DNA of 64,000 nt from an uncultured Bacteroidales bacterium (lineage in GTDB: Bacteria > Bacteroidota > Bacteroidia > Bacteroidales > Paludibacteraceae), in the NCBI GenBank assembly GCA_902779705.1, contig CACZCR010000004.1:13776-77775 (forward strand), given 5' to 3'. A model generated the notes under the pieces. That model saw nothing but the letters and a program-made list of their open reading frames with translations, made no database searches and was not told the DNA's origin. Position 1 is the stretch's first letter. Every line of letters begins with the position of its first letter. Shown here piece by piece: positions 1 through 64,000 of this stretch. The translations under genes were made by a program, and so were the position numbers.

Positions 1-97
1 ACTCTCCGGTACGCTTGTTATAGTAATGACTGATCGCATAGAGCGTGCCTACCACGGCCTTGTCCTGAGCTTGTTCTCTGATTAACTTGTAGTACAT
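1..97 (-). CDS. HU-like DNA-binding protein, N-terminal fragment (runs off the left edge)
   Basis: Only the first 32 codons are present, beginning with ATG at 97-95 on the minus strand (MYYKLIREQ...). The opening MYYKL, a short polar stretch, then GTLYAISHYYNKRTGE resembles the N-terminus of the divergent HU-family proteins common in Bacteroidales accessory regions. These bind DNA without sequence specificity. The rest of the gene lies outside the window, so the family call rests on the N-terminus alone. It is the last visible gene of the minus-strand accessory cluster. Confidence 0.45.
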   Translation of the reverse strand, partial: MYYKLIREQAQDKAVVGTLYAISHYYNKRTGE

Positions 98-172
98 GTG
101 CGTTCGAAATTTTTTGCAAATATGCCCACAATTTTGGAGAGTTTGTTGGTAAATTTTACCAATCGTGCGGAT

Positions 173-352
173 TTAGTGGTGTTTTTTTGCCAAAATCTTG
201 CGGATGGACTCCTCGGAGCACTCAAAATCGATGGCGAGGCGGGTGTAGAGTTCCATGACGGGCATGGTGCCATAGAGAAAAGTGGCCGCCTGTCGGATAC
301 GCTTATAGCGGGCGCGGGTGGTTGGTTTCATAGGCCTAATTGTTTTAGACAT
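173..352 (-). CDS. small basic protein, possible helix-turn-helix (59 aa)
   Basis: A 59-aa reading frame starts with ATG at 352-350 and stops with TAA at 175-173. It reads MSKTIRPMKPTTRARYKRIR, then an aliphatic/aromatic helix, then DFECSEESIRKILAKKHH. The basic N-terminus and a two-helix pattern ending in a recognition-like SEESIRKIL helix suggest a small DNA-binding protein, but I recognise no named family. It overlaps the end of the preceding 54-aa gene by 25 bases in another frame, a compact arrangement typical of phage or integrative-element gene clusters. Function is unknown. Confidence 0.5.
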   Translation of the reverse strand: MSKTIRPMKPTTRARYKRIRQAATFLYGTMPVMELYTRLAIDFECSEESIRKILAKKHH

Positions 353-492
353 TGTTCAAATAATGCTCGGTTAGACACATAGGCGTTGTAACTCCCGTCA
401 GGCAGTTTTTGACACATTGTGATACCGATTTTCTTGAGATCCTCGTGCACCCTCTTAGGGTCCGTGTGAGGTTTTAAAATGATTTTTGCCAT
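328..492 (-). CDS. hypothetical small protein (54 aa)
   Basis: The frame starts with ATG at 492-490 and ends with TGA at 330-328. The product begins MAKIILKPHTDPKRVHEDLK and contains ITMCQKLPDGSYNAYVSNRA, a small alpha/beta-looking sequence. It overlaps the next gene by 25 bases. Support comes from the tight overlap, the intact frame and its place in a same-strand run of accessory genes. No family is recognised and a chance frame cannot be excluded. Confidence 0.4.
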   Translation of the reverse strand: MAKIILKPHTDPKRVHEDLKKIGITMCQKLPDGSYNAYVSNRALFEQCLKQLGL

Positions 493-581
493 AGGATAAA
501 CATACGATGTAATACCGATATAATACCGTTAGGGTCGCGGGGGTAGCCGCGAAGAGAGGACAGCCATGTGAAGGGACACTT

Positions 582-674
582 GCCGGATAATATCCGGCGT
601 AATGGACAACGTAGGGATGTCCGGATGATATCCGGACGGAATGGACAACGTGAAATGCGCACATGGATGTGCGC
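582..674. repeat. three tandem hairpins with repeated spacers
   Basis: Three near-perfect inverted repeats stand in a row. At 582-598 GCCGGATA and TATCCGGC face each other across one base. At 619-637 GTCCGGAT and ATCCGGAC are separated by GAT. At 657-674 GCGCACAT and ATGTGCGC are separated by GG. The spacers on both sides of the middle hairpin contain the same string, AATGGACAACGT (601-612 and 640-651). The array lies downstream of the 109-aa gene and upstream of the 54-aa gene on the minus strand. No T-tract follows, so simple terminators are unlikely. Operators, RNA-processing sites or a replication/transfer site are possible. Confidence 0.6.
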
Positions 675-684
675 GGCATAGACG

Positions 685-1014
685 CTATTTCTTCTCATAG
701 TAGACATTGCCGTGTTGGGGTTTGACCATTTTCCAGCCGTCCTGCTCCTCCGTCGTCCCGTACCGCGCATAGTAGTCGCGGTAGGTAAGGGTTAGCGGAA
801 GGCGTTTCTTTGGTGCATTATCGCGAATGGCTAAGACCGGATTGTAGTGCACAAATCCGCCCTTTTGCAGTTTGTCGCGGATAGCACGGTAGATATGCCG
901 CTGTTCTTCCAGCGTGTAGGTGTTCCATAGTTGTTCACACTCCGCCTTGTAATAGTCAGCAACGCTACCGTGCTTCTCTAACAATGACCAAATATGTTTA
1001 AAGGTCGACTCCAT
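685..1014 (-). CDS. conserved Bacteroidales accessory-region protein (109 aa)
   Basis: The gene runs from ATG at 1014 to its stop at 685. The product has an N-terminal helical half (FKHIWSLLEKHG, ECEQLWNTYTLEEQRHIYRA), a central KGGFVHYNPVLAIRDN segment and a C-terminal YYARYGTTEEQDGWKMV. This pattern (ECxxLW, FVxxNPxxAI, GTxExxDGWK) is one I associate with hypothetical proteins beside replication and HNH genes in Bacteroidales mobile elements. That association is from memory, not from a search. There is no signal peptide or membrane segment. It is probably co-transcribed with the WYL_2 and HNH genes upstream. Biochemical role unknown. Confidence 0.65.
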   Translation of the reverse strand: MESTFKHIWSLLEKHGSVADYYKAECEQLWNTYTLEEQRHIYRAIRDKLQKGGFVHYNPVLAIRDNAPKKRLPLTLTYRDYYARYGTTEEQDGWKMVKPQHGNVYYEKK

Positions 1015-1124
1015 AAAAGGTTCTTCTTCTCATATATACTATGCAGGTATAAGAAGAAACTTTCTTTTTTAATTCTTTTTTGCTTCTTTTTTCTTATTAC
1101 CTTTCTTTTCGGGGTTTACTACTC

Positions 1125-1514
1125 TTACTCGAGGGCTATCCATCCGATGTAGTTGATCACTTTGAAGCTGCGCCAGGCTTGGCGGTCGAGGTCGTAGTAA
1201 CGAAAGACTTCGTAGTTGTCGTCCTGCACTCGCGGGCCGGTCGGGATGTTCTCAGTTGGAATGAGGTCAAAGCAGAGGGTGCCTCTGGCCTCGCGGATGT
1301 CGCCGTTGTCTTTGACGTAAGAGAAGCGGACGACACTGACTCGCATTGCGTTGCGTAGATGCTCGAGGTCCCAAGCGTCGAGCAAGGCGGATGAGCGACG
1401 TTGGTTGAGGGTGAGCGTCGGACCGCTGGTGATGATGGTCCGTACGGACAGCTCACGCTGTAGGATATTAGCCACCGACATGACGCGGCGTTGCTGATAA
1501 AATAAATTTTTCAT
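1125..1514 (-). CDS. WYL_2 (DUF2693), Sm-like SH3 beta-barrel protein
   Basis: The 129-aa product has a variable N-terminal third and then a compact beta-rich domain. That domain reads VRFSYVKDNGDIREARGTL, FDLIPTE, DNYEVFRYYDLDRQAWRSFK. The features G-x-IREA-x-GTL, DLIP and YYDLD-x-x-x-WRSF are characteristic of the WYL_2/DUF2693 family. That family is small, of SH3 beta-barrel fold, and common in Bacteroidetes phages and conjugative elements; its function is unknown and nucleic-acid binding is only inferred from the fold. It starts five bases after the HNH gene ends, so the two form an operon. A second in-frame ATG at 1481 could be used instead. Confidence 0.75.
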   Translation of the reverse strand: MKNLFYQQRRVMSVANILQRELSVRTIITSGPTLTLNQRRSSALLDAWDLEHLRNAMRVSVVRFSYVKDNGDIREARGTLCFDLIPTENIPTGPRVQDDNYEVFRYYDLDRQAWRSFKVINYIGWIALE

Positions 1515-1519
1515 AATGC

Positions 1520-2119
1520 TTAGTGTTCTAAAAATTCAACATGTTTTTCGATTTCTTCGTTCATCATAGCTTCGACATCGACTTTGTGGAAGTGCTTGGC
1601 GCGTATGGCTTCCAGTTCGGCTTGGAACTGCTCGTCGGAGAGGGTGCGTGGGTCTTGGAGTTCGCGCAGACGCTCATAGGTGAAGCAGTGGAGGTCGCCA
1701 TCCGGGACGACCGACTCCAAGGCTTTGCGACGATTATCCGCTTTGCGGTGTTCGGAAAAGGAGAGCCAGCAAAGGAGGTTATCCGGTCGGTAGTCGAGCG
1801 GGTTGTTGATAAGATGATGACATTGGCCGAAATAAGGTTTACCTTTACTGTCGATGAAAGTCGGGCGTTCGCCGTAGAAGGTCTCGCCCATTATGACGTG
1901 GCATCTCTTATTTTCGAATTGCCTCATGGTGGGAGCGATATACCCTCTTCCTTTTTGTTTAGCGCGCATAGCAGGGCCATACGAGTGCATTAATTTTTGT
2001 CCTCGGTCACCGAGAAAATAGGCGCATCCTTCGCGTGCCCAGAGTCTGAGCCGAGGATGTCTTTTACAGCCGATTAGGTTGGCTGGAAGTTGATTAGAAA
2101 TAGATGTGTTCATATGCAT
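1520..2119 (-). CDS. HNH endonuclease
   Basis: The C-terminal half carries a clear HNH core: CHHLINNPLDYRPDNLLCWL followed by EHRKADNRRKAL. CHH supplies the metal-binding His, the N-x-x-DYRPDNL segment the central Asn, and the EHR region the last His. Such proteins cleave or nick DNA and are frequent in phages and as homing nucleases. The frame is open back to 2155, but there it begins with TTG, so I take ATG at 2119 (199 aa); a further ATG lies at 2113. Basic residues around 20-60 (KRHPRLRLW, AMRAKQKGRGY) may bind DNA. It is the first gene of a tight pair with the WYL_2 protein. Confidence 0.75.
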   Translation of the reverse strand: MHMNTSISNQLPANLIGCKRHPRLRLWAREGCAYFLGDRGQKLMHSYGPAMRAKQKGRGYIAPTMRQFENKRCHVIMGETFYGERPTFIDSKGKPYFGQCHHLINNPLDYRPDNLLCWLSFSEHRKADNRRKALESVVPDGDLHCFTYERLRELQDPRTLSDEQFQAELEAIRAKHFHKVDVEAMMNEEIEKHVEFLEH

Positions 2120-2209
2120 CGGATCTTTATGAGTGGCGACGTTGCCGACTCTCAAATCCGGTGCAAAGTTCAGGAAAAAAAATGACTCCCGATGTCTCGG
2201 AAGCCAATA

Positions 2210-2291
2210 ATCAAATGAGAATCAAATGAATATCAAATGGTTTGATTTTTCAGTCAAATAGAAATCAAATGATTTGATAAAAAATCAAATG
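2210..2291. repeat. irregular tandem repeats of ATCAAATG
   Basis: Six copies of A(T)TCAAATG(A) or GTCAAAT, spaced 8-20 bases apart, fill the gap between the coiled-coil gene and the HNH gene. Some are arranged as inverted copies (CAAATGGTTTG, CAAATGATTTG). This is one of the short-repeat families of this genome. The array may also hold the promoter of the HNH gene, but no clean TTTG/TAnnTTTG pair is visible. Confidence 0.65.
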
Positions 2292-2298
2292 GAAAATA

Positions 2299-3240
2299 TC
2301 AAAAATATGCCGCAAAATTCGGGTATTCATACGCACGCATTTCGGGGTAATGGGCACGCAAATTATCGAAGATCTGACGTTTGGAATGTCCCATAAAATT
2401 AAGAATACCTTGTGCTTGATAGCGTTTGAGAAAGGCTGCAAAATCGGTAGCGGTGCCTTTTGAGGCATTGCCTGTCATCATCTCAAACTCATCGAGAGTA
2501 TAGATACCCTGTTCTTGGAGTTTCTCGCGGCAGATATAGATGCAGTATTCTTTAGGAGCAGGCTTTTCTTGTTGGGCAGTATGGGGAGCCTCGGCAGATG
2601 ACGAAGAAGGCTGACTGAATCCGTAATAATTATTGATCGTACCGTAGTTAACGTTTTGCGTAGCGATATTGATTTGCTGGTATTTTTCTTCCATAGTAGT
2701 GAGTGTATATTTGAGTTGAGTATTTTCGGATGTCAGTAGGTTGACTTGTGTTTGTAGTTGCTGATTTTGCTCGACGAGTGCCGGTATATCGGTCAGGAAG
2801 TCCTCCATGGAGAAGCGTCGTTCGGCCGAGCGTAGGAAGCGGTCGTAGAGGGTGACGCCTTCTTCGAAGTCGGGGTCGCGGTTTTCGAGGATGACACTGC
2901 GACATTGGCGTGCCCGGAAGCCTTCGGTGCGAAGGAGCATAGCGGCAAGCACGATCATGATGACCTTGGCCAGCTGACGGTCTCGGCCGACGGACATAGC
3001 GGCGAGAGCTTCGTATTCGAGTTGGTCACCGGCGCAGTCGTTGGAGAACATGTATGCCGCGATATAGTGGGCGGCGTTCATCACGCGCACTATGGGGATA
3101 GAGATTTGGACACCGTTGTTGTCAAAATGGGTCTGCATCGAGTATAGCCCATCGATGAGTATCTCATCGGTGGGGAAGTCTCGGCAGAGTTCGTATTCGG
3201 TAGCTCTGTCTCTATAATATGGATAGTGCGAGAGCAGCAA
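2299..3240 (-). CDS. unknown coiled-coil protein of the accessory cluster
   Basis: No family is recognised. The N-terminal part is helical (YYRDRATEYELC, VRVMNAAHYIAAYMFS, LAKVIMIVLAAMLL). A central coiled coil follows (VEQNQQLQTQVNLLTSEN, TLTTMEEKYQQ), then a Ser/Pro-rich linker, and a C-terminal globular part with CIYICREKLQEQGIYTLDEF and IFDNLRAHY. The frame stays open to 3279, but those upstream codons begin inside the -7 box of a strong promoter (3277-3284), so they cannot all be translated. I place the start at TTG 3240 (about 313 aa); the first in-frame ATG is much later, near 3138. There is no signal peptide; a cytoplasmic regulator or element-specific protein is possible. Confidence 0.6.
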   Translation of the reverse strand: MLLSHYPYYRDRATEYELCRDFPTDEILIDGLYSMQTHFDNNGVQISIPIVRVMNAAHYIAAYMFSNDCAGDQLEYEALAAMSVGRDRQLAKVIMIVLAAMLLRTEGFRARQCRSVILENRDPDFEEGVTLYDRFLRSAERRFSMEDFLTDIPALVEQNQQLQTQVNLLTSENTQLKYTLTTMEEKYQQINIATQNVNYGTINNYYGFSQPSSSSAEAPHTAQQEKPAPKEYCIYICREKLQEQGIYTLDEFEMMTGNASKGTATDFAAFLKRYQAQGILNFMGHSKRQIFDNLRAHYPEMRAYEYPNFAAYF

Positions 3241-3276
3241 AGTGTTTGTCTTATCCGTTTTAGTGGAAAAGGACTG

Positions 3277-3308
3277 CAAAGGTACTGAAAAAAAACGAGA
3301 TTAGCAAA
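3277..3308 (-). promoter_or_regulatory. Bacteroidetes promoter for the 2299-3240 gene
   Basis: On the minus strand TTTG (3308-3305) and TACCTTTG (3284-3277) are separated by exactly 20 bases, matching the group's housekeeping promoter. It is back to back with the fbp promoter. Confidence 0.8.
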
Positions 3309-3313
3309 TAAAA

Positions 3314-3345
3314 TTTGCATATGTCACTTTTTTTTTGTACCTTTG
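3314..3345 (+). promoter_or_regulatory. Bacteroidetes promoter for fbp
   Basis: TTTG at 3314-3317 and TACCTTTG at 3338-3345 are 20 bases apart. The leader to the fbp ATG is about 70 nt and contains the hairpin and direct repeats at 3345-3403. Confidence 0.85.
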
Positions 3346-3403
3346 TGCCTGATTTTGAGTAATTGCGTCCGGAGGCTCTCCGGTTGTGCCCGATTTTGAG
3401 TAA
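3345..3403 (+). promoter_or_regulatory. fbp leader: direct repeats flanking a hairpin
   Basis: Two 18-bp direct repeats, GTGCCTGATTTTGAGTAA (3345-3362) and a copy with one difference (3386-3403), flank TCCGGAGGCTCTCCGGTT (3368-3385). The inner sequence folds as CCGGAG/CTCCGG with a GCT loop. The same 18 bases occur at 44142-44159 in the leader of the DUF4234 gene. No T-tract follows, so it is not a standard terminator. Confidence 0.6.
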
Positions 3404-3421
3404 AATTGATACGAATACATT

Positions 3422-5395
3422 ATGGCTCAGTTTAGTGACCAATATCTGCGGCTGTTGGCGGAGAAGTTTCCCGACCACAGCGCTGTGACCACCGAGATCA
3501 TCAATCTCAGCGCTATCCTCAGTCTGCCCAAAGGGACCGAACATTTTGTGAGTGACCTGCACGGCGAGTCGAGTGCGTTCATACACATGATAAAGAACGC
3601 CTCCGGCGTGGTGCGCCGCAAGGTGGATGACCTATACGGCGAGCTGAGCGAGACCGAGAAGCGTGCGCTATGTGCGCTCATATACTATCCGGACGAGCGT
3701 ATAGAGTTGGTCAAGCGCCAGTACGAAGGCGAGACGGTGGAGGGACTGAACGAGGGCTTCGCTTATGCGACGATAGAGGACTGGTATCGCCATCGGTTGC
3801 ACCAAGAGGTGGCCGTGGCACGTGCGGTGACGGTCAAGTACAGCCGCTCGAAAGTGCGCAAGCTGCTGCCCAAAGAGTATAGCTATATCATCGAGGAGCT
3901 GTTGCACGAGTCGAGCCTGGAGCAGAAAGACCGCAACACGTACTATAACGCGATCATCGATGCGATCATCGAGACGCACGCTGCCGAGCAGCTGCTGATA
4001 GCGATATCGTATCTGATCCACTGTCTGACGATCGACACGCTGCATGTGGTGGGCGATATATACGACCGCGGATCGGGTGCGTCGAAGATCATGGATGTGC
4101 TGTCAACGGTGCGCGACTATGACATACAGTGGGGTAACCACGACATCGAGTGGATGGGTGCGATGATGGGCAACCTGGCGCTGATAGCTACGGTGCTGCG
4201 TGTGTCGATACGGTACGCCAACATCGAGACGCTGGAGGAAGGGTACGGTATCAACCTGCTGCCGCTCGCCAACTTCGCCATGGAGACCTATGGCGATGAC
4301 CCCTGTACGATCTGGCAGACGCGCGATTTTGAGAACAACCCCCGACTGACCCGCTCGGCCCAGCTGATGGCCAAGATGCACAAGGCGATATCCATCATCC
4401 AGTTTAAGCTGGAAGGACAAACCGTCCTCCGTCATCCCGAATGGCATATGGACCACAGAGCGGTGCTCGACAAGATCGATTATGAAGGTGGAAAGTGGAA
4501 AGTGGAAGGCATAACGTACGACCTGCTCGACACCAATCTGCCGACGATCGATCCGAAGGACCCGTATGCGTTGAGCCAAGAGGAACAGGACCTGATGAAC
4601 CAGTTGGCGAGGTCGTTCCGTAAGTCGGAGAAGATGCAGAAACATCTGCGGATGCTGTATAAGCACGGCTCGCTGCACTTGGTGCGCAACGGTTTTCTGC
4701 TGTACCACGCAGCTATACCGCTGAACGAGGACGGTTCGTTCCGCGAGGTGGAGGTGTGCGGCGAACGATGCAAAGGACGTAGGCTGATGGAGCGCATCGA
4801 CGAGGTGGTGCGCGAGGCATACTACGGCACGGGCGAGGCGCAGCAGAACGCGTTGGACTATATGCTGTATCTATGGGAAGGCGAGAACTCGCCGCTGTAT
4901 GACAAGGACAAGATGACGACGTTTGAACGCTACTTCATAGCCGACAAGAGCACGTGGGAGGAGAAGAAAGGAGCGTACTATGAGTTGGCCAACCGGCGCG
5001 AGGTGTGCGAGAACATACTGCGTGAGTTCGGCTTGTCGCCCAAGACAGGACGTATCATCAACGGTCATATACCGGTGCGTACGATCAAGGGCGAGACGCC
5101 TATTCGTGCGGAAGGACGAAGGTTTGTGATAGACGGCGGATTCAGCAAGCCGTATCAGGAGAAGACCGGTATAGCGGGGTATACGCTGATCTACAACAGC
5201 CACGGCATCCAGCTGGTGGAGCACGAGTCGTTTGAGTCGCGTGAGCAGGCGGTGTTGTCGGGTAGTGATATCCACAGTCGGGCTATGTTGGAGGACTTTA
5301 GCCAGCAGCGAATGCGGGTGCGTGACACGGACCGCGGCAAGGAGCTGCAGGAGCGTGTGGAGGCCTTGCGACAGTTGTTGCAAAAATGGAGCTAA
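3422..5395 (+). CDS. fbp: fructose-1,6-bisphosphatase, class 3
   Basis: This 657-aa protein is the class-3 (FBPase_2) gluconeogenic phosphatase converting fructose 1,6-bisphosphate to fructose 6-phosphate in the cytoplasm. The metallophosphoesterase motifs are present: SDLHGE at about 44-49, GDIYDRG at about 211-217, GNHDIEW near 238-244, and INGHIPV near 546. The length matches family members in Bacteroidota. It has its own promoter, with a leader hairpin shared with one other gene in the window. Around 4487-4509 the coding sequence contains three copies of GTGGAAA in frame, encoding GGKWKVEG. This resembles the in-frame short repeats found in other genes here. No downstream gene is close enough to suggest an operon. 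Confidence 0.95.
   Translation: MAQFSDQYLRLLAEKFPDHSAVTTEIINLSAILSLPKGTEHFVSDLHGESSAFIHMIKNASGVVRRKVDDLYGELSETEKRALCALIYYPDERIELVKRQYEGETVEGLNEGFAYATIEDWYRHRLHQEVAVARAVTVKYSRSKVRKLLPKEYSYIIEELLHESSLEQKDRNTYYNAIIDAIIETHAAEQLLIAISYLIHCLTIDTLHVVGDIYDRGSGASKIMDVLSTVRDYDIQWGNHDIEWMGAMMGNLALIATVLRVSIRYANIETLEEGYGINLLPLANFAMETYGDDPCTIWQTRDFENNPRLTRSAQLMAKMHKAISIIQFKLEGQTVLRHPEWHMDHRAVLDKIDYEGGKWKVEGITYDLLDTNLPTIDPKDPYALSQEEQDLMNQLARSFRKSEKMQKHLRMLYKHGSLHLVRNGFLLYHAAIPLNEDGSFREVEVCGERCKGRRLMERIDEVVREAYYGTGEAQQNALDYMLYLWEGENSPLYDKDKMTTFERYFIADKSTWEEKKGAYYELANRREVCENILREFGLSPKTGRIINGHIPVRTIKGETPIRAEGRRFVIDGGFSKPYQEKTGIAGYTLIYNSHGIQLVEHESFESREQAVLSGSDIHSRAMLEDFSQQRMRVRDTDRGKELQERVEALRQLLQKWS
4487..4509 (+). 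repeat. in-frame GTGGAAA repeat inside fbp
   Basis: Three 7-base copies of GTGGAAA/G in a row encode part of a loop (KWKVE). Short, but of the same kind as the longer in-gene repeats further right. Confidence 0.4.
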
Positions 5396-5437
5396 AAGCC
5401 TAAATTGGCAGGTAGGGTGAAAAAAATAGCAAAAAAA

Positions 5438-5469
5438 TTTGCATATATCAAAAAAATGTTGTAATTTTG
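5438..5469 (+). promoter_or_regulatory. Bacteroidetes promoter for the DUF177-rpmF operon
   Basis: TTTG at 5438-5441 and TAATTTTG at 5462-5469 are separated by 20 bases; the first ATG of the operon follows at 5507. Confidence 0.85.
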
Positions 5470-5506
5470 CAGCCGTTTTTGTGATTAGACGTACAGAACA
5501 GGATCT

Positions 5507-5947
5507 ATGGTAACGCGCCTACAATCGACTCAAGTGGAATTGGATGCCCTTCAGGTTGGGCAGTATGAGCTTGATTATGAGCTGGATAGTGAGTATCTGA
5601 GCAGTCAGGAGGCGACGGAGCTGTTGGGCGGTCAGGTGAAGGCCACTGCCCGAATGGACTTGCGCGAGAGAGACTTTGATCTCTATGTGGAGGTGAAAGG
5701 AGAGGTGCAAGTGGCTTGTGACCGGTGCCTGGACACGATGAGTCTGCCGGTAGATGCGTCTGACACGATAGAGCTGGAGGAGGACACGAAGACGATAGAC
5801 CTCCAATGGCTCGCCTACGAACTGATCATTGTCAACCTTCCCCTGGTGCATAGTCACCCAGAGGGTGAGTGTAACCCTGCGATGCAGGATCTTCTCCAAT
5901 CTCACCTATGTAGCACCATGCCGGAAGAGCCCGAAGACGATAGATAA
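5507..5947 (+). CDS. DUF177 (YceD-like) protein, precedes L32
   Basis: A 146-aa YceD/DUF177 protein. The family is almost always encoded directly before rpmF and is linked to 23S rRNA or large-subunit maturation, though the biochemistry is unsettled. The diagnostic CDRCL motif lies at about 71-75 in a VKGEVQVACDRCL context. Two further Cys (ECNPAM and HLCSTM) near the C-terminus could join in metal binding. The acidic central stretch (TIELEEDTK) and the pairing with rpmF fit the family. The start at 5507 follows the promoter by 38 nt. Confidence 0.9.
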   Translation: MVTRLQSTQVELDALQVGQYELDYELDSEYLSSQEATELLGGQVKATARMDLRERDFDLYVEVKGEVQVACDRCLDTMSLPVDASDTIELEEDTKTIDLQWLAYELIIVNLPLVHSHPEGECNPAMQDLLQSHLCSTMPEEPEDDR

Positions 5948-5948
5948 A

Positions 5949-5985
5949 AAATTGTAAATTGTAAATTTGTAAATAAGTAAATAAC
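5949..5985 (+). repeat. AATTGTAA-type short repeats before rpmF
   Basis: Four overlapping copies of TTGTAAA or AAGTAAA separate the DUF177 stop from the rpmF start and end at the ATG. Low-complexity A/T content makes this less certain than other arrays. Confidence 0.5.
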
Positions 5986-5986
5986 T

Positions 5987-6172
5987 ATGGCACATCCTAA
6001 AAGAAGACAATCGCACACCAGACAAGCGAAACGTCGTACCCATGACAAAGCCGTGATGCCTACGCTGGCAATCTGCCCGAACTGTGGCGCACACTACATC
6101 TATCACACTGTATGCCCGAGCTGCGGTTACTATCGTGGTAAATTGGCTATCGAGCAGGCTCAAGAGGCTTAA
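5987..6172 (+). CDS. rpmF: 50S ribosomal protein L32
   Basis: This 61-aa protein has the standard L32 start MAHPKRRQSHTRQAKRRTHD and a zinc ribbon made of CPNCG and CPSCG (four Cys, about 19 residues apart). It binds zinc and sits in the large ribosomal subunit. It is the second gene of the DUF177-rpmF operon and is followed by a terminator. The start is fixed by the conserved MAHPKR. Confidence 0.98.
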   Translation: MAHPKRRQSHTRQAKRRTHDKAVMPTLAICPNCGAHYIYHTVCPSCGYYRGKLAIEQAQEA

Positions 6173-6206
6173 GACGGGTAAACTAACTGATTGATTACAC
6201 GTATGG

Positions 6207-6248
6207 TATAGGCTTCGTCTCCTGCGTAGGGACGAGCCTATCTTTTTT
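6207..6248 (+). terminator. intrinsic terminator after rpmF
   Basis: ATAGGCTTCGTC pairs with GACGAGCCTAT (one bulged T), with an inner CCT/AGG, followed by TCTTTTTT. It separates the rpmF operon from the pseudouridine synthase gene. Confidence 0.75.
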
Positions 6249-6287
6249 GAAATTTAAGCCCGTGAGGGTGAAACAACAATTATTCTT

Positions 6288-7331
6288 ATGTACGACAACA
6301 AAACACCCCGTCGACCGGCGGGATTCAGTTCCGAGTCATCCGAACATCGTAGACCGCGTTTCAACGCGTCAGACCGTCCTCGCTTCAATCCTAACGAGCG
6401 CTACAACGACCGCCCACGTAATGGCGAGTTCCGTCCCCGCACTGAGGATGGCGAACAGCGTCGCCCACGCACGCGTATCGGAGGCGAGCGCCCGCGTTTT
6501 GATAATAAGGTGAACGGAGGCGAGCACCAGCGATTTGATAATAAGGTGAAGCGCAACAGCGGCCTGTATTCGGAACGCAAACGTCAAGTTTATCAAGAGA
6601 AATACGAAGATCCCACCAAGCCTATTCGTCTGAACAAGTATCTGGCTAATGCCGGTGTATGCTCGCGTCGCGAGGCAGACGATTTTATCCTGGCAGGTGT
6701 GATATCGGTGAATGGTGAGATAGTGGACTCGCTCGGCGCCAAAGTGCTGCCGACGGACAAGGTGATGTTCCACAATCAGCCCGTTCGTCGTGAACGCAAA
6801 GTATATATCCTGCTCAACAAACCCAAGAACACCGTGACCACGACCGACGACCCTCAAGAGCGTAAGACTGTGATCGATATCGTGCGCAACGCCTGCGCCG
6901 AGCGTATCTATCCGGTAGGCCGTCTGGACCGTAACACGACGGGTGTGCTGCTGTTGACCAACGATGGTGATTTGGCAGCACGACTGACCCATCCTAAGTT
7001 CGGCAAGAAGAAGATCTATGCCGCTACGCTCGACCATGATCTGGACGAGGTGGATGAGGCTATACTGCGCAACGGCGTGGTGCTCGACGACGAGCGCATC
7101 GTGCCCGACGCGTTGGAGTTCCCCAAGGATGATCGCCGCCATATAGGCCTGGAGATCCACTCGGGACAGAACCGCGTGGTACGCCGCATGTTTGAGAAAG
7201 TGGGATACAAAGTGGTGAACCTGGATCGCGTGAGCTTCTGTGGCTTGACCAAGAAGAAAGTGGCACGCGGCAAATATCGTTTCCTCACCCCTAAAGAGGT
7301 GGCAATGCTCCAAATGGGCGCTTTTGAATGA
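6288..7331 (+). CDS. rluB: 23S/16S rRNA pseudouridine synthase, RsuA/RluB family
   Basis: A 347-aa pseudouridine synthase that isomerises uridine in rRNA. An Arg/Pro/Asn-rich disordered N-terminus of about 100 residues (RPRFNPNERYNDRPRNGEF) precedes an S4 RNA-binding domain (IRLNKYLANAGVCSRREADD). The catalytic domain has the active-site Asp in VGRLDRNTTGVLLLTNDG and the C-terminal GQNRVVRRMFEKVGY. RluB is the best match, but RsuA and RluE/F relatives share these motifs, so the target uridine is uncertain. Such basic N-terminal extensions are common in Bacteroidota members. The next gene starts inside its stop codon (ATGA overlap). Confidence 0.9.
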   Translation: MYDNKTPRRPAGFSSESSEHRRPRFNASDRPRFNPNERYNDRPRNGEFRPRTEDGEQRRPRTRIGGERPRFDNKVNGGEHQRFDNKVKRNSGLYSERKRQVYQEKYEDPTKPIRLNKYLANAGVCSRREADDFILAGVISVNGEIVDSLGAKVLPTDKVMFHNQPVRRERKVYILLNKPKNTVTTTDDPQERKTVIDIVRNACAERIYPVGRLDRNTTGVLLLTNDGDLAARLTHPKFGKKKIYAATLDHDLDEVDEAILRNGVVLDDERIVPDALEFPKDDRRHIGLEIHSGQNRVVRRMFEKVGYKVVNLDRVSFCGLTKKKVARGKYRFLTPKEVAMLQMGAFE

Positions 7332-8794
7332 CGGCTATCGGATTTGACAATGACCAGTATATACGCATCCAGTCGGAGCACATCCGCGAGCGTATAGCGA
7401 CCTTCGGCAACAAGCTCTATCTGGAGTTTGGCGGCAAGTTGTTTGATGATATGCATGCGAGTCGTGTGCTGCCGGGTTTTCAGCCGGATAGCAAGTTCGC
7501 CATGCTCACTCAGCTGCGCGACCGATTGGAGATCATCATTGTCATTTCGGCTTTGGACATCGAGAAGAACAAAGTGCGTCAGGACTTGGGTATCACCTAT
7601 GACGAGGACGTACTGCGTCTGCGCGAGGAGTTTGTGGCGCGCGGGTTCATGGTCTCGGCGGTCGTCATCACCCACTACTCGGGTCAGCGATCGGCCGACG
7701 CCTACCGTATGCGTCTGGAGCGCCAAGGCATCAAGGTCTATTACCACTATACGATCGAGGGCTATCCGCATAATGTGGAGTTGATAGCTTCGGACGAGGG
7801 CTTCGGCAAGAACGATTTTGTGCCTACGGAGCGCGAATTGGTGGTAGTGACAGCACCCGGACCGGGTAGCGGCAAGATGGCTGTGTGTCTGAGTCAACTG
7901 TATAACGAGCACGCTCGCGGACGCGAAGCCGGATACGCCAAGTTTGAGACTTTCCCGGTGTGGAATCTGCCGCTCAGGCACCCGGTGAACGTGGCTTATG
8001 AGGCTGCGACGGCCGACCTGAACGATATCAACATGATTGACCCCTTCCATCTGGAGGCCTATCAGAAGACCGCGGTCAACTACAACCGCGACATAGAGAT
8101 CTTCCCTGTGCTGGATGCGTTGTTCAGCTCGATCTACGGCACTAATCCGTATAAGTCACCCACCGACATGGGTGTGAACATGGTGGGATTCTGCATCAGC
8201 GATGATGCGGTGTGCCAAGAGGCCAGCAAGCAGGAGATCATTCGCCGCTATTTTGCGGCACTGAACCGCCTGGCTAAGGGCGATTGTAACGACCAAGAGG
8301 TGCAGAAACTGGCCCTGCTGCAGAAGCAGGTGGGTATCAACACGGCTTACCGCCGCACGACCGTGGCTGCGCGCGAACGCAAAGAGCAGTCCTTGGGTAA
8401 CGCTTCGGCCGCTATTGAGCTGCACGACGGCACGATCATCACCGCCGAGGCTTCGCCTCTGTTGGGCTCATCGGCTGCGTTGCTGCTGAATGTGATCAAG
8501 CACATAGCCGGCATCGACCATGCAGCACGACTGTTGCCGGAGGCGATGATCGAACCAATCCAGCATACCAAGATTTCCTTCCTGCACGGTAAGAATCCGA
8601 GACTGCATACGGACGAGGTGCTGGTGGCACTGTCGGTGCTGTCACAACACGATGACAACTGTCGCCGCGCGCTGGAGGCACTGAGCCAACTGAACGGCTG
8701 CCAGATGCACTCGACCGTGATGCTCGGAGAGGTGGATGCGAAGACCTTCAAGAAGCTGGGCGTGGACCTGACCTGCGACCCGTCGAAGTCGTGA
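7328..8794 (+). CDS. DUF1846 family protein
   Basis: A 488-aa member of the DUF1846 family. It opens with GFDNDQYIRIQSEHIRERI and carries GGKLFDDMHASRVLPGF, THYSGQRSADAYRMRLERQG, APGPGSGKMAVCLSQLYNEH and NPYKSPTDMGVNMVGF, all characteristic. GPGSGKMA looks like a phosphate-binding loop. Structures of relatives exist from structural genomics, but the reaction is unknown. The gene overlaps rluB by four bases and is probably translationally coupled to it. It ends before a terminator-like palindrome at 8859-8892. Confidence 0.9.
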   Translation: MTAIGFDNDQYIRIQSEHIRERIATFGNKLYLEFGGKLFDDMHASRVLPGFQPDSKFAMLTQLRDRLEIIIVISALDIEKNKVRQDLGITYDEDVLRLREEFVARGFMVSAVVITHYSGQRSADAYRMRLERQGIKVYYHYTIEGYPHNVELIASDEGFGKNDFVPTERELVVVTAPGPGSGKMAVCLSQLYNEHARGREAGYAKFETFPVWNLPLRHPVNVAYEAATADLNDINMIDPFHLEAYQKTAVNYNRDIEIFPVLDALFSSIYGTNPYKSPTDMGVNMVGFCISDDAVCQEASKQEIIRRYFAALNRLAKGDCNDQEVQKLALLQKQVGINTAYRRTTVAARERKEQSLGNASAAIELHDGTIITAEASPLLGSSAALLLNVIKHIAGIDHAARLLPEAMIEPIQHTKISFLHGKNPRLHTDEVLVALSVLSQHDDNCRRALEALSQLNGCQMHSTVMLGEVDAKTFKKLGVDLTCDPSKS

Positions 8795-8858
8795 AAACGC
8801 ACACATAAGCCACAAAAATCACAAGATACATAGTATTTTATACTATTATTCGAAAAAA

Positions 8859-8892
8859 ACGCACATAAAATTTGCATATGTGCGTTTTTTTC
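8859..8892. terminator. terminator hairpin overlapping the next promoter
   Basis: ACGCACATA (8859-8867) pairs with TATGTGCGT (8877-8885) and is followed by a run of T; a run of A precedes it, so it could act in both directions. The loop contains the TTTG that is the -33 element of the next promoter (8871-8902). A smaller palindrome, ATAGTAT/ATACTAT, lies at 8830-8846. Confidence 0.65.
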
Positions 8893-8902
8893 CGTAACTT
8901 TG
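8871..8902 (+). promoter_or_regulatory. Bacteroidetes promoter of the polysaccharide operon
   Basis: TTTG at 8871-8874 and TAACTTTG at 8895-8902 are 20 bases apart. The -33 element and spacer lie inside the terminator hairpin of the upstream gene. Confidence 0.85.
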
Positions 8903-8932
8903 CGCCCGAAAAATAAAATCGCAAGAAAACAC

Positions 8933-9928
8933 ATGTCTGATAAACAACAATTTGCACTCATTGGCGCAGCCGGATATATCGCCCCGCGACACATCAAAGC
9001 GATCGCGGATACCGGCAACAATCTGATGGTTGCCTACGACCGTTTTGACTCGGTAGGACGCCTGGATAGCAGCTTCCCAGACTGCGCCTTCTTTACTGAA
9101 AACGAACAGTTTGACCGTTTCTGCTCGAAGCAGATGCGTACTGACAAGCCGCTGAACTGGCTGTCGATCTGTACGCCTAACTATACCCATGACGCGTTCA
9201 TCCGCTACGGTTTGCGTATCGGATGCGATGTGATCTGTGAGAAGCCGCTGGTGCTGAACCCCTATAACATCGACAATCTCGTGGAGTTGGAACAGGAGAC
9301 AGGACACAAGGCCTACACGATCCTGCAGCTGCGTCTGCACGATAAGATCCGCGCGCTCAAAGAGAAAGTGGAGCGCGAGACTGCGGCTGATCCGAAGAAA
9401 GTGTATGATGTGGACTTGACCTATATCACGAGCCGTGGTAACTGGTACTACGCGTCCTGGAAGGGTGATGTGCATAAGTCCGGCGGTATCGCAACGAATA
9501 TCGGTGTGCATTTCTATGATATGCTGCAGTGGGTGTTCGGTCCGATGAAACAGAACATCGTACATGTGATGAGTTTTGACCGCGTAGCCGGATTCTTGGA
9601 GTTGGAGCACGCACGTGTGCGCTACTTCTTGAGCATCAACGCCGCTTGTCTGCCGGCTAATGCCGTGCAGGGTGAGAAACGTACCTACCGTACGCTCAAT
9701 ATCGACGGCGAAGAGTTTGAGTTCAGCCAGGGATTCACGGAGTTGCATACGGAGAGTTATCGCCAGATCTTGGCGGGTAAGGGCTTCCGTATCGCGGAGG
9801 CACGTCCGTGCATAGAGACAGTGGCCCAGATACGCCACGCGGAGCCGATCGGTTTGGTGGGCGACTACCATCCGCTGGCTAAGTTGCCGCTGGCTAAACA
9901 TCCGTTTGGGTGGGACGAGAGACGCTAA
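8933..9928 (+). CDS. Gfo/Idh/MocA oxidoreductase, WlbA-like
   Basis: A 331-aa NAD-dependent dehydrogenase resembling WlbA/WbpB, which oxidises the 3-position of UDP-N-acetylglucosaminuronate during synthesis of amino-sugar components of surface polysaccharide. The Rossmann start is FALIGAAGYIAPRHIKAIAD. The catalytic CEKPLVLNP lies near 105. SGGIATNIGVHFYDMLQWVF matches the substrate-binding helix of the family. The frame is open back to 8900, but that falls in the promoter's -7 box, so ATG 8933 is the start. Its place ahead of export genes supports a role in capsule or exopolysaccharide precursor synthesis; exact substrate inferred. Confidence 0.8.
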   Translation: MSDKQQFALIGAAGYIAPRHIKAIADTGNNLMVAYDRFDSVGRLDSSFPDCAFFTENEQFDRFCSKQMRTDKPLNWLSICTPNYTHDAFIRYGLRIGCDVICEKPLVLNPYNIDNLVELEQETGHKAYTILQLRLHDKIRALKEKVERETAADPKKVYDVDLTYITSRGNWYYASWKGDVHKSGGIATNIGVHFYDMLQWVFGPMKQNIVHVMSFDRVAGFLELEHARVRYFLSINAACLPANAVQGEKRTYRTLNIDGEEFEFSQGFTELHTESYRQILAGKGFRIAEARPCIETVAQIRHAEPIGLVGDYHPLAKLPLAKHPFGWDERR

Positions 9929-9934
9929 CGCGTA

Positions 9935-9994
9935 TTTATGATTTCAAATTTATGATTTCAAATTTATGATTTGTGATTTATGATTTATAAATTT
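9935..9994 (+). repeat. ATTTATGATTTCAAA repeats, supplying the next start codon
   Basis: Four to five copies of TTTATGATTT with or without CAAA fill the gap before the first Wza gene. The ATG at 9980 and the codons for MIYKF lie inside the array. The reverse complement of the same family occurs at 61982-62046 and a diverged copy inside folC (34945-34982). Confidence 0.75.
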
Positions 9995-10852
9995 AGAAAC
10001 ATAGTTTTTCTGGCGGTAGTGGGCTTGGCTTTGGCGTCGTGTGTGACGGCACGCAAGGTCAACTATATGCAGAAGCCGGACAAACAGATACCGTCCTATA
10101 CCGACACCCTCGCGTTTGAGGACTATAAGTTGCGTATAGGAGACCGGTTGTATGTGTATGTCTATTCGGTGGATGAGAAGATCCAGAAGATGTACAACGC
10201 CGGCGGTACGAACGCTTCGCAGATGCGTCAGCAGATGGGACAGGGTGGAATGTACGGTTCGTATGACCTGTACACCTATCTGGTGGACGAGGAGGGTAAC
10301 ATCGAGTTTCCGACGATTGGTAAGTTGGCGGTTCAGGGCAAGACCTGCCGCGATGTGAAGTATATGCTGGAGGCAGAGCTGAGTACGCTGTTGCGCGACC
10401 TGCCGGGCTATAGCACGATCTCGTGCGAGGTGAATATCGTCAACCGTTCGTTCTCCGTGATTGGTGCCAAGAGCGGCCGGTATAACATCAACAAGGAGAA
10501 GATGACTATCTTCGAGGCCTTGGCTTTGGCGGGCGACCTGGGTGATTTCAACAGCCGCAAAGAGGTGAAACTGATTCGCGAGATCAACGGCGTGACGACC
10601 ATCAAGACTTTTGATGTGCGTTCGGAGGATATCGTCAACTCAGAGTACTACTACATTGAGCCGAACGATATCATCTATATCCGGTATATACCGGGTTACA
10701 GCTTCGGTATCAACCACGTGACGACCGTGATTGGTGTGACGGCCTCGACGATCTCGTTTGGTGCGTTTATCTACTCGATCATACAGACGGGTATCAACCA
10801 CGTGAACAAACGTAAAAACGGTGATTATGACAAGAAAGGAGGCGACCAATGA
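9980..10852 (+). CDS. polysaccharide export outer-membrane lipoprotein, Wza-like (first copy)
   Basis: A 290-aa lipoprotein with a signal peptide ending LALASC (Cys21 lipidated). A polysaccharide biosynthesis/export domain follows (YKLRIGDRLYVYVYSVDE, VDEEGNIEFPTIGKLAVQGK), then an SLBB-like segment (RSFSVIGAKSGRYNINKE, TIFEALALAGDLGDF) and a C-terminal membrane helix (IGVTASTISFGAFIYSII). It should form the outer-membrane exit channel for exopolysaccharide with the Wzc protein two genes on. The start codon comes from a short-repeat array, so the first five residues (MIYKF) may be recent. It overlaps the second Wza-like gene by four bases. Confidence 0.88.
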   Translation: MIYKFRNIVFLAVVGLALASCVTARKVNYMQKPDKQIPSYTDTLAFEDYKLRIGDRLYVYVYSVDEKIQKMYNAGGTNASQMRQQMGQGGMYGSYDLYTYLVDEEGNIEFPTIGKLAVQGKTCRDVKYMLEAELSTLLRDLPGYSTISCEVNIVNRSFSVIGAKSGRYNINKEKMTIFEALALAGDLGDFNSRKEVKLIREINGVTTIKTFDVRSEDIVNSEYYYIEPNDIIYIRYIPGYSFGINHVTTVIGVTASTISFGAFIYSIIQTGINHVNKRKNGDYDKKGGDQ

Positions 10853-11619
10853 AAAAGCTAGTCTATATAGCCTTGTTGGTGTGGGCGGCTATCTCTTTCA
10901 GCGGCTGCTATAGCCATCGTGTGATCGGCTATCTGCAGGATTCGACCAAGCAGAACCCCTTGCCGCAATACGACTCGGTGCCGTATGAGCCATACCGTAT
11001 CCGCGTGAACGACGAGATCATCTACCGTATCATCAGTCTCGACGAGCAGATGAGCAAGATGTTGGGTACCAACACCTATACCTCCGGTCAGTATGCCAAC
11101 TCCTATCGTGTGCACTCGGACGGCACGATCGACTTGCCGTTCTTGAAGCCGGTGAAGATACAAGGACTGACCGAGGTGGAGGCACAGGAAGTGGTGCGTG
11201 ATGCGTTCCGTGAGATAATACCGGATGCGGATGTGAAGTTGACGTTGTACAACAAGTATTTCTCCGTGATAGGTGATGCCCATTCGGGACAGTTCTATAT
11301 CTATAAGGAGAAGATGAATATCTTCCAGGCCCTGGCGATGACAGGCGATGTGATGAACAGCGGAGACCGTCGTCACATACGTATCATCCGTCCTAAGGAT
11401 GGAGGCGAGGAGCCGGAGATACTGGAGTTTGATATCCGTACGAACACGATCATCAATTCGAAGTACTACTATATATATCCCAACGATGTGATCTATGTGG
11501 CACGCACCAAGGATAGCTTCTATCAGGTGAACAACTACGCCGGTGTGCTGGGATTGATCACCAGTTCGGTGGGACTATTGACATCGGTATTAACCTACTT
11601 GCAATTCCTATATAAATAA
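10849..11619 (+). CDS. polysaccharide export outer-membrane lipoprotein, Wza-like (second copy)
   Basis: A 256-aa paralogue of the preceding protein with lipobox SFSGC (Cys20). It has YRIRVNDEIIYRIISLDEQ, VHSDGTIDLPFLKPVKIQGL, YFSVIGDAHSGQFYIYKEKM and NIFQALAMTGDV. A C-terminal hydrophobic helix (YAGVLGLITSSVGLLTSVL) follows. Shared order and motifs point to tandem duplication and divergence. Two adjacent Wza-like lipoproteins before a single Wzc could form a mixed channel or serve different polymers. It starts four bases inside the previous gene, so the pair is translationally coupled. Confidence 0.88.
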   Translation: MKKLVYIALLVWAAISFSGCYSHRVIGYLQDSTKQNPLPQYDSVPYEPYRIRVNDEIIYRIISLDEQMSKMLGTNTYTSGQYANSYRVHSDGTIDLPFLKPVKIQGLTEVEAQEVVRDAFREIIPDADVKLTLYNKYFSVIGDAHSGQFYIYKEKMNIFQALAMTGDVMNSGDRRHIRIIRPKDGGEEPEILEFDIRTNTIINSKYYYIYPNDVIYVARTKDSFYQVNNYAGVLGLITSSVGLLTSVLTYLQFLYK

Positions 11620-11625
11620 CACGCT

Positions 11626-14322
11626 ATGAGTGGAAATAACAATTATACAGATTCCGGTAACAGCAACTACCTATACGGCGATCCGTATGGCAGTTCGGCG
11701 TACGGTAATAGCCAATATGGCAACGCGTACGGCGCAGGCGTCTATAGCGCCAACCGCATGTATACCGGGGGTAACGCCCAGTACGGCAATGCCCAATACG
11801 GCAATGGCCAGTATGGCAACGGCCAGTATGGCGGCGACCAAGGCGATGATCCGTTAGAACAGCAGATGCAGTTCAACCCCATCGAGTGGTTGTTCACGTT
11901 CATACACTATTGGTATCTGTTTGTGATCTTTGTAGGTATCGCTCTTGGTTTGGCGATGCTCAAGAACCGCAAATGGATTCCTTCGTACTACTCGCAAGGA
12001 ACGATGGTGATCAAGGAGAACACGGGCTATGGAGGCGCGCAGAGCAACCTGATGCAGGGTTTTGGTTTGGACGTGACATACACCAATGTCAACAATCAGA
12101 TCATCATGCTCGGTTCGTACGACCTGATCTGCCGCGTGGTGGACTCGCTGCCGTTTATGCAGACTGAGTATATCACCCAGGGTAAGTTCAAGACCCGTAA
12201 CTTGTACCGTGAGTCGCCGATCTTGGTAGAGCAGGAGCGTATCGACCAAGCGGCCTATCAAGACATGTATGAGATAACGTTCAACGAGGACGGTACGATG
12301 CGTGTGCGTTCGACGGCCGTAGAGGACAGGGTGGATATTGTGGCGCGGTATGGTCAGAAGATTGATTGTGAGATGTTTACCATCACTATCTGGCCGACCG
12401 AGTTGATGATCAACCAGGGTAAGATCTACATCCGTTTCCGTACGCGTGAGTCCTTGGTGGATGAGTTTATGAACCGCCTGGAGACCTCCTTTGTGGCCGA
12501 GGGAAGTACGGTACTGGGATTGTCGCTTACCTCGGAGACTCCACAGCGAGACTGCGAGTTTATCGACAAGCTGATGGAGACCTATCTGCAGAAGACCTTG
12601 GAGGAAAAGAACGAGGTGGCAGAGAACTCTATTCGCTTCATCAACAGCCAGTTGGGTGTGATAGAGGACTCGCTGGATGTGAGTCGTCGTGCGATGACCA
12701 ATTTCCGTCAGGCGAACAAGTTTATGGACGTATCGACCTATGCGGGCCAGCTGCTCAGCAAAGCTGAGGGCTACGACCAGCAGATGCAGGCGTTGCGTCT
12801 CAAAGAGACCTATTTCGACTACCTGACCAAGTATCTGAAGACCAATATCGAGAGCGGTTCGGTAATCGCTCCTTCGACCATGGGCCTGAACGAGCCGATG
12901 TTGTCCTCGTTGGTACAACAGCTCAACGACCTGCGTGTACAGCGTGGCGAGTTGTCGGAGCGAAACGTGTACTACGCCAAGTACTCCAAGGATATGGATA
13001 ATGTCAAGGAGGCTATCACGGAGGTGGTGCGTTCCATGCGCGCGCAATTGGATATAGAGAAGAACAACATCCTGCAGCATGCAGCCGAGGTGGAGGGCGA
13101 GATCATGACCCTGCCCGCCAAGGAGCTGGAGATGGTAGGTATAGAGCGTAAGTATAATATTGATGACAACTACTACACCTTCTTCCTGCAGAAGCGTGCC
13201 GAGGCCGAGATCCAGAAAGCCAGCAACACGCCTGACAATCAGATCATGGACAAAGCGCGTACGACGGCTATCATGAATGCGTCTACCAAGCAGAAGACGA
13301 TGACCTCGTACCTGATCGTTGGATTCATCATTCCGCTGGTGTTGATCGTGCTCAGCGAGTTGCTCAACAACAAGATCCGTTCGCCTAAGGACCTGCTCAA
13401 GTTGCGTATGTTCCACCTGATCGGAACGGTTCGTCACGCCAGAAACCAGAACCCGACATTGGTTCGTGCTCGACCCAAGTCGTCCTATAGTGAGATGCTT
13501 CGCTCGATCCGTACGCGTATGGAGTTTGTGGTGAAGCGTAAAGATAAGCTGGTGATATCGGTTACTTCGACCGAGTCCGGTGATGGTAAGACCTTCTTGT
13601 GTTCGAACCTGGCAGCGCTGTATGCGATGACCGGTAAGAAGACGATCTTGGTCGACCTGGATATCCGTAAGCCGAACCTGCATACCAAGTTGGGTATGGA
13701 GAATGGCGACGGTGCGACCAACTACCTGATCGGCGACTGCGAACTGGATGATGTGATCATCACCGATACGCCGTTCTCGTTCGATCTGATGCGTGCCGGT
13801 ACGGTGCCGCCTAACCCGGGCGAGTTGATTCACTCAGACCGTATGACCGAGATGATCAACACCCTGCGCGAGCGTTATGATTACGTGGTGATCGATACAT
13901 CGCCTATCGGTCTGGTACCGGATGCGTATCCGCTGATCAACCAAACGGATATATGCCTGTTCGTGGTACGTTGTATGCAGACCAACAAGGGCTTGTGTAA
14001 GTTGACGCTCGATCAGGTGGCCGAGGTGGTTGACAACCCTGAGAAGATCCAGCTCGTATTGTCCGATATACCTATCGAAGGCCGCTTCGCTTACGGAGGC
14101 TACGGCTACGGATATGGCTACGGCTACGGATATGGCTACGGCTACGGCTATGGTGGCTACGGCTACGGCGCATACGGCTACGGCCGCAAGAAACGTAACT
14201 CTATTTATGGTGGCTCCAGCCGTCGTAAGACAGATAATAACATCTACAACTATTATCACGACGACGAGGAGGAAGAGCAGGAGACAGAGAACAACGAGAA
14301 TACTAATGTGAATACCAAATAA
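11626..14322 (+). CDS. Wzc-like polysaccharide co-polymerase and tyrosine autokinase
   Basis: An 898-aa inner-membrane protein controlling exopolysaccharide chain length and export. Residues 1-75 are a Gly/Tyr/Asn tract with repeated QYGN units. A first membrane helix lies at about 90-110 (HYWYLFVIFVGIALGLAML), a long periplasmic helical part follows, and a second helix at about 563-585 (SYLIVGFIIPLVLIVL). The cytoplasmic BY-kinase has Walker A SGDGKTFLCSNLA (about 650), Walker A' ILVDLDIRKPNLH (about 674) and Walker B YDYVVIDTSP (about 751). The Tyr cluster at about 823-854 is an unusually regular GYG array, then a basic and acidic tail. The export pair lies directly upstream, six bases away. 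Confidence 0.92.
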   Translation: MSGNNNYTDSGNSNYLYGDPYGSSAYGNSQYGNAYGAGVYSANRMYTGGNAQYGNAQYGNGQYGNGQYGGDQGDDPLEQQMQFNPIEWLFTFIHYWYLFVIFVGIALGLAMLKNRKWIPSYYSQGTMVIKENTGYGGAQSNLMQGFGLDVTYTNVNNQIIMLGSYDLICRVVDSLPFMQTEYITQGKFKTRNLYRESPILVEQERIDQAAYQDMYEITFNEDGTMRVRSTAVEDRVDIVARYGQKIDCEMFTITIWPTELMINQGKIYIRFRTRESLVDEFMNRLETSFVAEGSTVLGLSLTSETPQRDCEFIDKLMETYLQKTLEEKNEVAENSIRFINSQLGVIEDSLDVSRRAMTNFRQANKFMDVSTYAGQLLSKAEGYDQQMQALRLKETYFDYLTKYLKTNIESGSVIAPSTMGLNEPMLSSLVQQLNDLRVQRGELSERNVYYAKYSKDMDNVKEAITEVVRSMRAQLDIEKNNILQHAAEVEGEIMTLPAKELEMVGIERKYNIDDNYYTFFLQKRAEAEIQKASNTPDNQIMDKARTTAIMNASTKQKTMTSYLIVGFIIPLVLIVLSELLNNKIRSPKDLLKLRMFHLIGTVRHARNQNPTLVRARPKSSYSEMLRSIRTRMEFVVKRKDKLVISVTSTESGDGKTFLCSNLAALYAMTGKKTILVDLDIRKPNLHTKLGMENGDGATNYLIGDCELDDVIITDTPFSFDLMRAGTVPPNPGELIHSDRMTEMINTLRERYDYVVIDTSPIGLVPDAYPLINQTDICLFVVRCMQTNKGLCKLTLDQVAEVVDNPEKIQLVLSDIPIEGRFAYGGYGYGYGYGYGYGYGYGYGGYGYGAYGYGRKKRNSIYGGSSRRKTDNNIYNYYHDDEEEEQETENNENTNVNTK

Positions 14323-14332
14323 ACGTAGATAT

Positions 14333-15625
14333 ATGATGAGAAAACGTATATTTGTAACGATTGTAGCAGCGCTCAGTATGTTGAGTGCTGCTGCCAACAC
14401 CCTTTACACCCATGATGGGACCGTCAAACAGTCGTATAACTTCCTATTCTATACCCCGGACAGCTATAAGCCCGAGTCAGAGACCAAGCTGCCGCTGATC
14501 GTGTTCTTGCACGGCCGCAGTCTGAGTGGCACGGACCTGAATCGTGTTCGTCGTTACGGCTCGCTGAGCGCTATCCAGTACGGGCGTAAGATAGATGCGC
14601 TCATCCTGGCGCCGCAGAGTCCCGGAGAGAAATGGAATCCTGAGAAGCTGAACCGACTGATCGACTGGACGTTTGAGAACTACGACGTCGATACCAATCG
14701 CGTGTATGTGATTGGTATGAGTATGGGTGGATACGGTACGATGGACTACGTGGCAGCCTATCCGCATCGTGTGACGGCGGCTATAGCTATGTGCGGTGGT
14801 ATATCTTCGCTCAACAACGCGCCCAAGATGAAGGATGTGCCTCTGTGGATCATCCACGGCACAGACGACAAGGCGGTGCCGGTTGCTAAGTCAGACGAGG
14901 TGTTTGCCAAACTCAACGAGTCCGGCAAACCTCATCAGACGCACTATGACCGTCTCGACTCGGTCAACCATGCTATGCTGGCCCGTATGTTCTACCTCAA
15001 CGAGACCTACAAATGGCTGTTTGAGCATACGCAGAAGGGTAAGAAGAATACGATCCGGCCTACGTTTGATGTACGTCGTTTGTTGCCGGGTGCATACAAG
15101 GGGCTGCGCTCCAACTCGGTGACTATCAAGGTGGAGCCGGGCAAACCCAAACCTGCTCCTGCTCCCGCAGTAGAGCAGCAAGATACGTTGGCCAAGACTG
15201 CTCCTACAACGGCTACCACTGCGCCGACCGCTCCTAAGGACTCGACGATGTCGGCTGAGGAGGCTAAGCGTCTGGCAGCTGAGAAAGCGGCTCGCGAGAA
15301 AGCCGAGAAAGCGGCGGCTGCCAAGTTAGCAGCACAGAAGAAAGCGGCGGCTGAAGCTGCAGCTAAGAAGAAAGCGGCCGAGGAGGCTAAGAAGAAAGCC
15401 GCTGAAGAGGCTAAACGCAAAGCAGCCGAGGAAGCTAAGAAGAAAGCTGCCGAAGAGGCCAAGAAGAAAGCCGAAGCAGCCAAGTGGCACGTAGTGAAGT
15501 CCGGCGAGAGCCAGTGGTCGATAGCCAACAAGCATGGTATATCGGTTGATCAGCTCCGCAAGATGAACAAACTGACCGACAAGTCAGTCATCCAGCCCGG
15601 ACAGAAACTGAGAGTTAAATATTAA
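14333..15625 (+). CDS. secreted alpha/beta-hydrolase (esterase) with Ala/Lys linker and C-terminal LysM
   Basis: A 430-aa exported protein. A signal peptide (about 1-22) is followed by an esterase domain with oxyanion-type LIVFLHGRSLSG, nucleophile GMSMGGYG (Ser130), acid HGTDDKAVP and His213 in VNHAML. A Pro/Thr-rich stretch and a long (A/E/K)-rich helix like TolA (AAEEAKKKAAEEAKRKAAE) follow. The C-terminus is a LysM domain (WHVVKSGESQWSIANKHGIS to QPGQKLRVKY), which should bind peptidoglycan. It follows wzc by 11 bases, so it may trim acyl groups from exported polysaccharide or the cell wall; this role is inferred from position. The architecture of catalytic domain, rigid helix and wall anchor is uncommon. 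Confidence 0.85.
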   Translation: MMRKRIFVTIVAALSMLSAAANTLYTHDGTVKQSYNFLFYTPDSYKPESETKLPLIVFLHGRSLSGTDLNRVRRYGSLSAIQYGRKIDALILAPQSPGEKWNPEKLNRLIDWTFENYDVDTNRVYVIGMSMGGYGTMDYVAAYPHRVTAAIAMCGGISSLNNAPKMKDVPLWIIHGTDDKAVPVAKSDEVFAKLNESGKPHQTHYDRLDSVNHAMLARMFYLNETYKWLFEHTQKGKKNTIRPTFDVRRLLPGAYKGLRSNSVTIKVEPGKPKPAPAPAVEQQDTLAKTAPTTATTAPTAPKDSTMSAEEAKRLAAEKAAREKAEKAAAAKLAAQKKAAAEAAAKKKAAEEAKKKAAEEAKRKAAEEAKKKAAEEAKKKAEAAKWHVVKSGESQWSIANKHGISVDQLRKMNKLTDKSVIQPGQKLRVKY

Positions 15626-15651
15626 GAAAAACCATAAAAATCTGATATCTT

Positions 15652-17256
15652 ATGAAACACGTACTATTAGGCGATGAGGCGCTGGCTCAAGGTGCTATTG
15701 ATGCAGGCTTGAGCGGTGTCTATGCCTATCCGGGAACACCTTCTACTGAGATCACGGAGTATATCCAACTCCACGAAGCCAAACATCCTTCGGGCATCTT
15801 CTGCCGCTGGGCCTCCAACGAGAAGACCGCTATGGAGGCTGCGTTAGGTATGGCTTACATGGGTAAGCGAGCCCTTGTGTGTATGAAGCACGTGGGAATG
15901 AATGTCTGCGCCGATGCGTTTATGAACGCCGCCATCACAGGCGTCAACGGCGGACTGGTGGTAGTGGCAGCCGACGATCCGTCGATGCACTCGAGCCAGA
16001 ACGAGCAGGACTCACGTTTCTATGCCAAGTTTGCAATGATCCCTTGCCTGGAGCCCTCCAGCCAACAGGAGACCTACTCGATGACACGTTATGCGTTTGA
16101 GTTGAGCGAACAACTCAAGACCCCGGTCTTGCTGCGCGTCACTACCCGTATGGCCCATAGCCGCGCGGTGGTAGAGACGGTGGATACGCCTCGTGAGCAG
16201 AACACGATGTCGCTGCCCGAGAACGTGCAGCACTTCATCTTGCTGCCCGCTTTTGCCAAACGTAACTATGCTGAGTTGGTGGCTAACCAGCCGCTGTTCA
16301 TACAGCGTAGCAATGAGTCGGTTTATAACAGCTACACCAAAGGCACTAAGCCCAAGAAAGCGATCATCACGACCGGTATAGCGTACAACTACCTGATGGA
16401 GAACTACGACCCCGCTGAGGGACGTTCGATACTTAAGATCACCCAGTATCCGCTGCCTACCGCCCTGATCGAGCAGATGGTTAAGGACGGCGCAGAAGAG
16501 GTGCTGGTCATCGAGGAAGGACAACCCGTAGTGGAGGAGTTGATACATGGTCTGGTGCCTTCGACGATAGAGGTCAAAGGACGTCTGACAGGCGATCTGC
16601 CGCGCATGGGTGAGTTGAGCCCTGATAGTGTTCGCGCAGCCTTGGGTATGCCGGCCTTGGAGACCAAACAGGCTGATGACATCGTCGTAGGCCGTCCGCC
16701 TGCTCTATGTCAAGGATGTGGACACCGTGATGTCTATGCCGCGCTCAACGAGGTGGCACGCGAGTACCCGCAGCCACGTATATTCGGCGATATAGGCTGT
16801 TACACCCTGGGCGCGCTGTCGCCCTTCCATGCTATTCATGCGTGTGTAGAGATGGGTGCTTCGGTGACCATGGCCAAGGGTGCTGCTGATGCAGGCCAAC
16901 ATCCGGCTATAGCGGTCATTGGTGATAGTACCTTCACCCATTCGGGAATGACGGGTCTGCTGGACTGTGTCAATACTAAGGCCAATGTGGTGGTACTGAT
17001 ATCCGACAACTTGACCACTGGAATGACAGGTGGACAAGACTCAGCCGGTACAGGACGCATCGAGCAGATATGTTATGGTCTGGGCGTCGAACCCGAACAT
17101 GTACGCGTGGTGGTACCGCTGCCTAAGAACATGGACGAGATCAAACAAGTACTACGCGAAGAGATTAACTATAACGGCACTTCGGTAGTCATCGCTCGCC
17201 GCGAGTGTATACAGACACTCAAACGTCATCTCAAGGCCGCTAAAAAGAACAGTTAA
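15652..17256 (+). CDS. iorA: indolepyruvate ferredoxin oxidoreductase, alpha subunit
   Basis: A 534-aa IorA. With IorB it oxidatively decarboxylates aryl-2-oxoacids (indole-, phenyl- and hydroxyphenylpyruvate) to aryl-acetyl-CoA, reducing ferredoxin. It has the N-terminal pyrimidine-binding domain (GVYAYPGTPSTEITEYIQ), CQGCGH near 353 and the TPP site GDIGCYTLG near 380 with GDSTFTHSGMTGLLD. Most archaeal IorA subunits end in a two-[4Fe-4S] ferredoxin domain. This one ends at ARRECIQTLKRHLKAAKKNS with no CxxCxxC cluster motifs, so it represents the shorter type. It heads a four-gene operon with iorB, an aminotransferase and a CoA transferase. Confidence 0.92.
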   Translation: MKHVLLGDEALAQGAIDAGLSGVYAYPGTPSTEITEYIQLHEAKHPSGIFCRWASNEKTAMEAALGMAYMGKRALVCMKHVGMNVCADAFMNAAITGVNGGLVVVAADDPSMHSSQNEQDSRFYAKFAMIPCLEPSSQQETYSMTRYAFELSEQLKTPVLLRVTTRMAHSRAVVETVDTPREQNTMSLPENVQHFILLPAFAKRNYAELVANQPLFIQRSNESVYNSYTKGTKPKKAIITTGIAYNYLMENYDPAEGRSILKITQYPLPTALIEQMVKDGAEEVLVIEEGQPVVEELIHGLVPSTIEVKGRLTGDLPRMGELSPDSVRAALGMPALETKQADDIVVGRPPALCQGCGHRDVYAALNEVAREYPQPRIFGDIGCYTLGALSPFHAIHACVEMGASVTMAKGAADAGQHPAIAVIGDSTFTHSGMTGLLDCVNTKANVVVLISDNLTTGMTGGQDSAGTGRIEQICYGLGVEPEHVRVVVPLPKNMDEIKQVLREEINYNGTSVVIARRECIQTLKRHLKAAKKNS

Positions 17257-17274
17257 ACCGTCAATCGTCAAAAC
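17255..17274 (+). repeat. CAATCGTC-family repeat before iorB
   Basis: AACCGTCAATCGTCAAAACC directly precedes the iorB ATG. It is a short member of the AATCGTC family also found at 22220-22263, 39790-39832 and inside the U32 gene. Confidence 0.5.
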
Positions 17275-17275
17275 C

Positions 17276-17866
17276 ATGAAGAAAGATATTATCTTAGCAG
17301 GCGTCGGCGGACAGGGAATCCTGTCTATCGCCACAGTCATAGGAGAAGCAGCCATGCAAGAGAACCTCTATCTCAAGCAAGCCGAAGTACACGGAATGGC
17401 TCAGAGGGGTGGAGATGTCCAATCTAACCTGCGTTTGTCGTCCGAGCCTATCATGAGTGACCTTATCCCGCAGGGTGGGGCAGACCTGATCATCTCGCTC
17501 GAACCCATGGAGGCACTTCGTTACATCCAGTATCTCAAACCCGACGGATGGATCGTGACGGCTAGCAATGCCTATGTCAACATCCCTAACTATCCGGAGT
17601 TGGAAGAGTTGCTAGCGCATGTGCGTGCACATAAGAACCATGTATTATTAGATGTCGAGACACTGGCCAAACAGGCGGGTGCACCCGCTCAAGCTGCCAA
17701 TATGGTGTTGCTGGGAGCAGCTATTCCGATGCTGGGCATCGAGCATGATAAGGTCATGGCCGGTATAGCACGCGTCTTTGCCCGCAAGGGAGAGGCTGTC
17801 GTTGCGTCCAATAGCGCAGCTGCAGAAGCCGGATACCAACACTCGTGTCAAACTACTCAACAATAG
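17276..17866 (+). CDS. iorB: indolepyruvate ferredoxin oxidoreductase, beta subunit
   Basis: A 196-aa gamma-type domain protein (POR/IorB) opening with KKDIILAGVGGQGILSIATV, a dinucleotide-like glycine motif, then EVHGMAQRGGDVQSNLRLS, the signature of the family. It forms the second subunit of the arylpyruvate oxidoreductase with IorA, 19 bases upstream. Length agrees with IorB. The aminotransferase that follows begins five bases after its stop, so the genes are co-transcribed. Confidence 0.93.
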   Translation: MKKDIILAGVGGQGILSIATVIGEAAMQENLYLKQAEVHGMAQRGGDVQSNLRLSSEPIMSDLIPQGGADLIISLEPMEALRYIQYLKPDGWIVTASNAYVNIPNYPELEELLAHVRAHKNHVLLDVETLAKQAGAPAQAANMVLLGAAIPMLGIEHDKVMAGIARVFARKGEAVVASNSAAAEAGYQHSCQTTQQ

Positions 17867-17871
17867 AGCGT

Positions 17872-19200
17872 ATGACTTTTCCGTTAGATAAACAACAGGT
17901 TGACTCCGTATGCAGGCAGTTTGGTCTGCACAATTTCCATGAACTGGGTACGGCTTCTATCCGCCAGCTGGTGGGTGTGGTCAAGGATATCGAACGTGCC
18001 ACAGGCGTGGAGTTTGTGCATATGGAGATTGGTGAACCCGGTTTGCCGGCTTCCGCTATCGGCATCGAGGCAGAACACCAAGCCCTGCTCAACGGATGCG
18101 GATCGCACTATCCTAATATCGTCGGTATCCCGCAGGTCAAACGCTGGGGAGCTGAGTTCCTACGCGCTTTTGCCAATATCGACCGACCGGATGAGTGTGT
18201 CATCCCTACCGTGGGATCGATGCAGGCGGCGTTTGCGCTCAATATGTTGATTTCCCAGCTGGATGAGAAGAAGGACACGATCCTCTTTGTCGATCCGTGT
18301 TTCCCGGTGCAGAAGATGCAGTGCCGCGTCATAGGCACGCGTGTGGAGGCTTTTGATCTGGCAGACCATCGTGGGGATAAACTGCGTGCTGAGTTGGAGC
18401 GCCATTTCCAGACCGGACGCATCGCAGCGGTGCTCTATTCCAATCCTAACAATCCGACTTGGATGTGCTTGGAGGATAGCGAGCTGAGGATCATCGGCGA
18501 GTTGGCTACCCAATACGACGTGATCGTGCTCGAGGACTTGGCGTACTTCAATATGGACTTCCGCGACCCTAATCGCGGTGTGCCTTATCAGGCACCGTAT
18601 CAGCCTTCGGTGGCTCCGTATACACACAACTGCGTACAGCTGGTTTCGTGCTCTAAGATGTTTAGCTACGCCGGCCAACGCGCCGCATATGTATCTGTTG
18701 ATCCGGTATTGGCGCATCGCGAGTATCCGGCTTTAGGTGCTCGTCTGGGCAGCAGAGGTGAGTTTATTCAGGCTTTTGCGTACCATTTCCTATACGCGCT
18801 GTCCAGCGGTGTATGCCACTCGGTGCAGTATGGTATGGCGGCAATGCTGCAGGCGGCTTGCGAAGGACGACTCAACTATGTAGCCGACACCCGCGAGTAC
18901 GAGCGAAGGGCGGCTAAGATCAAAGAGCTACTGGTCAAGAACGGTTTCCACATTGTTTACGACAAGGACGACCAACAGGAGGTAGGAGACGGATTCTTCT
19001 TCACGTTCGGTTATAAAGACTGGACGGGTGAGAAACTGGTCAACAAGCTCATCTACTACGGTATATCCGCGATCGCTCTGTCCTCTACCGGCGCTACCAG
19101 ACAAGGGATGCGTGGTTGTGCTTCCGCTATCAGAGACGACCAGTACGAGGAACTCGATCGCCGCTTGGCTAAGTTTAACGAGGATTTTGAGAACGAATAA
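17872..19200 (+). CDS. class I/II PLP-dependent aminotransferase
   Basis: A 442-aa fold-type I aminotransferase. EIGEPGLPAS, the YPNIVGIPQVKRW segment, VLYSNPNNPTW, VLEDLAYFNMDFRD and SCSKMFSYAGQR (PLP lysine Lys262) are visible. I take ATG at 17872 rather than the GTG at 17845, because the GTG overlaps iorB and lies in its coding end. Between iorB and a CoA transferase, it most likely removes the amino group of aromatic amino acids to give the arylpyruvates used by IorAB; that substrate is inferred from context. The C-terminal part (VGDGFFFTFGYKDWTGEKLV) is typical of the larger Bacteroidota members. Confidence 0.88.
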   Translation: MTFPLDKQQVDSVCRQFGLHNFHELGTASIRQLVGVVKDIERATGVEFVHMEIGEPGLPASAIGIEAEHQALLNGCGSHYPNIVGIPQVKRWGAEFLRAFANIDRPDECVIPTVGSMQAAFALNMLISQLDEKKDTILFVDPCFPVQKMQCRVIGTRVEAFDLADHRGDKLRAELERHFQTGRIAAVLYSNPNNPTWMCLEDSELRIIGELATQYDVIVLEDLAYFNMDFRDPNRGVPYQAPYQPSVAPYTHNCVQLVSCSKMFSYAGQRAAYVSVDPVLAHREYPALGARLGSRGEFIQAFAYHFLYALSSGVCHSVQYGMAAMLQAACEGRLNYVADTREYERRAAKIKELLVKNGFHIVYDKDDQQEVGDGFFFTFGYKDWTGEKLVNKLIYYGISAIALSSTGATRQGMRGCASAIRDDQYEELDRRLAKFNEDFENE

Positions 19201-19215
19201 AACGGGAGCTGTCCT

Positions 19216-20517
19216 ATGAGTAAATATAATTATGTAACCCCCGAAGAGGCTGTCAAACATGTCAAGTCCGGAGATACGATCGTGGTACAGGGTTCGACCT
19301 CAATCCCGACCGTGCTGCTCAATGCCTTGACAGCCAGAGCGTCTGAACTACGCGATGTCAAGCTTATCTCCGGTTTTGGTATCCATCCGGAGGATGCGCC
19401 GTATGCTAAGCGCGAACTGATAGACTCTTTCCGTGCACTGTCGATATTTGTGCCCAACACCCTTCGCCGCGCGATGAAAGAGGGTGTGGCGGATACGATC
19501 CCGTGCTTCTTGGGTGAGGTACCCAGCCTGTTTCGTAGCGGTTTGATACCGGTGGATGTGACGTTTTTGAATGTATCCGAACCGGACGAGAACGGCTATT
19601 GCTCGTATGGTATATCAGCCGATATCGCTTTCTCGGGTGCCGAGTGCTCTAAGGTGATCATTGCTCAGGTCAACAAGTATATGCCCCATCTCTACGGCGA
19701 TCCACTGATACACGTCAGCCAGATCACGGCTATGTGTCGCTGTGATGTGCCACTGGTGGAAGTGCCGACACCCGTGCCTAATGAGATAGAGACCAAAATC
19801 GGTAACTATGTGGCCTCCGAGATACCCGACGGGGCCACCTTGCAGATTGGTGTGGGCGGTATTCCGAATGCGGTCATCAACGCCCTGCGCCATCATAAAC
19901 ATCTGGGCTTGCATACTGAGGCTATCACCGACGGTGTGCTGCCTTTGATAGAGAGTGGGGTGATAGACAACTCGCTCAAGAAAGTGCTGCCCGGTAAGTC
20001 GGTAGGTAGCCTTGTGTTGGGTTCGCGTCATCTGTATGACTTCGTGGACCACAACCCCGATTTTGTCATTCGTGACGTAGCTTGGACCAACGACCCGCAG
20101 ATCATTCGCCAGAACCCAAAAGCGATGGCCATCAACTCAGCCGTTGAGGTCGACTTGACCGGTCAGATCTGTGCCGATTCGATAGGCGAGACCATTATCT
20201 CGGGTGTAGGCGGACAGCACGATTTTATGTACGGAGCGGCACTGTCTGAAGGCGGCAAGTGCTTCATTGCCCTACCCAGTATGACCAACAAAGGGCAGTC
20301 GAAGATCGTGGCACGTCTGGCTCCCGGAGCCGGGGTGGTGACCACACGCTTCCAAGCCCAGTATATCGTCACCGAGCATGGTATAGCCTTCTTGCGCAAC
20401 TTGCCGCTGGCGGATAGAGCCAAAGCATTGATCAAGATAGCCGACCCGTCGGTGCGCGAAGACTTGGAACGCGCAGCCGTAGAGCGGTTCGGTATAGGAT
20501 TCTTACGATTGAAATAA
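19216..20517 (+). CDS. acetyl-CoA hydrolase/transferase family CoA transferase
   Basis: A 433-aa class-I CoA transferase of the 4-hydroxybutyrate/acetate type. It shows GDTIVVQGSTSIPTVLLNAL, DVTFLNVSEPDENGYCSYG, ATLQIGVGGIPNAVINAL and GLHTEAITDGVLPLIESG, where Glu235 is the likely residue that forms the acyl-enzyme. The C-terminal GQSKIVARLAPGAGVVTTR and YIVTEHGIAFLRN are conserved. In this operon it could pass CoA from arylacetyl-CoA to acetate, releasing arylacetate and acetyl-CoA for ATP formation. A role in succinate or butyrate metabolism is the alternative. A bidirectional terminator follows. Confidence 0.88.
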   Translation: MSKYNYVTPEEAVKHVKSGDTIVVQGSTSIPTVLLNALTARASELRDVKLISGFGIHPEDAPYAKRELIDSFRALSIFVPNTLRRAMKEGVADTIPCFLGEVPSLFRSGLIPVDVTFLNVSEPDENGYCSYGISADIAFSGAECSKVIIAQVNKYMPHLYGDPLIHVSQITAMCRCDVPLVEVPTPVPNEIETKIGNYVASEIPDGATLQIGVGGIPNAVINALRHHKHLGLHTEAITDGVLPLIESGVIDNSLKKVLPGKSVGSLVLGSRHLYDFVDHNPDFVIRDVAWTNDPQIIRQNPKAMAINSAVEVDLTGQICADSIGETIISGVGGQHDFMYGAALSEGGKCFIALPSMTNKGQSKIVARLAPGAGVVTTRFQAQYIVTEHGIAFLRNLPLADRAKALIKIADPSVREDLERAAVERFGIGFLRLK

Positions 20518-20541
20518 CAAGCCTTAAAAATCGATATTAAA

Positions 20542-20579
20542 AAGATAGCAGGACCCGTTTAGCGAAGTCCTGCTATCTT
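20542..20579. terminator. bidirectional terminator between CoA transferase and queE
   Basis: AAGATAGCAGGAC (20542-20554) pairs with GTCCTGCTATCTT (20567-20579). It stands between converging genes and overlaps the last codons of queE, whose stop is near 20559. Confidence 0.85.
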
Positions 20580-21182
20580 GTGCAATTGAACGCTCAGCCG
20601 CCAGAACGGATGTGACATGATATAGCGTACGGTCTCGTCTAAGTTGTCATTGCTGTCGTTCTCCCACTCGTCAAAACTCTCCATCAGCAGTTCGCCGTTA
20701 TAGCGCAGCGGCTGCAACATCCAGTGCTCGGCTTCTAGATGCTCGCGCCAGACTTCGGGACTGTAAGTGCCGGTGAAGACCACCTTGACTTCATTCACTT
20801 TCTTGAGTGACAGTCGGCTGCCCTGTTTAGGGGAACAGGTGATCCAGTCGATGCCGTCGGGTAGGGAACGGGTACCGTTGGTCTCGATGCAGATATAGAA
20901 TCCGGCATCGTGTAGGGCGTCTATGAGCTCTTTGTCCACCTGCAGACTCGGTTCGCCGCCGGTCAACACACACATCTTGCGTCGTGGGTTGTCGATGTCG
21001 TATAGCGACAAGGCTTCGCTGACGATCTGCTTGGCTGTCATCTTATGGTACTCCGCAAAATCGGTATCGCACCACGGACAGCGCAGGTTGCAGCCGCTGA
21101 ACCGCACAAACACCGCTGGGATACCACTATGGGCTCCCTCTCCCTGCAAGGTGTAGAATATTTCGTTGACTTTATAATTCAT
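20559..21182 (-). CDS. queE: 7-carboxy-7-deazaguanine synthase
   Basis: A 207-aa radical-SAM enzyme turning 6-carboxytetrahydropterin into 7-carboxy-7-deazaguanine, the ring contraction step of preQ0/queuosine synthesis. The iron-sulfur motif is GCNLRCPWCDTDF (CxxxCxxC). The substrate-side YTLQGEGAHSGIPAVFVR and LTGGEPSLQ (GGEP SAM motif) are typical. It is last in the queF-queC-queD-queE operon. Its stop lies inside a bidirectional terminator. The gap to queD is made of a 10-bp repeat. Confidence 0.95.
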   Translation of the reverse strand: MNYKVNEIFYTLQGEGAHSGIPAVFVRFSGCNLRCPWCDTDFAEYHKMTAKQIVSEALSLYDIDNPRRKMCVLTGGEPSLQVDKELIDALHDAGFYICIETNGTRSLPDGIDWITCSPKQGSRLSLKKVNEVKVVFTGTYSPEVWREHLEAEHWMLQPLRYNGELLMESFDEWENDSNDNLDETVRYIMSHPFWRLSVQLHKIAGLR

Positions 21183-21184
21183 AG

Positions 21185-21224
21185 GTAGACCTAGGTCATC
21201 CTAGGTAGTCCTAGGTCGCCCTAG
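21185..21224 (-). repeat. four 10-bp units GTNNNCCTAG between queD and queE
   Basis: Four exact-length units (GTAGACCTAG, GTCATCCTAG, GTAGTCCTAG, GTCGCCCTAG) fill the intergenic space. Each keeps GT and CCTAG and varies at three positions. The queD stop codon (TAG) lies within the last unit. A related array with 8-bp units is at 25475-25506. Confidence 0.85.
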
Positions 21225-21553
21225 TCTTTTTCGTAGATGGCTACGTTGCCTTCGCTCTCTTGGACAGAGACCTTGTAGCAGTTTTCTACATGGTCGCAGA
21301 TCCAGCGGGCGATGTTCTCAGCCGACGGGTTGACGTCCAGTACCTCGTTGATATACTTGTGATCAAAGGTGTCCTTTACCACCTGCTTGATGTGTGTGAA
21401 ATCGGTGACCATGCCGTCCTGATTCAACTCTTTGGCACGGCAATAAACCACAATGATCCAGTTGTGACCATGCAGGTTCTCACACTTGCTCTCGTATGAC
21501 AGCATCAGATTGTGTGCTGCCGAGATCTCTATTGTTTTTTGGACATAAAACAT
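21221..21553 (-). CDS. queD: 6-carboxytetrahydropterin synthase
   Basis: A 110-aa QueD/PTPS-family enzyme converting dihydroneopterin triphosphate to 6-carboxytetrahydropterin. The zinc ligands are visible in SAAHNLML and ENLHGHNW (three His), with the catalytic Cys in SKCENLHGH and TFDHKYINE further on. Length is at the short end of the family. It lies between queC and queE. Its TAG stop comes from a short-repeat unit, so the C-terminus (IYEKD) may have been set by repeat growth. Confidence 0.95.
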   Translation of the reverse strand: MFYVQKTIEISAAHNLMLSYESKCENLHGHNWIIVVYCRAKELNQDGMVTDFTHIKQVVKDTFDHKYINEVLDVNPSAENIARWICDHVENCYKVSVQESEGNVAIYEKD

Positions 21554-21568
21554 AATGTCATTTACTAT

Positions 21569-22219
21569 TTAGTCATTTACGATTTGGTTGTAGTAGCCCG
21601 CGTCACGCAAGGCCTCTTCGCGTTCGCGGCACGTACCGCATACGCCGCAAGGTTTTTCTTCACCCTTGTAGCAAGACCAGGTCTCGTCATAGTTGATACC
21701 CAACTTCATGCCGCGGCGTACGATATCTGCCTTGGTGATGTTGGTGTAGGGTGTCAGCAGTTCAACCCCATTCCATGTGCCGGCCTTAGTGGCTTGACTC
21801 ATCGCTTCCACAAACGCCGGTCGGCAGTCCGGATAGATCGTATGGTCCCCTGCATGGTTTGCCAGCATGATATACTGCAGGCTGCTGTTCTCCGCCAGCC
21901 CGGCAGCTATAGACAACATAATGCCGTTACGGAACGGCACAACAGTCGATTTCATATTCTCTTCGTCATAGTTGCCCTCGGGAATGGCATCTGCACCCTC
22001 CAACAGAGAGGAGCGGAAAAACTGCTTGATAAAAGGCAGACGAACCACCATATGCGGTATACCCAAACGCTCGCAATGCAGTTTGGCAAACACCAACTCG
22101 CGGTCGTTATGATTACTGCCGTAGTGGAACGTCACCGCCAAGGCGATACGTTCGCTATATTCATACAGCATCGTAGTGGAATCCAAACCACCTGATAGAA
22201 CGATCAAACTATCTTTCAT
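21569..22219 (-). CDS. queC: 7-cyano-7-deazaguanine synthase
   Basis: A 216-aa ATP-dependent enzyme making preQ0 from 7-carboxy-7-deazaguanine and ammonia. It has the PP-loop LSGGLDSTTMLY at the N-terminus and a C-terminal zinc site with CYKGEEKPCGVCGTCRER. FHYGSNHNDRE and PFRNGIMLSIAAG are family motifs. The start (ATG at 22219) is directly preceded by an AATCGTC repeat array that also covers the end of queF. Confidence 0.96.
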   Translation of the reverse strand: MKDSLIVLSGGLDSTTMLYEYSERIALAVTFHYGSNHNDRELVFAKLHCERLGIPHMVVRLPFIKQFFRSSLLEGADAIPEGNYDEENMKSTVVPFRNGIMLSIAAGLAENSSLQYIMLANHAGDHTIYPDCRPAFVEAMSQATKAGTWNGVELLTPYTNITKADIVRRGMKLGINYDETWSCYKGEEKPCGVCGTCREREEALRDAGYYNQIVND

Positions 22220-22263
22220 AATTGACGATTAGACGATTGAGATTTAACGATTGATGGACGATT
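22220..22263 (-). repeat. AATCGTC-family repeats spanning the queF end and queC start
   Basis: On the minus strand the sequence contains CAATCGTC, CAATCGTT, CAATCGTC and TAATCGTC separated by short spacers. It covers the last codons of queF (QSSINR-stop) and the whole intergenic gap. Family members occur at 17255-17274, 32151-32199 and 39790-39832. Confidence 0.75.
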
Positions 22264-22723
22264 GTTTGAATTGTTCGATTAATCGTTGGTTCTTCAGGTC
22301 TTGGTGATCCTCGTCGGCATAGTTGGCAAACGGATAGATACTGATGCCTCCTCGGGGCATAAAATAGCCGATCACCTCTAAGTACTTGGGATCCATCAGC
22401 TTGACCAGGTCCTTCATGATGATGTTCACGCAGTCTTCATGAAAATCACCGTGGTTGCGAAACGAGAATAGGTAGAGTTTCAACGATTTGCTCTCTACCA
22501 TCCGCTCGCGCGGGATATAACTGATGTAGAGGTGGCCAAAATCGGGTTGACCGGTCTTGGGACAAAGGGTGGTAAACTCCGGGCAGTTGAAGGTGACGAG
22601 ATACTCGTTCTCCGGATGTTTGTTTGGGAAAGTCTCCAGCACTTCGGGATTATACTGATCCGAATACTGAACGTGCTGGTTGCCAAGCAGGGTAACGCCC
22701 TGCAGCTCGTTGTCTGTTCGCAT
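22244..22723 (-). CDS. queF: NADPH-dependent 7-cyano-7-deazaguanine reductase
   Basis: A 159-aa single-domain (YkvM-type) QueF reducing the nitrile of preQ0 to preQ1. The QueF signature is present: [19 protein letters not shown] with the catalytic Cys in TTLCP, then [20 protein letters not shown]. It is first in the que operon and lies just downstream of the tRNA-Lys terminator. Its promoter is unclear: TTTG in the terminator T-run and TAATGTTT 19 bases on are a weak match. The C-terminal tail QSSINR is encoded by repeat DNA. Confidence 0.95.
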
Positions 22724-22783
22724 AGATGTTTTCAGTTTTTTTGTTATGGGAGGAAAAACATTAGCTCCCCGGTTAATCTATTC

Positions 22784-22807
22784 AAAAAAAGGAGCTTTTC
22801 GCTCCTT
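22784..22807 (-). terminator. terminator of tRNA-Lys
   Basis: On the minus strand AAGGAGC and GCTCCTT-type arms (GGAGC/GCTCC) around a GAAAA loop are followed by seven T. It lies 17 bases after the tRNA 3' end. Confidence 0.8.
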
Positions 22808-22823
22808 CTTCTGTTCTCTTGTG

Positions 22824-22896
22824 TGTCCCCCGAGAGGCTCGAACTCTCGACCCACTGATTAAGAGTCAGTTGCTCTACCAACTGAGCTAGGGAGAC
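22824..22896 (-). tRNA. tRNA-Lys, anticodon CUU
   Basis: A 73-nt cloverleaf. The acceptor stem pairs GTCTCCC (5', 22896-22890) with GGGGGAC (22831-22825). The D arm has GCTCAGTTGGTAGAGC, and the anticodon stem ACTGA/TCAGT holds loop CTCTTAA with anticodon CTT. The T arm is GAGAGTTCGAGCCTCTC. CCA is not encoded. A strong promoter lies about 60 nt upstream (22963-22994), and a terminator follows. Confidence 0.95.
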
Positions 22897-22962
22897 TCGC
22901 TTGCATTAGAACTCGCGCGGCAATGAAGTCGTCGTAAGTCACCTCTGACGCAAAAGCGGGTG

Positions 22963-22994
22963 CAAAGGTACTGCTTTTTTTTGATATACGCAAA
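22963..22994 (-). promoter_or_regulatory. Bacteroidetes promoter for tRNA-Lys
   Basis: On the minus strand TTTG (22994-22991) and TACCTTTG (22970-22963) are 20 bases apart. Confidence 0.8.
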
Positions 22995-23113
22995 TTTTTA
23001 GGCAATATTTTTGCAAAAAAGTGCACTTTTGTGGTATTTTAGGACAATTATAATGAAGAAAAGCGCCATTTCGACGCTTTTCTTAGGTGTATGATCCGTT
23101 TTGTAGGATAGGC

Positions 23114-24454
23114 TTATTGGTGTTGTTCGCGCAGCAGGTCGGTCACCTCTTTGACGGGGTTGAAGGTCGATACAGGCACCTCTACAAAGATCGTGTGCCA
23201 TCTGGACATCGCACCGTTCCACAGACCCGGCAACTCCAGTGCCAACAGGTCTTTGCCGTCTTTGGACTTATGCGAGATAAAGCCTGTCTCCGGATCTACA
23301 AAGTCGGGCAAGTTGAACGGCTGGCCGTTCACATCCTTGGTAGCACACACCAGATCCACCGGATTAAAGTGGGTGGACTTGGCCATCAGCGACGGGTCAC
23401 TGATCTGGCTCGACTCCAAGATCTGATACGAGATCGAGCCATCTTTCTCGCGTACCAAGAACGGTCCGCCGCCGGGCTCTCCCGTGTTCTTCACTACGCC
23501 GCATACGCGGATAGGACGCATCAGTTTCTGGCGCTCCTCGTCGCTCAGATCCGGGTTCTGGAGCTGGTCGAAGATCTTCTTCTGCTCCGTCACCAGTACG
23601 CCGGCCAGGATCTGCTTATAGCGGATCGTATCTTTCTTGAGTTTGTCAGGTACGACGTTGTCGATATTCTTAATGAAGATCACATCGGCATCCTGCTGGT
23701 TGAGGTTCGCTATCAGCGCCCCGTGTCCGCCCGGGCGGAAGAGCAACGAACCGTCTGCATTGCGGAATGGACCACCATTCGGATCGCCGGCCAAAGTGTC
23801 GGTCGAAGGCAACTGCTCCGAGAAAGTGATGTCGTACTTGACGCCGTATTTCTTCTCATACTCAGCCAAATGGTCGGCTATATGTTTGCGGAACAAAGGC
23901 AGATGCTCATGCGAGACGGTGAAATGCAGATGTACCTTGCCTTCCGATGCCGCATACTGCGCACCCTCTACCATGTGCTCCAACGCAGGCGTACGTGCGC
24001 CGTCGCGGTAATTATGGAAGAGCAACAAGCCCTTCGGCAACTTTCCATACTGCATGTCTTCCAGCAGATAGCGTACTGCCTCTTGACCCTGCTTGCCCTC
24101 CAGCTGAGAACCGAAAGCAAAATACGGTATATGCGCCAAGAATTCGGTTGCGGTCTTGTTCTCCTCGCCGGTCTCCAGGTACTCGAACAGCTTTTTGAAC
24201 ATACGGCTGGCTGCACCCGAAGCAGGCACAAACTTCAGGATCTTATGTCCCTCGGCCAGATAGTCTTGCCAAGCTTGGATATACTGTTCCTGCTCGGCTT
24301 TGGTGGGCACCAAAATACCGTTACCTTTCGATGCGGGAGCGACGATGTCTAAGGCAGGAAAACCTGTTTTGAACGATTCCAATTGGGCTTCGGCTTGCTC
24401 TACCGAGATACCGCGAGCCTCCAATTGTTTGAGATCAGAAGATGTGAATGTCAT
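23114..24454 (-). CDS. DUF4301 family protein
   Basis: A 446-aa Bacteroidota protein of the DUF4301 family. Motifs include KFVPASGAASRMFKKLFEYL, LPKGLLLFHNYRDGARTPAL, FRPGGHGALIANLNQQDADV and IKNIDNVVPDKLK. The pattern PASGAASRM, PGGHGAL and FIKNIDN resembles the UDP-sugar pyrophosphorylase fold, so nucleotidyltransferase activity is possible but unproven. No signal peptide. It has its own promoter, divergent from the lipid kinase gene. It stops just before the tRNA-Lys promoter. Confidence 0.88.
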   Translation of the reverse strand: MTFTSSDLKQLEARGISVEQAEAQLESFKTGFPALDIVAPASKGNGILVPTKAEQEQYIQAWQDYLAEGHKILKFVPASGAASRMFKKLFEYLETGEENKTATEFLAHIPYFAFGSQLEGKQGQEAVRYLLEDMQYGKLPKGLLLFHNYRDGARTPALEHMVEGAQYAASEGKVHLHFTVSHEHLPLFRKHIADHLAEYEKKYGVKYDITFSEQLPSTDTLAGDPNGGPFRNADGSLLFRPGGHGALIANLNQQDADVIFIKNIDNVVPDKLKKDTIRYKQILAGVLVTEQKKIFDQLQNPDLSDEERQKLMRPIRVCGVVKNTGEPGGGPFLVREKDGSISYQILESSQISDPSLMAKSTHFNPVDLVCATKDVNGQPFNLPDFVDPETGFISHKSKDGKDLLALELPGLWNGAMSRWHTIFVEVPVSTFNPVKEVTDLLREQHQ

Positions 24455-24486
24455 AGGTATTGTGTTTTAAAAATCCATTTCGGCTA

Positions 24487-24518
24487 CAAAGATACACAAA
24501 AAAAAGCATATACGCAAA
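24487..24518 (-). promoter_or_regulatory. Bacteroidetes promoter for the DUF4301 gene
   Basis: Minus-strand TTTG (24518-24515) and TATCTTTG (24494-24487) with a 20-base spacer. Confidence 0.85.
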
Positions 24519-24534
24519 TAAAACTATAGATTTT

Positions 24535-24566
24535 TTTGTATATATCAAAAAAAAGTTGTATCTTTG
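24535..24566 (+). promoter_or_regulatory. Bacteroidetes promoter for the lipid kinase run
   Basis: TTTG at 24535-24538 and TATCTTTG at 24559-24566 with a 20-base spacer; the ATG follows at 24585. Divergent from the DUF4301 promoter. Confidence 0.85.
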
Positions 24567-24584
24567 CGCCCGAAATAGAGATTT

Positions 24585-25466
24585 ATGAAAAATATAGCTT
24601 TTATTATCAATCCGATCTCGGGTACGCAGAACAAGCGTAAGTTGCCTAAAATGATTCGTGAGACACTCGACCACGACCAGTGGCTTGAGAATATCGTCTT
24701 CACCGAGCGCCCAGGACACGCTGAAGAGCTGGCGCGCCAGTTCTCGCGTATGGGCTTTGATGCCGTAGTGGCTGTAGGAGGCGACGGCACGGTCAATGAA
24801 GTGGCACGTGGCTTGCGTGATACCAACACGGCTATGGGCATCATCCCTATGGGTAGCGGCAACGGCTTTGCGCGGCACCTCAATATACCGGTGCGTACTA
24901 CCCGCGCGATTGAGATGATCAACCACTCCGAGCCGATCCGTGTCGATTACGGTTTGGCCAATGATATGCTTTTTGTCAGCACCTGCGGCACAGGCTTTGA
25001 TGCCCTGATAGCTGAGCAGTTTGCCGGCTCTACGCGTCGCGGATTTATGACCTATCTGCAGAACGTGTTCAAGGATGTTCTACGTTATCGCGCCGAGAGT
25101 TATCACCTCAAGGGCGAAGGCATAGACGTGACTCAGAAAGCTTTTCTGATGACTTTTGCCAATGCCAGCCAATGGGGTAGTGAAGCCTATATAGCGCCCA
25201 AGGCAAGCCTTCAGGACGGCCTGATGGATATATGTATTATGAGCAAGAGTGCCTTGCTGGGAGCCCCCGAACTGGCGCTGCGATTGTTCACCAAGTCCAT
25301 CGACAACAGCCTGTTTATGGACACTCTCCGCACCCGCGAGATCTGGGTGGAGCGCGAGTCGGCTTCGGCCTTCCATATAGACGGAGATCCGGTAGATATG
25401 CCTAAGAATATTCATGTTAAGATTGTACCGGACGGCCTGTGCGTACTGGTAGAAAAACGATTCTAA
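24585..25466 (+). CDS. diacylglycerol/lipid kinase family protein (YegS-like)
   Basis: A 293-aa soluble lipid kinase of the DAGK catalytic family. It has the opening FIINPISGTQNKRK, the nucleotide-binding VAVGGDGTVNEVARGL, and MGIIPMGSGNGFARHL. The C-terminal AFHIDGDPVDMPKNIHVKIV matches the second domain. It phosphorylates a membrane lipid, probably diacylglycerol or a sphingolipid-related substrate in this phylum; the substrate cannot be read from sequence. It heads the co-directional run reaching the pectinesterase gene. Confidence 0.92.
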   Translation: MKNIAFIINPISGTQNKRKLPKMIRETLDHDQWLENIVFTERPGHAEELARQFSRMGFDAVVAVGGDGTVNEVARGLRDTNTAMGIIPMGSGNGFARHLNIPVRTTRAIEMINHSEPIRVDYGLANDMLFVSTCGTGFDALIAEQFAGSTRRGFMTYLQNVFKDVLRYRAESYHLKGEGIDVTQKAFLMTFANASQWGSEAYIAPKASLQDGLMDICIMSKSALLGAPELALRLFTKSIDNSLFMDTLRTREIWVERESASAFHIDGDPVDMPKNIHVKIVPDGLCVLVEKRF

Positions 25467-25474
25467 AAACCCAA

Positions 25475-25506
25475 GAACCTAGGTCCCTGGGAGCCTAGGA
25501 TCCTAG
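25475..25506 (+). repeat. four 8-bp units GNNCCTRG before dut
   Basis: Units GAACCTAG, GTCCCTGG, GAGCCTAG and GATCCTAG run head to tail. The conserved core CCTAG is that of the 10-bp array at 21185-21224, but the period is two bases shorter. Confidence 0.8.
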
Positions 25507-25517
25507 ATAAAAAAACT

Positions 25518-25952
25518 ATGACGATCAAAATTATCAACAAGAGCACTAATCCTCTGCCGCGCTATGAGAGCGAACAGGCAGCAGGGATGGATATACGGTG
25601 TAACATCGCCGAACCAATCACCCTCCAGCCGCTGGAGCGCAAACTGATCCCTACGGGGCTATTCATCGAGCTGCCTGCCGGCTACGAGGCGCAGATCCGT
25701 CCGCGTAGCGGTCTGGCCCTCAAGCGTGGCCTTACCGTACTCAACACCCCGGGAACGATCGATGCCGACTACCGTGGCGAAGTGGGTGTCATACTCATCA
25801 ACCTTAGCGGCGAGGCACAGACCATTGAGCCGGGCGAACGTATATGCCAGATGGTGATAGCCCGTCACGAACAGCCGGAGCTGGTAGAAGTGACCGAACT
25901 GAGCGATACCGAACGCGGAGCAGGCGGATTTGGACACAGCGGACGACAATGA
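25518..25952 (+). CDS. dut: dUTP diphosphatase
   Basis: A 144-aa trimeric dUTPase hydrolysing dUTP to dUMP. All five motifs are visible: AAGMDIRCN (1), [12 protein letters not shown] (2), [20 protein letters not shown] (3), [10 protein letters not shown] (4) and [10 protein letters not shown] (5). Length is standard. It overlaps the next gene by four bases. The dut, TPR, DUF4292, envC order is one I recall as common in Bacteroidales. Confidence 0.97.
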
Positions 25953-26926
25953 GAAGACGCTTAACAATCATATTACTCGTCCTGGCCCTACTGCCTACGG
26001 CGGCATCGGCCCAGCAGACTGATCGCGAGAAAGAGCAGCAGTTTAAGTACTACTGGTACGCAGCGCGTAACGCGCAGGATAAGGGCCAGTATGACTTGGC
26101 GCTGACGCTCTATCAGTTCTGCGAGATGATCAATCCCCAAGATGCCAAGACCAAAGAGACCATCGGTCTCATCTACTATCAGGCCCAGCAGTACGACAAG
26201 TCAGAACGATATCTGCGGGAGGCGTTTGAGGCGTCACCGGGATACTGCTGGCGCGCATACTACACATACATGTGCTACAAGTGGCGCGAGGACAACACCA
26301 AGACGCCTAACAAACTCATCATCCTTGAGCGGGCCGCACAAGACAACACCAAAGATGCCAAGCTGTGGGAGGAACTGGCGTCCGAGTATCTGGGCGTTGC
26401 CGACTGGGAACATTCGTTCGCATCGATGGACTCGATGGAGGCTATCACCGGCCAACAAGCGCGCTGCGCAATGACAAGGGCACGCATCTATATCTACCAG
26501 AAGAAGAACAAACAAGCCCTGCAAACGCTCAACGACTACCTTGATGTCAACGCCGATGACGAGTCTGCCCTCAGCCTTAAGATGGACCTTGAGCAAGTGG
26601 TTAAGACCTCGTGGGAGGAGCAGAAACGTACCTTCGAACGCATTCTGGCACTCAACCCAGACAACGCCTTGGCACTCAATAACTATGCCTACTATCTCTC
26701 GCTTCGTAACGAACAGTTGGACAAGGCCGAGCAGATGGCTTTTCGGGCGGTGACGCTGGATGGCGAGAACCCCTCTGTGTTGGATACCTACGCTTGGATA
26801 CTCTATAAGCAAGGCAAGAAAACAGCCGCGCGGCTATACATCCAGCGCGCGGTGAACCTCACACCCGAATATATGAAGAAAACGCACAAGGAAGTGCTCA
26901 AACATTATAATATTATCAACCGATGA
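25949..26926 (+). CDS. exported tetratricopeptide-repeat protein
   Basis: A 325-aa protein with a signal peptide ([21 protein letters not shown]) and TPR motifs. These include [38 protein letters not shown] and, near the C-terminus, [20 protein letters not shown] and [19 protein letters not shown]. It is probably periplasmic or lipid-independent envelope scaffolding. The start at 25949 (ATGA overlap with dut) gives a clean signal peptide; the frame's earlier open part overlaps dut and is rejected. Next comes the DUF4292 lipoprotein, also with a four-base overlap. Confidence 0.88.
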
Positions 26927-27636
26927 GACAACACTTTTATATACTAATATCGATCGTCATCGCAGCAGTCTTCACAGGCTGTGCTACGACCAAACAGCTG
27001 CAGCAGACCCAAGCCCAAACGGCGCGTGTTGAGCAGCAGTTAGACAGTGCCCTGCAGCGCCTGTTCGTTATCGAATCGCAGATGACGCAGATGCAAAAAC
27101 AGGTCACCGAACTCAACAAACAACTGCAGAACAAACCCGCTTCTACCGTCCCGGCTACCCAACCTGTGGTGCCTAACCAGGCAGCGGTCAAGAAATGGAA
27201 TACCGCACAGATGCGAGGTGCCAAAGCGACCGTGGAGTTTGGCGGCAAGACCTACAAGGCCACCTGTGCCACGACAGCCTATTGGGACTCGATCGTGATC
27301 ATCTCCATCTCAATGGCCTTCGGTATAGAGATCGCCCGTGTAGAAGCTACACCGACCGAAGTGCTGGTGGTCAACAAACTCGAGAAAGAGTATGACCGAG
27401 CTACCTATGCCGAGATCAACAAAGACGTACGCCCGTTCGTTACCTACGAGGATTTGCGTACTATAGCCGGCGGCGAGATGCCGTCTATAGCTCAAAACGG
27501 CGTGCTTCGCTATAGTGCCAAAGGACAAACCGTGGCCCTGGCGCTCAACTTTGTAAACCCGCCGCTGCTTAACTCATCGGTGACGATCCACCGTGTGGAT
27601 GTAAGTAAATTTAAGAAAATCAAACTGTTGAAATGA
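26923..27636 (+). CDS. DUF4292 lipoprotein
   Basis: A 237-aa lipoprotein (lipobox VFTGC, Cys19) with an N-terminal coiled coil (VEQQLDSALQRLFVIESQ, TQMQKQVTELNKQL) and a C-terminal DUF4292-like domain. That domain reads AKATVEFGGKTYKATCATTA, DSIVIISISMAFGIEIARVE, ATPTEVLVVNKLEKEY and INKDVRPFVTYEDL. The family is placed near LolA-type lipoprotein carriers by fold, but its role is unknown. The coiled-coil insertion before the domain is longer than I would expect. It overlaps the TPR gene and envC by four bases each, so this is one operon. Confidence 0.85.
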   Translation: MRQHFYILISIVIAAVFTGCATTKQLQQTQAQTARVEQQLDSALQRLFVIESQMTQMQKQVTELNKQLQNKPASTVPATQPVVPNQAAVKKWNTAQMRGAKATVEFGGKTYKATCATTAYWDSIVIISISMAFGIEIARVEATPTEVLVVNKLEKEYDRATYAEINKDVRPFVTYEDLRTIAGGEMPSIAQNGVLRYSAKGQTVALALNFVNPPLLNSSVTIHRVDVSKFKKIKLLK

Positions 27637-28811
27637 GACGTATAACACTATTCATACTCATGCTGTGCCTGGCTTGTGGCGGGGCATCTGCCGAATCAGT
27701 CAAGTCGCTCAAAAAGAAGCAACAAGAGCTGCAAAAGCAGATGAGCAACACCAACAAGATGATCCAGCAGACCAAAAAGGACCAGAAAGCGACCATCAAC
27801 AAGTTGGAGCTGCTCAACGAGAACATCAAAACCCAGAAACAGCTCATCCAGACTATCGGGCACGAGATCGATGTACTCGACAATCAGATCGCGCAGAATA
27901 CTACCCGCAAGGCCGAACTCCAAGAGGAACTCAAACGCCTCAAGGCCGACTATGCCCAGCTCATTCGTGAGAGCCACTATGCGCAGCTCCAACAGTCACC
28001 GCTGCTCTACCTGATGTCGGCGGAGAACTTCCAACAGTTGCTCAAACGGGTACAGTTCCTCCAGCGTTTTGCCGAGACCAAGTCCGAACAAGCACGCCGC
28101 ATCCAGAACACCACTGCGCGCCTCAATGAGAAGACCGAGGAACTACGCACCAACAAGCAGGACAAGCAGTCCTCGCTGCGAAACCGCGAACGCGAGCAGG
28201 AGAACCTGGCGCGTGACGAACGCAAGCAGCAGGCGATGTTGGCACAACTCAAACAACAGGAGAAAGATCTGGGTGCCAAACTCAAAGCCCAGCAGAAGAA
28301 ATCCGAGCAGCTCAACTCACGTATCACCGAACTGATCCGCAAACAGGCCGAACAACAGGCCAAGAAGGGTGGTATCACCAAAGAGCAACAACTCGTTCAA
28401 GGCGACTTTGAGAAGAACAAAGGAAGACTGCCGTGGCCTATTGAGAAAGGACACATCAGCGGCCAGTTTGGCAAGCATAAGCACCCTGTACACGAACGCG
28501 TTATGGTGGACAACAAAGGTATCTACCTCCAGACCACCCAAGGCGGCGATGCCCGCGCGGTCTACAAAGGTGATGTCACCAGCTGCTTTATGAATGGTAA
28601 CACCTATGCCGTCATCATCCAGCATGGTAACTACCGTACCGTCTATGCCGGACTGAGCAAGCTATATGTCAAATCGGGCGACAAGGTCGAGACCAAACAG
28701 AAGATCGGCCGCATCTACACCGACCCCGATCAAGATAACAAAACAGAACTATATTTCCAAATCTACAAGGGACGAGAGATTCTCAACCCTTCTAACTGGA
28801 TATCCCGCTGA
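27633..28811 (+). CDS. envC: EnvC-like murein hydrolase activator (degenerate M23 domain)
   Basis: A 392-aa exported protein with a signal peptide, a long coiled coil (about 20-245) rich in Gln/Lys and a C-terminal LytM/M23 fold. That fold reads LPWPIEKGHISGQFGKHKHP, GNTYAVIIQHGNYRTVYAGL and SGDKVETKQKIGRIYTD. The usual zinc ligands are missing: the HxxxD position reads VDNKGIYL and the last HxH region reads ELYFQIY. So, like E. coli EnvC, it should activate amidases at the division septum rather than cut peptidoglycan itself. Its place after a TPR protein and a DUF4292 lipoprotein is conserved in the order. Confidence 0.88.
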   Translation: MRRITLFILMLCLACGGASAESVKSLKKKQQELQKQMSNTNKMIQQTKKDQKATINKLELLNENIKTQKQLIQTIGHEIDVLDNQIAQNTTRKAELQEELKRLKADYAQLIRESHYAQLQQSPLLYLMSAENFQQLLKRVQFLQRFAETKSEQARRIQNTTARLNEKTEELRTNKQDKQSSLRNREREQENLARDERKQQAMLAQLKQQEKDLGAKLKAQQKKSEQLNSRITELIRKQAEQQAKKGGITKEQQLVQGDFEKNKGRLPWPIEKGHISGQFGKHKHPVHERVMVDNKGIYLQTTQGGDARAVYKGDVTSCFMNGNTYAVIIQHGNYRTVYAGLSKLYVKSGDKVETKQKIGRIYTDPDQDNKTELYFQIYKGREILNPSNWISR

Positions 28812-28812
28812 T

Positions 28813-29322
28813 ATGAAAAAAATACTATTATACACCGTTCTTATCCTTGCCTTCGTGGGCTGCAAGGAGAACCAATGGATGGACTGGAAAGTGCAGAACG
28901 AGTCATGGCTCAAGCAGAATGCCCTCAACCCGGACGTCAAGACCACCTCTACCGGTCTGCAGTATCAGATCATCGCCGATCCTACACCACAAGACGCGCG
29001 GCCTAACAAGACCAGCTACGTCACCTGCGACTACACCGTGCGCTTGATCAACGGCAACGAGATCGAGGGCGGCCAACACAAGGCCCAGTTCTATCTCGGA
29101 CAAGTCATCCCCGGTTTTTCCGAAGGATGTTGCCTGATCCACAACAACGGCGACATTCGCCTCTTCGTGCCCTATTACCTAGGCTACGATGCTACCAAAG
29201 TTAGCGACAACGACACCTACAATGCCGAAGGGCAAGGTACTGAGGGTACCAGCGGCTATATACCGCCTTATTCGACGCTTATCTTTGATATACACATATG
29301 CGGCGTTACTGGCAGCAAATAG
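28813..29322 (+). CDS. FKBP-like peptidyl-prolyl isomerase lipoprotein
   Basis: A 169-aa lipoprotein. The signal peptide ends LAFVGC (Cys17). The FKBP fold is shown by TSTGLQYQIIADPTPQDARP, SYVTCDYTVRLINGNEIEGG, VIPGFSEGCCLIHNNGDIRL and YIPPYSTLIFDIHICG. Key FKBP positions (VIPG-F-E, IPPYSTL-F-I) are kept, though the usual VGxxxxxxIP strand is altered. The start at 28813 directly follows the envC stop; the upstream open frame overlaps envC. Probably assists folding of envelope proteins. Confidence 0.85.
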   Translation: MKKILLYTVLILAFVGCKENQWMDWKVQNESWLKQNALNPDVKTTSTGLQYQIIADPTPQDARPNKTSYVTCDYTVRLINGNEIEGGQHKAQFYLGQVIPGFSEGCCLIHNNGDIRLFVPYYLGYDATKVSDNDTYNAEGQGTEGTSGYIPPYSTLIFDIHICGVTGSK

Positions 29323-29783
29323 TAGCCCTGCTGGCTATCATCACCCTCTGCGGATGCGAGAACACTACCTTCCGCAGCTCGGTACCCACCTATCCGGTGC
29401 GACTGTCTGTGGACACCCGTACAGGACAATTCGTCCATTTTGTGCCGGAGAACGTCTATGACTTTATCACCGTTGACAAACAGGGTTACCACTACCACGA
29501 CTACCATCTGGCTCTAGCCGCCACAGACATGATCGGCTATGCCGGCATTGTCATCTATATCGACGGCAGTGGCAACTATACTGCTTTCGACCGCTGTTGT
29601 ACCCACTGTCTCGATCCTAACCATCCGACCGTCGTAGATGGTTTCTATGCCACCTGCCCCGTTTGCGGCGAGGCCTACGACCTGAGCTGGGGCATCGCAA
29701 ATCCCACCAAAGGACTATCCAAAGAGAGTCTGCGTCGATACCGCGTCATCAACTCAGGCGGCAAACTAACGGTTTCACAATAA
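29298..29783 (+). CDS. lipoprotein with a Rieske-like cluster motif (Cys-rich variant)
   Basis: A 161-aa lipoprotein (lipobox LCGC). The second half resembles a Rieske domain: YTAFDRCCTHCLDPNHPTVV, then GFYATCPVCGEAYDLSWG, and RYRVINSGGKLTV at the end. A Rieske centre uses C-x-H and C-x-x-H. Here the first site reads C-T-H, but the second reads C-P-V-C, so the second His is replaced by Cys. Two further Cys lie close by. The protein could hold a 3-Cys/1-His [2Fe-2S] cluster, bind zinc, or be disulfide-bonded. It overlaps the FKBP gene by 25 bases and rimM by one. Confidence 0.7.
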   Translation: MRRYWQQIVALLAIITLCGCENTTFRSSVPTYPVRLSVDTRTGQFVHFVPENVYDFITVDKQGYHYHDYHLALAATDMIGYAGIVIYIDGSGNYTAFDRCCTHCLDPNHPTVVDGFYATCPVCGEAYDLSWGIANPTKGLSKESLRRYRVINSGGKLTVSQ

Positions 29784-30283
29784 TGATACGCGAAGAACAA
29801 GTCATACCTATCGGCACCCTCCAGCGCACGCATGGTCATCGCGGTGAGATCCAGTGCCATATGCTCAACGAGTATTGGGACAACGCCGAGGCCGAGTTCC
29901 TCATCCTCAAACTGGACAATATACTCGTGCCCTTCCGGGTGCTTGACTGGCGCGGCAAAGGAGCCGATTCGCTCATCTTTCAGCTTAAGGATGTCAACTC
30001 CGAGCCCGAAGCTGCTCGACTCGTAGGCGCCGAAGCCTACATGTTACGCACCGACCTCAATACTGAGCAAGAAGACCTCACTACTTGGCAAGACCTACGA
30101 GGCTTCCGTGTCATCGACACCGAAGCCGGCGAGATCGGTACCATCAGCCAAGTAGACGAATCGACTATCAACACCCTCCTCACCCTCGACAACGGACAAC
30201 TAATGCCTATACATGAGGATTTCATCCTCTCTATCGATACCCAAACACGCATCCTGCGCGTTAATCTACCCTTCGAACTATGA
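29783..30283 (+). CDS. rimM: ribosome maturation factor RimM
   Basis: A 166-aa 16S rRNA-processing protein that helps assemble the 30S head with S19. The N-terminal domain starts IPIGTLQRTHGHRGEIQC and the C-terminal PRC-barrel contains LRGFRVIDTEAGEIGTISQV and PIHEDFILSID. I place the start at 29783, the ATG overlapping the previous stop (TAATG); the longer frame overlaps the Rieske-like gene. The stop overlaps the methyltransferase start by four bases. Confidence 0.93.
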   Translation: MIREEQVIPIGTLQRTHGHRGEIQCHMLNEYWDNAEAEFLILKLDNILVPFRVLDWRGKGADSLIFQLKDVNSEPEAARLVGAEAYMLRTDLNTEQEDLTTWQDLRGFRVIDTEAGEIGTISQVDESTINTLLTLDNGQLMPIHEDFILSIDTQTRILRVNLPFEL

Positions 30284-30885
30284 GCACCAAACTCACTACA
30301 GCCGAAATGGGTCGCCTTAGTGTGAACCAGTACCGCGAGGCCGACAAACTGCCGTTAGTCGTCATACTCGACAACGTGCGCAGCCAACACAACGTCGGAG
30401 CTGTTTTCCGTACTGCCGATGCCATGCGTATCCAACGTGTTGTTCTGTGCGGCATATGCTGTTGTCCGCCTAACCAAGAGCTCCACAAGACTGCCCTCGG
30501 CGCCGAAGACTCCGTCGAATGGACCTACTACAAGGAGACTACCGATGCCGTTCGCGACCTCCAATCCGAAGGATATACTGTCTATGCGGTCGAACAAGCC
30601 CACAACTCCCTCACCCTCGAGCAAGTAGCAGAACAACTTACAGCGAAGCGGTCCTACAGCGAAACGGTCCTACAGCGTAGCGCTCCTACAGCCGTAGGCG
30701 CTCACGACCGCATCGCGGTCGTATTGGGCCACGAGGTCTTTGGCGTTCAGCAAGAAGTAGTGGATCAATGCAGCCAATGTATCGAGATTCCCCAATATGG
30801 CACCAAACACTCGATGAACGTCAGCGTCACAGCCGGCATCGTCATGTATCGGCTTAGTGAAGCCCTACGCACCCATCACCAATGA
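30280..30885 (+). CDS. SpoU/TrmH-family RNA 2'-O-methyltransferase
   Basis: A 201-aa SPOUT methyltransferase with the three motifs: LDNVRSQHNVGAVFRTADA, IAVVLGHEVFGVQQEVVDQC and IPQYGTKHSMNVSVTAGIV. It methylates a ribose in tRNA or rRNA; the target is not readable. Between SLTLEQ and DRIAVVLG there is an extra segment of about 20 residues (TAKRSYSETVLQRSAPTAVG). It is encoded by three 16-bp and one 17-bp tandem repeats (30639-30703), in frame. The same repeat family sits in the glycosyltransferase gene at 39996-40078. The insertion precedes the AdoMet-binding knot and probably forms a loop. Confidence 0.9.
   Translation: MSTKLTTAEMGRLSVNQYREADKLPLVVILDNVRSQHNVGAVFRTADAMRIQRVVLCGICCCPPNQELHKTALGAEDSVEWTYYKETTDAVRDLQSEGYTVYAVEQAHNSLTLEQVAEQLTAKRSYSETVLQRSAPTAVGAHDRIAVVLGHEVFGVQQEVVDQCSQCIEIPQYGTKHSMNVSVTAGIVMYRLSEALRTHHQ
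30639..30703 (+). repeat. in-frame TACAG repeats (16-bp units) inside the SpoU gene
   Basis: Units at 30639-30654, 30655-30670, 30671-30686 and 30687-30703 share TACAGCGnnGCGGTCC. The first two differ at one position. The array keeps the reading frame of a conserved gene, and related units recur at 39996-40078. Confidence 0.9.
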
Positions 30886-32654
30886 CCAATCATCCGCTCC
30901 AAATACTTAGCCCTGCCCGCGACAAACAGGTAGCCCAAGCGGCTATCCAAGCCGGTGCGGATGCTATCTATATCGGCCCGCCGGCTTTTGGTGCGCGACA
31001 AGCGGCCGGCAACAGCATTGACGATCTATCTGAGGTCGTCAACTATGCCCACACCTACGGCGTGCAAGTCCTGGTCACACTCAACACCCTCCTCCATGAT
31101 GACGAGTACTCTGAGGCGCTCCAAATGATCCAAGACCTCTACCACATAGGTGTCGATGCACTCATCATCCAGGATCTCCATCTGCTGGACTTCGACCTTC
31201 CGCCGATACGTCTTCACGCTTCTACCCAGTGCGACAACCGCACGCCCGAACAGGTGGCTCGCCTGCGAGACCTGGGGTTCAAACGTGTCGTCTTGGCGCG
31301 CGAACTCAGTATCGATGAGATACGTGCTATTCACCAATCGGTGCCCGATATCGAGCTCGAGGCCTTTGTCCACGGTGCCCTATGCGTCTCCTATTCCGGA
31401 CGATGCTATATATCCGAAGTGCTGGCAAACCGTTCTGCCAACCGAGGCGCCTGCGCCCAGTTCTGCCGAATGGCCTACGACCTGCTCGATAGCTCGATGA
31501 ACGAAGTACTCGATGCCGACGGTCAACCTATCCACCAGCGCTACCTGCTGTCCCTCCAAGACCTCGACCGATCGGCCTACCTGCAAGAACTCATCGATGC
31601 CGGCGTCACTACCTTCAAGATCGAAGGACGACTCAAAGATGCCGACTATGTGACGAATATCACAGCGTACTATCGGGAGAAATTAGATGCCATCATTCCA
31701 TCATTACAACATTACAACATTCCATCATTACAACATTCCATCATTCGTACCTTCACCCCGGACCCGTCCAAGACCTTCCACCGCGGAGCAACCGACTACT
31801 TCCTGCACGGACGTACGCCTCATATGGCTAACTGGTCTACTCCCAAGTCCACCGGCGAATACATAGGCACCCTGCTCGAGGCGCGTGGCAACACCCTTCG
31901 TGTTCGCCTCAACCCCGGCATCGTCCTCCACAACGGCGACGGACTAACTATCGGCACCGAAGGCTTCTCGGTCAACGGCATCGAAGGCAACATTATCAAG
32001 ATCAACAAACCCCTAACCCCTAACTCCCTAACCCCTAACCGTCTATACCGCAACCTCGATATAGAATTCACCAAGTCCCTGCATTCCGAACGCCGTATCC
32101 CCGTCGACATCCTCTTTAGCGAGACCGAAGACGGCTTTGAACTAACGTACTCAATCGTCAATCAATCGTCTAATCGTCAGTTGTCTAATCGTCAATTCGC
32201 CTATCCTCACGAGGCCGCCAAGAATCCCGACAAGGCGCTCGATACCATCCGAACCCAACTCGCCAAACTCGGCGACACACCCTATATAGCGCGCCACATA
32301 ACGCTGGACACCAAACCCTATTTTATACCTATCAGTATACTCAACGAATGGAGGAGATCTATAGTAGAAAGTCAAAAGACAAAAGACCGTCCTTCGGACT
32401 CAAAGCCTCTTTCTACTTTGAACGATAGTGGTCTTTCTACTTTGAACGCTAGTGGTCTTTCTACTTTGAGCGAGCGTGGCGAGCGGTCTCTTATGGAATG
32501 CCGTTACTGCCTGCTGTTCGAACTCGGGCACTGTCGCAAGACCAATCCTTATCCGCAGGACAAGGAGCCGCGATACCTGCGCCTCAAAACGGGCAAACTG
32601 CTCCGTCTGACTTTCGATTGTAAAAACTGCCAAATGCTTGTCGACCAATGTTAG
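30882..32654 (+). CDS. U32 family peptidase-like protein with four in-frame repeat arrays
   Basis: A 590-aa U32 protein. The TIM-barrel part is clear: LSPARDKQVAQAAIQAGADA, HASTQCDNRTPEQVARLRDL, FVHGALCVSYSGRCYISEVL and GACAQFCRMAYDLLD, with the Cys cluster that holds a 4Fe-4S site in TrhP/RlhA relatives. Those enzymes hydroxylate tRNA or rRNA, so RNA modification is more likely than proteolysis. The C-terminus has CRYCLLFELGHCRKTNP and LRLTFDCKNCQMLV. Four different repeat families interrupt it in frame at 31691-31746, 32009-32041, 32151-32199 and 32361-32489. It overlaps the SpoU gene by four bases and the pectinesterase gene by seven. Confidence 0.88.
   Translation: MTNHPLQILSPARDKQVAQAAIQAGADAIYIGPPAFGARQAAGNSIDDLSEVVNYAHTYGVQVLVTLNTLLHDDEYSEALQMIQDLYHIGVDALIIQDLHLLDFDLPPIRLHASTQCDNRTPEQVARLRDLGFKRVVLARELSIDEIRAIHQSVPDIELEAFVHGALCVSYSGRCYISEVLANRSANRGACAQFCRMAYDLLDSSMNEVLDADGQPIHQRYLLSLQDLDRSAYLQELIDAGVTTFKIEGRLKDADYVTNITAYYREKLDAIIPSLQHYNIPSLQHSIIRTFTPDPSKTFHRGATDYFLHGRTPHMANWSTPKSTGEYIGTLLEARGNTLRVRLNPGIVLHNGDGLTIGTEGFSVNGIEGNIIKINKPLTPNSLTPNRLYRNLDIEFTKSLHSERRIPVDILFSETEDGFELTYSIVNQSSNRQLSNRQFAYPHEAAKNPDKALDTIRTQLAKLGDTPYIARHITLDTKPYFIPISILNEWRRSIVESQKTKDRPSDSKPLSTLNDSGLSTLNASGLSTLSERGERSLMECRYCLLFELGHCRKTNPYPQDKEPRYLRLKTGKLLRLTFDCKNCQMLVDQC
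31691..31746 (+). repeat. in-frame CATTACAA/CATTCCAT repeats in the U32 gene
   Basis: Interleaved copies of CATTACAA, CATTC and CATCATT encode IIPSLQHYNIPSLQHSII. First of four unrelated arrays in this gene. Confidence 0.85.
32009..32041 (+). repeat. in-frame CCCTAAC repeats in the U32 gene
   Basis: Four copies of CCCTAAC or CCCTAACT (7-8 bp) encode KPLTPNSLTPNRL. Related G/T-rich forms occur in dnaE and at 54749-54988. Confidence 0.85.
32151..32199 (+). repeat. in-frame AATCGTC repeats in the U32 gene
   Basis: TCAATCGTCAATC, AATCGTC and TAATCGTC copies encode SIVNQSSNRQLSNRQF. The same family lies between genes at 17255, 22220 and 39790. Confidence 0.85.
32361..32489 (+). repeat. in-frame 24-bp repeats in the U32 gene
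   Basis: Three 24-bp units built on TCTACTTTGAACG and AGTGGTCTT encode LSTLNDSG, LSTLNASG and LSTLSERG. They are preceded by an inverted related stretch (AGTCAAAAGACAAAAGACC). The array follows the barrel and precedes the C-terminal Cys cluster. Confidence 0.85.
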
Positions 32655-33760
32655 CACTTATCTTCTCGCTTGTCCTGCACGTGCACGCAGGCGAATCCAT
32701 CAACGCCGCCCTCGATTCGGCACGAGCTGTCTACCAAACTCGCCAAGAGCGAACCACTATCCTTCTGGACCCCGCGGTCTATCAGGAAGAACTGACCATC
32801 GATGTCCCCGGACTGAGCCTCAAGTGCGCCAATTACAAACGTACCGCATTCATCACCTGCTACTACGGCCACGGTTACCAATATCGCTCGATGGGCAAGA
32901 CCAACTACGGCGGTAGCCGTAGCCGCAAGTGGAACGCCTCCGTACTCGTTACCGCACCGGATTTCTATGCCGAGAACATCGTCTTTGAGAATAGTTTCAA
33001 CCTCTACGTCTCCTCCAAAGAGGCGCAAGACAGCCTCTATATCCTGCCCGAATATACCGCACGCCCCATGCCCGAGCGACCCAAACAAGCGGGCTCGACC
33101 GAGGTCCGACGCAAGCAATACCGCGAACGCGCGGCCGCTATATCCTTCACCTCAACGGCTACCAACGCACACCTCAAAAACTGCACCGCCATCGGACGCC
33201 AAGATGTTGTCTACGGCGACCAAGGAGCCACTATCTATTGGGAACGAGGTACCCTCGCCGGCGGGGTGGACTTTATCTTCGGCGCGATGACCATGGTTGT
33301 AGACCATGCTACTATCATCGCCAATATCACCGACGAACCGGGCGAGAAATGTTACGTCGCTGCCGGACGCTCCGGAGGTGATCAAGCCTCCGAGACTCCC
33401 ACACGCGGACTGCTCTTCTACCATTGTTACCTGCGCTCACCCATTCCCGAACGCATGTGGCTCGCGCGCCCATGGCGCCCCTGGGGAGAGACCGTCTGGG
33501 CATACACCCGCTGGCAACCCGACGAGCGACCACTCAACCCCGAAGTATGGAGCACCGGACTGATCAAAAAAAGAGAGGACTTCAACCCCTCTAACCCGTG
33601 CCCTAACAGTTATGAATATCGTTCGCAGGACCACTCCGTAGGACGCCCTGACTGGGTTACCGTCCTTCGCCATCCGCGCCTTCCCGATGGCACACGCCTC
33701 ACCCCCAAGGCTTGGCTTAAACAGCGTCAACCCTCGACCCAAAACCAGCCTAACGACTAA
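32648..33760 (+). CDS. pectin methylesterase family protein (CE8)
   Basis: A 370-aa secreted right-handed beta-helix protein of carbohydrate esterase family 8, which removes methyl esters from pectin. A short hydrophobic N-terminus (MLALIFSLVLHVHA) looks like a signal peptide. Family motifs are TAISFTSTA-like residues, GRQDVVYGDQGATIYWERG, GGVDFIFGAMTMV (catalytic Asp) and ARPWRPWGETVWAYT (catalytic Arg). NPxxWxxG near the end is also conserved. No other pectin genes are visible nearby, so it seems isolated in a housekeeping run. It overlaps the U32 gene by seven bases, and its end overlaps the converging prmA gene by 11. Confidence 0.88.
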   Translation: MLALIFSLVLHVHAGESINAALDSARAVYQTRQERTTILLDPAVYQEELTIDVPGLSLKCANYKRTAFITCYYGHGYQYRSMGKTNYGGSRSRKWNASVLVTAPDFYAENIVFENSFNLYVSSKEAQDSLYILPEYTARPMPERPKQAGSTEVRRKQYRERAAAISFTSTATNAHLKNCTAIGRQDVVYGDQGATIYWERGTLAGGVDFIFGAMTMVVDHATIIANITDEPGEKCYVAAGRSGGDQASETPTRGLLFYHCYLRSPIPERMWLARPWRPWGETVWAYTRWQPDERPLNPEVWSTGLIKKREDFNPSNPCPNSYEYRSQDHSVGRPDWVTVLRHPRLPDGTRLTPKAWLKQRQPSTQNQPND

Positions 33761-34511
33761 ACATCAGCATATACCATTCGCCGTTCTTCTTGGTATCCTT
33801 GTGCCGTAAGCCCTGCTTGTCGGCCGCATCCACTATGGCCGCACAGTCGCCTTCCATAAATCCGCTCATCCATACCTCGCCGCCCTCTTTCAACAGCCGG
33901 GCATACACATCCATCTGCGCGATCAGTATATTGCGGTGGATATTACTCAATATCAGGTCATACTGCCCGTCGGGTGGGGTACAGCCCAACTGCACCTCCA
34001 CCATCACACCATTCAGTATGGCGTTCTCGCGGGTGTTGTCCACACTCTTGTCGTCTATATCAACCGCCACCACACGTTCGGCACCGCATTTGGCTGCCAT
34101 GATGCCCAACACGCCCGTGCCGCAGCCGTTGTCCAACACCGTCTTACCTTCCATCGGGTGGGAGAGGATCTGATCTATCAGCATCGACGTCGTTTCGTGA
34201 TGGCCCGCTCCAAAAGCACAATGGGGCACTATCCGTACACCTTTTGGCAGGTCCACTATCTCGTGCTCTGCCTCCCAAGCGGCATTCCAGTTCTTGTCCT
34301 CACACGCCTCTGCCCCCAGCCACTGCACCTCCTTACGGCTCCTACACAAGGCCTCTATCTCCACCTTGTTCGTCTCCCATAGATCCGTCGGAATATAGTA
34401 GTCGTTGCCGTCGATGGTGTCAAAACCCAGATCAAACAGCGTCTGATCAAACACGTCCTCTTGCCACTCCTGCTCAAACGCTTTCTCAATATGTACTACA
34501 TGATATCGCAT
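33750..34511 (-). CDS. prmA: ribosomal protein L11 methyltransferase
   Basis: A 253-aa AdoMet-dependent enzyme methylating lysines of ribosomal protein L11. The substrate-recognition N-terminus is short. The methyltransferase core has FGAGHHETTSMLIDQIL, VLDNGCGTGVLGIMAAKCGA and VAVDIDDKSVDNTRENA, then DLILSNIHRNILI (the NPP-like motif is altered to SNIHRN). The gene is last in dnaE-folC-prmA, overlaps folC by 26 bases and converges on the pectinesterase gene with an 11-base overlap. Confidence 0.92.
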   Translation of the reverse strand: MRYHVVHIEKAFEQEWQEDVFDQTLFDLGFDTIDGNDYYIPTDLWETNKVEIEALCRSRKEVQWLGAEACEDKNWNAAWEAEHEIVDLPKGVRIVPHCAFGAGHHETTSMLIDQILSHPMEGKTVLDNGCGTGVLGIMAAKCGAERVVAVDIDDKSVDNTRENAILNGVMVEVQLGCTPPDGQYDLILSNIHRNILIAQMDVYARLLKEGGEVWMSGFMEGDCAAIVDAADKQGLRHKDTKKNGEWYMLMFSR

Positions 34512-35784
34512 CGCCTACCAGATAATTACTTCCACCTATAAATATCGCGTCACCTGCGCCTGCGTGCGCCTGTGCGTATTCAATTGCCTCTTTGGGATCG
34601 TCTATAGCCATCACCCCTGTCTCATCACCTGCTGCCTCGCGCCACATCTCAACCATCTCCTTAGCCGTTCGTGCACGCTTGGTCCGGGGTGTCGTAAACA
34701 CATACCGATACCTCTCACCCTTCGGCAACAGCCGCATCACTACATCCGTGTCCTTGTCATTGACCATGCCAAACACCACCCACACCGTCTTGGCCTCCAA
34801 CTCCCTCAACTGCTGTGCCACATACCGCAAACCATGGGCATTATGGCCCGTATCACAAACCACCAACGGCTCCCTGCCCAATATCTCCCATCTGCCTCTG
34901 AGGCCCGTCATCTCACAGACTCTCTTAAACCCTTCGGCGATCGATAAATGTGAAATCTTAAATCCTAAATTTGAAATAATCCGTAGGGTTACATATGCCG
35001 TCTGCACATTCTTCTCCTGATAGTTCCCCTTCAACCCGCACTCCGGAGCCTCACGCTCCCTGCACCTACGCAGATACCCGCATTGGTCGGCAAACCAAAT
35101 CCTGCAGTTCGTCGTCTCCAGTCCATCCCCCCATATACCGGCCTCTTGCGCTGCACGGATAAACACATTCATCGTCTGCGCATCCGTCTCGCCAATCACA
35201 CACGGTGTGCCCCGTTTGATGATGCCGGCTTTCTCTTTAGCGATCTTGGCCAAACTGTTACCCAGCCATTCCGTATGGTCCATCCCTATGTTGGTGATCA
35301 CCGACACGATCGGTGTGATCACATTCGTCGCATCCAGTCGTCCCCCCAGTCCGGTCTCAATCACCGCTATATCTACCTTCTGCTCAGCCATATAGCTCAT
35401 CGCCAGACCAAACGTTGTCTCAAAAAAAGAAGGCTGCAACCTGTCCAACACAGCTTGCCACCTACTCACCCAGTCGGCCACATACTCCTTTTCTACCATC
35501 CGGCCGTTCACCCTTACTCGCTCCCGATAGTCCACCAGGTGCGGACTCGTATACAGTCCCACTTTATACCCCGCTGCTTGCAGCGCCGCGGCTATCAGAT
35601 GGCTGGTCGAACCTTTCCCGTTCGTGCCTGCTACATGCACACACTTCATCCCCGCTTCCGGGTGGCCCAACTCCGCCAATAGCGCCTTTATGTTGTCCAA
35701 ACCCGGCTTATACGCCGCACCGCCCACTATATGAAACGGCGGACGGGCGTTATACAGATACTCAATTGCCTCCTCGTACCCCAT
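34486..35784 (-). CDS. folC: bifunctional folylpolyglutamate/dihydrofolate synthase
   Basis: A 432-aa Mur-ligase-type enzyme adding glutamate to folates and making dihydrofolate from dihydropteroate. It carries the P-loop HVAGTNGKGSTSHLIAAAL, SPHLVDYRERVRVNG, ETGLGGRLDATNVI and GMDHTEWLG. CDTGHNAHGL and FGMVNDKDTDVVM are in the C-terminal domain. It starts one base after the dnaE stop. In its middle (34945-34982) a repeat-like stretch related to the ATAAATC family encodes IISNLGFKISHLSI in frame. Its C-terminus runs 26 bases into prmA. Confidence 0.93.
   Translation of the reverse strand: MGYEEAIEYLYNARPPFHIVGGAAYKPGLDNIKALLAELGHPEAGMKCVHVAGTNGKGSTSHLIAAALQAAGYKVGLYTSPHLVDYRERVRVNGRMVEKEYVADWVSRWQAVLDRLQPSFFETTFGLAMSYMAEQKVDIAVIETGLGGRLDATNVITPIVSVITNIGMDHTEWLGNSLAKIAKEKAGIIKRGTPCVIGETDAQTMNVFIRAAQEAGIWGDGLETTNCRIWFADQCGYLRRCREREAPECGLKGNYQEKNVQTAYVTLRIISNLGFKISHLSIAEGFKRVCEMTGLRGRWEILGREPLVVCDTGHNAHGLRYVAQQLRELEAKTVWVVFGMVNDKDTDVVMRLLPKGERYRYVFTTPRTKRARTAKEMVEMWREAAGDETGVMAIDDPKEAIEYAQAHAGAGDAIFIGGSNYLVGDAISCSTY
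34945..34982 (-). repeat. in-frame AAATTTGAAAT/AAATCTTAAATCC repeat in folC
   Basis: GTGAAATCTTAAATCCTAAA and TTTGAAATAATCC resemble the ATAAATC/AAATTTGA arrays at 9935-9994 and 61982-62046. Reading frame kept. Confidence 0.6.
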
Positions 35785-35785
35785 A

Positions 35786-38700
35786 CTAATTGACCTGCAG
35801 CGTTAACACACCGTCCATCTGCTTGATCTGCAGCCAGTGGTAGAACACCTTGTCGATGTGTACATTAGCGTTCCGCGCCACAAACGTCACCTGACTCTTC
35901 TGCTGCTCGTCCCGAACCTGCACCATCAGCTTACAGCTGCCCGGATGGTCCTTACACAACTCCGTCAACTCGTCTACCAAATCTGCCGTGATCATCTCCA
36001 ACGGGATCACCAATGTCGCCTGCTCCAGGTGCTTGTCCTGAACATCGTTCAGCTGCTCCACCTGCGTCACAGCCAACTCAAACTCAGCCTCCTCGTCCGG
36101 CTTCTCCTTAAACCACTTCTGGTTCGCGCCACGTTGCTGGATCACCCCAGTCACATACACATACCTATCCGGCTTGAGCAACGATGCACACTGCTCATAT
36201 GCCTGCCCGAACAGCACAAACCGATAGCTGCCCGTATAGTCTTCTATCACATACTGACCATACGCATTACCCCGCTGCGAGGTCTTGTCCGTTGCCTCGG
36301 TCACAATGCCGCCAAAATGCACAGGCTGGTTCTTATACTTCCGGATAAACTCCGTCGGATCAACCCTTACTGCTCCCTCGTCTTCCTCCTCTGTGCTATT
36401 GAGCGCCTCGTTCTTAAACGCCTTACGCGACTCCGGCGTGCGCCAGCTGTCAAACTGATTCAGCTGCTCGGCCGTCAACGAACACATCTCACGCACCTCA
36501 AACTCATACTCGTCCAGCGGGTGAGCTGACAGGAAAATACCGATCAACGACTTCTCTATGTTCAGCCGCTCGATCACGTTCCACCGCGGCACCTTAGGCA
36601 TCTCCGGATGGTGGATCTGAACGCCCTCGTCGCCAAACATACCGAACAGCGAGTTCTCCATCTGCTGCTTGTCCTGCTGGTACTTATTGCCATACCGCAT
36701 CAAGCTCTCCAGCACACTGTCACCTCGGCTGTTCACGCCTACTATCTGCTCGCGATATACGTCACCAAAACAGTCAAACGCACCCGACAACGCCAGCGAC
36801 TCAACCGTTTTACGGTTGCAAGCCGACAGATTGACGCGCTCCAAGAAATCGAATATATCCTTATACTTGCCGTTCTTCTGCCGCTCTGAGATGATGGCCT
36901 CTACTGCCCCTTCGCCTACACCCTTGATGCCGCCCAGACCGAAACGGATATTGCCTTCGCTGTTCACTGTGAAGTTCAGGTCCGACTCGTTCACATCCGG
37001 CTCCAACACCTGTATGCGCATCGCCTTACACTCGTCCATAAACTTCGTCACCTCCTTGATGTCATCTTTGCTCACCGTCAAGTTGGCCGCCATAAACTCT
37101 GCCGGATAATGCGCCTTCAGATACGCTGTCTGGTACGCTACCCACGAGTAACATGCCGCATGCGACTTATTAAACGCATACGAGGCGAACTTCTCCCAGT
37201 CTTTCCATATCTTGTCTAGCACCTTCGGATCGTGGCCGTTCTCTTTGCCGCCGACCATAAACTTGCCCTTCAGCTGCTCCAGGATCGCCATCTGCTTCTT
37301 ACCCATCGCCTTCCTCAGCTTGTCGCTCTCGCCACGCGTGAAGTTGGCCAGCAGACGACTCAGCAACATCACCTGCTCCTGATATACCGTCACACCGTAC
37401 GTGTCCTTCAAGTACTTCTCCATCACCGGTATGTCGTACGTCACTTCCTCCAAGCCCTGCTTACGGCGGATAAACTGCGGGATATAGTCCATCGGTCCCG
37501 GACGATACAACGCGTTCATCGCGATCAGGTCACCCATCACCGTTGGCTTCAACTCGCGCATGTACTTACGCATACCCGCCGACTCAAACTGGAACACACC
37601 TACCGTCCGTCCTTCTTGGAACAGCTTGTACGTCAACTCATCGTCGATCGGTATATGGTCTATATCCACCTCCTCACCGTTGCGTGCTTTGCGGATGTTC
37701 TCCTGACACTCTTTGATGATAGTCAGTGTGATCAGTCCCAAGAAGTCCATCTTGATCAGTCCCACACTCTCTACTACGTGCCCGTCGTACTCTGTCACCA
37801 GCACACGCTTGTGCGTCACCTTGTCCTCCACACTCGACAACGGCGCAAAATTGGTCAAGTCGTCCGCGCCGATGATCACCCCGCACGCATGCACACCCAC
37901 CTGACGAATCGTGTCCTCCAATTGCTGGGCGTAGTTCAGCATCGACTTCAACTCCGGATCGCCGCCGTTCACTATGTCCTTCAACTCATCTACGTACCTG
38001 TAGCAGTTCTTCAGGTTCACCTTCGGCGACTTGCCTTTCTCGTCCTTGATGTTGTCCGGAAACCCACGGTCCGGTATATAGCTCTTGATCTCGTTCACCA
38101 CCGGTAGCGGCACGCGCTGAACACGCCCCACATCCGCTATAGCCGACTTAGCAGCCATCTTGCCGTACGTGATGATGTGCGCCACATGCGTCTCGCCGTA
38201 CTTCTTGCTCACCCAGTCCAACACCTTGCCGCGACCCGCATCGTCAAAGTCCGTATCGATATCCGGCAACGATATACGGTCCGGATTCAAGAATCGCTCA
38301 AACAGCAGATCGTACTCCAGCGGATCCAAGTCCGTGATCTTGAGACAGTAAGCCACTACCGATCCTGCAGCCGATCCACGACCGGGACCTACACTCACGC
38401 CCAACTCCTCCCGCGCCGCACGGATAAAATCCATCACGATCAAGAAATAGCCCGGGAAACCCATCGAGATGATCGTGTTCAACTCAAACTCAATCCGCTC
38501 CTTCAACTCCTCATCCGTCTCCAGCCTTTCCTTGCCGTATCGTTTCAGCGCACCCTCCATCGTCAAGTGACGCAGGTACGCACTCTCCAGCTGTAATCGA
38601 CCGCCATACTGCTCCTCCGTACCAAACGCCTCCGGTATGGGGAACTTAGGCATGATCGGATCCGAATCGATGTCGTAGATCTCTACCTTGTTCGCTATCT

Positions 38701-39697
38701 CCTGTGTGTTCTCTATGGCCTCGGGTATGTCCGCAAAAATAGCCGCCATCTCCTCCGGCGTCTTCAGCCACTCCTGCTTCGTATAATGCATCCTGTCTAC
38801 ATCGTCCACGTAGTGGTTCGTGCTCAGACAGATCAACCTGTCATGCGCCTCCGCGTTCTCCTCATCCACAAAGTGCGAATCGTTCGTACAGATCACTTTC
38901 ACCCCATACTTCTTAGCCAACGCTACCAACACCGGATTCACCTCCCGCTGACGCTGATACACATCCTGATCGCCTCCGGGCTTAAACGTCTGATGACGCT
39001 GTAGCTCGATATAATAGTCCTCGCCAAACAAATTCTTAAACCACCTAACCGTCTCCTCTGCCTCCTTAAACACACCCTGCTCAATGGCCTTCTCTATCCC
39101 CTCACCCGTAACCGGTAACCCCTCACCGGTAACCCGTAACCCCTCACCCATCATCCGTAACCCCTCCATCACCTTCTGCGGCAACTCGCCACCCAAGCAA
39201 GCCGAACAGCAGATCAAGTCCTCGTGATACATCTCCAGCAACTCCTTGTCGATACGCGGCGTGTAGTTGAACGCATCCGTCATAAAACCTGCACTCACTA
39301 TCTTACATAGGTTCCTGTACCCGTGCATGTTCTTGGCCAACAAGATCAAGTGCCAGCCCGAGCGGTCAATCAGATACGTCCGCCCTTCTGCACTGGTCAC
39401 TTTCTCGTCCGTCATCATATGACGACCCCTACGCGCACAGTAGGCCTCACAACCCACTATCGGCTTAAACGGCTCCAGACGCTCGCCATTAGGCCCTTCG
39501 CCTTTCGCCCTTTCGGCATTAATCTTCTTACAATAGTCCAACAACTCCTTGATGCCGTACATGTTGCCGTGATCCGTCAACGCTACCGACATCATGCCCG
39601 TGCGCAGACACTTGTCCACGATATCCGTCACTTTGGACATTCCGTCCAGCACCGAGTAATGCGAGTGTACATGTAGATGTGTAAATTGCATAAACAT
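35786..39697 (-). CDS. dnaE: DNA polymerase III alpha subunit
   Basis: The replicative polymerase, 1303 aa. The N-terminal PHP domain begins QFTHLHVHSHYSVLDGMSKV. The polymerase core has SVGPGRGSAAGSVVAYCL, RISLPDIDTDFDDAGRGKVL (catalytic Asp pair) and GVTVYQEQVMLLSRLLANFT. The helix-hairpin-helix and OB-fold part follows (IRFGLGGIKGVGEGAVEAII, VHFGGIVTEATDKTSQRGNA). In the PHP region (about 180-200), three 21-bp repeats add seven-residue units (GLRVTGE, GLPVTGE) between GELPQKVMEG and EKAIEQG. Its promoter (39710-39741) leaves a very short leader. M1 (39697) and M3 (39691) are both possible starts. Confidence 0.97.
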   Translation of the reverse strand: MFMQFTHLHVHSHYSVLDGMSKVTDIVDKCLRTGMMSVALTDHGNMYGIKELLDYCKKINAERAKGEGPNGERLEPFKPIVGCEAYCARRGRHMMTDEKVTSAEGRTYLIDRSGWHLILLAKNMHGYRNLCKIVSAGFMTDAFNYTPRIDKELLEMYHEDLICCSACLGGELPQKVMEGLRMMGEGLRVTGEGLPVTGEGIEKAIEQGVFKEAEETVRWFKNLFGEDYYIELQRHQTFKPGGDQDVYQRQREVNPVLVALAKKYGVKVICTNDSHFVDEENAEAHDRLICLSTNHYVDDVDRMHYTKQEWLKTPEEMAAIFADIPEAIENTQEIANKVEIYDIDSDPIMPKFPIPEAFGTEEQYGGRLQLESAYLRHLTMEGALKRYGKERLETDEELKERIEFELNTIISMGFPGYFLIVMDFIRAAREELGVSVGPGRGSAAGSVVAYCLKITDLDPLEYDLLFERFLNPDRISLPDIDTDFDDAGRGKVLDWVSKKYGETHVAHIITYGKMAAKSAIADVGRVQRVPLPVVNEIKSYIPDRGFPDNIKDEKGKSPKVNLKNCYRYVDELKDIVNGGDPELKSMLNYAQQLEDTIRQVGVHACGVIIGADDLTNFAPLSSVEDKVTHKRVLVTEYDGHVVESVGLIKMDFLGLITLTIIKECQENIRKARNGEEVDIDHIPIDDELTYKLFQEGRTVGVFQFESAGMRKYMRELKPTVMGDLIAMNALYRPGPMDYIPQFIRRKQGLEEVTYDIPVMEKYLKDTYGVTVYQEQVMLLSRLLANFTRGESDKLRKAMGKKQMAILEQLKGKFMVGGKENGHDPKVLDKIWKDWEKFASYAFNKSHAACYSWVAYQTAYLKAHYPAEFMAANLTVSKDDIKEVTKFMDECKAMRIQVLEPDVNESDLNFTVNSEGNIRFGLGGIKGVGEGAVEAIISERQKNGKYKDIFDFLERVNLSACNRKTVESLALSGAFDCFGDVYREQIVGVNSRGDSVLESLMRYGNKYQQDKQQMENSLFGMFGDEGVQIHHPEMPKVPRWNVIERLNIEKSLIGIFLSAHPLDEYEFEVREMCSLTAEQLNQFDSWRTPESRKAFKNEALNSTEEEDEGAVRVDPTEFIRKYKNQPVHFGGIVTEATDKTSQRGNAYGQYVIEDYTGSYRFVLFGQAYEQCASLLKPDRYVYVTGVIQQRGANQKWFKEKPDEEAEFELAVTQVEQLNDVQDKHLEQATLVIPLEMITADLVDELTELCKDHPGSCKLMVQVRDEQQKSQVTFVARNANVHIDKVFYHWLQIKQMDGVLTLQVN
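39098..39160 (-). repeat. three in-frame 21-bp repeats in dnaE
   Basis: Units at 39098-39118, 39119-39139 and 39140-39160 share CCCCTCACCnGTAACC and differ at a few positions. Each encodes seven residues (GLRMMGE, GLRVTGE, GLPVTGE). The gene is essential, so the insertion must be tolerated. Confidence 0.9.
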
Positions 39698-39709
39698 TCA
39701 ATTTGTGTG

Positions 39710-39741
39710 CAAAGTTACTACTTTTTTTTGATATATGCAAA
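39710..39741 (-). promoter_or_regulatory. Bacteroidetes promoter for dnaE-folC-prmA
   Basis: Minus-strand TTTG (39741-39738) and TAACTTTG (39717-39710), spacer 20. The transcript would begin only a few bases before ATG 39697. Confidence 0.85.
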
Positions 39742-39746
39742 ATAAA

Positions 39747-39778
39747 TTTGTGTATGTCGGAAAAATTTAGTACTTTTG
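39747..39778 (+). promoter_or_regulatory. Bacteroidetes promoter for the glycosyltransferase pair
   Basis: TTTG at 39747-39750 and TACTTTTG at 39771-39778, spacer 20. Divergent from the dnaE promoter. Confidence 0.85.
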
Positions 39779-39789
39779 CACCGCAAACT

Positions 39790-39832
39790 ATAAATCAATC
39801 GTAAATCGTCAATCGTCCAATCGTCAATAACA
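39790..39832 (+). repeat. AATCGTC repeats in the glycosyltransferase leader
   Basis: AATCGTA, AATCGTC, AATCGTC and AATCGTC copies with 0-2 base spacers fill the leader between the promoter and ATG 39835. They would be transcribed. Confidence 0.8.
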
Positions 39833-39834
39833 TC

Positions 39835-40851
39835 ATGGATATTTCGATCATTGTGCCTTTATACAACGAGGCGGAGTCGCTGCCCAAGCTCTATGAGTGG
39901 ATTGAGCGCGTTATGAAACAAAACGGCTTCAGCTACGAAGTCATCTTCGTCAACGACGGCTCTACCGACAACTCCTGGCAAGTAATCAAGAGTCTTACAG
40001 CCACCAATCCTACAGCGCCAGCGGTCTTACAGCAGAGCGGTCCTACAGGCGAAGCCGGTCTTACAGCCGAAGGCGGTCATATTAAAGGCATCTGTTTCCG
40101 CCGCAACTACGGCAAGTCGGCCGCCCTCTTCTGTGGTTTCCGCGCCGCACAAGGCGACGTCGTTATCACCATGGATGCCGACCTCCAGGACTCGCCCGAC
40201 GAGATACCCGAACTCACACGTATGATCATGGAGGACGGCTACGATCTGGTCTCCGGCTGGAAACAGAAACGCTACGACAACGCCCTGACCAAAAACCTGC
40301 CCTCCAAGCTCTTCAACGCCACCGCGCGACGCGTCACCGGCATCCAACTACACGATATGAACTGCGGACTCAAAGCCTATCGACGCGAGGTGGTCAAGAA
40401 TATCGAGGTCTTCTCCGAGATGCACCGCTACATACCCTACCTGGCCAAGAACGCCGGCTTTACCAAGATCGGCGAGAAAGTCGTTCAGCACCGCAAACGT
40501 GAGTTCGGCACCTCTAAGTTCGGACTCAACCGTTTCGTCAACGGCTACCTCGACCTGCTCACCCTCTGGTTCCTCAACCGCTTCGGCAAGCAGCCTATGC
40601 ACTTCTTCGGACTCGTCGGCAGCCTTATGTTCTTCATCGGCTTCATCGCCGTCATCGTGGTCGGATCAATGAAATGGTACGCACTCGCACACGGAGTCAA
40701 AGCGATGCTCGTGGGCACCAACCCCTATTTCCATATTGCTATCTTGATGATGATACTCGGATGCATGCTCTTCTTGGCAGGCTTCCTGGCTGAACTCGTC
40801 ATACGCAATTCACCTTCGCGCAACGACTATCTGATCAAGGAGGAGTTCTAA
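39835..40851 (+). CDS. family-2 glycosyltransferase, DPM1/DPG-synthase-like
   Basis: A 338-aa membrane glycosyltransferase. It has ISIIVPLYNEAESLPKLYEW, VIFVNDGSTDNSWQVIKSL, MDADLQDSPDEIPELTRM (DxD metal site) and MNCGLKAYRREVVKNIEV. Two C-terminal membrane helices (FGLVGSLMFFIGFIAVIVVG; AILMMILGCMLFLAGFLAEL) anchor it. It probably transfers a sugar to undecaprenyl phosphate. After VIKSL it carries about 25 extra residues (TATNPTAPAVLQQSGPTGEA and on) encoded by five TACAG repeats, in a region where relatives have a short loop. The next gene starts in its stop codon. Confidence 0.92.
   Translation: MDISIIVPLYNEAESLPKLYEWIERVMKQNGFSYEVIFVNDGSTDNSWQVIKSLTATNPTAPAVLQQSGPTGEAGLTAEGGHIKGICFRRNYGKSAALFCGFRAAQGDVVITMDADLQDSPDEIPELTRMIMEDGYDLVSGWKQKRYDNALTKNLPSKLFNATARRVTGIQLHDMNCGLKAYRREVVKNIEVFSEMHRYIPYLAKNAGFTKIGEKVVQHRKREFGTSKFGLNRFVNGYLDLLTLWFLNRFGKQPMHFFGLVGSLMFFIGFIAVIVVGSMKWYALAHGVKAMLVGTNPYFHIAILMMILGCMLFLAGFLAELVIRNSPSRNDYLIKEEF
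39996..40078 (+). repeat. in-frame TACAG repeats (16-18 bp units) inside the glycosyltransferase gene
   Basis: Five units beginning (T)TACAGC or TACAGG and ending GGTC/GGTCC/ATCC. They match the family in the SpoU gene at 30639-30703. The two host genes are unrelated and 9 kb apart. Confidence 0.9.
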
Positions 40852-42065
40852 TGGATCTGGAAGAACAACGCAATGTCATAGAGCACGGACTGAGCGAACG
40901 CATGATCAACCATGCTTTCACTATCGTCAACCAATGGACGCTCGAACTCGGTTTCCAAACCTACCACCCGCGCATCCATGCTATCATCGATAGCTATAAT
41001 CGTACCTTTGACTACTACCTCACCATGGATGATCCCGAGCGAGACACCTTGCTCGACCACCTCACACACGATGCCTTCAAACTTGCCGACGAGGTCTATG
41101 TCGACCTGCGACTCAAACGGGGCCTGTCACCCCAAGTGCGTGGCTACAACGGCGATAATATCCAGAGCGTTATGCAGTATTTCTCCTCCTGCGTCAAGTT
41201 CACGCCCGAGGACTACAACTGGCTGCGCCAAATCTTTGCCGATCCCGATCGACAGACACTCGCCCTTATGACACTCGCCGCACTCACGCCTAACCTGCTC
41301 GAGTGCTTCAACGAGCAGATACTCTTGATCCTGATCGACAACATCAACCAACCCCAGCAGTTCATCGCCGACCAGGCACTGGCTACCTCTATCCTCGTCC
41401 TCGCACGCTATGACATACGTATCGACTTCTTCCCCGATATCCAGGCAGCCTTCGAGCAAGCCATCGGTGACGGCGAACGCGCCTTCCAGATACTCAATGC
41501 CTATGTCCATATGGTGAACCAGAAACCCCGCCGAGTAGCGGTCGATACCAGCCATCTCACGCTCGATACGGCACAAGACTTCATCCGCAATATCATCGAC
41601 AAGGATGTTTCGGATGTCAATATGGAGGATGTCATCACTATCATGCCCGAGAGCGAACGCGAATACCTCACCGAGATAGTCGCTTCCCTGCCCAACACAT
41701 GGGTTTACGATGTCATCATCGGCGAAGACAATTCCGAACGCGAGCAAGCCATCAACATGGCCTATCTCTCTATTGGTGGACTCGATTATATGGAAGACAA
41801 CCTCGACATCGCCGAACAGTTCCTCGTCGAGCGTATCCGCACAGGCAACGCCTATGCAATCGACTATATCAACTACGGACACTGCTGCTTCATCCGAGGT
41901 GACCGACTTATGGCTTTTGAGAACTATCGACAGGCACGCAACATGTGCAAGTCACTCAAGGAGTTCTATGCTATCTTCCGACCCGGACGAACACTCCTCG
42001 CTGAGAAACAAGTGCCGCTCGAACAGATCTACCTCATGGAGGACCACCTGGTCGATGCTGACTAA
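40851..42065 (+). CDS. conserved helical-repeat protein of unknown function
   Basis: A 404-aa cytoplasmic protein without signal peptide or membrane helix. It is almost all alpha-helical, with a possible ARM/HEAT-like middle (LMTLAALTPNLLECFNEQIL, FIADQALATSILVLARYDI) and a TPR-like C-terminus (YAIDYINYGHCCFIRGDRLM, AFENYRQARNMCKSLKEFY). I recognise no named family. It overlaps the glycosyltransferase stop by one base, so it is probably co-expressed, and it converges on the esterase-PagL gene with a four-base overlap. A scaffold or regulator role is only a guess. Confidence 0.75.
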   Translation: MDLEEQRNVIEHGLSERMINHAFTIVNQWTLELGFQTYHPRIHAIIDSYNRTFDYYLTMDDPERDTLLDHLTHDAFKLADEVYVDLRLKRGLSPQVRGYNGDNIQSVMQYFSSCVKFTPEDYNWLRQIFADPDRQTLALMTLAALTPNLLECFNEQILLILIDNINQPQQFIADQALATSILVLARYDIRIDFFPDIQAAFEQAIGDGERAFQILNAYVHMVNQKPRRVAVDTSHLTLDTAQDFIRNIIDKDVSDVNMEDVITIMPESEREYLTEIVASLPNTWVYDVIIGEDNSEREQAINMAYLSIGGLDYMEDNLDIAEQFLVERIRTGNAYAIDYINYGHCCFIRGDRLMAFENYRQARNMCKSLKEFYAIFRPGRTLLAEKQVPLEQIYLMEDHLVDAD

Positions 42066-44041
42066 AACCACGCACCCAGTCCCAAGCCTACAAACTCCAC
42101 TTTCGTCAAGTGCGCTTTCATCTGCGCTTGAATCATCATGTGCCACGGCAACCTGTACCGCAGCATGATCTGTGTGTATAACCACCCGTCCGGATAACCG
42201 GCACTGCCGGCGTTGATCAGGTCATACCCGTAGAACACCCCTTTGTTCAACAACTTACCCTCTTCCCACAACTGCCTGTGCTCCTCCGTGCCGCTCTCGG
42301 CCTCGCGGTTCTTGATCGGGTCGTATAGATACACGCCAAAATGAAATCCGGCCGTAAACCTCCCCGCCACAAACTCCGGCTGCAAACTCACACCTACGCG
42401 CCAACAGTCGGCCTCAGTCGCTCCCTTTAGATAGGTCTTGCCAAACCGCGTCTCTCTATCCTTATACGCACCGTCGTAGAACACATCCACACCGCCGCCT
42501 AAACGAAATATCCTGTGTGCCCGCCAGTAAGCTGCGGCTTGTATAGCGCTGCAGAAAAACGTCGCCTGGTCCCTATAGTACACCTGCCGTCCACCGCCCG
42601 TCGCACCTATCTCCACTTCCCAAGCCTTCGGCTCTTGACCCGCATGGCTTTTACGCTCTGTCGGGAGCACCCGACTCGACTCTTGATTGAGATCGCACTT
42701 GGCATTTACCTCGGCGGCAAAGAAGTTATACCCCGAATTCGGCTGCTTGATACTGCCGTTACTCATGTGGTACCATCCCAGCGCCATACCGATGCTCCAG
42801 CCGTCCTTGATCGGAAAATCAAAGTACATCGCCTCCGGCAGATAGCAGTTAAAAACCGATCCTACGCTCCTGTTGCTGTTCTCCAGGTCTATATATTCGT
42901 GCCCTTCCGGCACTGTGTTGCCATACGTCTTCGTTATCAGCGCAAAACCTACACCCGGTCTCAGTCCCCATACAAAGTGCGGCCTTTTCACCAGCGGTAT
43001 GTCCATAAACGCGTACGGAGCCACCGCGTGGCCTAACATCTCGTGCCCTAACCAATAGTAACTCAGCGCTGCACCCACCGATGCGTCGTTCCAGTCTTTC
43101 AAGGCCTGCCAGTCCGGACGAAAAGCTACCGCTATATCGCCCCCCACTACCGGCATCACCCAGCTGCCTTTATCTCCTACCGTCACATCCACTTTCCCGT
43201 CCGGCATGATCGCACCTACACGACCCGACACCCGCACCTCTATCGGCAACTTCTTCCTATTCTCCAATCTCCAATCTCCATTCTCCAATCTTCCATTACC
43301 CCCATTCGCCTTTATTTCCTTCAGAAATCGCACAATATAGTCCTGCCAGTTTTGCCATTCGTGCCCGCCTGAGGTCTCGTAGTACGTATACTTCATCTCG
43401 TTCTTATCCAGCCATTTGCGGTAGTCTTTCACGCTCAGATACAGAAAATCCTCCCGCCCGATGGCTATCCAGTACACCTTGGCCGAACTTGAGTAGTTAT
43501 GCACAAACGTAGCGGGGGAGAACATACCTACGTACGCAAACTCTCCGTCCAGCACATGCGCTACCCGCATACTGTGGTATCCGCCCATCGACAAGCCCGC
43601 TACTGCGCGCGTCTCTTTGTCGGCCTCTATCGGATATTTCGCTTCCGCTTCGGCCATAAACGTGGCAAAGTTCGCCTCCCATTCGCCATTGGTCGCGTTC
43701 TTCTTCTCTTCTTCAAACGTCGGTTTGCTCGGACAGTTATCCGGCATCACCACCACCCGCTCATCTATCTCCTTGAGCGCCACCAGCGAGTCCATGATCG
43801 CCACTATCCTGCCTTTATCCACCCAGTCATCCTCATTACCCCACATTCCGTGCTGCAGATACAACACCGGATACTTCTTCCCATTCTCCAATCTCCAATC
43901 TCCATTCTCCAATCTTCCATTCCCCGGCACATACACGCGGCAAGGCACGCCGTTGATCGTGTCTCTTACCACGTTTCCGGCCTCTGCCGGCATACCGATC
44001 ATCCACACCAGACCGGCTATCATTATCATCACTCGTTTCAT
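42062..44041 (-). CDS. esterase fused to a PagL-like acyloxyacyl hydrolase barrel
   Basis: A 659-aa exported protein with two catalytic parts. Residues about 30-245 are an esterase-D-like alpha/beta-hydrolase: VLYLQHGMWGNEDDW, VAGLSMGGYHSM (Ser151), IGREDFLY (Asp198) and SGGHEWQNW (His227). Residues about 295-659 are beta-strand rich and carry GWYHMSNGSIKQPNSGYN (His425, Ser427). This is the active-site pattern of PagL lipid A 3-O-deacylases, which are outer-membrane barrels. PagL's Glu, 12 residues after the Ser, is Asn here. Two nearly identical repeat segments (LENGDWRLEN) lie at about 41-55 and 248-262, the second in the linker. ATG 44041 is chosen because the earlier frame overlaps the promoter. 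Confidence 0.82.
   Translation of the reverse strand: MKRVMIMIAGLVWMIGMPAEAGNVVRDTINGVPCRVYVPGNGRLENGDWRLENGKKYPVLYLQHGMWGNEDDWVDKGRIVAIMDSLVALKEIDERVVVMPDNCPSKPTFEEEKKNATNGEWEANFATFMAEAEAKYPIEADKETRAVAGLSMGGYHSMRVAHVLDGEFAYVGMFSPATFVHNYSSSAKVYWIAIGREDFLYLSVKDYRKWLDKNEMKYTYYETSGGHEWQNWQDYIVRFLKEIKANGGNGRLENGDWRLENRKKLPIEVRVSGRVGAIMPDGKVDVTVGDKGSWVMPVVGGDIAVAFRPDWQALKDWNDASVGAALSYYWLGHEMLGHAVAPYAFMDIPLVKRPHFVWGLRPGVGFALITKTYGNTVPEGHEYIDLENSNRSVGSVFNCYLPEAMYFDFPIKDGWSIGMALGWYHMSNGSIKQPNSGYNFFAAEVNAKCDLNQESSRVLPTERKSHAGQEPKAWEVEIGATGGGRQVYYRDQATFFCSAIQAAAYWRAHRIFRLGGGVDVFYDGAYKDRETRFGKTYLKGATEADCWRVGVSLQPEFVAGRFTAGFHFGVYLYDPIKNREAESGTEEHRQLWEEGKLLNKGVFYGYDLINAGSAGYPDGWLYTQIMLRYRLPWHMMIQAQMKAHLTKVEFVGLGLGAWF
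43250..43301 (-). repeat. GGAGATT repeats, copy in the esterase-barrel linker
   Basis: Minus-strand 7-base units GGAGATT/GGAGAAT repeat four to five times and encode GRLENGDWRLENRKK. Nearly identical over about 50 bases to 43876-43926 in the same gene. Confidence 0.9.
43876..43926 (-). repeat. GGAGATT repeats, copy near the esterase N-terminus
   Basis: The second copy encodes GRLENGDWRLENGKK. The two copies are about 625 bases apart in direct orientation, so recombination between them could delete most of the esterase domain. Confidence 0.9.
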
Positions 44042-44049
44042 AACGGCCA

Positions 44050-44081
44050 CAAAATTACTATAATTTTTCGACATACACAAA
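44050..44081 (-). promoter_or_regulatory. Bacteroidetes promoter for the esterase-PagL gene
   Basis: Minus-strand TTTG (44081-44078) and TAATTTTG (44057-44050), spacer 20. The ATG lies only nine bases after the -7 box, so the message is probably nearly leaderless. Confidence 0.8.
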
Positions 44082-44086
44082 TTTTA

Positions 44087-44118
44087 TTTGCATATATCAT
44101 TTTTTTTTACTACCTTTG
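44087..44118 (+). promoter_or_regulatory. Bacteroidetes promoter for the DUF4234 gene
   Basis: TTTG at 44087-44090 and TACCTTTG at 44111-44118, spacer 20; divergent from the esterase-PagL promoter. Confidence 0.85.
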
Positions 44119-44141
44119 CACCCGAAAAACAAATTACTGCC

Positions 44142-44159
44142 TCCGGAGGCTCTCCGGTT
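44142..44159 (+). promoter_or_regulatory. leader hairpin shared with fbp
   Basis: TCCGGAGGCTCTCCGGTT is identical to 3368-3385 in the fbp leader. It lies about 24 bases after the -7 box and 26 bases before ATG 44186. Confidence 0.65.
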
Positions 44160-44185
44160 ATTCACCAACTAAAAACATCACTATT

Positions 44186-44638
44186 ATGGAAAAACTCCGC
44201 ACTCATCGCAGCTTCGCTGCCTATTTCTTCCTCAGTTTGATTACTCTTGGTATCTACGGTATTGTGGTAATGTCCCACATCTCTTCTGAGATCAACACCG
44301 TCGCTTCCAAGCACGACGGCAAGCACACCATGCATTATTGCTGGATTCTGTTCATCTTCTCGTGGCTCACATTGGGTATCGCACCTATCGTTTGGTTCCA
44401 CCGTATCAGCAACCGTATCGGCAACGATATCCGTCTCCGCGGTGGTCATAGCAGCTTCGGCGCTGACACCTTCTGGCTCTGGGCTATTGTCGGCTCGCTC
44501 ATCTCTATCGGCCCGCTGGTATATGTCTATAAGCTCCTCCACGCTATGAACCAACTCAACGACCTCTATAACCAGGAGCTTGACCAACCCGCTGCCCCCG
44601 CAGCAGCCCCCGCAGCAGCCCCCGCTCCCGAAGCATAA
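44186..44638 (+). CDS. DUF4234 membrane protein
   Basis: A 150-aa inner-membrane protein of the DUF4234 family. It has RSFAAYFFLSLITLGIYGIV, YCWILFIFSWLTLGIAPIVW, HRISNRIGNDIRLRG and TFWLWAIVGSLISIGPLVYV, giving three membrane helices. The T-L-G-I-Y/A pattern and the short basic loop are typical. The C-terminus is an Ala/Pro tail (APAAAPAAAPAPEA). The start (ATG 44186) lies 68 bases after its promoter; the long upstream open frame crosses the promoter and is rejected. A bidirectional terminator follows 20 bases after the stop. Function unknown. Confidence 0.88.
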   Translation: MEKLRTHRSFAAYFFLSLITLGIYGIVVMSHISSEINTVASKHDGKHTMHYCWILFIFSWLTLGIAPIVWFHRISNRIGNDIRLRGGHSSFGADTFWLWAIVGSLISIGPLVYVYKLLHAMNQLNDLYNQELDQPAAPAAAPAAAPAPEA

Positions 44639-44657
44639 AATCGGGCGTTATAACCAT

Positions 44658-44687
44658 AAAAAATGCGGCCTCCCAGCCGCATTTTTT
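44658..44687. terminator. bidirectional intrinsic terminator after the DUF4234 gene
   Basis: AAAAAATGCGGC and GCCGCATTTTTT form a perfect 12-bp stem around CTCCCA. Confidence 0.9.
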
Positions 44688-45144
44688 GTGTCTTACTATG
44701 TCTACCTAAATCGTACTTTTTTTTCATACTGGCAAATTTTTTAGGCATTTTTTTTGTAAAAACATGCATATTTGAGACTTATCTGCCATTTTTTGTTCTA
44801 AAGGCCGAGTAAGTCTCTCATTTTTTTTGTGCCATTTAATTGTACTATTTTTGTGTGCCATTTTGGAATATAGTGTTCGTTGATAACCGGCTTTGGCACC
44901 TTATATATACTTATTATAGGGTACGCAAACGGGCACCATTAACCTGAAAAAACATAAAAACACATAATAACCATGCCTAACCATTCACAATCCCGAATTA
45001 TATCCGCTTATGAAAATACGTGGCAATGATGCATTGCCGCTTGTTTTGCCGTGTGGGTGAGAGAGGTTATGGTCCGGCCGAGGACTGAAAAGACGGCAAA
45101 AAGATCTTTGACATATTGAAAAAGACTGAAAAATGTAGAAAAGT
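44688..45144. other. non-coding gap between DUF4234 and the antitoxin-like gene
   Basis: I see no convincing gene here. The stretch is A/T-rich on the left (TTTTTTTTGTGCCATTTAAT and a second TTTTTGTGTGCCATTTT, a direct repeat around 44820-44870). On the right, GGCAATG/CATTGCC at 45022-45038 forms a small hairpin. GATCTTTGACATATTG at about 45103-45118 resembles leaders seen before rRNA operons and mobile elements in this phylum, but nothing of that kind follows. Confidence 0.5.
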
Positions 45145-45176
45145 CTTGCATATATCGAAAAAAAGCAGTACCTTTG
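45145..45176 (+). promoter_or_regulatory. Bacteroidetes promoter for the antitoxin-like gene
   Basis: CTTG at 45145-45148 (one mismatch to TTTG) and TACCTTTG at 45169-45176, spacer 20. Confidence 0.75.
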
Positions 45177-45205
45177 CAGCGTCAAAGGTAACGAAAGGAA
45201 GATAT

Positions 45206-45415
45206 ATGGCAACTTATGCATTAACAATCAATGAGCGTAGTACTAGCGGAAAAGCACTTTTAGAGTACTTGGAGGCACTAAAACTGGATTTGCGACTCTT
45301 GCCGAAAGTTCGTGTGCGCAAAAGCAGTTATGAGCGTTCGATGGATGACATTAAGCATGGCCGCATAGAGAAGTTCGCTTCTGCGGATGAGATGTGCAAA
45401 TCATTAGGCATTTAA
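45206..45415 (+). CDS. orphan antitoxin-like protein (69 aa)
   Basis: A 69-aa protein starting MATYALTINERSTSGKALLE. A short beta strand, a helix (GKALLEYLEALKLDL), then SYERSMDDIKHGRIEKFASA and EMCKSLGI resemble small antitoxins of the RelB/Phd-like type common in Bacteroidales. In those, an N-terminal part binds DNA and the C-terminal helix covers the toxin. No RelE/ParE-type toxin gene follows; instead a terminator comes 28 bases later. The ATG at 45206 follows its promoter by about 30 nt. It may be a solitary regulator or the remains of a toxin-antitoxin pair. Confidence 0.65.
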   Translation: MATYALTINERSTSGKALLEYLEALKLDLRLLPKVRVRKSSYERSMDDIKHGRIEKFASADEMCKSLGI

Positions 45416-45443
45416 TTTTTTCCTGCAATTATATATTTTTTAG

Positions 45444-45479
45444 TCTGACATGAAACGGAAGTTTCGTGTCAGATTTTTT
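45444..45479 (+). terminator. terminator after the antitoxin-like gene
   Basis: TCTGACATGAAAC pairs with GTTTCGTGTCAGA (one G-T/A-C type change) and is followed by six T. Confidence 0.85.
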
Positions 45480-45499
45480 ATATAGTCTTTTTCAATATC

Positions 45500-45577
45500 A
45501 AAAAAGACACAAGCTTGTATTTATTTGAGCGAAAAAAGATACAAGCTAAAGATACAAGCTCAAAAAAGGAACAGGCT
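45500..45577 (+). repeat. AAAAAAGATACAAGCT repeats upstream of the giant gene
   Basis: Copies of a 16-base unit around GA(T/C)ACAAGCT occur four times with changes (last one GGAACAGGCT). It is the only notable element in the 150 bases before the large surface-protein gene; no clear promoter pair is visible there. Confidence 0.7.
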
Positions 45578-45633
45578 GAATAGAAATAACATAAAAAACA
45601 CAAAGATAGAAAATTTTAAATACATAATACATT

Positions 45634-48600
45634 ATGAAAAACTTTTTACAAGTTAATCAGTTATTCGGGACGGTAGGTAGTCCAAATCAGACTGGCGAGA
45701 CACTAACGAGAGAGAATCGGGTCGGACTTATGTCCTATCTTCGTCGGACTATTATGCTACTTTTTGCTGTACTCGTGATGAGTATCGCCAATATCGGTAT
45801 GGCGTGGGGAGCAGGAACGCAAGTTACGTTTACAGCAAATGCTACTTCAGGGCAAAGAGGATACGTGGCGGGTAATGATGTTGATACATTGATAAGGGGG
45901 CAGGTTACACTTAAATTAGATAGTTTGGGATCAAAGACCCAAACAAAACAGATATATAACTCATCTGCGGATAAAGAAGCCTCATGGTGCTTAAGTTCAT
46001 CTTCAACCAGTAACGCGAATAAAAATTATATTGAGTTAAAAGCATCAAGTGGCTATAATATCACTGGAATGCAAATTCGTTTGGCTGCAAATGGGACAAC
46101 TGAAAGTAGATGTATTGCGGTATGCTTTGGCTCTGCATTTTCAATGGCAAATAATTCTGTTTTAGATACTATATCTATCCCTCTTTTAGCGAATAATAAT
46201 GATAATTCTGCATCTCACACAATAACTCTTTCAGGAATCCCTTCAGGAACAGGGTGTATTCGTATATACAAAGTGGTTCGATACGATGGGACAAATAAAA
46301 AATTACTCAATTCAGGGGGGACTCAAATCTGGGCATCTTCATCTCCGCAATCACTGGTTGTCCCTTGGATTAAGGCAACATATGAATCTGTTTCTTCTGG
46401 CTATACTCTGACGGCCTCGCCGACGGTGATAAATCCGATGACGGAGGATAGCAAGACTGGTGCTATAACGACAACAATCACCAATAGTCCGGTGACGGGG
46501 ATTTCGTCTGGAACGACGACATCTACTTCAAGTAATACGTTTACGGTAGCTAAAGCAACACCGGTAACGGTAACGGCTCCTGCAACGGTTGACGGTTCAG
46601 AGGAGGAGTGTGACTATTGTACTTATCGTTTCGATAGTTGGGAAAATATACCGGCCTCTGTGACAGCGGATGTGAGCAATATCCACGCAAAGTATATCAC
46701 GACATATGACCTTGCTTATAATCTGGATGGCGGAGATTGGGCAGATGCATATTCGGCACCGGAGTACTATGTGTATGGTACGGGTGTGACACTGCCGGTA
46801 GCAGCTAATGTTGAAAAAGAAGGTTATAATTTCGATGGTTGGACACTTGATTATGATGATTCGGATATCGAGGAGGTAGATGATGAGACATGGGGAGGAG
46901 TCTCTGTTACGGCTCATTGGAGTTTGGCATGTTCTGATCTGGATGCACCGACGGGATTGGAATGTGTGGATCAGAGTTATAATACTTTGTCGTTTAGTTG
47001 GGATGCAGTAGCAAATGCTTCGTCGTATGATGTAAAATTATGGACAAACTCGACTTGTACCGGTGATCCTGTAAAATCTGCTAACACAACAAATACTACT
47101 TGCCGTATTCGCGATTTGTCCTCTTCGACCACTTATTACTGCAAAGTACAAACAAAGGGTGACGGCTCGACCTACTGCACAAGCGGTGGAACTACGGCTA
47201 CCGCAGCAAGTGGAACAACACTTTCCGGCACTCGTAAGTTTAAGTCAGGAGAACGCATCTATTTCAAGGATGACGATGTGATAGGTGGTGCCTGCATGAA
47301 ATACAGCGGTGATGAGATTTGGGCTGTATTTAACGGAACCGGTGACTGGATTAAAGGGCAGCTAGAATCGGGTGATTGGAATACTGAAGGAGCTATATAT
47401 TACTTTGATGTTCCCGGGGTAGGTCAGGAATATGACTTTGTTATTTTTACCCGTAATGGTTGGGGAATACAAACAGGTAATGAGTCTACCGATATTGGTA
47501 AAAACATGTTTGTCCTAACGAGTTACGATGGGAATAAAACAGTTTCTGGAACTTGGAGTAAATATGCTTCGGGAGCTGCGTTGATAGGCGATTTTAATGA
47601 CTGGGATCCGGATCAAGGAAAGTTCGTTGATGGTAGAGTGATTCTTGATTTGGAAGCCGAAACTGATTATGAGTTTAAAGTGCTGGTTGGTGATGGAACA
47701 GATGACAACAACTATTGGGCTTGTGATTTGTGCTCCTATATAACAAATACAACTTTGCCTGATTGGGCATTATTGTACAAGGCTCAGAGCAATAACTTTG
47801 GTTTAACGACGGGAGAAGCCGGAGAGTATTGTTTCCATTGGAACAACAGTACGCACTATTTGGGCGTATACTATCCGCAGGCACGATTGGAGAAAGGCAA
47901 ATATATTTACTTCGATGCACGCGATAATACTACGTGGACAGGAAACGATGATGACGCTCGTTTCTGGTTCAAATATTATGATTCCAATTCTAATTATCCG
48001 GATGATGCAACGGATTACACTTGTACTAAAGCGAATGCGACAGATACTTGGGTTTATCCGTATGTAGTGCCAGCGAGTGATTATATCGGACAAGTTCAAG
48101 TAAACAGATATAAAAATGGATTGTGGGCGGCAGATGTGGACAAGATTCAAGCGTATACACGTACCTCCTCTCTGCAAAACTGTATTAAGATGGCAAGTGG
48201 TTCGATTTCTGCTGTTTCTTGGACCACTTACTGTCCGCCGATGAATACGCCGTCGTTGAGTGATAATGGAACGACAACATATGCCGGTAACGGAACAGCA
48301 GGAACGCCGTATATCGTAAAGACGGGTGATGATATCAAGGTTCAAGCATCTTCGACATCAACAATTGCGGATCTTAACATGAAGGCCATGTTTGATTTCC
48401 AGGATGATGGTTCTACTGTACAGAATACGACAGCTACCACTTGTACATTTGCTGCATCGAGCACTGACGGTACGGCATATGTATTGACCGTGGATGCGTA
48501 CAATACCTACAATGAGACTAATAGTACCAAGGCAACAAGTTCAACGACCTTGTACTACACGGCCAAGGATATCTATAACATTACCTATAAGTGCGGCTCG

Positions 48601-51600
48601 AATAGTACGGGTGATGATATTGTGGATCATAAGATTCATGGTACAAATATCACTCTGCGTGGAAATACAACCTTCAGTCGTACGGGTTATAACTTGGTAG
48701 GCTGGTCGACGACAGATGGAGGCACAAAAGCGCATAATGTAGGTGCTACTTATTCTACCGATGCCGCTTTGACGCTTTATCCGGTATGGGAAGCAAAGAC
48801 GACGACCATCACGTTAGATCCGAATACATCGGCTCATGGTTCTTCCGGAGATGGAGGCGCAACGGCTACATTCGATAGCGGAACGCTGACTTCTGTATCG
48901 CACACAACGGCGGAAACGGGATATCATTGTGTAGGCTATTTTACTTCGAGTGACGAGATGATCATTACAGCAGAAGGGGCGTTAGTAAAGAACACTACAT
49001 ATACAACGAACGAGGAAACCCCGAAGTGGAAGAGTGAGTTATCAAGTTTGACGCTCTATGCGCACTATGAGATCAATACCTATACTGTGAACATTGCTTC
49101 GAACAATGATTCATATGGAACGGTAAATGTAGCAAGTATTAGTAGTGTGGAGCATGGAGAAGAGGTAAGCATTGATGGTAATGTGCTGACGTTGAACGAA
49201 ACAGATGTGACGGCAACGAAGACAGCAGATGGTGCGGATTATAGTTATGCGTTTAGTGGCTGGAGTGTAAGTAATGGAGATGCTATTACCGGCAATACGA
49301 ATATTACGGCAACGTTTACAGCAACGGCTAAGCAATATAGTGTGACACATTCGCTGACGAATATGACAGCCAGCAGTGGTGCAACGGGTGCCAATGCGGC
49401 TACATATGGCACCAATTACACCGCTACATTGAATGCCAGCAGCGGATACGCTCGTCCTGCGTCCATTACGGTTACTTGCGGAGGAGACGATATCACGGAA
49501 GATTGTACATGGAATAGTTCCACCGGAGCACTCACAATCCCCGGTACGTCTATATTGGGTAATATCACCATTACGGCAGCAGGTGAACTTGTATATACGG
49601 TGACGTTCGAAAGTAATGGTGGTAGTTCTGTCGCTTCGATTACGCAGGCATCGGAAGGAGCATCGATTACGATGCCTAGTGCACCGACATATGCAAGTCA
49701 CACGTTTGTGGATTGGGTTATTGGTTCGACGACCAAGGAAGCCGGCGCAAGTTATACTCCGACGGCTAATGTCACCGCTTACGCAAGATGGAAAGAGACT
49801 TGCGCAGGAGGCGGTGGAGGAAGTACGACGCTGATTTCTTATACAATCACAGCAGAATGTAAGAGCAGTGATCCATGTTCGGAAACGGCAAGCGGAACAC
49901 CCGGAGGAACGGCGTATTTGTACAAAATGTCGTCAAGTAATGATAAATTTAAATTAAATACTGACCCTAAGGATGGTAACCCTGGTTCATATTTCGCCTT
50001 AAAACTCTCTACTGGATATTTCCAAGCGGGCGATGTGCTCACTATGGATGGTAGTAAAGCAATGGAGGTATATACAGGGACACATGGTTCTGGTACTCTA
50101 TTAGCAGCTACATCTGCACCATCGGACGGCGTTATCAGTTACACGCTCCCCAATACGCTTCCTAATAATACAAATGAAATATATGTATATCGTTCAAGTA
50201 GCACATATAACGGAACGTTGACATACATGACCGTTACCCGCGCAGGCGGTGGTAGTGGAACATGCTACTACGTAACCTATGATGGTAACGGAGCAGATGG
50301 CGGTTTGACTTGTGACCCGACGGCATATGCGGCAAATGATGATCCTGAAGTATTGGATAACGGTGATGGCGGTTCAGCATATACCAGATCCAATTACACG
50401 TTTGACGGTTGGTACACAAAAGCAGTCAACGATGGAACAGGAACGGCTTATGCACCAGGTGCAACGATTACGGATATTAATGACAATATAACCCTTTATG
50501 CACAATGGAGAGAAGCTTGTTCGTCTACTCCTGCAGCACCATCCAGTTTGACGAATGGCGCAACGACGACGAATACGCAAGTGGTTACATGGACGGCAAA
50601 CGGAGAGAATACATGGGAAGTATATCATAGTACATCTTCTTCTACGCCGAATACTGATCAGACTCCGACGGCGACCGTTACTTCGGCGACATATACCTTC
50701 ACCGGTTTGACGGCTTCGACGCAGTATTATTGGTGGGCACGTTCAAAATGCGACGCAAGCCATAAGAGCTCTTGGATCGCAGGTACATCATTTACTACGT
50801 CTGCAGCAACATACACCTTGACGGCGACGGCGAAGACAAATATGAAAGGAACGTTTTCGGGTTCGAAGACTATTACCAACAGCCCGGTATCCAGTGTAAC
50901 TGCCGGAACAACTATAGCAACGAGCAGTAATACCTTTACCGTTGGCGGTTCAACAACCGTAGCAGCCCCGGAAACGATAGCCGGCACAGTGGAAGTTGAT
51001 GATGGTGGTACGCCATACAACGCTCTTTGTACATGGCGCTTCTCCAAGTGGAACAACATCGTTACGCCGGTGGCAGGTGATGAGTCGGATATAGAGGCAG
51101 AATATGTTCCTACTTTTGCTATCAACTATATACTAGATGGAGGAACAATCAACGAAGACTATCCTACCTATTATATCTTTACAGATAATGAAGAGGATGA
51201 AATATCATTACCTACGAATGTGACAAAAGCAAACTATACGTTCGACCATTGGGTAGATGCATGGAGCAACACGAGAAGTAAAATTACTTGTGACTATTGG
51301 GGCGATTTTAATTTGACAGCTGTTTGGACGGCTAAGACGAGTCCGGGATCGGGAACAGTAAGCGGAACGACTTCTATATGCTCGGGTGATAATACCGATA
51401 TTACCCTTAGCGCGAGTGTTTCGGGTGCAAGTTATCAACTCTATAAAGGTGAAGATAAAGTAGGTGATGCGAAAGCGGGTACGGGTAGCGCACTGACATG
51501 GAGTGTTTCTGAAATAGGTACATATACCGTGAAAGCGGTTGAGACGGCAACGCACGCTTCGGGTGACATGAGTGGAAGTGTGGTTATTTCGGCATCAACA

Positions 51601-54600
51601 GCAACATCGATTTCTACGCAACCTACGACAGCAGTGAGTGGACATGACGGTGTGGACTTCACGCTTGGTTCAGACTTGGCAGCAACAGGAGAAGGTACGC
51701 TTACATACCAGTGGTATAGTTACACGTCTTCCGACGGCGCAGGTCAAGCAACTGTAGGAAGTGCGACGACAACCAAGACTCTCACCACTTCCAAGGCCGC
51801 GGGCACGTATTACTATAAGGTAGGCGTTATCGGTGCGTGCGGTGAGGTTAAGTCTAACATGATCACTGTGACGATTGATAACGAACACCTCTTGACCTAT
51901 GATGCCGGTTCGGGTTCGGGTGCTCCGAGTGGCAACTGGAAGTCCCCAGGTAGTATGACGCTTCCTGCAGACCTCCCGACACGCAGCGGATATATCTTCT
52001 TGGGTTGGAATACCAAGAATGATGGTACGGGCGACATGTACCAGCCGAGTGGCTCCTTTACAATGCCAAGTTCAGCGACCACACTTTATGCGGCTTGGGC
52101 AAGTCCGTGCTTCACGATAACAGATGCTGCTAGGAGTAGTACATGGAGTGACAAGGCATCTGGAGCTACTATTGAAAGTTCAGATCTTGATGGAACAATA
52201 ACCGGTGGTACAGTTATCAATAGTGGTAGTGTAACTATGACGGCTAATGATACACGAGGAATGGTGTTCAACTCCAACGACAGAGAGATAACCATTACCT
52301 TAACTAATGGTATGTTCCAAGAAGGAACAGTTATTGCTATCGGGGGTAAGACTAACAACTCAAACTCTACAGCATATGGCTTTGCTGTAAGTGGTAATGC
52401 TACAACTCCTGCTACCTACACCACTACAGCTGCAGACTATCAAGATTTTACTGTTCGATATGTAGTAACTGCCGATGATGGTATAGAAGGCACAAGTAGT
52501 TTCGCTCTCAAGCGTGCTAATTCTAACCAAGTATATCTCAAAACAATTTACATTGGTGGATGTATGAGTTGTACGGGCATTACTCCAACGTTGAGTTATA
52601 GTGCTACGACGCTATATGCGTTTGGCGGTACGCCACATGATGCACGTCCAACGCTGACAGGTAACACCGGTAACGGTGATGTAACATATAGTTCCAGCAA
52701 TACGGATGTAGTCACGGTTGATAGTGAGACCGGTTTTGTAACGGCAGTTGGAGCAGGTACGGCGACCGTGACGGCAGTGATAGAGGCTAACGCTGGTTAT
52801 TGCGGTGCGATAAAGAGCGTAGAGTTTACTGTTCCGGCATTGGTTAACCAATCGATACGCGTAGGTAAGAGTACTTCGTGGAATGGAGATGGTAGTGCGG
52901 CTCCGGACATGACGTTCAATGATCCGACAAGTTCTACGTCACAAGTAGCAGTGATTGCTAACAATAGTTATACCTTTGATGCTACAGCGACTTCGGATAA
53001 GGATAACATGACTGCTAAGTTTACCAGTACGGAAACGAGTAAGAACTCAAGTAAATACCTTACTTTGAAGTTTAAGAACGCTACTCACGCAATTAGGTTA
53101 GGTGAGGTTGTCGTTCCAATACAACCTGTAAAAAGCAATGGTAAGGCGCAAGTGGAGATTTACGAGGGGTCTACGCTTAGATTGACATCCTCTGAGGTAA
53201 CAGATATTACTCAGGGTAAACTCAATGACGTACACTTTACATTCGCTTCACCGTACGTATTTGCTGCAAATACAAATATTGAGGTACGACTCTACTTCTA
53301 CGGACAAACCGATGGTTTCCGTCTGGGAACACCATTCTATGTCAATGGTGGTGTGCTGGTAGATCAACGGTTCACAGATGCGAATAGTACCGGTCTATGG
53401 AGTGATCCTGCTAACTGGGACGGCGGTAGTCTGCCGGAGATCTATCATGATGTAGTGATCGAGAAACCGGTTGCGGTAGATATCGCACATGCAACAGCGA
53501 AGAGCATTGTTATCTATAATAATGGAAGCGATAAGACCGGTAAGTTGACAATCCAACCGAATAAAGGTCTTGAGGTGGATGGAACGATACAGAAGACGAC
53601 GGATGGCAGCACCAAAACAGCGACAGGAGAGGCAGACCTCGTGCTTGAGTCCTCGAGCGCTGGTAATGCATCGTTGATCTTCAATAACAGCAACAGTTGT
53701 CAAGCAACGGTACAGATGTACTCGAAAGCATCGATAGTAGGTGAAACATGGAATTGGCAGTATGTTGGAACGCCGTTCACTGGTTCGATTCCTCTGTATA
53801 ACTACTATGGCAGCTGGATGTATAAATGGAATAACGGTGGTTGGGCTGCTGTCAGAGGCGATGACGAATTGGATCCGTTCGTAGGTTACTGTTTGACGCA
53901 GAGCGAAGCTACGACGCACGTCATGGGCGGTACGCTGATAGCTACTGATGGCAATGATCAAGAGATAACGATGAGTGCAAGTAAAGATATGGTACTCGCG
54001 AACTCTTGGACCGCACCGATATATATTGGAGGCTTTACGGAGACAACGTTCACTTCCGAGCCTGCTACAATCTATCTGTTTAATACCGGATCGGCAGAAG
54101 AAGGGTCGACCGCAGGAACAACTGAAGCAGGTACTTATATTACCGTACCGGTTAACTCCGGTCCATACGTAGGAACTGAGTTCATCCCGTCGATGCAAGG
54201 ATTCTTCGTAACAACGAACGGCGGTTCGGCAGGAACGATCACGATGAAGTATGACGAGTTGGTACGTCCTGCGGATAGTCGCGGTATTGTAGCCGGCTCG
54301 ATGAAGGCGCCGAAGCGCATTGAAGAGCGTCCGGAAGTAATGAAGATCCGTGCAGAGGGGTCTGTATATAACGATCGCGTGGTCATCCTCTCTCGTGAGG
54401 ACTTCTCGCAAGGCTTCGACAACGGATGGGACGGTAAGAAGATGACTTTCGGTAATGCTTCACCTTCTGTCTATGTCATCAACGAGCAAGGCGGCTACGA
54501 TGCTGTAAGTGCAATCCCAGAATATGAAGGAACGGTAGTAGGCTTCCGTAAAGGTACGGGAGATGAGGTTTATACGATTTCGTTCAACTATGACGGAGAC

Positions 54601-54867
54601 GTACAGTACTACCTCAATGACCTCAAGGAATATGTTGCTACTCCTATTAACGAAGAGACTGAGTACACGTTCACAAGCGCAGCCGAGGATGCTGAGGCAC
54701 GCTTTATTATCAGCAAAACGCCGATACATAAGACGCCTACAGATATAGATCCGGTTACGGGTGACTGGTCACCGGTTACAGGAGCACGTAAGGTGATAAT
54801 CGACAACAAGATATATATCATCCGTGGAGGCAGAATGTATAATGCAACCGGAGCGTTGGTTAAATAA
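45634..54867 (+). CDS. giant modular surface protein (3077 aa) with InlB-type, FN3 and Ig-like repeats
   Basis: An exported adhesin-like protein. The hydrophobic signal (RRTIMLLFAVLVMSIANIG) lies at about 37-56 after an unusually long N-terminus; ATG 45730 would give a normal one. Modules include InlB/Listeria-Bacteroides repeats (about 353-432, 980-1060, the GYARPASITV-type module near 1260-1330, and several later, with W or HW ends such as NITLYAQW), FN3 domains (about 436-528 and near 1640-1720), a glycogen-binding-like strand set (ALIGDFNDWDPDQG), an Ig/PKD-like pair and a BIG2 domain (YSSSNTDVVTVDSETGFVTA). The last 25 residues (KVIIDNKIYIIRGGRMYNAT) resemble Bacteroidota C-terminal secretion signals. 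Some modules are visibly more A/T-rich, suggesting exchange. Confidence 0.88.
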   Translation: MKNFLQVNQLFGTVGSPNQTGETLTRENRVGLMSYLRRTIMLLFAVLVMSIANIGMAWGAGTQVTFTANATSGQRGYVAGNDVDTLIRGQVTLKLDSLGSKTQTKQIYNSSADKEASWCLSSSSTSNANKNYIELKASSGYNITGMQIRLAANGTTESRCIAVCFGSAFSMANNSVLDTISIPLLANNNDNSASHTITLSGIPSGTGCIRIYKVVRYDGTNKKLLNSGGTQIWASSSPQSLVVPWIKATYESVSSGYTLTASPTVINPMTEDSKTGAITTTITNSPVTGISSGTTTSTSSNTFTVAKATPVTVTAPATVDGSEEECDYCTYRFDSWENIPASVTADVSNIHAKYITTYDLAYNLDGGDWADAYSAPEYYVYGTGVTLPVAANVEKEGYNFDGWTLDYDDSDIEEVDDETWGGVSVTAHWSLACSDLDAPTGLECVDQSYNTLSFSWDAVANASSYDVKLWTNSTCTGDPVKSANTTNTTCRIRDLSSSTTYYCKVQTKGDGSTYCTSGGTTATAASGTTLSGTRKFKSGERIYFKDDDVIGGACMKYSGDEIWAVFNGTGDWIKGQLESGDWNTEGAIYYFDVPGVGQEYDFVIFTRNGWGIQTGNESTDIGKNMFVLTSYDGNKTVSGTWSKYASGAALIGDFNDWDPDQGKFVDGRVILDLEAETDYEFKVLVGDGTDDNNYWACDLCSYITNTTLPDWALLYKAQSNNFGLTTGEAGEYCFHWNNSTHYLGVYYPQARLEKGKYIYFDARDNTTWTGNDDDARFWFKYYDSNSNYPDDATDYTCTKANATDTWVYPYVVPASDYIGQVQVNRYKNGLWAADVDKIQAYTRTSSLQNCIKMASGSISAVSWTTYCPPMNTPSLSDNGTTTYAGNGTAGTPYIVKTGDDIKVQASSTSTIADLNMKAMFDFQDDGSTVQNTTATTCTFAASSTDGTAYVLTVDAYNTYNETNSTKATSSTTLYYTAKDIYNITYKCGSNSTGDDIVDHKIHGTNITLRGNTTFSRTGYNLVGWSTTDGGTKAHNVGATYSTDAALTLYPVWEAKTTTITLDPNTSAHGSSGDGGATATFDSGTLTSVSHTTAETGYHCVGYFTSSDEMIITAEGALVKNTTYTTNEETPKWKSELSSLTLYAHYEINTYTVNIASNNDSYGTVNVASISSVEHGEEVSIDGNVLTLNETDVTATKTADGADYSYAFSGWSVSNGDAITGNTNITATFTATAKQYSVTHSLTNMTASSGATGANAATYGTNYTATLNASSGYARPASITVTCGGDDITEDCTWNSSTGALTIPGTSILGNITITAAGELVYTVTFESNGGSSVASITQASEGASITMPSAPTYASHTFVDWVIGSTTKEAGASYTPTANVTAYARWKETCAGGGGGSTTLISYTITAECKSSDPCSETASGTPGGTAYLYKMSSSNDKFKLNTDPKDGNPGSYFALKLSTGYFQAGDVLTMDGSKAMEVYTGTHGSGTLLAATSAPSDGVISYTLPNTLPNNTNEIYVYRSSSTYNGTLTYMTVTRAGGGSGTCYYVTYDGNGADGGLTCDPTAYAANDDPEVLDNGDGGSAYTRSNYTFDGWYTKAVNDGTGTAYAPGATITDINDNITLYAQWREACSSTPAAPSSLTNGATTTNTQVVTWTANGENTWEVYHSTSSSTPNTDQTPTATVTSATYTFTGLTASTQYYWWARSKCDASHKSSWIAGTSFTTSAATYTLTATAKTNMKGTFSGSKTITNSPVSSVTAGTTIATSSNTFTVGGSTTVAAPETIAGTVEVDDGGTPYNALCTWRFSKWNNIVTPVAGDESDIEAEYVPTFAINYILDGGTINEDYPTYYIFTDNEEDEISLPTNVTKANYTFDHWVDAWSNTRSKITCDYWGDFNLTAVWTAKTSPGSGTVSGTTSICSGDNTDITLSASVSGASYQLYKGEDKVGDAKAGTGSALTWSVSEIGTYTVKAVETATHASGDMSGSVVISASTATSISTQPTTAVSGHDGVDFTLGSDLAATGEGTLTYQWYSYTSSDGAGQATVGSATTTKTLTTSKAAGTYYYKVGVIGACGEVKSNMITVTIDNEHLLTYDAGSGSGAPSGNWKSPGSMTLPADLPTRSGYIFLGWNTKNDGTGDMYQPSGSFTMPSSATTLYAAWASPCFTITDAARSSTWSDKASGATIESSDLDGTITGGTVINSGSVTMTANDTRGMVFNSNDREITITLTNGMFQEGTVIAIGGKTNNSNSTAYGFAVSGNATTPATYTTTAADYQDFTVRYVVTADDGIEGTSSFALKRANSNQVYLKTIYIGGCMSCTGITPTLSYSATTLYAFGGTPHDARPTLTGNTGNGDVTYSSSNTDVVTVDSETGFVTAVGAGTATVTAVIEANAGYCGAIKSVEFTVPALVNQSIRVGKSTSWNGDGSAAPDMTFNDPTSSTSQVAVIANNSYTFDATATSDKDNMTAKFTSTETSKNSSKYLTLKFKNATHAIRLGEVVVPIQPVKSNGKAQVEIYEGSTLRLTSSEVTDITQGKLNDVHFTFASPYVFAANTNIEVRLYFYGQTDGFRLGTPFYVNGGVLVDQRFTDANSTGLWSDPANWDGGSLPEIYHDVVIEKPVAVDIAHATAKSIVIYNNGSDKTGKLTIQPNKGLEVDGTIQKTTDGSTKTATGEADLVLESSSAGNASLIFNNSNSCQATVQMYSKASIVGETWNWQYVGTPFTGSIPLYNYYGSWMYKWNNGGWAAVRGDDELDPFVGYCLTQSEATTHVMGGTLIATDGNDQEITMSASKDMVLANSWTAPIYIGGFTETTFTSEPATIYLFNTGSAEEGSTAGTTEAGTYITVPVNSGPYVGTEFIPSMQGFFVTTNGGSAGTITMKYDELVRPADSRGIVAGSMKAPKRIEERPEVMKIRAEGSVYNDRVVILSREDFSQGFDNGWDGKKMTFGNASPSVYVINEQGGYDAVSAIPEYEGTVVGFRKGTGDEVYTISFNYDGDVQYYLNDLKEYVATPINEETEYTFTSAAEDAEARFIISKTPIHKTPTDIDPVTGDWSPVTGARKVIIDNKIYIIRGGRMYNATGALVK
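54749..54785 (+). repeat. in-frame CCGGTTAC repeat near the end of the giant gene
   Basis: CCGGTTACGGGTGACTGG and CACCGGTTACAGG encode PVTGDWSPVTGA just before the C-terminal signal-like domain. Same G/T-rich flavour as 54958-54988 and the dnaE array. Confidence 0.65.
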
Positions 54868-54868
54868 T

Positions 54869-54912
54869 TGTTTAAAAGAGTAAAAGAATGAAAGAATTAA
54901 AGAATGAAAGGA
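54869..54912 (+). repeat. AAAGAATGAAAG repeats between the giant gene and its small partner
   Basis: AAAAGAGTAAAAG, AATGAAAG, AATTAAAG and AATGAAAGG follow one another between the two genes. Confidence 0.6.
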
Positions 54913-54920
54913 TCAACACT

Positions 54921-55334
54921 ATGAAAGCAATTATCAAAACCAATATAGCATTTGTAAGGGTTATGGGTTACCGGTTATGGGTTATGGGACTGTTGCTGTG
55001 GTTGGCACTGCCGATCATGGCGCAGCCGCAGACCTTCAACGGCGCTACTGCTCCGCAGGTTACATTCCAATCCACCAGTACAATGCAAGGGTCGGGGAGT
55101 GCATACTCATCTAAACCTATGTTGAATAGCGACGGAATGGCTGTGTATAACGGAGCATCTTACGGGCCTAATAAGGCAAAAAAAGACAATACTCCGGGTA
55201 CTCCATCTACGCCGGGTCAAGGAAAAGAAGAGTACCAATTCCCTATCGGCGACCCGGTGTTGCCGTTGACGCTGATGTGCTTGCTGGCTGCGGGAGTGGT
55301 ATATCTCCGGCGACGAAAAATGGCACAAGAGTAA
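54921..55334 (+). CDS. small exported protein with C-terminal PIGD motif, membrane helix and Arg tail
   Basis: A 137-aa protein. The signal peptide (LWVMGLLLWLALPIMAQ) leads into a short Ser/Thr/Gly-rich region (TFNGATAPQVTFQSTSTMQG) and a Pro/Lys linker. The end is FPIGDPVLPLTLMCLLAAGV followed by VYLRRRKMAQE: a short motif, a hydrophobic helix and a basic cluster. That three-part layout is like PEP-CTERM or LPXTG sorting signals, and I recall similar PIGD endings beside large surface proteins in this order. Four 7-bp repeats encode part of the signal peptide (RVMGYRLWVMG). It lies 53 bases after the giant gene and may assist or accompany it. An earlier ATG at 54888 lies in a repeat stretch and is less likely. 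Confidence 0.7.
   Translation: MKAIIKTNIAFVRVMGYRLWVMGLLLWLALPIMAQPQTFNGATAPQVTFQSTSTMQGSGSAYSSKPMLNSDGMAVYNGASYGPNKAKKDNTPGTPSTPGQGKEEYQFPIGDPVLPLTLMCLLAAGVVYLRRRKMAQE
54958..54988 (+). repeat. GGGTTAT repeats encoding part of a signal peptide
   Basis: GGGTTAT, GGGTTAC, CGGTTAT, GGGTTAT and GGG run head to tail with a 7-base period. Confidence 0.9.
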
Positions 55335-55379
55335 GCAAAAGCTCTTTTTTATAAAAGAGTTATTTCATGATATTTGTGG

Positions 55380-55415
55380 CTCCTGCGGTACGTGAGTATA
55401 GCAGGAGTTTTTTTT
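55380..55415 (+). terminator. terminator after the small PIGD-protein gene
   Basis: CTCCTGC (55380-55386) pairs with GCAGGAG (55401-55407), followed by eight T. Confidence 0.85.
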
Positions 55416-55465
55416 GTTGGTTGCGCGATATTTCGGAGTGGAGAGAGTGTGTCGAGAGTGGGTTA

Positions 55466-55520
55466 AGAACTAAATAAGAACCAAATAACAACTAAATAAG
55501 AACTAAAGAAGAACTAAAGA
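55466..55520. repeat. AAGAACTAAAT repeats (11 bp)
   Basis: Four to five copies of AAGAACTAAAT with small changes stand in a non-coding gap. Confidence 0.85.
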
Positions 55521-55548
55521 TTTGTAGTACGTTCGCGTCCTGCTCGTC

Positions 55549-55672
55549 GGCGGTGGCTTGTTAAAAAAGAATCCGTACTCGGATTAGGTTAACCGCACCG
55601 CCTCCTCTCCCCAAGGATTGGAAATCCTCGGGGGCCCCAATTAAGGGCGCTTTATGCAAGCATAAGCCACCC
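55549..55672. other. structured non-coding element with three consecutive hairpins
   Basis: Hairpin A (55549-55602): GGCGGTG pairs with CACCGCC, GTTAA with TTAAC and AATCCG with CGGATT around a TACT loop. Hairpin B (55609-55633): CCCC/GGGG and AGGATT/AATCCT. Hairpin C (55645-55672): GGG/CCC and GCTT-ATG/CAT-AAGC. Seven T follow at 55680-55686. On the minus strand the inner stem of hairpin A is followed by CTTTTTT, a good terminator, so a small RNA read leftwards is possible. No protein frame fits. The rest of the 490-base gap holds only the 11-bp repeats and the next promoter. Confidence 0.55.
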
Positions 55673-55728
55673 TCAACTCTTTTTTTATAATGAGTTTAAC
55701 TCATTTTCGGCGAAAAATGGCACTTAAA

Positions 55729-55760
55729 TTTGCGTATGTGCAATTTTTGTCGTATATTTG
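55729..55760 (+). promoter_or_regulatory. Bacteroidetes promoter for the TPR/FISUMP gene
   Basis: TTTG at 55729-55732 and TATATTTG at 55753-55760, spacer 20. Confidence 0.85.
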
Positions 55761-55824
55761 TGCCCGAAATTGGAATACTAGTGACAAATATAATCATATG
55801 CAAATTAGGAATTTAAAATATATC

Positions 55825-57087
55825 ATGAAACAAATCAACAAATCGATTGTATCTATTGGTCTAATGGCTTTGATGCTTGTGTTTAGCGCCCAGATCTCGG
55901 CGAAGGACATCACGTATCCTTGTCAAAAACTGATCGAAAAAGGAGAGTATGACAAAGCAAAGGAGTCTTTGTCTAAACTGAGAGATAAAGATAACAACAA
56001 CTGTGAGGTGCACTATGGCTTCAGTAAGTTCTATATGTCTAAGGATTCTAGATATAGCTTAAGTGAGGCCAATAAGAGCATGAAAAAAGCGGAGGAGTGT
56101 TTCCAAAAAGCAGATGAGAAAACACTTAAGAAACTCCAAAAAATCGGATATAGTGCCGATTTGTTCAAAGAAGAGTTTAGCAAGATCCGTCAAATGGCAC
56201 TCCAGGATATTCAAACCCAAAAGACTGTAGCCTCCTGCGAAGTGTTCTTAAATATTTTCCCGGATGACGAGGAAGTGCCACAAGTAAAGAACCAACAGTA
56301 CAAGTTTGCCTTTGCTGATGCGCAAAAATTAAACACATTGAAAGCATATGAGGATTTTCTATTCAATTATCCCCAAGCTCCGCAATATGCTCAAGCACAG
56401 AGCACCGTTTATGAGATGGCTTACGCTGAGACCCGGAAATTAAATACGGCGAAAGCATTTGCGGATTTTGTAGACAAATATCCCGAAGCTCCGCAATATG
56501 CTCAAGCGCAGAGCACTCTCTATGAGTTGGCTTATGCTGAGGCACTGGAAATTAATACCGAAGCAAATTATCGTCAATATATTGAGTATTATCCAGAGAG
56601 TCCGAAGATAGATGAGGTGCGACAATTGGCAGAGAAGGCAAAAATAGCAGAAGCGAAAGCCGCTTTAAGGGCAAAAGGCTACGTGGATATGGAATTGCCA
56701 AGTGGAACAATATGGAAAAACCGAAATGAGGAAGAAAAATATTATACCTACGAAGAGGCTATTTCGAAATTCAAAAACGAATTGCCAACAAAGGAGCAGT
56801 TTCAAGAATTGATAGATAAATGCACCTGGACTTGGACCGGAAAAGGATATGAAGTGGTAGGACCAAATGGAGAGTCTATATATCTGCCGGCAGATGGCTT
56901 ACGCTATTGTGGAGGAAATATATGGGGAGGCATGGGTACGTACGGCTGGTATTGGACCGTTACGCCTTTTGACCATCAGAAAGCATACATTCTTGGCTTT
57001 AGCTCGAGCTTTATGGATGTGGGGGAAAACAACCGTTGCGCCGGTCGGTCTGTCCGACTTGTCATTAATAAGTCAGAATCGAAATAA
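55825..57087 (+). CDS. secreted TPR-like protein with C-terminal FISUMP-like domain
   Basis: A 420-aa exported protein. The signal peptide is SIVSIGLMALMLVFSAQISA. A helical tetratricopeptide-like region follows (CQKLIEKGEYDKAKESLSKL, NNCEVHYGFSKFY). The middle has two near-copies of a 38-residue unit (FADFVDKYPEAPQYAQAQST, LYELAYAEA) from about 205 to 282. The C-terminal 115 residues read GYVDMELPSGTIWKNRN, LPTKEQFQELIDKCTWTWTG, YGWYWTVTPF and RCAGRSVRLV, matching the FISUMP (major paralogous) domain of Fibrobacter and Bacteroidota. ATG 55825 follows the promoter by 65 bases; the longer frame crosses the promoter. Function unknown. Confidence 0.82.
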   Translation: MKQINKSIVSIGLMALMLVFSAQISAKDITYPCQKLIEKGEYDKAKESLSKLRDKDNNNCEVHYGFSKFYMSKDSRYSLSEANKSMKKAEECFQKADEKTLKKLQKIGYSADLFKEEFSKIRQMALQDIQTQKTVASCEVFLNIFPDDEEVPQVKNQQYKFAFADAQKLNTLKAYEDFLFNYPQAPQYAQAQSTVYEMAYAETRKLNTAKAFADFVDKYPEAPQYAQAQSTLYELAYAEALEINTEANYRQYIEYYPESPKIDEVRQLAEKAKIAEAKAALRAKGYVDMELPSGTIWKNRNEEEKYYTYEEAISKFKNELPTKEQFQELIDKCTWTWTGKGYEVVGPNGESIYLPADGLRYCGGNIWGGMGTYGWYWTVTPFDHQKAYILGFSSSFMDVGENNRCAGRSVRLVINKSESK

Positions 57088-57134
57088 AACAACGGTTAAT
57101 TAGTAAAAACGAACAAACACATTATATTAATATA

Positions 57135-58031
57135 ATGGGATTTTTTGATGAACTAAAACAAGCCGGCAATTCGATCTTGGAAGAGTTGCAGAGCGATGTG
57201 GCGGATGCACTGGAGATGCCGGAGTTGGCACCCAAACAAGCCCAGCCACAGCAGGAACCTACACCACAGGCTTCTGCGCCGCATCCTGCACCAACACCCG
57301 CTCCCGCTCCTGAGCCCGATTCATCGGCCGGACTATACAACCCGCAGCTCGAGAAACTGATCGACCTCGCGCTGGCGGATGGCGAACTGACCGAGAAAGA
57401 AAAACAGGTGCTCTTCAAAAAAGCCGAGTCCTTCGGCATCGACCTCGATGAGTTTGAAATGGTGCTCGACGCACGCCTCTACAAAAGAGGCCTTCAACCC
57501 ACCGCTCCCGCCGCCTCGGCTCCGCAGTCCAAGAAATTTAAGGACGTCAAGAAATGTCCTGCCTGCGGCGCAATGATCCAGTCGTTCACCACACGCTGCC
57601 CGGAGTGCGGATACGAGTTCCGCAACCTCGAAGCTAACGGCGGCATCCAACGCCTCTTCGAGATGCTCAACGAGGTAGAGACCTCCTCTCGCGAAGACGC
57701 CGACACCCTGCTGGGAGGACTGGGACGCGTATACAGCGACCTGTTTGCACAGTCCTTCGGCGGCAACAAGAACACGCGGCGCAAAAAGACGATCATCCAG
57801 AACTTCCCCATCCCCAACACCAAAGAGGATATACTCGAGTTTCTGGCACTCGCCCTGCCGCTGGCCAAAAGACCGGGATTCTTCGAACAGGATATGGAAA
57901 AACAAGAGATGTACCCCGTCTGGAGAGCTAAATGTGAGCAAGTGATCATCAAGGCACGCTTCTCGATGAAAGACGACCCCAAGACACTCGCACAAATCAA
58001 TGAATATGGTAAACAAATAGGCATTAAATAA
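57135..58031 (+). CDS. TerB-like/zinc-ribbon protein
   Basis: A 298-aa cytoplasmic protein. An amphipathic N-terminus (MGFFDELKQAGNSILEELQS) and a Pro/Gln/Ala linker precede a TerB-like helical part (LEKLIDLALADGELTEKEKQ, LFKKAESFGIDLDEFEMVL). A zinc ribbon follows (KKCPACGAMIQSFTTRCPEC). The C-terminal part (IIQNFPIPNTKEDILEFLAL) has no match I recognise. The combination resembles stress or membrane-associated proteins. It ends one base before the SPFH/GYF gene, so the two form an operon and probably act together. Confidence 0.78.
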   Translation: MGFFDELKQAGNSILEELQSDVADALEMPELAPKQAQPQQEPTPQASAPHPAPTPAPAPEPDSSAGLYNPQLEKLIDLALADGELTEKEKQVLFKKAESFGIDLDEFEMVLDARLYKRGLQPTAPAASAPQSKKFKDVKKCPACGAMIQSFTTRCPECGYEFRNLEANGGIQRLFEMLNEVETSSREDADTLLGGLGRVYSDLFAQSFGGNKNTRRKKTIIQNFPIPNTKEDILEFLALALPLAKRPGFFEQDMEKQEMYPVWRAKCEQVIIKARFSMKDDPKTLAQINEYGKQIGIK

Positions 58032-58032
58032 T

Positions 58033-59322
58033 ATGGGACTTTTTGGATTTGGTAAAAAAACAAGCGAAGGCGGCGTGATGGATGTCATCCGCTGCGACGA
58101 ACAAGAATACTTGGTTTGGAAATGGCGCCCCGCCGGACAAGAAGCCAACACCACCGCCAAAGAGAACGCTATCCGATGGGGTAGTAGCCTCCGCGTCAAA
58201 GAGGGCGAGATGGCCATCTTTGTCTACAAACAGGACAACGGCCAACTCATGGACAAGATCCAAGGACCGTACGACGGCATCATCAAGACCAAGGACTTCC
58301 CGATCCTCACCAATATCATCGGACTGGCCTACGGAGGCGATTCGCCCTTCCAGGCTGAGGTGTACTTTGTCAACCTCCAAGCCAACAACCAGATCAAGTT
58401 CGGCGTGCCGTACTTCGATGTGGCCGACCCGCGATTCACCGACTTCACCGTGCCCGTAGCCGTTCGCGGAACCCTGACCTTCAACCTCACGGATGTTGAC
58501 CAGTTCATCCGTCTCAACCGACTCATCAACTTCGACCTCGTCAGCTTCCGCGAACAGATCAGCGCAATGATCAAACGCGTGACCAAAAACTACGTCACCA
58601 ACTGCCCGGCCGAGTTCAATATATCGGTACTCCAACTCGAGCGTAAGATCGAAGATATCAACAACCACCTCCAAGAACGCCTCGCTACCAAGCTGGCCGA
58701 AGACTTCGGTATCAACCTCAAACGGCTGGATATCTCGGCCGTAGAGATCGACAAAGAGAGCGAAGACTACACCCAGTTCCTGCACGCTACCAAAGAGCAG
58801 CAGAAGATTCAAGCCGAGCAGATCGGTCGCCGCGCACAGATCGAGACCGAGGTCTACGAGAAGAGTGCCAAACTGGGCGTCGAGTCACAACACCTCCAAG
58901 CACACGCTATCGACAAACAGGCTGAAGTACTATCCGCTGCGGCCAACAACCTCGGCCAGATGGGCGGACAGATCGATACCAATGGCGGCGGTATGAACCC
59001 CGTAGGTATGATGATGGGTATGGGTATGGCAGCCGGCATGGCTAACCAGATGGCAGGCATGATGGGTAACGGCATGAATGCCATCAACCAAGCTATCCAA
59101 CAACCCACCGCACCGCAACAGACACCTCCGCCCGTGCCGGGAGCAGTCAACTATATGCTGGCTATCAACGGACAACAATACGGACCCTACGCGATGTCAC
59201 AACTCCAACAGATGGCTGCAGCCGGACAACTCACCGCCGAGACACTCGTCTGGTGCCAAGGTATGGCTGCATGGGAACCCGCATCCACACGCCAGGATCT
59301 GGCCACACTGTTCAACTCGTAA
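58033..59322 (+). CDS. SPFH-domain (virion-core-like, YdjI type) protein with C-terminal GYF_2 domain
   Basis: A 429-aa protein. The front half is an SPFH/Band-7 relative of the YdjI type: SLRVKEGEMAIFVYKQDNGQ, IQGPYDGIIKTKDFPILTNI, FGVPYFDVADPRFTDFTVPV and AVRGTLTFNLTDVDQFI. A coiled region (LERKIEDINNHLQERLATKL) and a Gly/Met-rich stretch (MMMGMGMAAGMANQMAGMMG) follow. The last 50 residues form a GYF_2/DUF4339 domain (YMLAINGQQYGPYAMSQLQQ, WCQGMAAWEP), a peptide-binding module. It could form a membrane-associated scaffold with its TerB/zinc-ribbon partner. ffh follows, 29 bases away. Confidence 0.85.
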   Translation: MGLFGFGKKTSEGGVMDVIRCDEQEYLVWKWRPAGQEANTTAKENAIRWGSSLRVKEGEMAIFVYKQDNGQLMDKIQGPYDGIIKTKDFPILTNIIGLAYGGDSPFQAEVYFVNLQANNQIKFGVPYFDVADPRFTDFTVPVAVRGTLTFNLTDVDQFIRLNRLINFDLVSFREQISAMIKRVTKNYVTNCPAEFNISVLQLERKIEDINNHLQERLATKLAEDFGINLKRLDISAVEIDKESEDYTQFLHATKEQQKIQAEQIGRRAQIETEVYEKSAKLGVESQHLQAHAIDKQAEVLSAAANNLGQMGGQIDTNGGGMNPVGMMMGMGMAAGMANQMAGMMGNGMNAINQAIQQPTAPQQTPPPVPGAVNYMLAINGQQYGPYAMSQLQQMAAAGQLTAETLVWCQGMAAWEPASTRQDLATLFNS

Positions 59323-59351
59323 ACTGTAACTAAAAATCGTAACTATATACA

Positions 59352-60650
59352 ATGTTTGACAACTTAAGCGAAAGACTAGAACGATCATTTAAGATCCTCA
59401 AAGGTGAGGGTCGTATCACCGAAATCAATATTGCCGAAACGGTCAAAGATATCCGTAAAGCCCTCCTCGAGGCCGATGTCAACTACAAGACCGCCAAGCA
59501 GTTTACCGACCAGGTCAAGGAGAAAGCACTCGGTATGAACGTCATGACAGCCGTTCGTCCCGGACAACTCATGGTCAAGATCACACACGACGAACTGGCA
59601 GCCCTCATGGGTGGCGAGACCGCCGAGATAGACCTCAAAGGCAACCCCGCAGTCATCCTCATGGCCGGTCTGCAAGGTTCGGGTAAGACCACCTTCGCCT
59701 CCAAGCTGGCTAACTACCTCCAGACCAAAAAGAACCGCAAAGTCATGCTCGTCGCCTGCGACGTCTACCGACCCGCCGCTATCGAACAGCTGCGCGTACT
59801 CGGCGAGCAGATCAACGTCAAGGTCTATACCGAAGAGACCGAGTCTAACCCCGTCACCAAGGCGCAGAACGCTATCCGCGAAGCACGCCAATACGGCTAC
59901 GACACCGTCATCGTCGATACCGCCGGACGACTGGCCGTCGACGAGCAGATGATGCAGGAGATAGCCGCTATCAAACAAGCTATCCAGCCCTCCGAGACCC
60001 TCTTCGTGGTCGATGCTATGACCGGACAAGATGCCGTCAACACCGCCAAAGAGTTCAACGACCGACTCGACTTCGACGGCGTCGTTCTCACCAAACTGGA
60101 CGGTGACGCACGTGGCGGTGCCGCACTATCGATCCGCTCCGTGGTCAACAAACCCATCAAGTTCATCGGTACCGGCGAGAAAATGGATGCACTCGACCAG
60201 TTCCACCCCTCCCGTATGGCCGACCGTATACTCGGTATGGGTGACGTGGTATCACTCGTCGAACGCGCACAAGCACAATACGACGAAGCCGAAGCACGAC
60301 GTATCAGCAAGAAGATCGCCAAAAACCAATTCGACTTCAACGACTTCCTCGGACAACTCAACCAAATCAAGAAAATGGGTTCGATGAAAGAACTCATGGG
60401 TATGATACCCGGCATGGACAAAGCACTCAAGGGCGTCGAGATCAGCGACGATGCCTTCAAACCTATCGAAGCTATGATCGCCTCGATGACCCCCGAAGAA
60501 CGTGCCAACCCATCCCTCCTCAACGGCTCGCGCAAAGAGCGTATCGCCAAAGGATCGGGTACTTCCATCGTCGAACTCAATCGTTTCATCAAGCAGTTTG
60601 AGCAGACATCCAAGATGATGCGCAAAGTGCAACAATTCAAACGCAGATAA
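59352..60650 (+). CDS. ffh: signal recognition particle protein Ffh
   Basis: A 432-aa GTPase that binds signal sequences and the SRP RNA and delivers ribosomes to the membrane with FtsY. The N domain (ERLERSFKILKGEGRITEIN), the G domain with GLQGSGKTTFASKLANYL, DTAGRLAVDEQMMQE and TKLDGDARGGAALSIR, and the Met-rich M domain (KKMGSMKELMGMIPGMDKAL) are all present. Length is standard. The small octahistidine protein gene starts two bases after its stop. Confidence 0.97.
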   Translation: MFDNLSERLERSFKILKGEGRITEINIAETVKDIRKALLEADVNYKTAKQFTDQVKEKALGMNVMTAVRPGQLMVKITHDELAALMGGETAEIDLKGNPAVILMAGLQGSGKTTFASKLANYLQTKKNRKVMLVACDVYRPAAIEQLRVLGEQINVKVYTEETESNPVTKAQNAIREARQYGYDTVIVDTAGRLAVDEQMMQEIAAIKQAIQPSETLFVVDAMTGQDAVNTAKEFNDRLDFDGVVLTKLDGDARGGAALSIRSVVNKPIKFIGTGEKMDALDQFHPSRMADRILGMGDVVSLVERAQAQYDEAEARRISKKIAKNQFDFNDFLGQLNQIKKMGSMKELMGMIPGMDKALKGVEISDDAFKPIEAMIASMTPEERANPSLLNGSRKERIAKGSGTSIVELNRFIKQFEQTSKMMRKVQQFKRR

Positions 60651-60652
60651 CT

Positions 60653-61102
60653 ATGGGCCTTTTCAGACGTCATCACCATCACCACCATCATCACCGCCAG
60701 CGGTACAACAACCAGCGACTCAACTGGAAGCGGGACAAGAAAATGATACTCGGTATCATCATCGGTACCCTTACGGTCCTGTTCATCTGCCTTGTGCCGG
60801 GACGACAGTTTGTCAAGGAGACCTTTAACCTCATCGTCATCTGGCTGCGCCCGGAGACCGAGTACGACGAGGAGATAATGATCGACCCCATCCGTACGAA
60901 CTGGCAACTCAAACAACAACGCGAACTCCAAGGCGACAGCGTTGCCACCGCCGTAGGCGCCGACACCCTGCGCAAAGAGATACGCCAGAAAGCCATACCC
61001 GTCTACCGCCCGCCACGCCCCCGTACCCAGTGGTACCTCACCGGAAAGGATATGCAGGAACTGCGCCGCGGAGCCGAAAATAGAATGAACAAAGACGAAT
61101 AA
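60653..61102 (+). CDS. small membrane protein with a natural octahistidine run
   Basis: A 149-aa protein starting MGLFRRHHHHHHHHRQRYNN. Eight His in a row flanked by Arg form a cytoplasmic head, followed by one membrane helix at about 32-52 (MILGIIIGTLTVLFICLV) and a charged C-terminal part (RPRTQWYLTGKDMQELRRG). I recognise no family. It lies between ffh and folD with gaps of two and one bases, so it is in a tight operon. Metal buffering, or pH/metal-sensitive membrane association, is possible, but there is no direct evidence. Confidence 0.75.
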   Translation: MGLFRRHHHHHHHHRQRYNNQRLNWKRDKKMILGIIIGTLTVLFICLVPGRQFVKETFNLIVIWLRPETEYDEEIMIDPIRTNWQLKQQRELQGDSVATAVGADTLRKEIRQKAIPVYRPPRPRTQWYLTGKDMQELRRGAENRMNKDE

Positions 61103-61103
61103 T

Positions 61104-61997
61104 ATGACCCTATTAGACGGCAAACATATAGCATCACTCATCCGTGCTGAACTCAAACAGCAGGTCGACCAACTCTTGGCAGACGGACACCGTGCACCCA
61201 AACTGGCAGTCGTGATCGTGGGACATAACCCCGCCTCAGAGACTTATGTCAACAACAAGATCAAAGCCTGCGCCGAAGTAGGCATCCAGGCTGAGAAAGT
61301 GGCCCTCGAGGCCGATATCACCGAGGCTGATCTGCTCCAAGAGGTACAACGACTCAACCAAGACCCGTCTGTCGACGGCTTCATCGTCCAACTGCCCCTG
61401 CCCGAACACATCAACGAGACCACTATCCTCTCCGCGATCGACTACCGCAAGGATGTAGACGGACTCACACCCGAGAATGTGGGACGCACCGTTCAAGGCC
61501 TGCCCTCACTCGTCTCGGCAACCCCCAAAGGCATACGCGAGTTGCTCGCGCGCTACAACATACCCACCGCCGGCCGCCACGTAGTGGTCATCGGACGGTC
61601 AAACATCGTCGGCAAACCCGTAGCGATGCTACTGATGCAGAAGCCCTACCTGTCCCTGCCCGGCATGAGTGCCGCCTCACTCGGCGACGCCACCGTCACC
61701 ATCTGCCACTCCAAGACCCAAGACCTGGCAGCCATCTGCCGCACGGCTGACATCATCATCGTCGCTGCCGGCAGCCCCAAACTGCTCACTGCAGACATGG
61801 TCAAACCCGGTGCTACGATCATCGACGTAGGTATCAATAGAGTAATGGATGGCTACCGGCTCGTTGGAGACGTCGACTTCGACGCCGTCGCACCCAAAGC
61901 TGCCTACATCACCCCCGTTCCCGGAGGCGTAGGCCCTATGACCATCGTCAGCCTGCTGCAGAATACGCTGCAGGCCTATCAAAATCATAAATCATAA
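61104..61997 (+). CDS. folD: methylenetetrahydrofolate dehydrogenase/cyclohydrolase
   Basis: A 297-aa bifunctional enzyme interconverting 5,10-methylene- and 10-formyl-tetrahydrofolate using NADP. It has ASETYVNNKIKACAEVGI with the catalytic Tyr and Lys, DGFIVQLPLPEHINE, DVDGLTPENVGR, VIGRSNIVGKPVAMLL and VTPVPGGVGPMT-type AYITPVPGGVGPMTIVSLL. It follows the octahistidine gene by one base. Its stop is followed by the repeat array that precedes prfA. Confidence 0.96.
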   Translation: MTLLDGKHIASLIRAELKQQVDQLLADGHRAPKLAVVIVGHNPASETYVNNKIKACAEVGIQAEKVALEADITEADLLQEVQRLNQDPSVDGFIVQLPLPEHINETTILSAIDYRKDVDGLTPENVGRTVQGLPSLVSATPKGIRELLARYNIPTAGRHVVVIGRSNIVGKPVAMLLMQKPYLSLPGMSAASLGDATVTICHSKTQDLAAICRTADIIIVAAGSPKLLTADMVKPGATIIDVGINRVMDGYRLVGDVDFDAVAPKAAYITPVPGGVGPMTIVSLLQNTLQAYQNHKS

Positions 61998-62046
61998 ATT
62001 TGAAATCATAAATTTGAAATCATAAATCATAAATCATAAATCATAA
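61982..62046 (+). repeat. ATCATAA/AAATTTGA repeats between folD and prfA
   Basis: Seven ATCATAAA copies and two AAATTTGA inserts fill the gap exactly; the array starts in the last folD codons and ends at the prfA ATG. It is the reverse complement of the family at 9935-9994. Confidence 0.85.
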
Positions 62047-63147
62047 ATGGATATCCTATCCAAGATAGATGGCATCGAAGCCAAGTTCCACGAGGTCAGC
62101 CTCCTGATTACCGACCCGTCGGTCATCGCCGATCAGGCGCGCTATGTACGCCTCAATCGTGACTACCATACCCTCGAACAGGTACTCAAAGTCACCAATC
62201 AATACAAACATGCTCTCGCTGCCCTCGAGGATGCCAAACAGGTGTTCTACAACGAGTCCGACCCCGAACTCAAAGAGATGGCACGGGCTGAGATAGACGA
62301 ACTCGAACCACAGATACCCGAACTCGAGGAACAAGTCAAACTCCAACTCCTGCCCAAGGATCCCGAAGACGCCAAAAATGTCGTTATGGAGATACGTGGC
62401 GGTACCGGAGGCGACGAGGCTTCGCTATTCGCAGGCGACCTGTTCCGTATGTACACCAAGTACTTCGAACTCAAAGGATTCAAATATACCGTCTCCTCCT
62501 TCACCGAAGGCGCCGTAGGCGGATACAAAGAGATCATCTTCAATGTCACCGGCGAGAATGTCTATGGTACGCTCAAATACGAATCAGGCGTTCATCGTGT
62601 GCAACGCGTACCCGTCACCGAGACCCAAGGACGCGTTCACACCTCCGCGGCCACCGTCGCCGTATTGCCCGAAGCCGACGAGTTTGAAGTCCACATCAAC
62701 GAAGGCGAGATCAAATGGGAGACCTTCCGATCGGGTGGAGCAGGCGGACAGAACGTCAACAAGGTCGAGTCAGGTGTGCGTCTCCGCTACAACTGGCGTA
62801 ACCCCAACACCGGCGAGACACAAGAGATACTCATCGAGTGTACTGAGACACGCGACCAGCCTAAGAACAAAGAACGCGCACTCGCGCGCCTGCGTACGCA
62901 GATATATGATAAGGAGCACCAGAAATACATCGACGACATCGCTTCGCGCCGCAAGACCATGGTCTCCACCGGTGACCGCTCCGCCAAGATACGCACCTAC
63001 AACTACCCGCAAGGACGTATAACTGACCACCGCATCGGCTACACGATCTACAACCTGACCGCCTTTATGGACGGCGATATACAAGGCGTCATCGATGCCC
63101 TGCAAGTAGCAGAGAACGCCGAACGACTCAAGGAGGCTGAACTATAA
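62047..63147 (+). CDS. prfA: peptide chain release factor 1
   Basis: A 366-aa class-I release factor recognising UAA/UAG. The catalytic GGQ is in SGGAGGQNVNKVESGVRL (about 233). The codon-recognition tripeptide region reads RVQRVPVTETQGRVHTSAAT; PVT matches the RF1 type PxT rather than the RF2 SPF. EIRGGTGGDEASLFAGDLFR is conserved. Its stop overlaps the rsmE start (TAATG). Confidence 0.97.
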   Translation: MDILSKIDGIEAKFHEVSLLITDPSVIADQARYVRLNRDYHTLEQVLKVTNQYKHALAALEDAKQVFYNESDPELKEMARAEIDELEPQIPELEEQVKLQLLPKDPEDAKNVVMEIRGGTGGDEASLFAGDLFRMYTKYFELKGFKYTVSSFTEGAVGGYKEIIFNVTGENVYGTLKYESGVHRVQRVPVTETQGRVHTSAATVAVLPEADEFEVHINEGEIKWETFRSGGAGGQNVNKVESGVRLRYNWRNPNTGETQEILIECTETRDQPKNKERALARLRTQIYDKEHQKYIDDIASRRKTMVSTGDRSAKIRTYNYPQGRITDHRIGYTIYNLTAFMDGDIQGVIDALQVAENAERLKEAEL

Positions 63148-63860
63148 TGGAACTCTTCTATTCACCCAATATAGCTACCGAACCGCTCCTTCCTGAGGAA
63201 GAGAGCGCCCATTGTATTCGTGTGCTACGTCACACCACCGGCGATATCATCACCGTTACCGATGGACGCGGTATGCTCTACCAAGCACGCATCAGCAACC
63301 CGCATCCCAAACATTGTGAGCTCGAGATACTATCCTCCGAACCGCAAACCAAACACCACAAAGGACACATCCATATCGGCATCGCTCCCACCAAAAATAT
63401 CGACCGCATCGAGTGGATGATCGAGAAATGTACTGAGATCGGAGCCGACGCTTTTACCCCCCTTCTATGCCGTTTCTCGGAGCGCAAAACCATTCGTCAA
63501 GACCGTCTGGACAAGATCATCCTATCCGCCTCCAAACAGTCTCTGAATGCCTACTTTCCGACACTTGCTCCGCTCACACCTATCGACGAGTTTATTCGCT
63601 CATGTACAGCCGATTATAAGTTTATAGCACACTGCTACTTGAGTAGCGAACGCAAACTTTTGAGTGAAGAATTGGCCGCTATTCGCAATCGCGAAAGCGC
63701 CTCCTATGCCATCCTCATCGGCCCCGAAGGAGACTTCTCAGAGCAAGAGGTCGAGTTGGCGGTAGAGCATGGGTTTGTACCGGTGACTTTGGGTGATGCG
63801 CGACTCCGTACCGAAACAGCCGGATTGGTCTCCTGCGTATTAATGGCGAATGAATCTTGA
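63147..63860 (+). CDS. rsmE: 16S rRNA m3U1498 methyltransferase
   Basis: A 237-aa SPOUT-type methyltransferase modifying U1498 of 16S rRNA. The N-terminal PUA-like part has LLPEEESAHCIRVLRHTTGD and VTDGRGMLYQARI. The C-terminal knot has GIAPTKNIDRIEWMIEKCTE, PLLCRFSERKTIRQDRLDKI, SASKQSLNAYFP, AILIGPEGDFSEQEVELAV and TLGDARLRTETAGLVSCV. It is coupled to prfA (one-base overlap) and overlaps the next gene by 11 bases. Confidence 0.95.
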   Translation: MELFYSPNIATEPLLPEEESAHCIRVLRHTTGDIITVTDGRGMLYQARISNPHPKHCELEILSSEPQTKHHKGHIHIGIAPTKNIDRIEWMIEKCTEIGADAFTPLLCRFSERKTIRQDRLDKIILSASKQSLNAYFPTLAPLTPIDEFIRSCTADYKFIAHCYLSSERKLLSEELAAIRNRESASYAILIGPEGDFSEQEVELAVEHGFVPVTLGDARLRTETAGLVSCVLMANES

Positions 63861-64000
63861 TACAGACATATTATTGTGGATCAATTCCCACCACGCCGAG
63901 TGGGCGGATATCCTGATGTGGGGCGCTACCAAGTCGGTGACGTGGATACCCCTCTACGCCCTCATGATATGGTTGCTGTGGCATCGGTTCGGCTGGCGCA
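63850..64000 (+). CDS. PAP2-family phosphatase, N-terminal fragment (runs off the right edge)
   Basis: Fifty codons are visible from ATG 63850, inside the end of rsmE. The sequence (MNLDTDILLWINSHHAEWAD, then a hydrophobic helix with VTWIPLYALMIWLLWHRFG) matches the start of Bacteroidota PAP2 membrane phosphatases, which remove phosphate from undecaprenyl or lipid pyrophosphates. The catalytic motifs would lie further right, so the call rests on the N-terminal pattern. Confidence 0.7.
   Translation, partial: MNLDTDILLWINSHHAEWADILMWGATKSVTWIPLYALMIWLLWHRFGWR

Follow-up and report, generated by a model that had tools for sequence, protein, structure and literature searches.

The window, a 64,000-nucleotide stretch of DNA from an uncultured Bacteroidales bacterium of the family Paludibacteraceae, contains a gap between a gene for a 148-aa protein and a downstream gene, in which an initial annotation had noticed three successive hairpins with compound stems at 55549-55672 and proposed a candidate new structured RNA. 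The 148-aa protein follows a repetitive, secreted-looking protein of 3077 aa (45634-54867) and its end, a hydrophobic stretch with RRRK, recalls a sorting signal. The gap is indeed free of genes, save for the start of an open reading frame at 55690. At the Rfam gathering score, only a tRNA at 22824-22896 was detected in the 64-kb window and nothing in the hairpin region, in agreement with the annotation's statement that no known RNA family could be recognized. Folding of 55549-55672 gave -48.2 kcal/mol (z -3.46) on the plus strand and -54.5 kcal/mol (z -3.66) on the minus strand, and none of 200 shuffled sequences was equally stable on either strand, confirming the presence of the hairpins and their helices. 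The features of the locus are as follows.

54888-55334: upstream gene, encoding the 148-aa protein and ending at 55334
55380-55415, plus strand: CTCCTGC...GCAGGAG with eight T after it, seen by direct reading of the sequence; likely intrinsic terminator for the upstream gene
55464-55518, plus strand: 11-bp minisatellite TAAGAACTAAA, found by repeat search, separate from the element and itself dispersed
55543-55639, plus strand: whole dispersed two-hairpin element of about 97 nt, a type I copy, matching the covariance model with 112.2 bits (E 6.8e-28), this copy being one of the six sequences from which the model was built
55545-55548, plus strand: unpaired CGTC tag, identical in every one of the 61 aligned type I copies
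55549-55602, plus strand: hairpin 1, compound, from RNA folding
55549-55555/55596-55602, plus strand: stem A, 7 bp, pairing kept via changes on both sides
between stems A and B: internal loop GCTTG/CCG
55560-55564/55589-55593, plus strand: stem B, 5 bp, pairing likewise kept via changes on both sides
between stems B and C: second internal loop
55570-55575/55580-55585, plus strand: stem C, 6 bp, highly variable in sequence among copies, with the fold retained
55603-55608, plus strand: linker TCCTCT, four positions invariant in 61 copies
55609-55633, plus strand: hairpin 2, the constant 3' module CCCC-A-AGGATT...AATCCT-C-GGGG, 4+6 bp (55609-55619/55623-55633)
55634-55639, plus strand: C-rich tail, n-YYYY-(A/G), from the alignment of 61 copies
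55645-55672, plus strand: third hairpin, part of a different, promoter-associated repeat
55729-55760, plus strand: Bacteroidales promoter TTTG-N20-TATATTTG of the downstream gene, from a pattern scan
55826: likely start codon of the downstream gene; its reading frame is open back to 55690, ahead of the 55729 promoter

The third hairpin occurs without the element at two other loci (L008 and L231) and in truncated form at L232, and the same promoter-proximal sequence then follows. Since the minisatellite, the element and the stretch from about 55645 onwards recur independently at different places, the three hairpins belong to two unrelated adjacent repeats, and a single three-hairpin RNA, as first proposed, was rejected. 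The promoter-associated repeat (55645-55760 in the window; L008, L231 and L232) consists of a TTATGCAAGCATAA hairpin, an AACTC...GAGTT hairpin, a GGCGAAAAATGCACTT block and a -33/-7 promoter; it recurs upstream of several genes of the same genome and is possibly a shared promoter or regulon signal. Minisatellites of 11 bp resembling TAAGAACTAAA are also dispersed through the genus (L003-L007, L017, L020, L022-L024, L031, L034 and L035).

The pattern scan of 55300-55850 found a single full promoter match, that at 55729, and no consensus promoter between the upstream terminator and the element, nor any full consensus promoter able to transcribe the copy in the window. With a terminator upstream and the only full promoter downstream, this copy most likely lacks a promoter of its own and is probably a passive insertion in a silent gap. 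Thus the proposed new structured RNA was well founded as to novelty, with no Rfam match, and as to structure, which covariation supports, but the RNA part finds no support for this copy, which has no upstream promoter and belongs to a family dispersed in unrelated contexts.

The element is a dispersed repeat of one genus. The query region gave 16 local matches in its own genome, among them several partial or near-complete copies, of which the best is 96% identical over 97 nt. With a covariance model built from six copies, the element was detected in 103 of the 121 genomes searched from its genus of rumen and gut Paludibacteraceae, at 1-26 copies each. Genomes rich in the element include G126, G132 and G154; G011, G033 and G051 are near-complete and gave no match. 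In a family-level sample, the matches comprised nine genomes of this genus plus two that belong to two other genera, and an order-level sample of 393 genomes gave two matches only, both in this genus; the model thus found no copy in the sampled Bacteroidales outside the family. The named records with the element are rumen and gut Bacteroidales, several of them labelled Paludibacteraceae. One exact pattern of the 3' module had no match in viral contigs, and searches of the open-access literature found no description of the element. Most of the copies inspected stand alone; close pairs occur occasionally (L242, L256 and L002). At L177 (about 5000, minus strand), a second insertion has split a copy, falling between stem A and the 3' module.

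From 5' to 3', the element consists of the CGTC tag, the compound hairpin, the CTCCTCT linker, the constant 3' hairpin and the C-rich tail. It is built of two modules, a variable 5' hairpin and a constant 3' hairpin: hairpin 2 and the tail are common to at least five other types of 5' hairpin, and types II-VI, with their different 5' hairpins, start with TCGC rather than TCGTC. The ends of the element are not complementary: terminal inverted repeats are absent. The element forms two separate hairpins.

The covariance search in related genomes, which the initial annotation had itself named as a check, revealed very strong covariation. Covariation was assessed at 20 pairs in a MAFFT alignment of 61 distinct copies that was not fitted to the structure. 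Standard pairs occupied 95.9% of cells versus 76.7 ± 0.7 after shuffling, both-sided changes were found in 18 of the 20 pairs and the covariation score was 0.551 versus 0.184. The comparison is somewhat favoured, since the search model already incorporates this fold, which had itself been derived from members of the alignment; so large an effect is beyond what this circularity explains. In the hairpin 2 helix, 96.4% of cells were paired and nine of ten pairs had both-sided changes. The structure is conserved, and the sequence comparison strongly supports that the fold is under selection.

These data also bear on the reading that unrelated intrinsic terminators or chance hairpins had been lumped together by the model. 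The region does hold one minus-strand terminator-like site, and a few copies carry a TTTT tail after hairpin 2. However, the CGTC tag and the linker positions are invariant in 61 copies, and only 41-53% of cells remained paired when the partners were slid by 1-3 columns. The minus-strand terminator of the initial annotation, a stem at 55585-55570 followed by CTTTTTT, is present in the window but is not conserved, its A-run (the minus-strand T-run) being missing in 84 of 87 copies and kept in three, and 0.7 such sites are expected in the region by chance; a conserved terminator on this strand was rejected. Invariant unpaired positions together with covariation largely refute this reading, which we regard as almost certainly wrong.

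Copies are inserted at many unrelated sites, including coding sequences and regulatory RNAs. In relatives, in-frame copies were found in the genes which we take, by recognition of their sequences, to be the conserved enzyme genes dapB (three lineages: L079, L080/L211 and L149/L193), trmO (L070) and mfd (L173). At the dapB and mfd sites the element is missing in other members of the genus; in mfd it replaces about 21 nt of the empty allele and is not a clean addition. The dapB insertion site is a hypermutable loop in a core enzyme, and in other species (L192, L194, L195, L207, L212, L213 and L216) it holds an in-frame (AATTAAAA)-like minisatellite instead. Copies also lie inside cobalamin riboswitches in two genomes, that of the window and another, with both riboswitches still above the Rfam gathering score.

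Two kinds of site are preferred by the 5' end of the element. In 15 of 87 type I copies, it lies at most 2 nt from a mature tRNA end, 11 of them antisense at the tRNA 5' end and four sense at the 3' end. In a set of all types that partly overlaps with these 87 copies, 20 of 91 copies lie within 6 nt of a mature tRNA end, none via the element's 3' end. Not all of these tRNA counts are independent events because some copies are probably orthologous insertions (e.g., the tRNA-Ser copies L081 and L091). The second kind of site is the -7 promoter box: TAnnTTTG occurs within 20 nt before 13 of the 87 type I copies compared with 1.6% of random positions, and its last G is the first base of the element in eight of the 13.

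Such promoter-proximal copies, several of which are followed by a start codon within about 30 nt, would be expected of a functional RNA family whose fold is selected at the RNA level and which acts as a 5' leader, in the processing or stability of tRNAs, or as a small RNA. The strong covariation and one copy between tRNA-Gly and RNase P RNA point in the same direction. However, neither the neighbouring gene nor the orientation is constant, tRNA-docked copies occur on both strands relative to the tRNA, some copies are in frame within proteins, and the window copy has no promoter and lies behind a terminator. We therefore consider a functional RNA family unlikely; the element is probably tolerated rather than used in transcripts, with use at some 5' leaders being possible.

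The junctions have clear preferences. Of 78 copies, 75 have a pyrimidine (C or T) immediately before the 5' junction. The preference for C persists where the copy adjoins neither a tRNA nor a promoter (48 of 61 copies), and the 3' flank is A-rich. Among 78 copies, flanking repeats indicative of a target-site duplication were no longer than expected from mismatched flanks, and no flanking inverted repeats were found above expectation. With neither target duplication nor terminal inverted repeats, the element is unlikely to be an ordinary DDE-type MITE. General insertion beside upstream hairpins was rejected, as the upstream folding energy of non-tRNA copies (-11.4) was similar to that of the control (-11.5).

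In composite trailer units, the element is enclosed by two copies of a tRNA or 5S 3' end, one inverted and one direct, together with terminators (L182 1200-1650, L178 1600-1850, L106 5400-5650, L049 1358-1640 and others). The units are tandem or palindromic, and those of L182 are repeated in tandem. No gene is consistently found beside the copies, the most recurrent ORF cluster being present at 12 of 239 loci. Following up this cluster pointed to a set of small multi-copy genes, which encode an unnamed protein of about 130 aa without a Pfam match, a DUF6486-like small protein and DUF5675. A gene of this set was found at 37 of 240 element loci compared with one of 60 control loci, which itself bears an element. 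These genes are frequently 5-20 nt from the 3' end of the element (e.g., L002 1962-2348 and 1600-1806; L069 439-1466). The gene for the ~130-aa protein, whose structure model is partly confident (mean pLDDT 68), has up to 25 copies per genome and is often at contig ends.

The association with these genes, and the tandem units in which tRNA-Phe or 5S 3' ends recur with a terminator and the element (L182, L178 and L106), would suit cassette-like recombination sites comparable to integron attC, with the adjacent small genes as cargo. But most copies are single and dispersed, and invariance is seen at CGTC and in the CTCCTCT linker, not at attC core sites. Moreover, among 29 loci picked by the gene alone only five have the element, so that the gene is not an obligate partner. 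Cassette sites are thus a very unlikely explanation.

Taken together, 55543-55639 is most likely a copy of a mobile palindromic element, short and non-autonomous, which has become widespread in one Paludibacteraceae genus; its mobility is suggested by its distribution across the sequenced genomes. We propose that a trans-acting enzyme would recognize the element as a folded single strand and that the fold would be kept for this recognition. Insertion may take place where DNA is single-stranded or folded, for example at palindromes, in open promoters or where a tRNA gene has its foot. Several observations speak against a mobile element. Many copies are in 5' leaders just past a promoter, which is equally expected of a cis-acting RNA; passive decay alone would not keep compensatory changes in old copies; and no mobilizing enzyme was found in the search for Y1 transposases in the genome itself, nor is the mfd copy a clean addition. 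Mobilization by a Y1/RAYT (IS200/IS605) enzyme was rejected for this genome, which is 98% complete and lacks PF01797 while control families were detected. The element may alternatively be a selfish one that uses its fold for precise insertion at mature tRNA ends and open promoters, possibly via an RNA or ssDNA intermediate and tRNA-processing or repair enzymes, with exchangeable 5' modules on the constant 3' module. This version is quite unlikely; if true, it would make the element a bacterial counterpart of tRNA-targeting retroelements.

Classical bacterial MITEs such as Correia/NEMIS, ERIC and RUP are short, dispersed, foldable and non-autonomous. The element shares these properties but has neither their terminal inverted repeats nor their target-site duplication. 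Rickettsia palindromic elements (RPEs) are folded sequences of about 100-150 bp that occur in one genus between genes, in frame in conserved proteins and inside RNA genes (PMC2229807). Together with the CGTC-tagged REPs, RPEs are the known elements most similar in kind to the one described here: RPEs and the element are both dispersed in one genus, intergenic, in frame in proteins and inside RNAs (regulatory ones for the element), with no known enzyme (PMC2229807). However, the element belongs to another phylum and, rather than having a terminal inverted repeat that forms one long hairpin, has two distinct hairpins, of which the 3' one is constant and the 5' one exists in alternative versions. 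Docking at mature tRNA ends and -7 boxes is a property of the element that does not appear in the RPE description consulted (PMC2229807).

CGTC-tagged REPs, which include RPE-4 and RPE-6, have no dedicated transposase and also occur within genes; they are 20-40 bp long with one stem of 8-9 bp whose first pairs are A-T, and are often head-to-head dimers (PMC3733652). The element resembles them in carrying CGTC at one end (all 61 type I copies), in the C-rich tail usually ending in A or G and in the intragenic copies. It differs in its length of about 97 nt and its two hairpins, and probably also in arrangement, the inspected copies being mostly single, thus falling outside the size and single-hairpin definition of these REPs; in addition, stem A begins with G-C, G-C in most copies rather than with A-T, and types II-VI start with TCGC instead of TCGTC. 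CIR repeats of Caulobacter and Brucella, of about 110 bp, are similar in size and in having two hairpin arms joined by a linker, but they expose a GANTC methylation motif in a loop (PMC2229807), which is not among the invariant positions of the element, and belong to another phylum.

With this work, a family of the Bacteroidales gains a group of mobile palindromic elements supported by covariation. As in Rickettsia, core enzymes are interrupted in frame, yet here in rumen bacteria of another phylum. For the Rickettsia guanylate kinase, enzyme activity with and without the insert has been compared. They also caution that strong covariation by itself is no proof of a functional RNA gene. How palindromic repeats that lack a transposase move is a long-standing question, and the precise docking at tRNA ends and -7 boxes provides a concrete clue to it.
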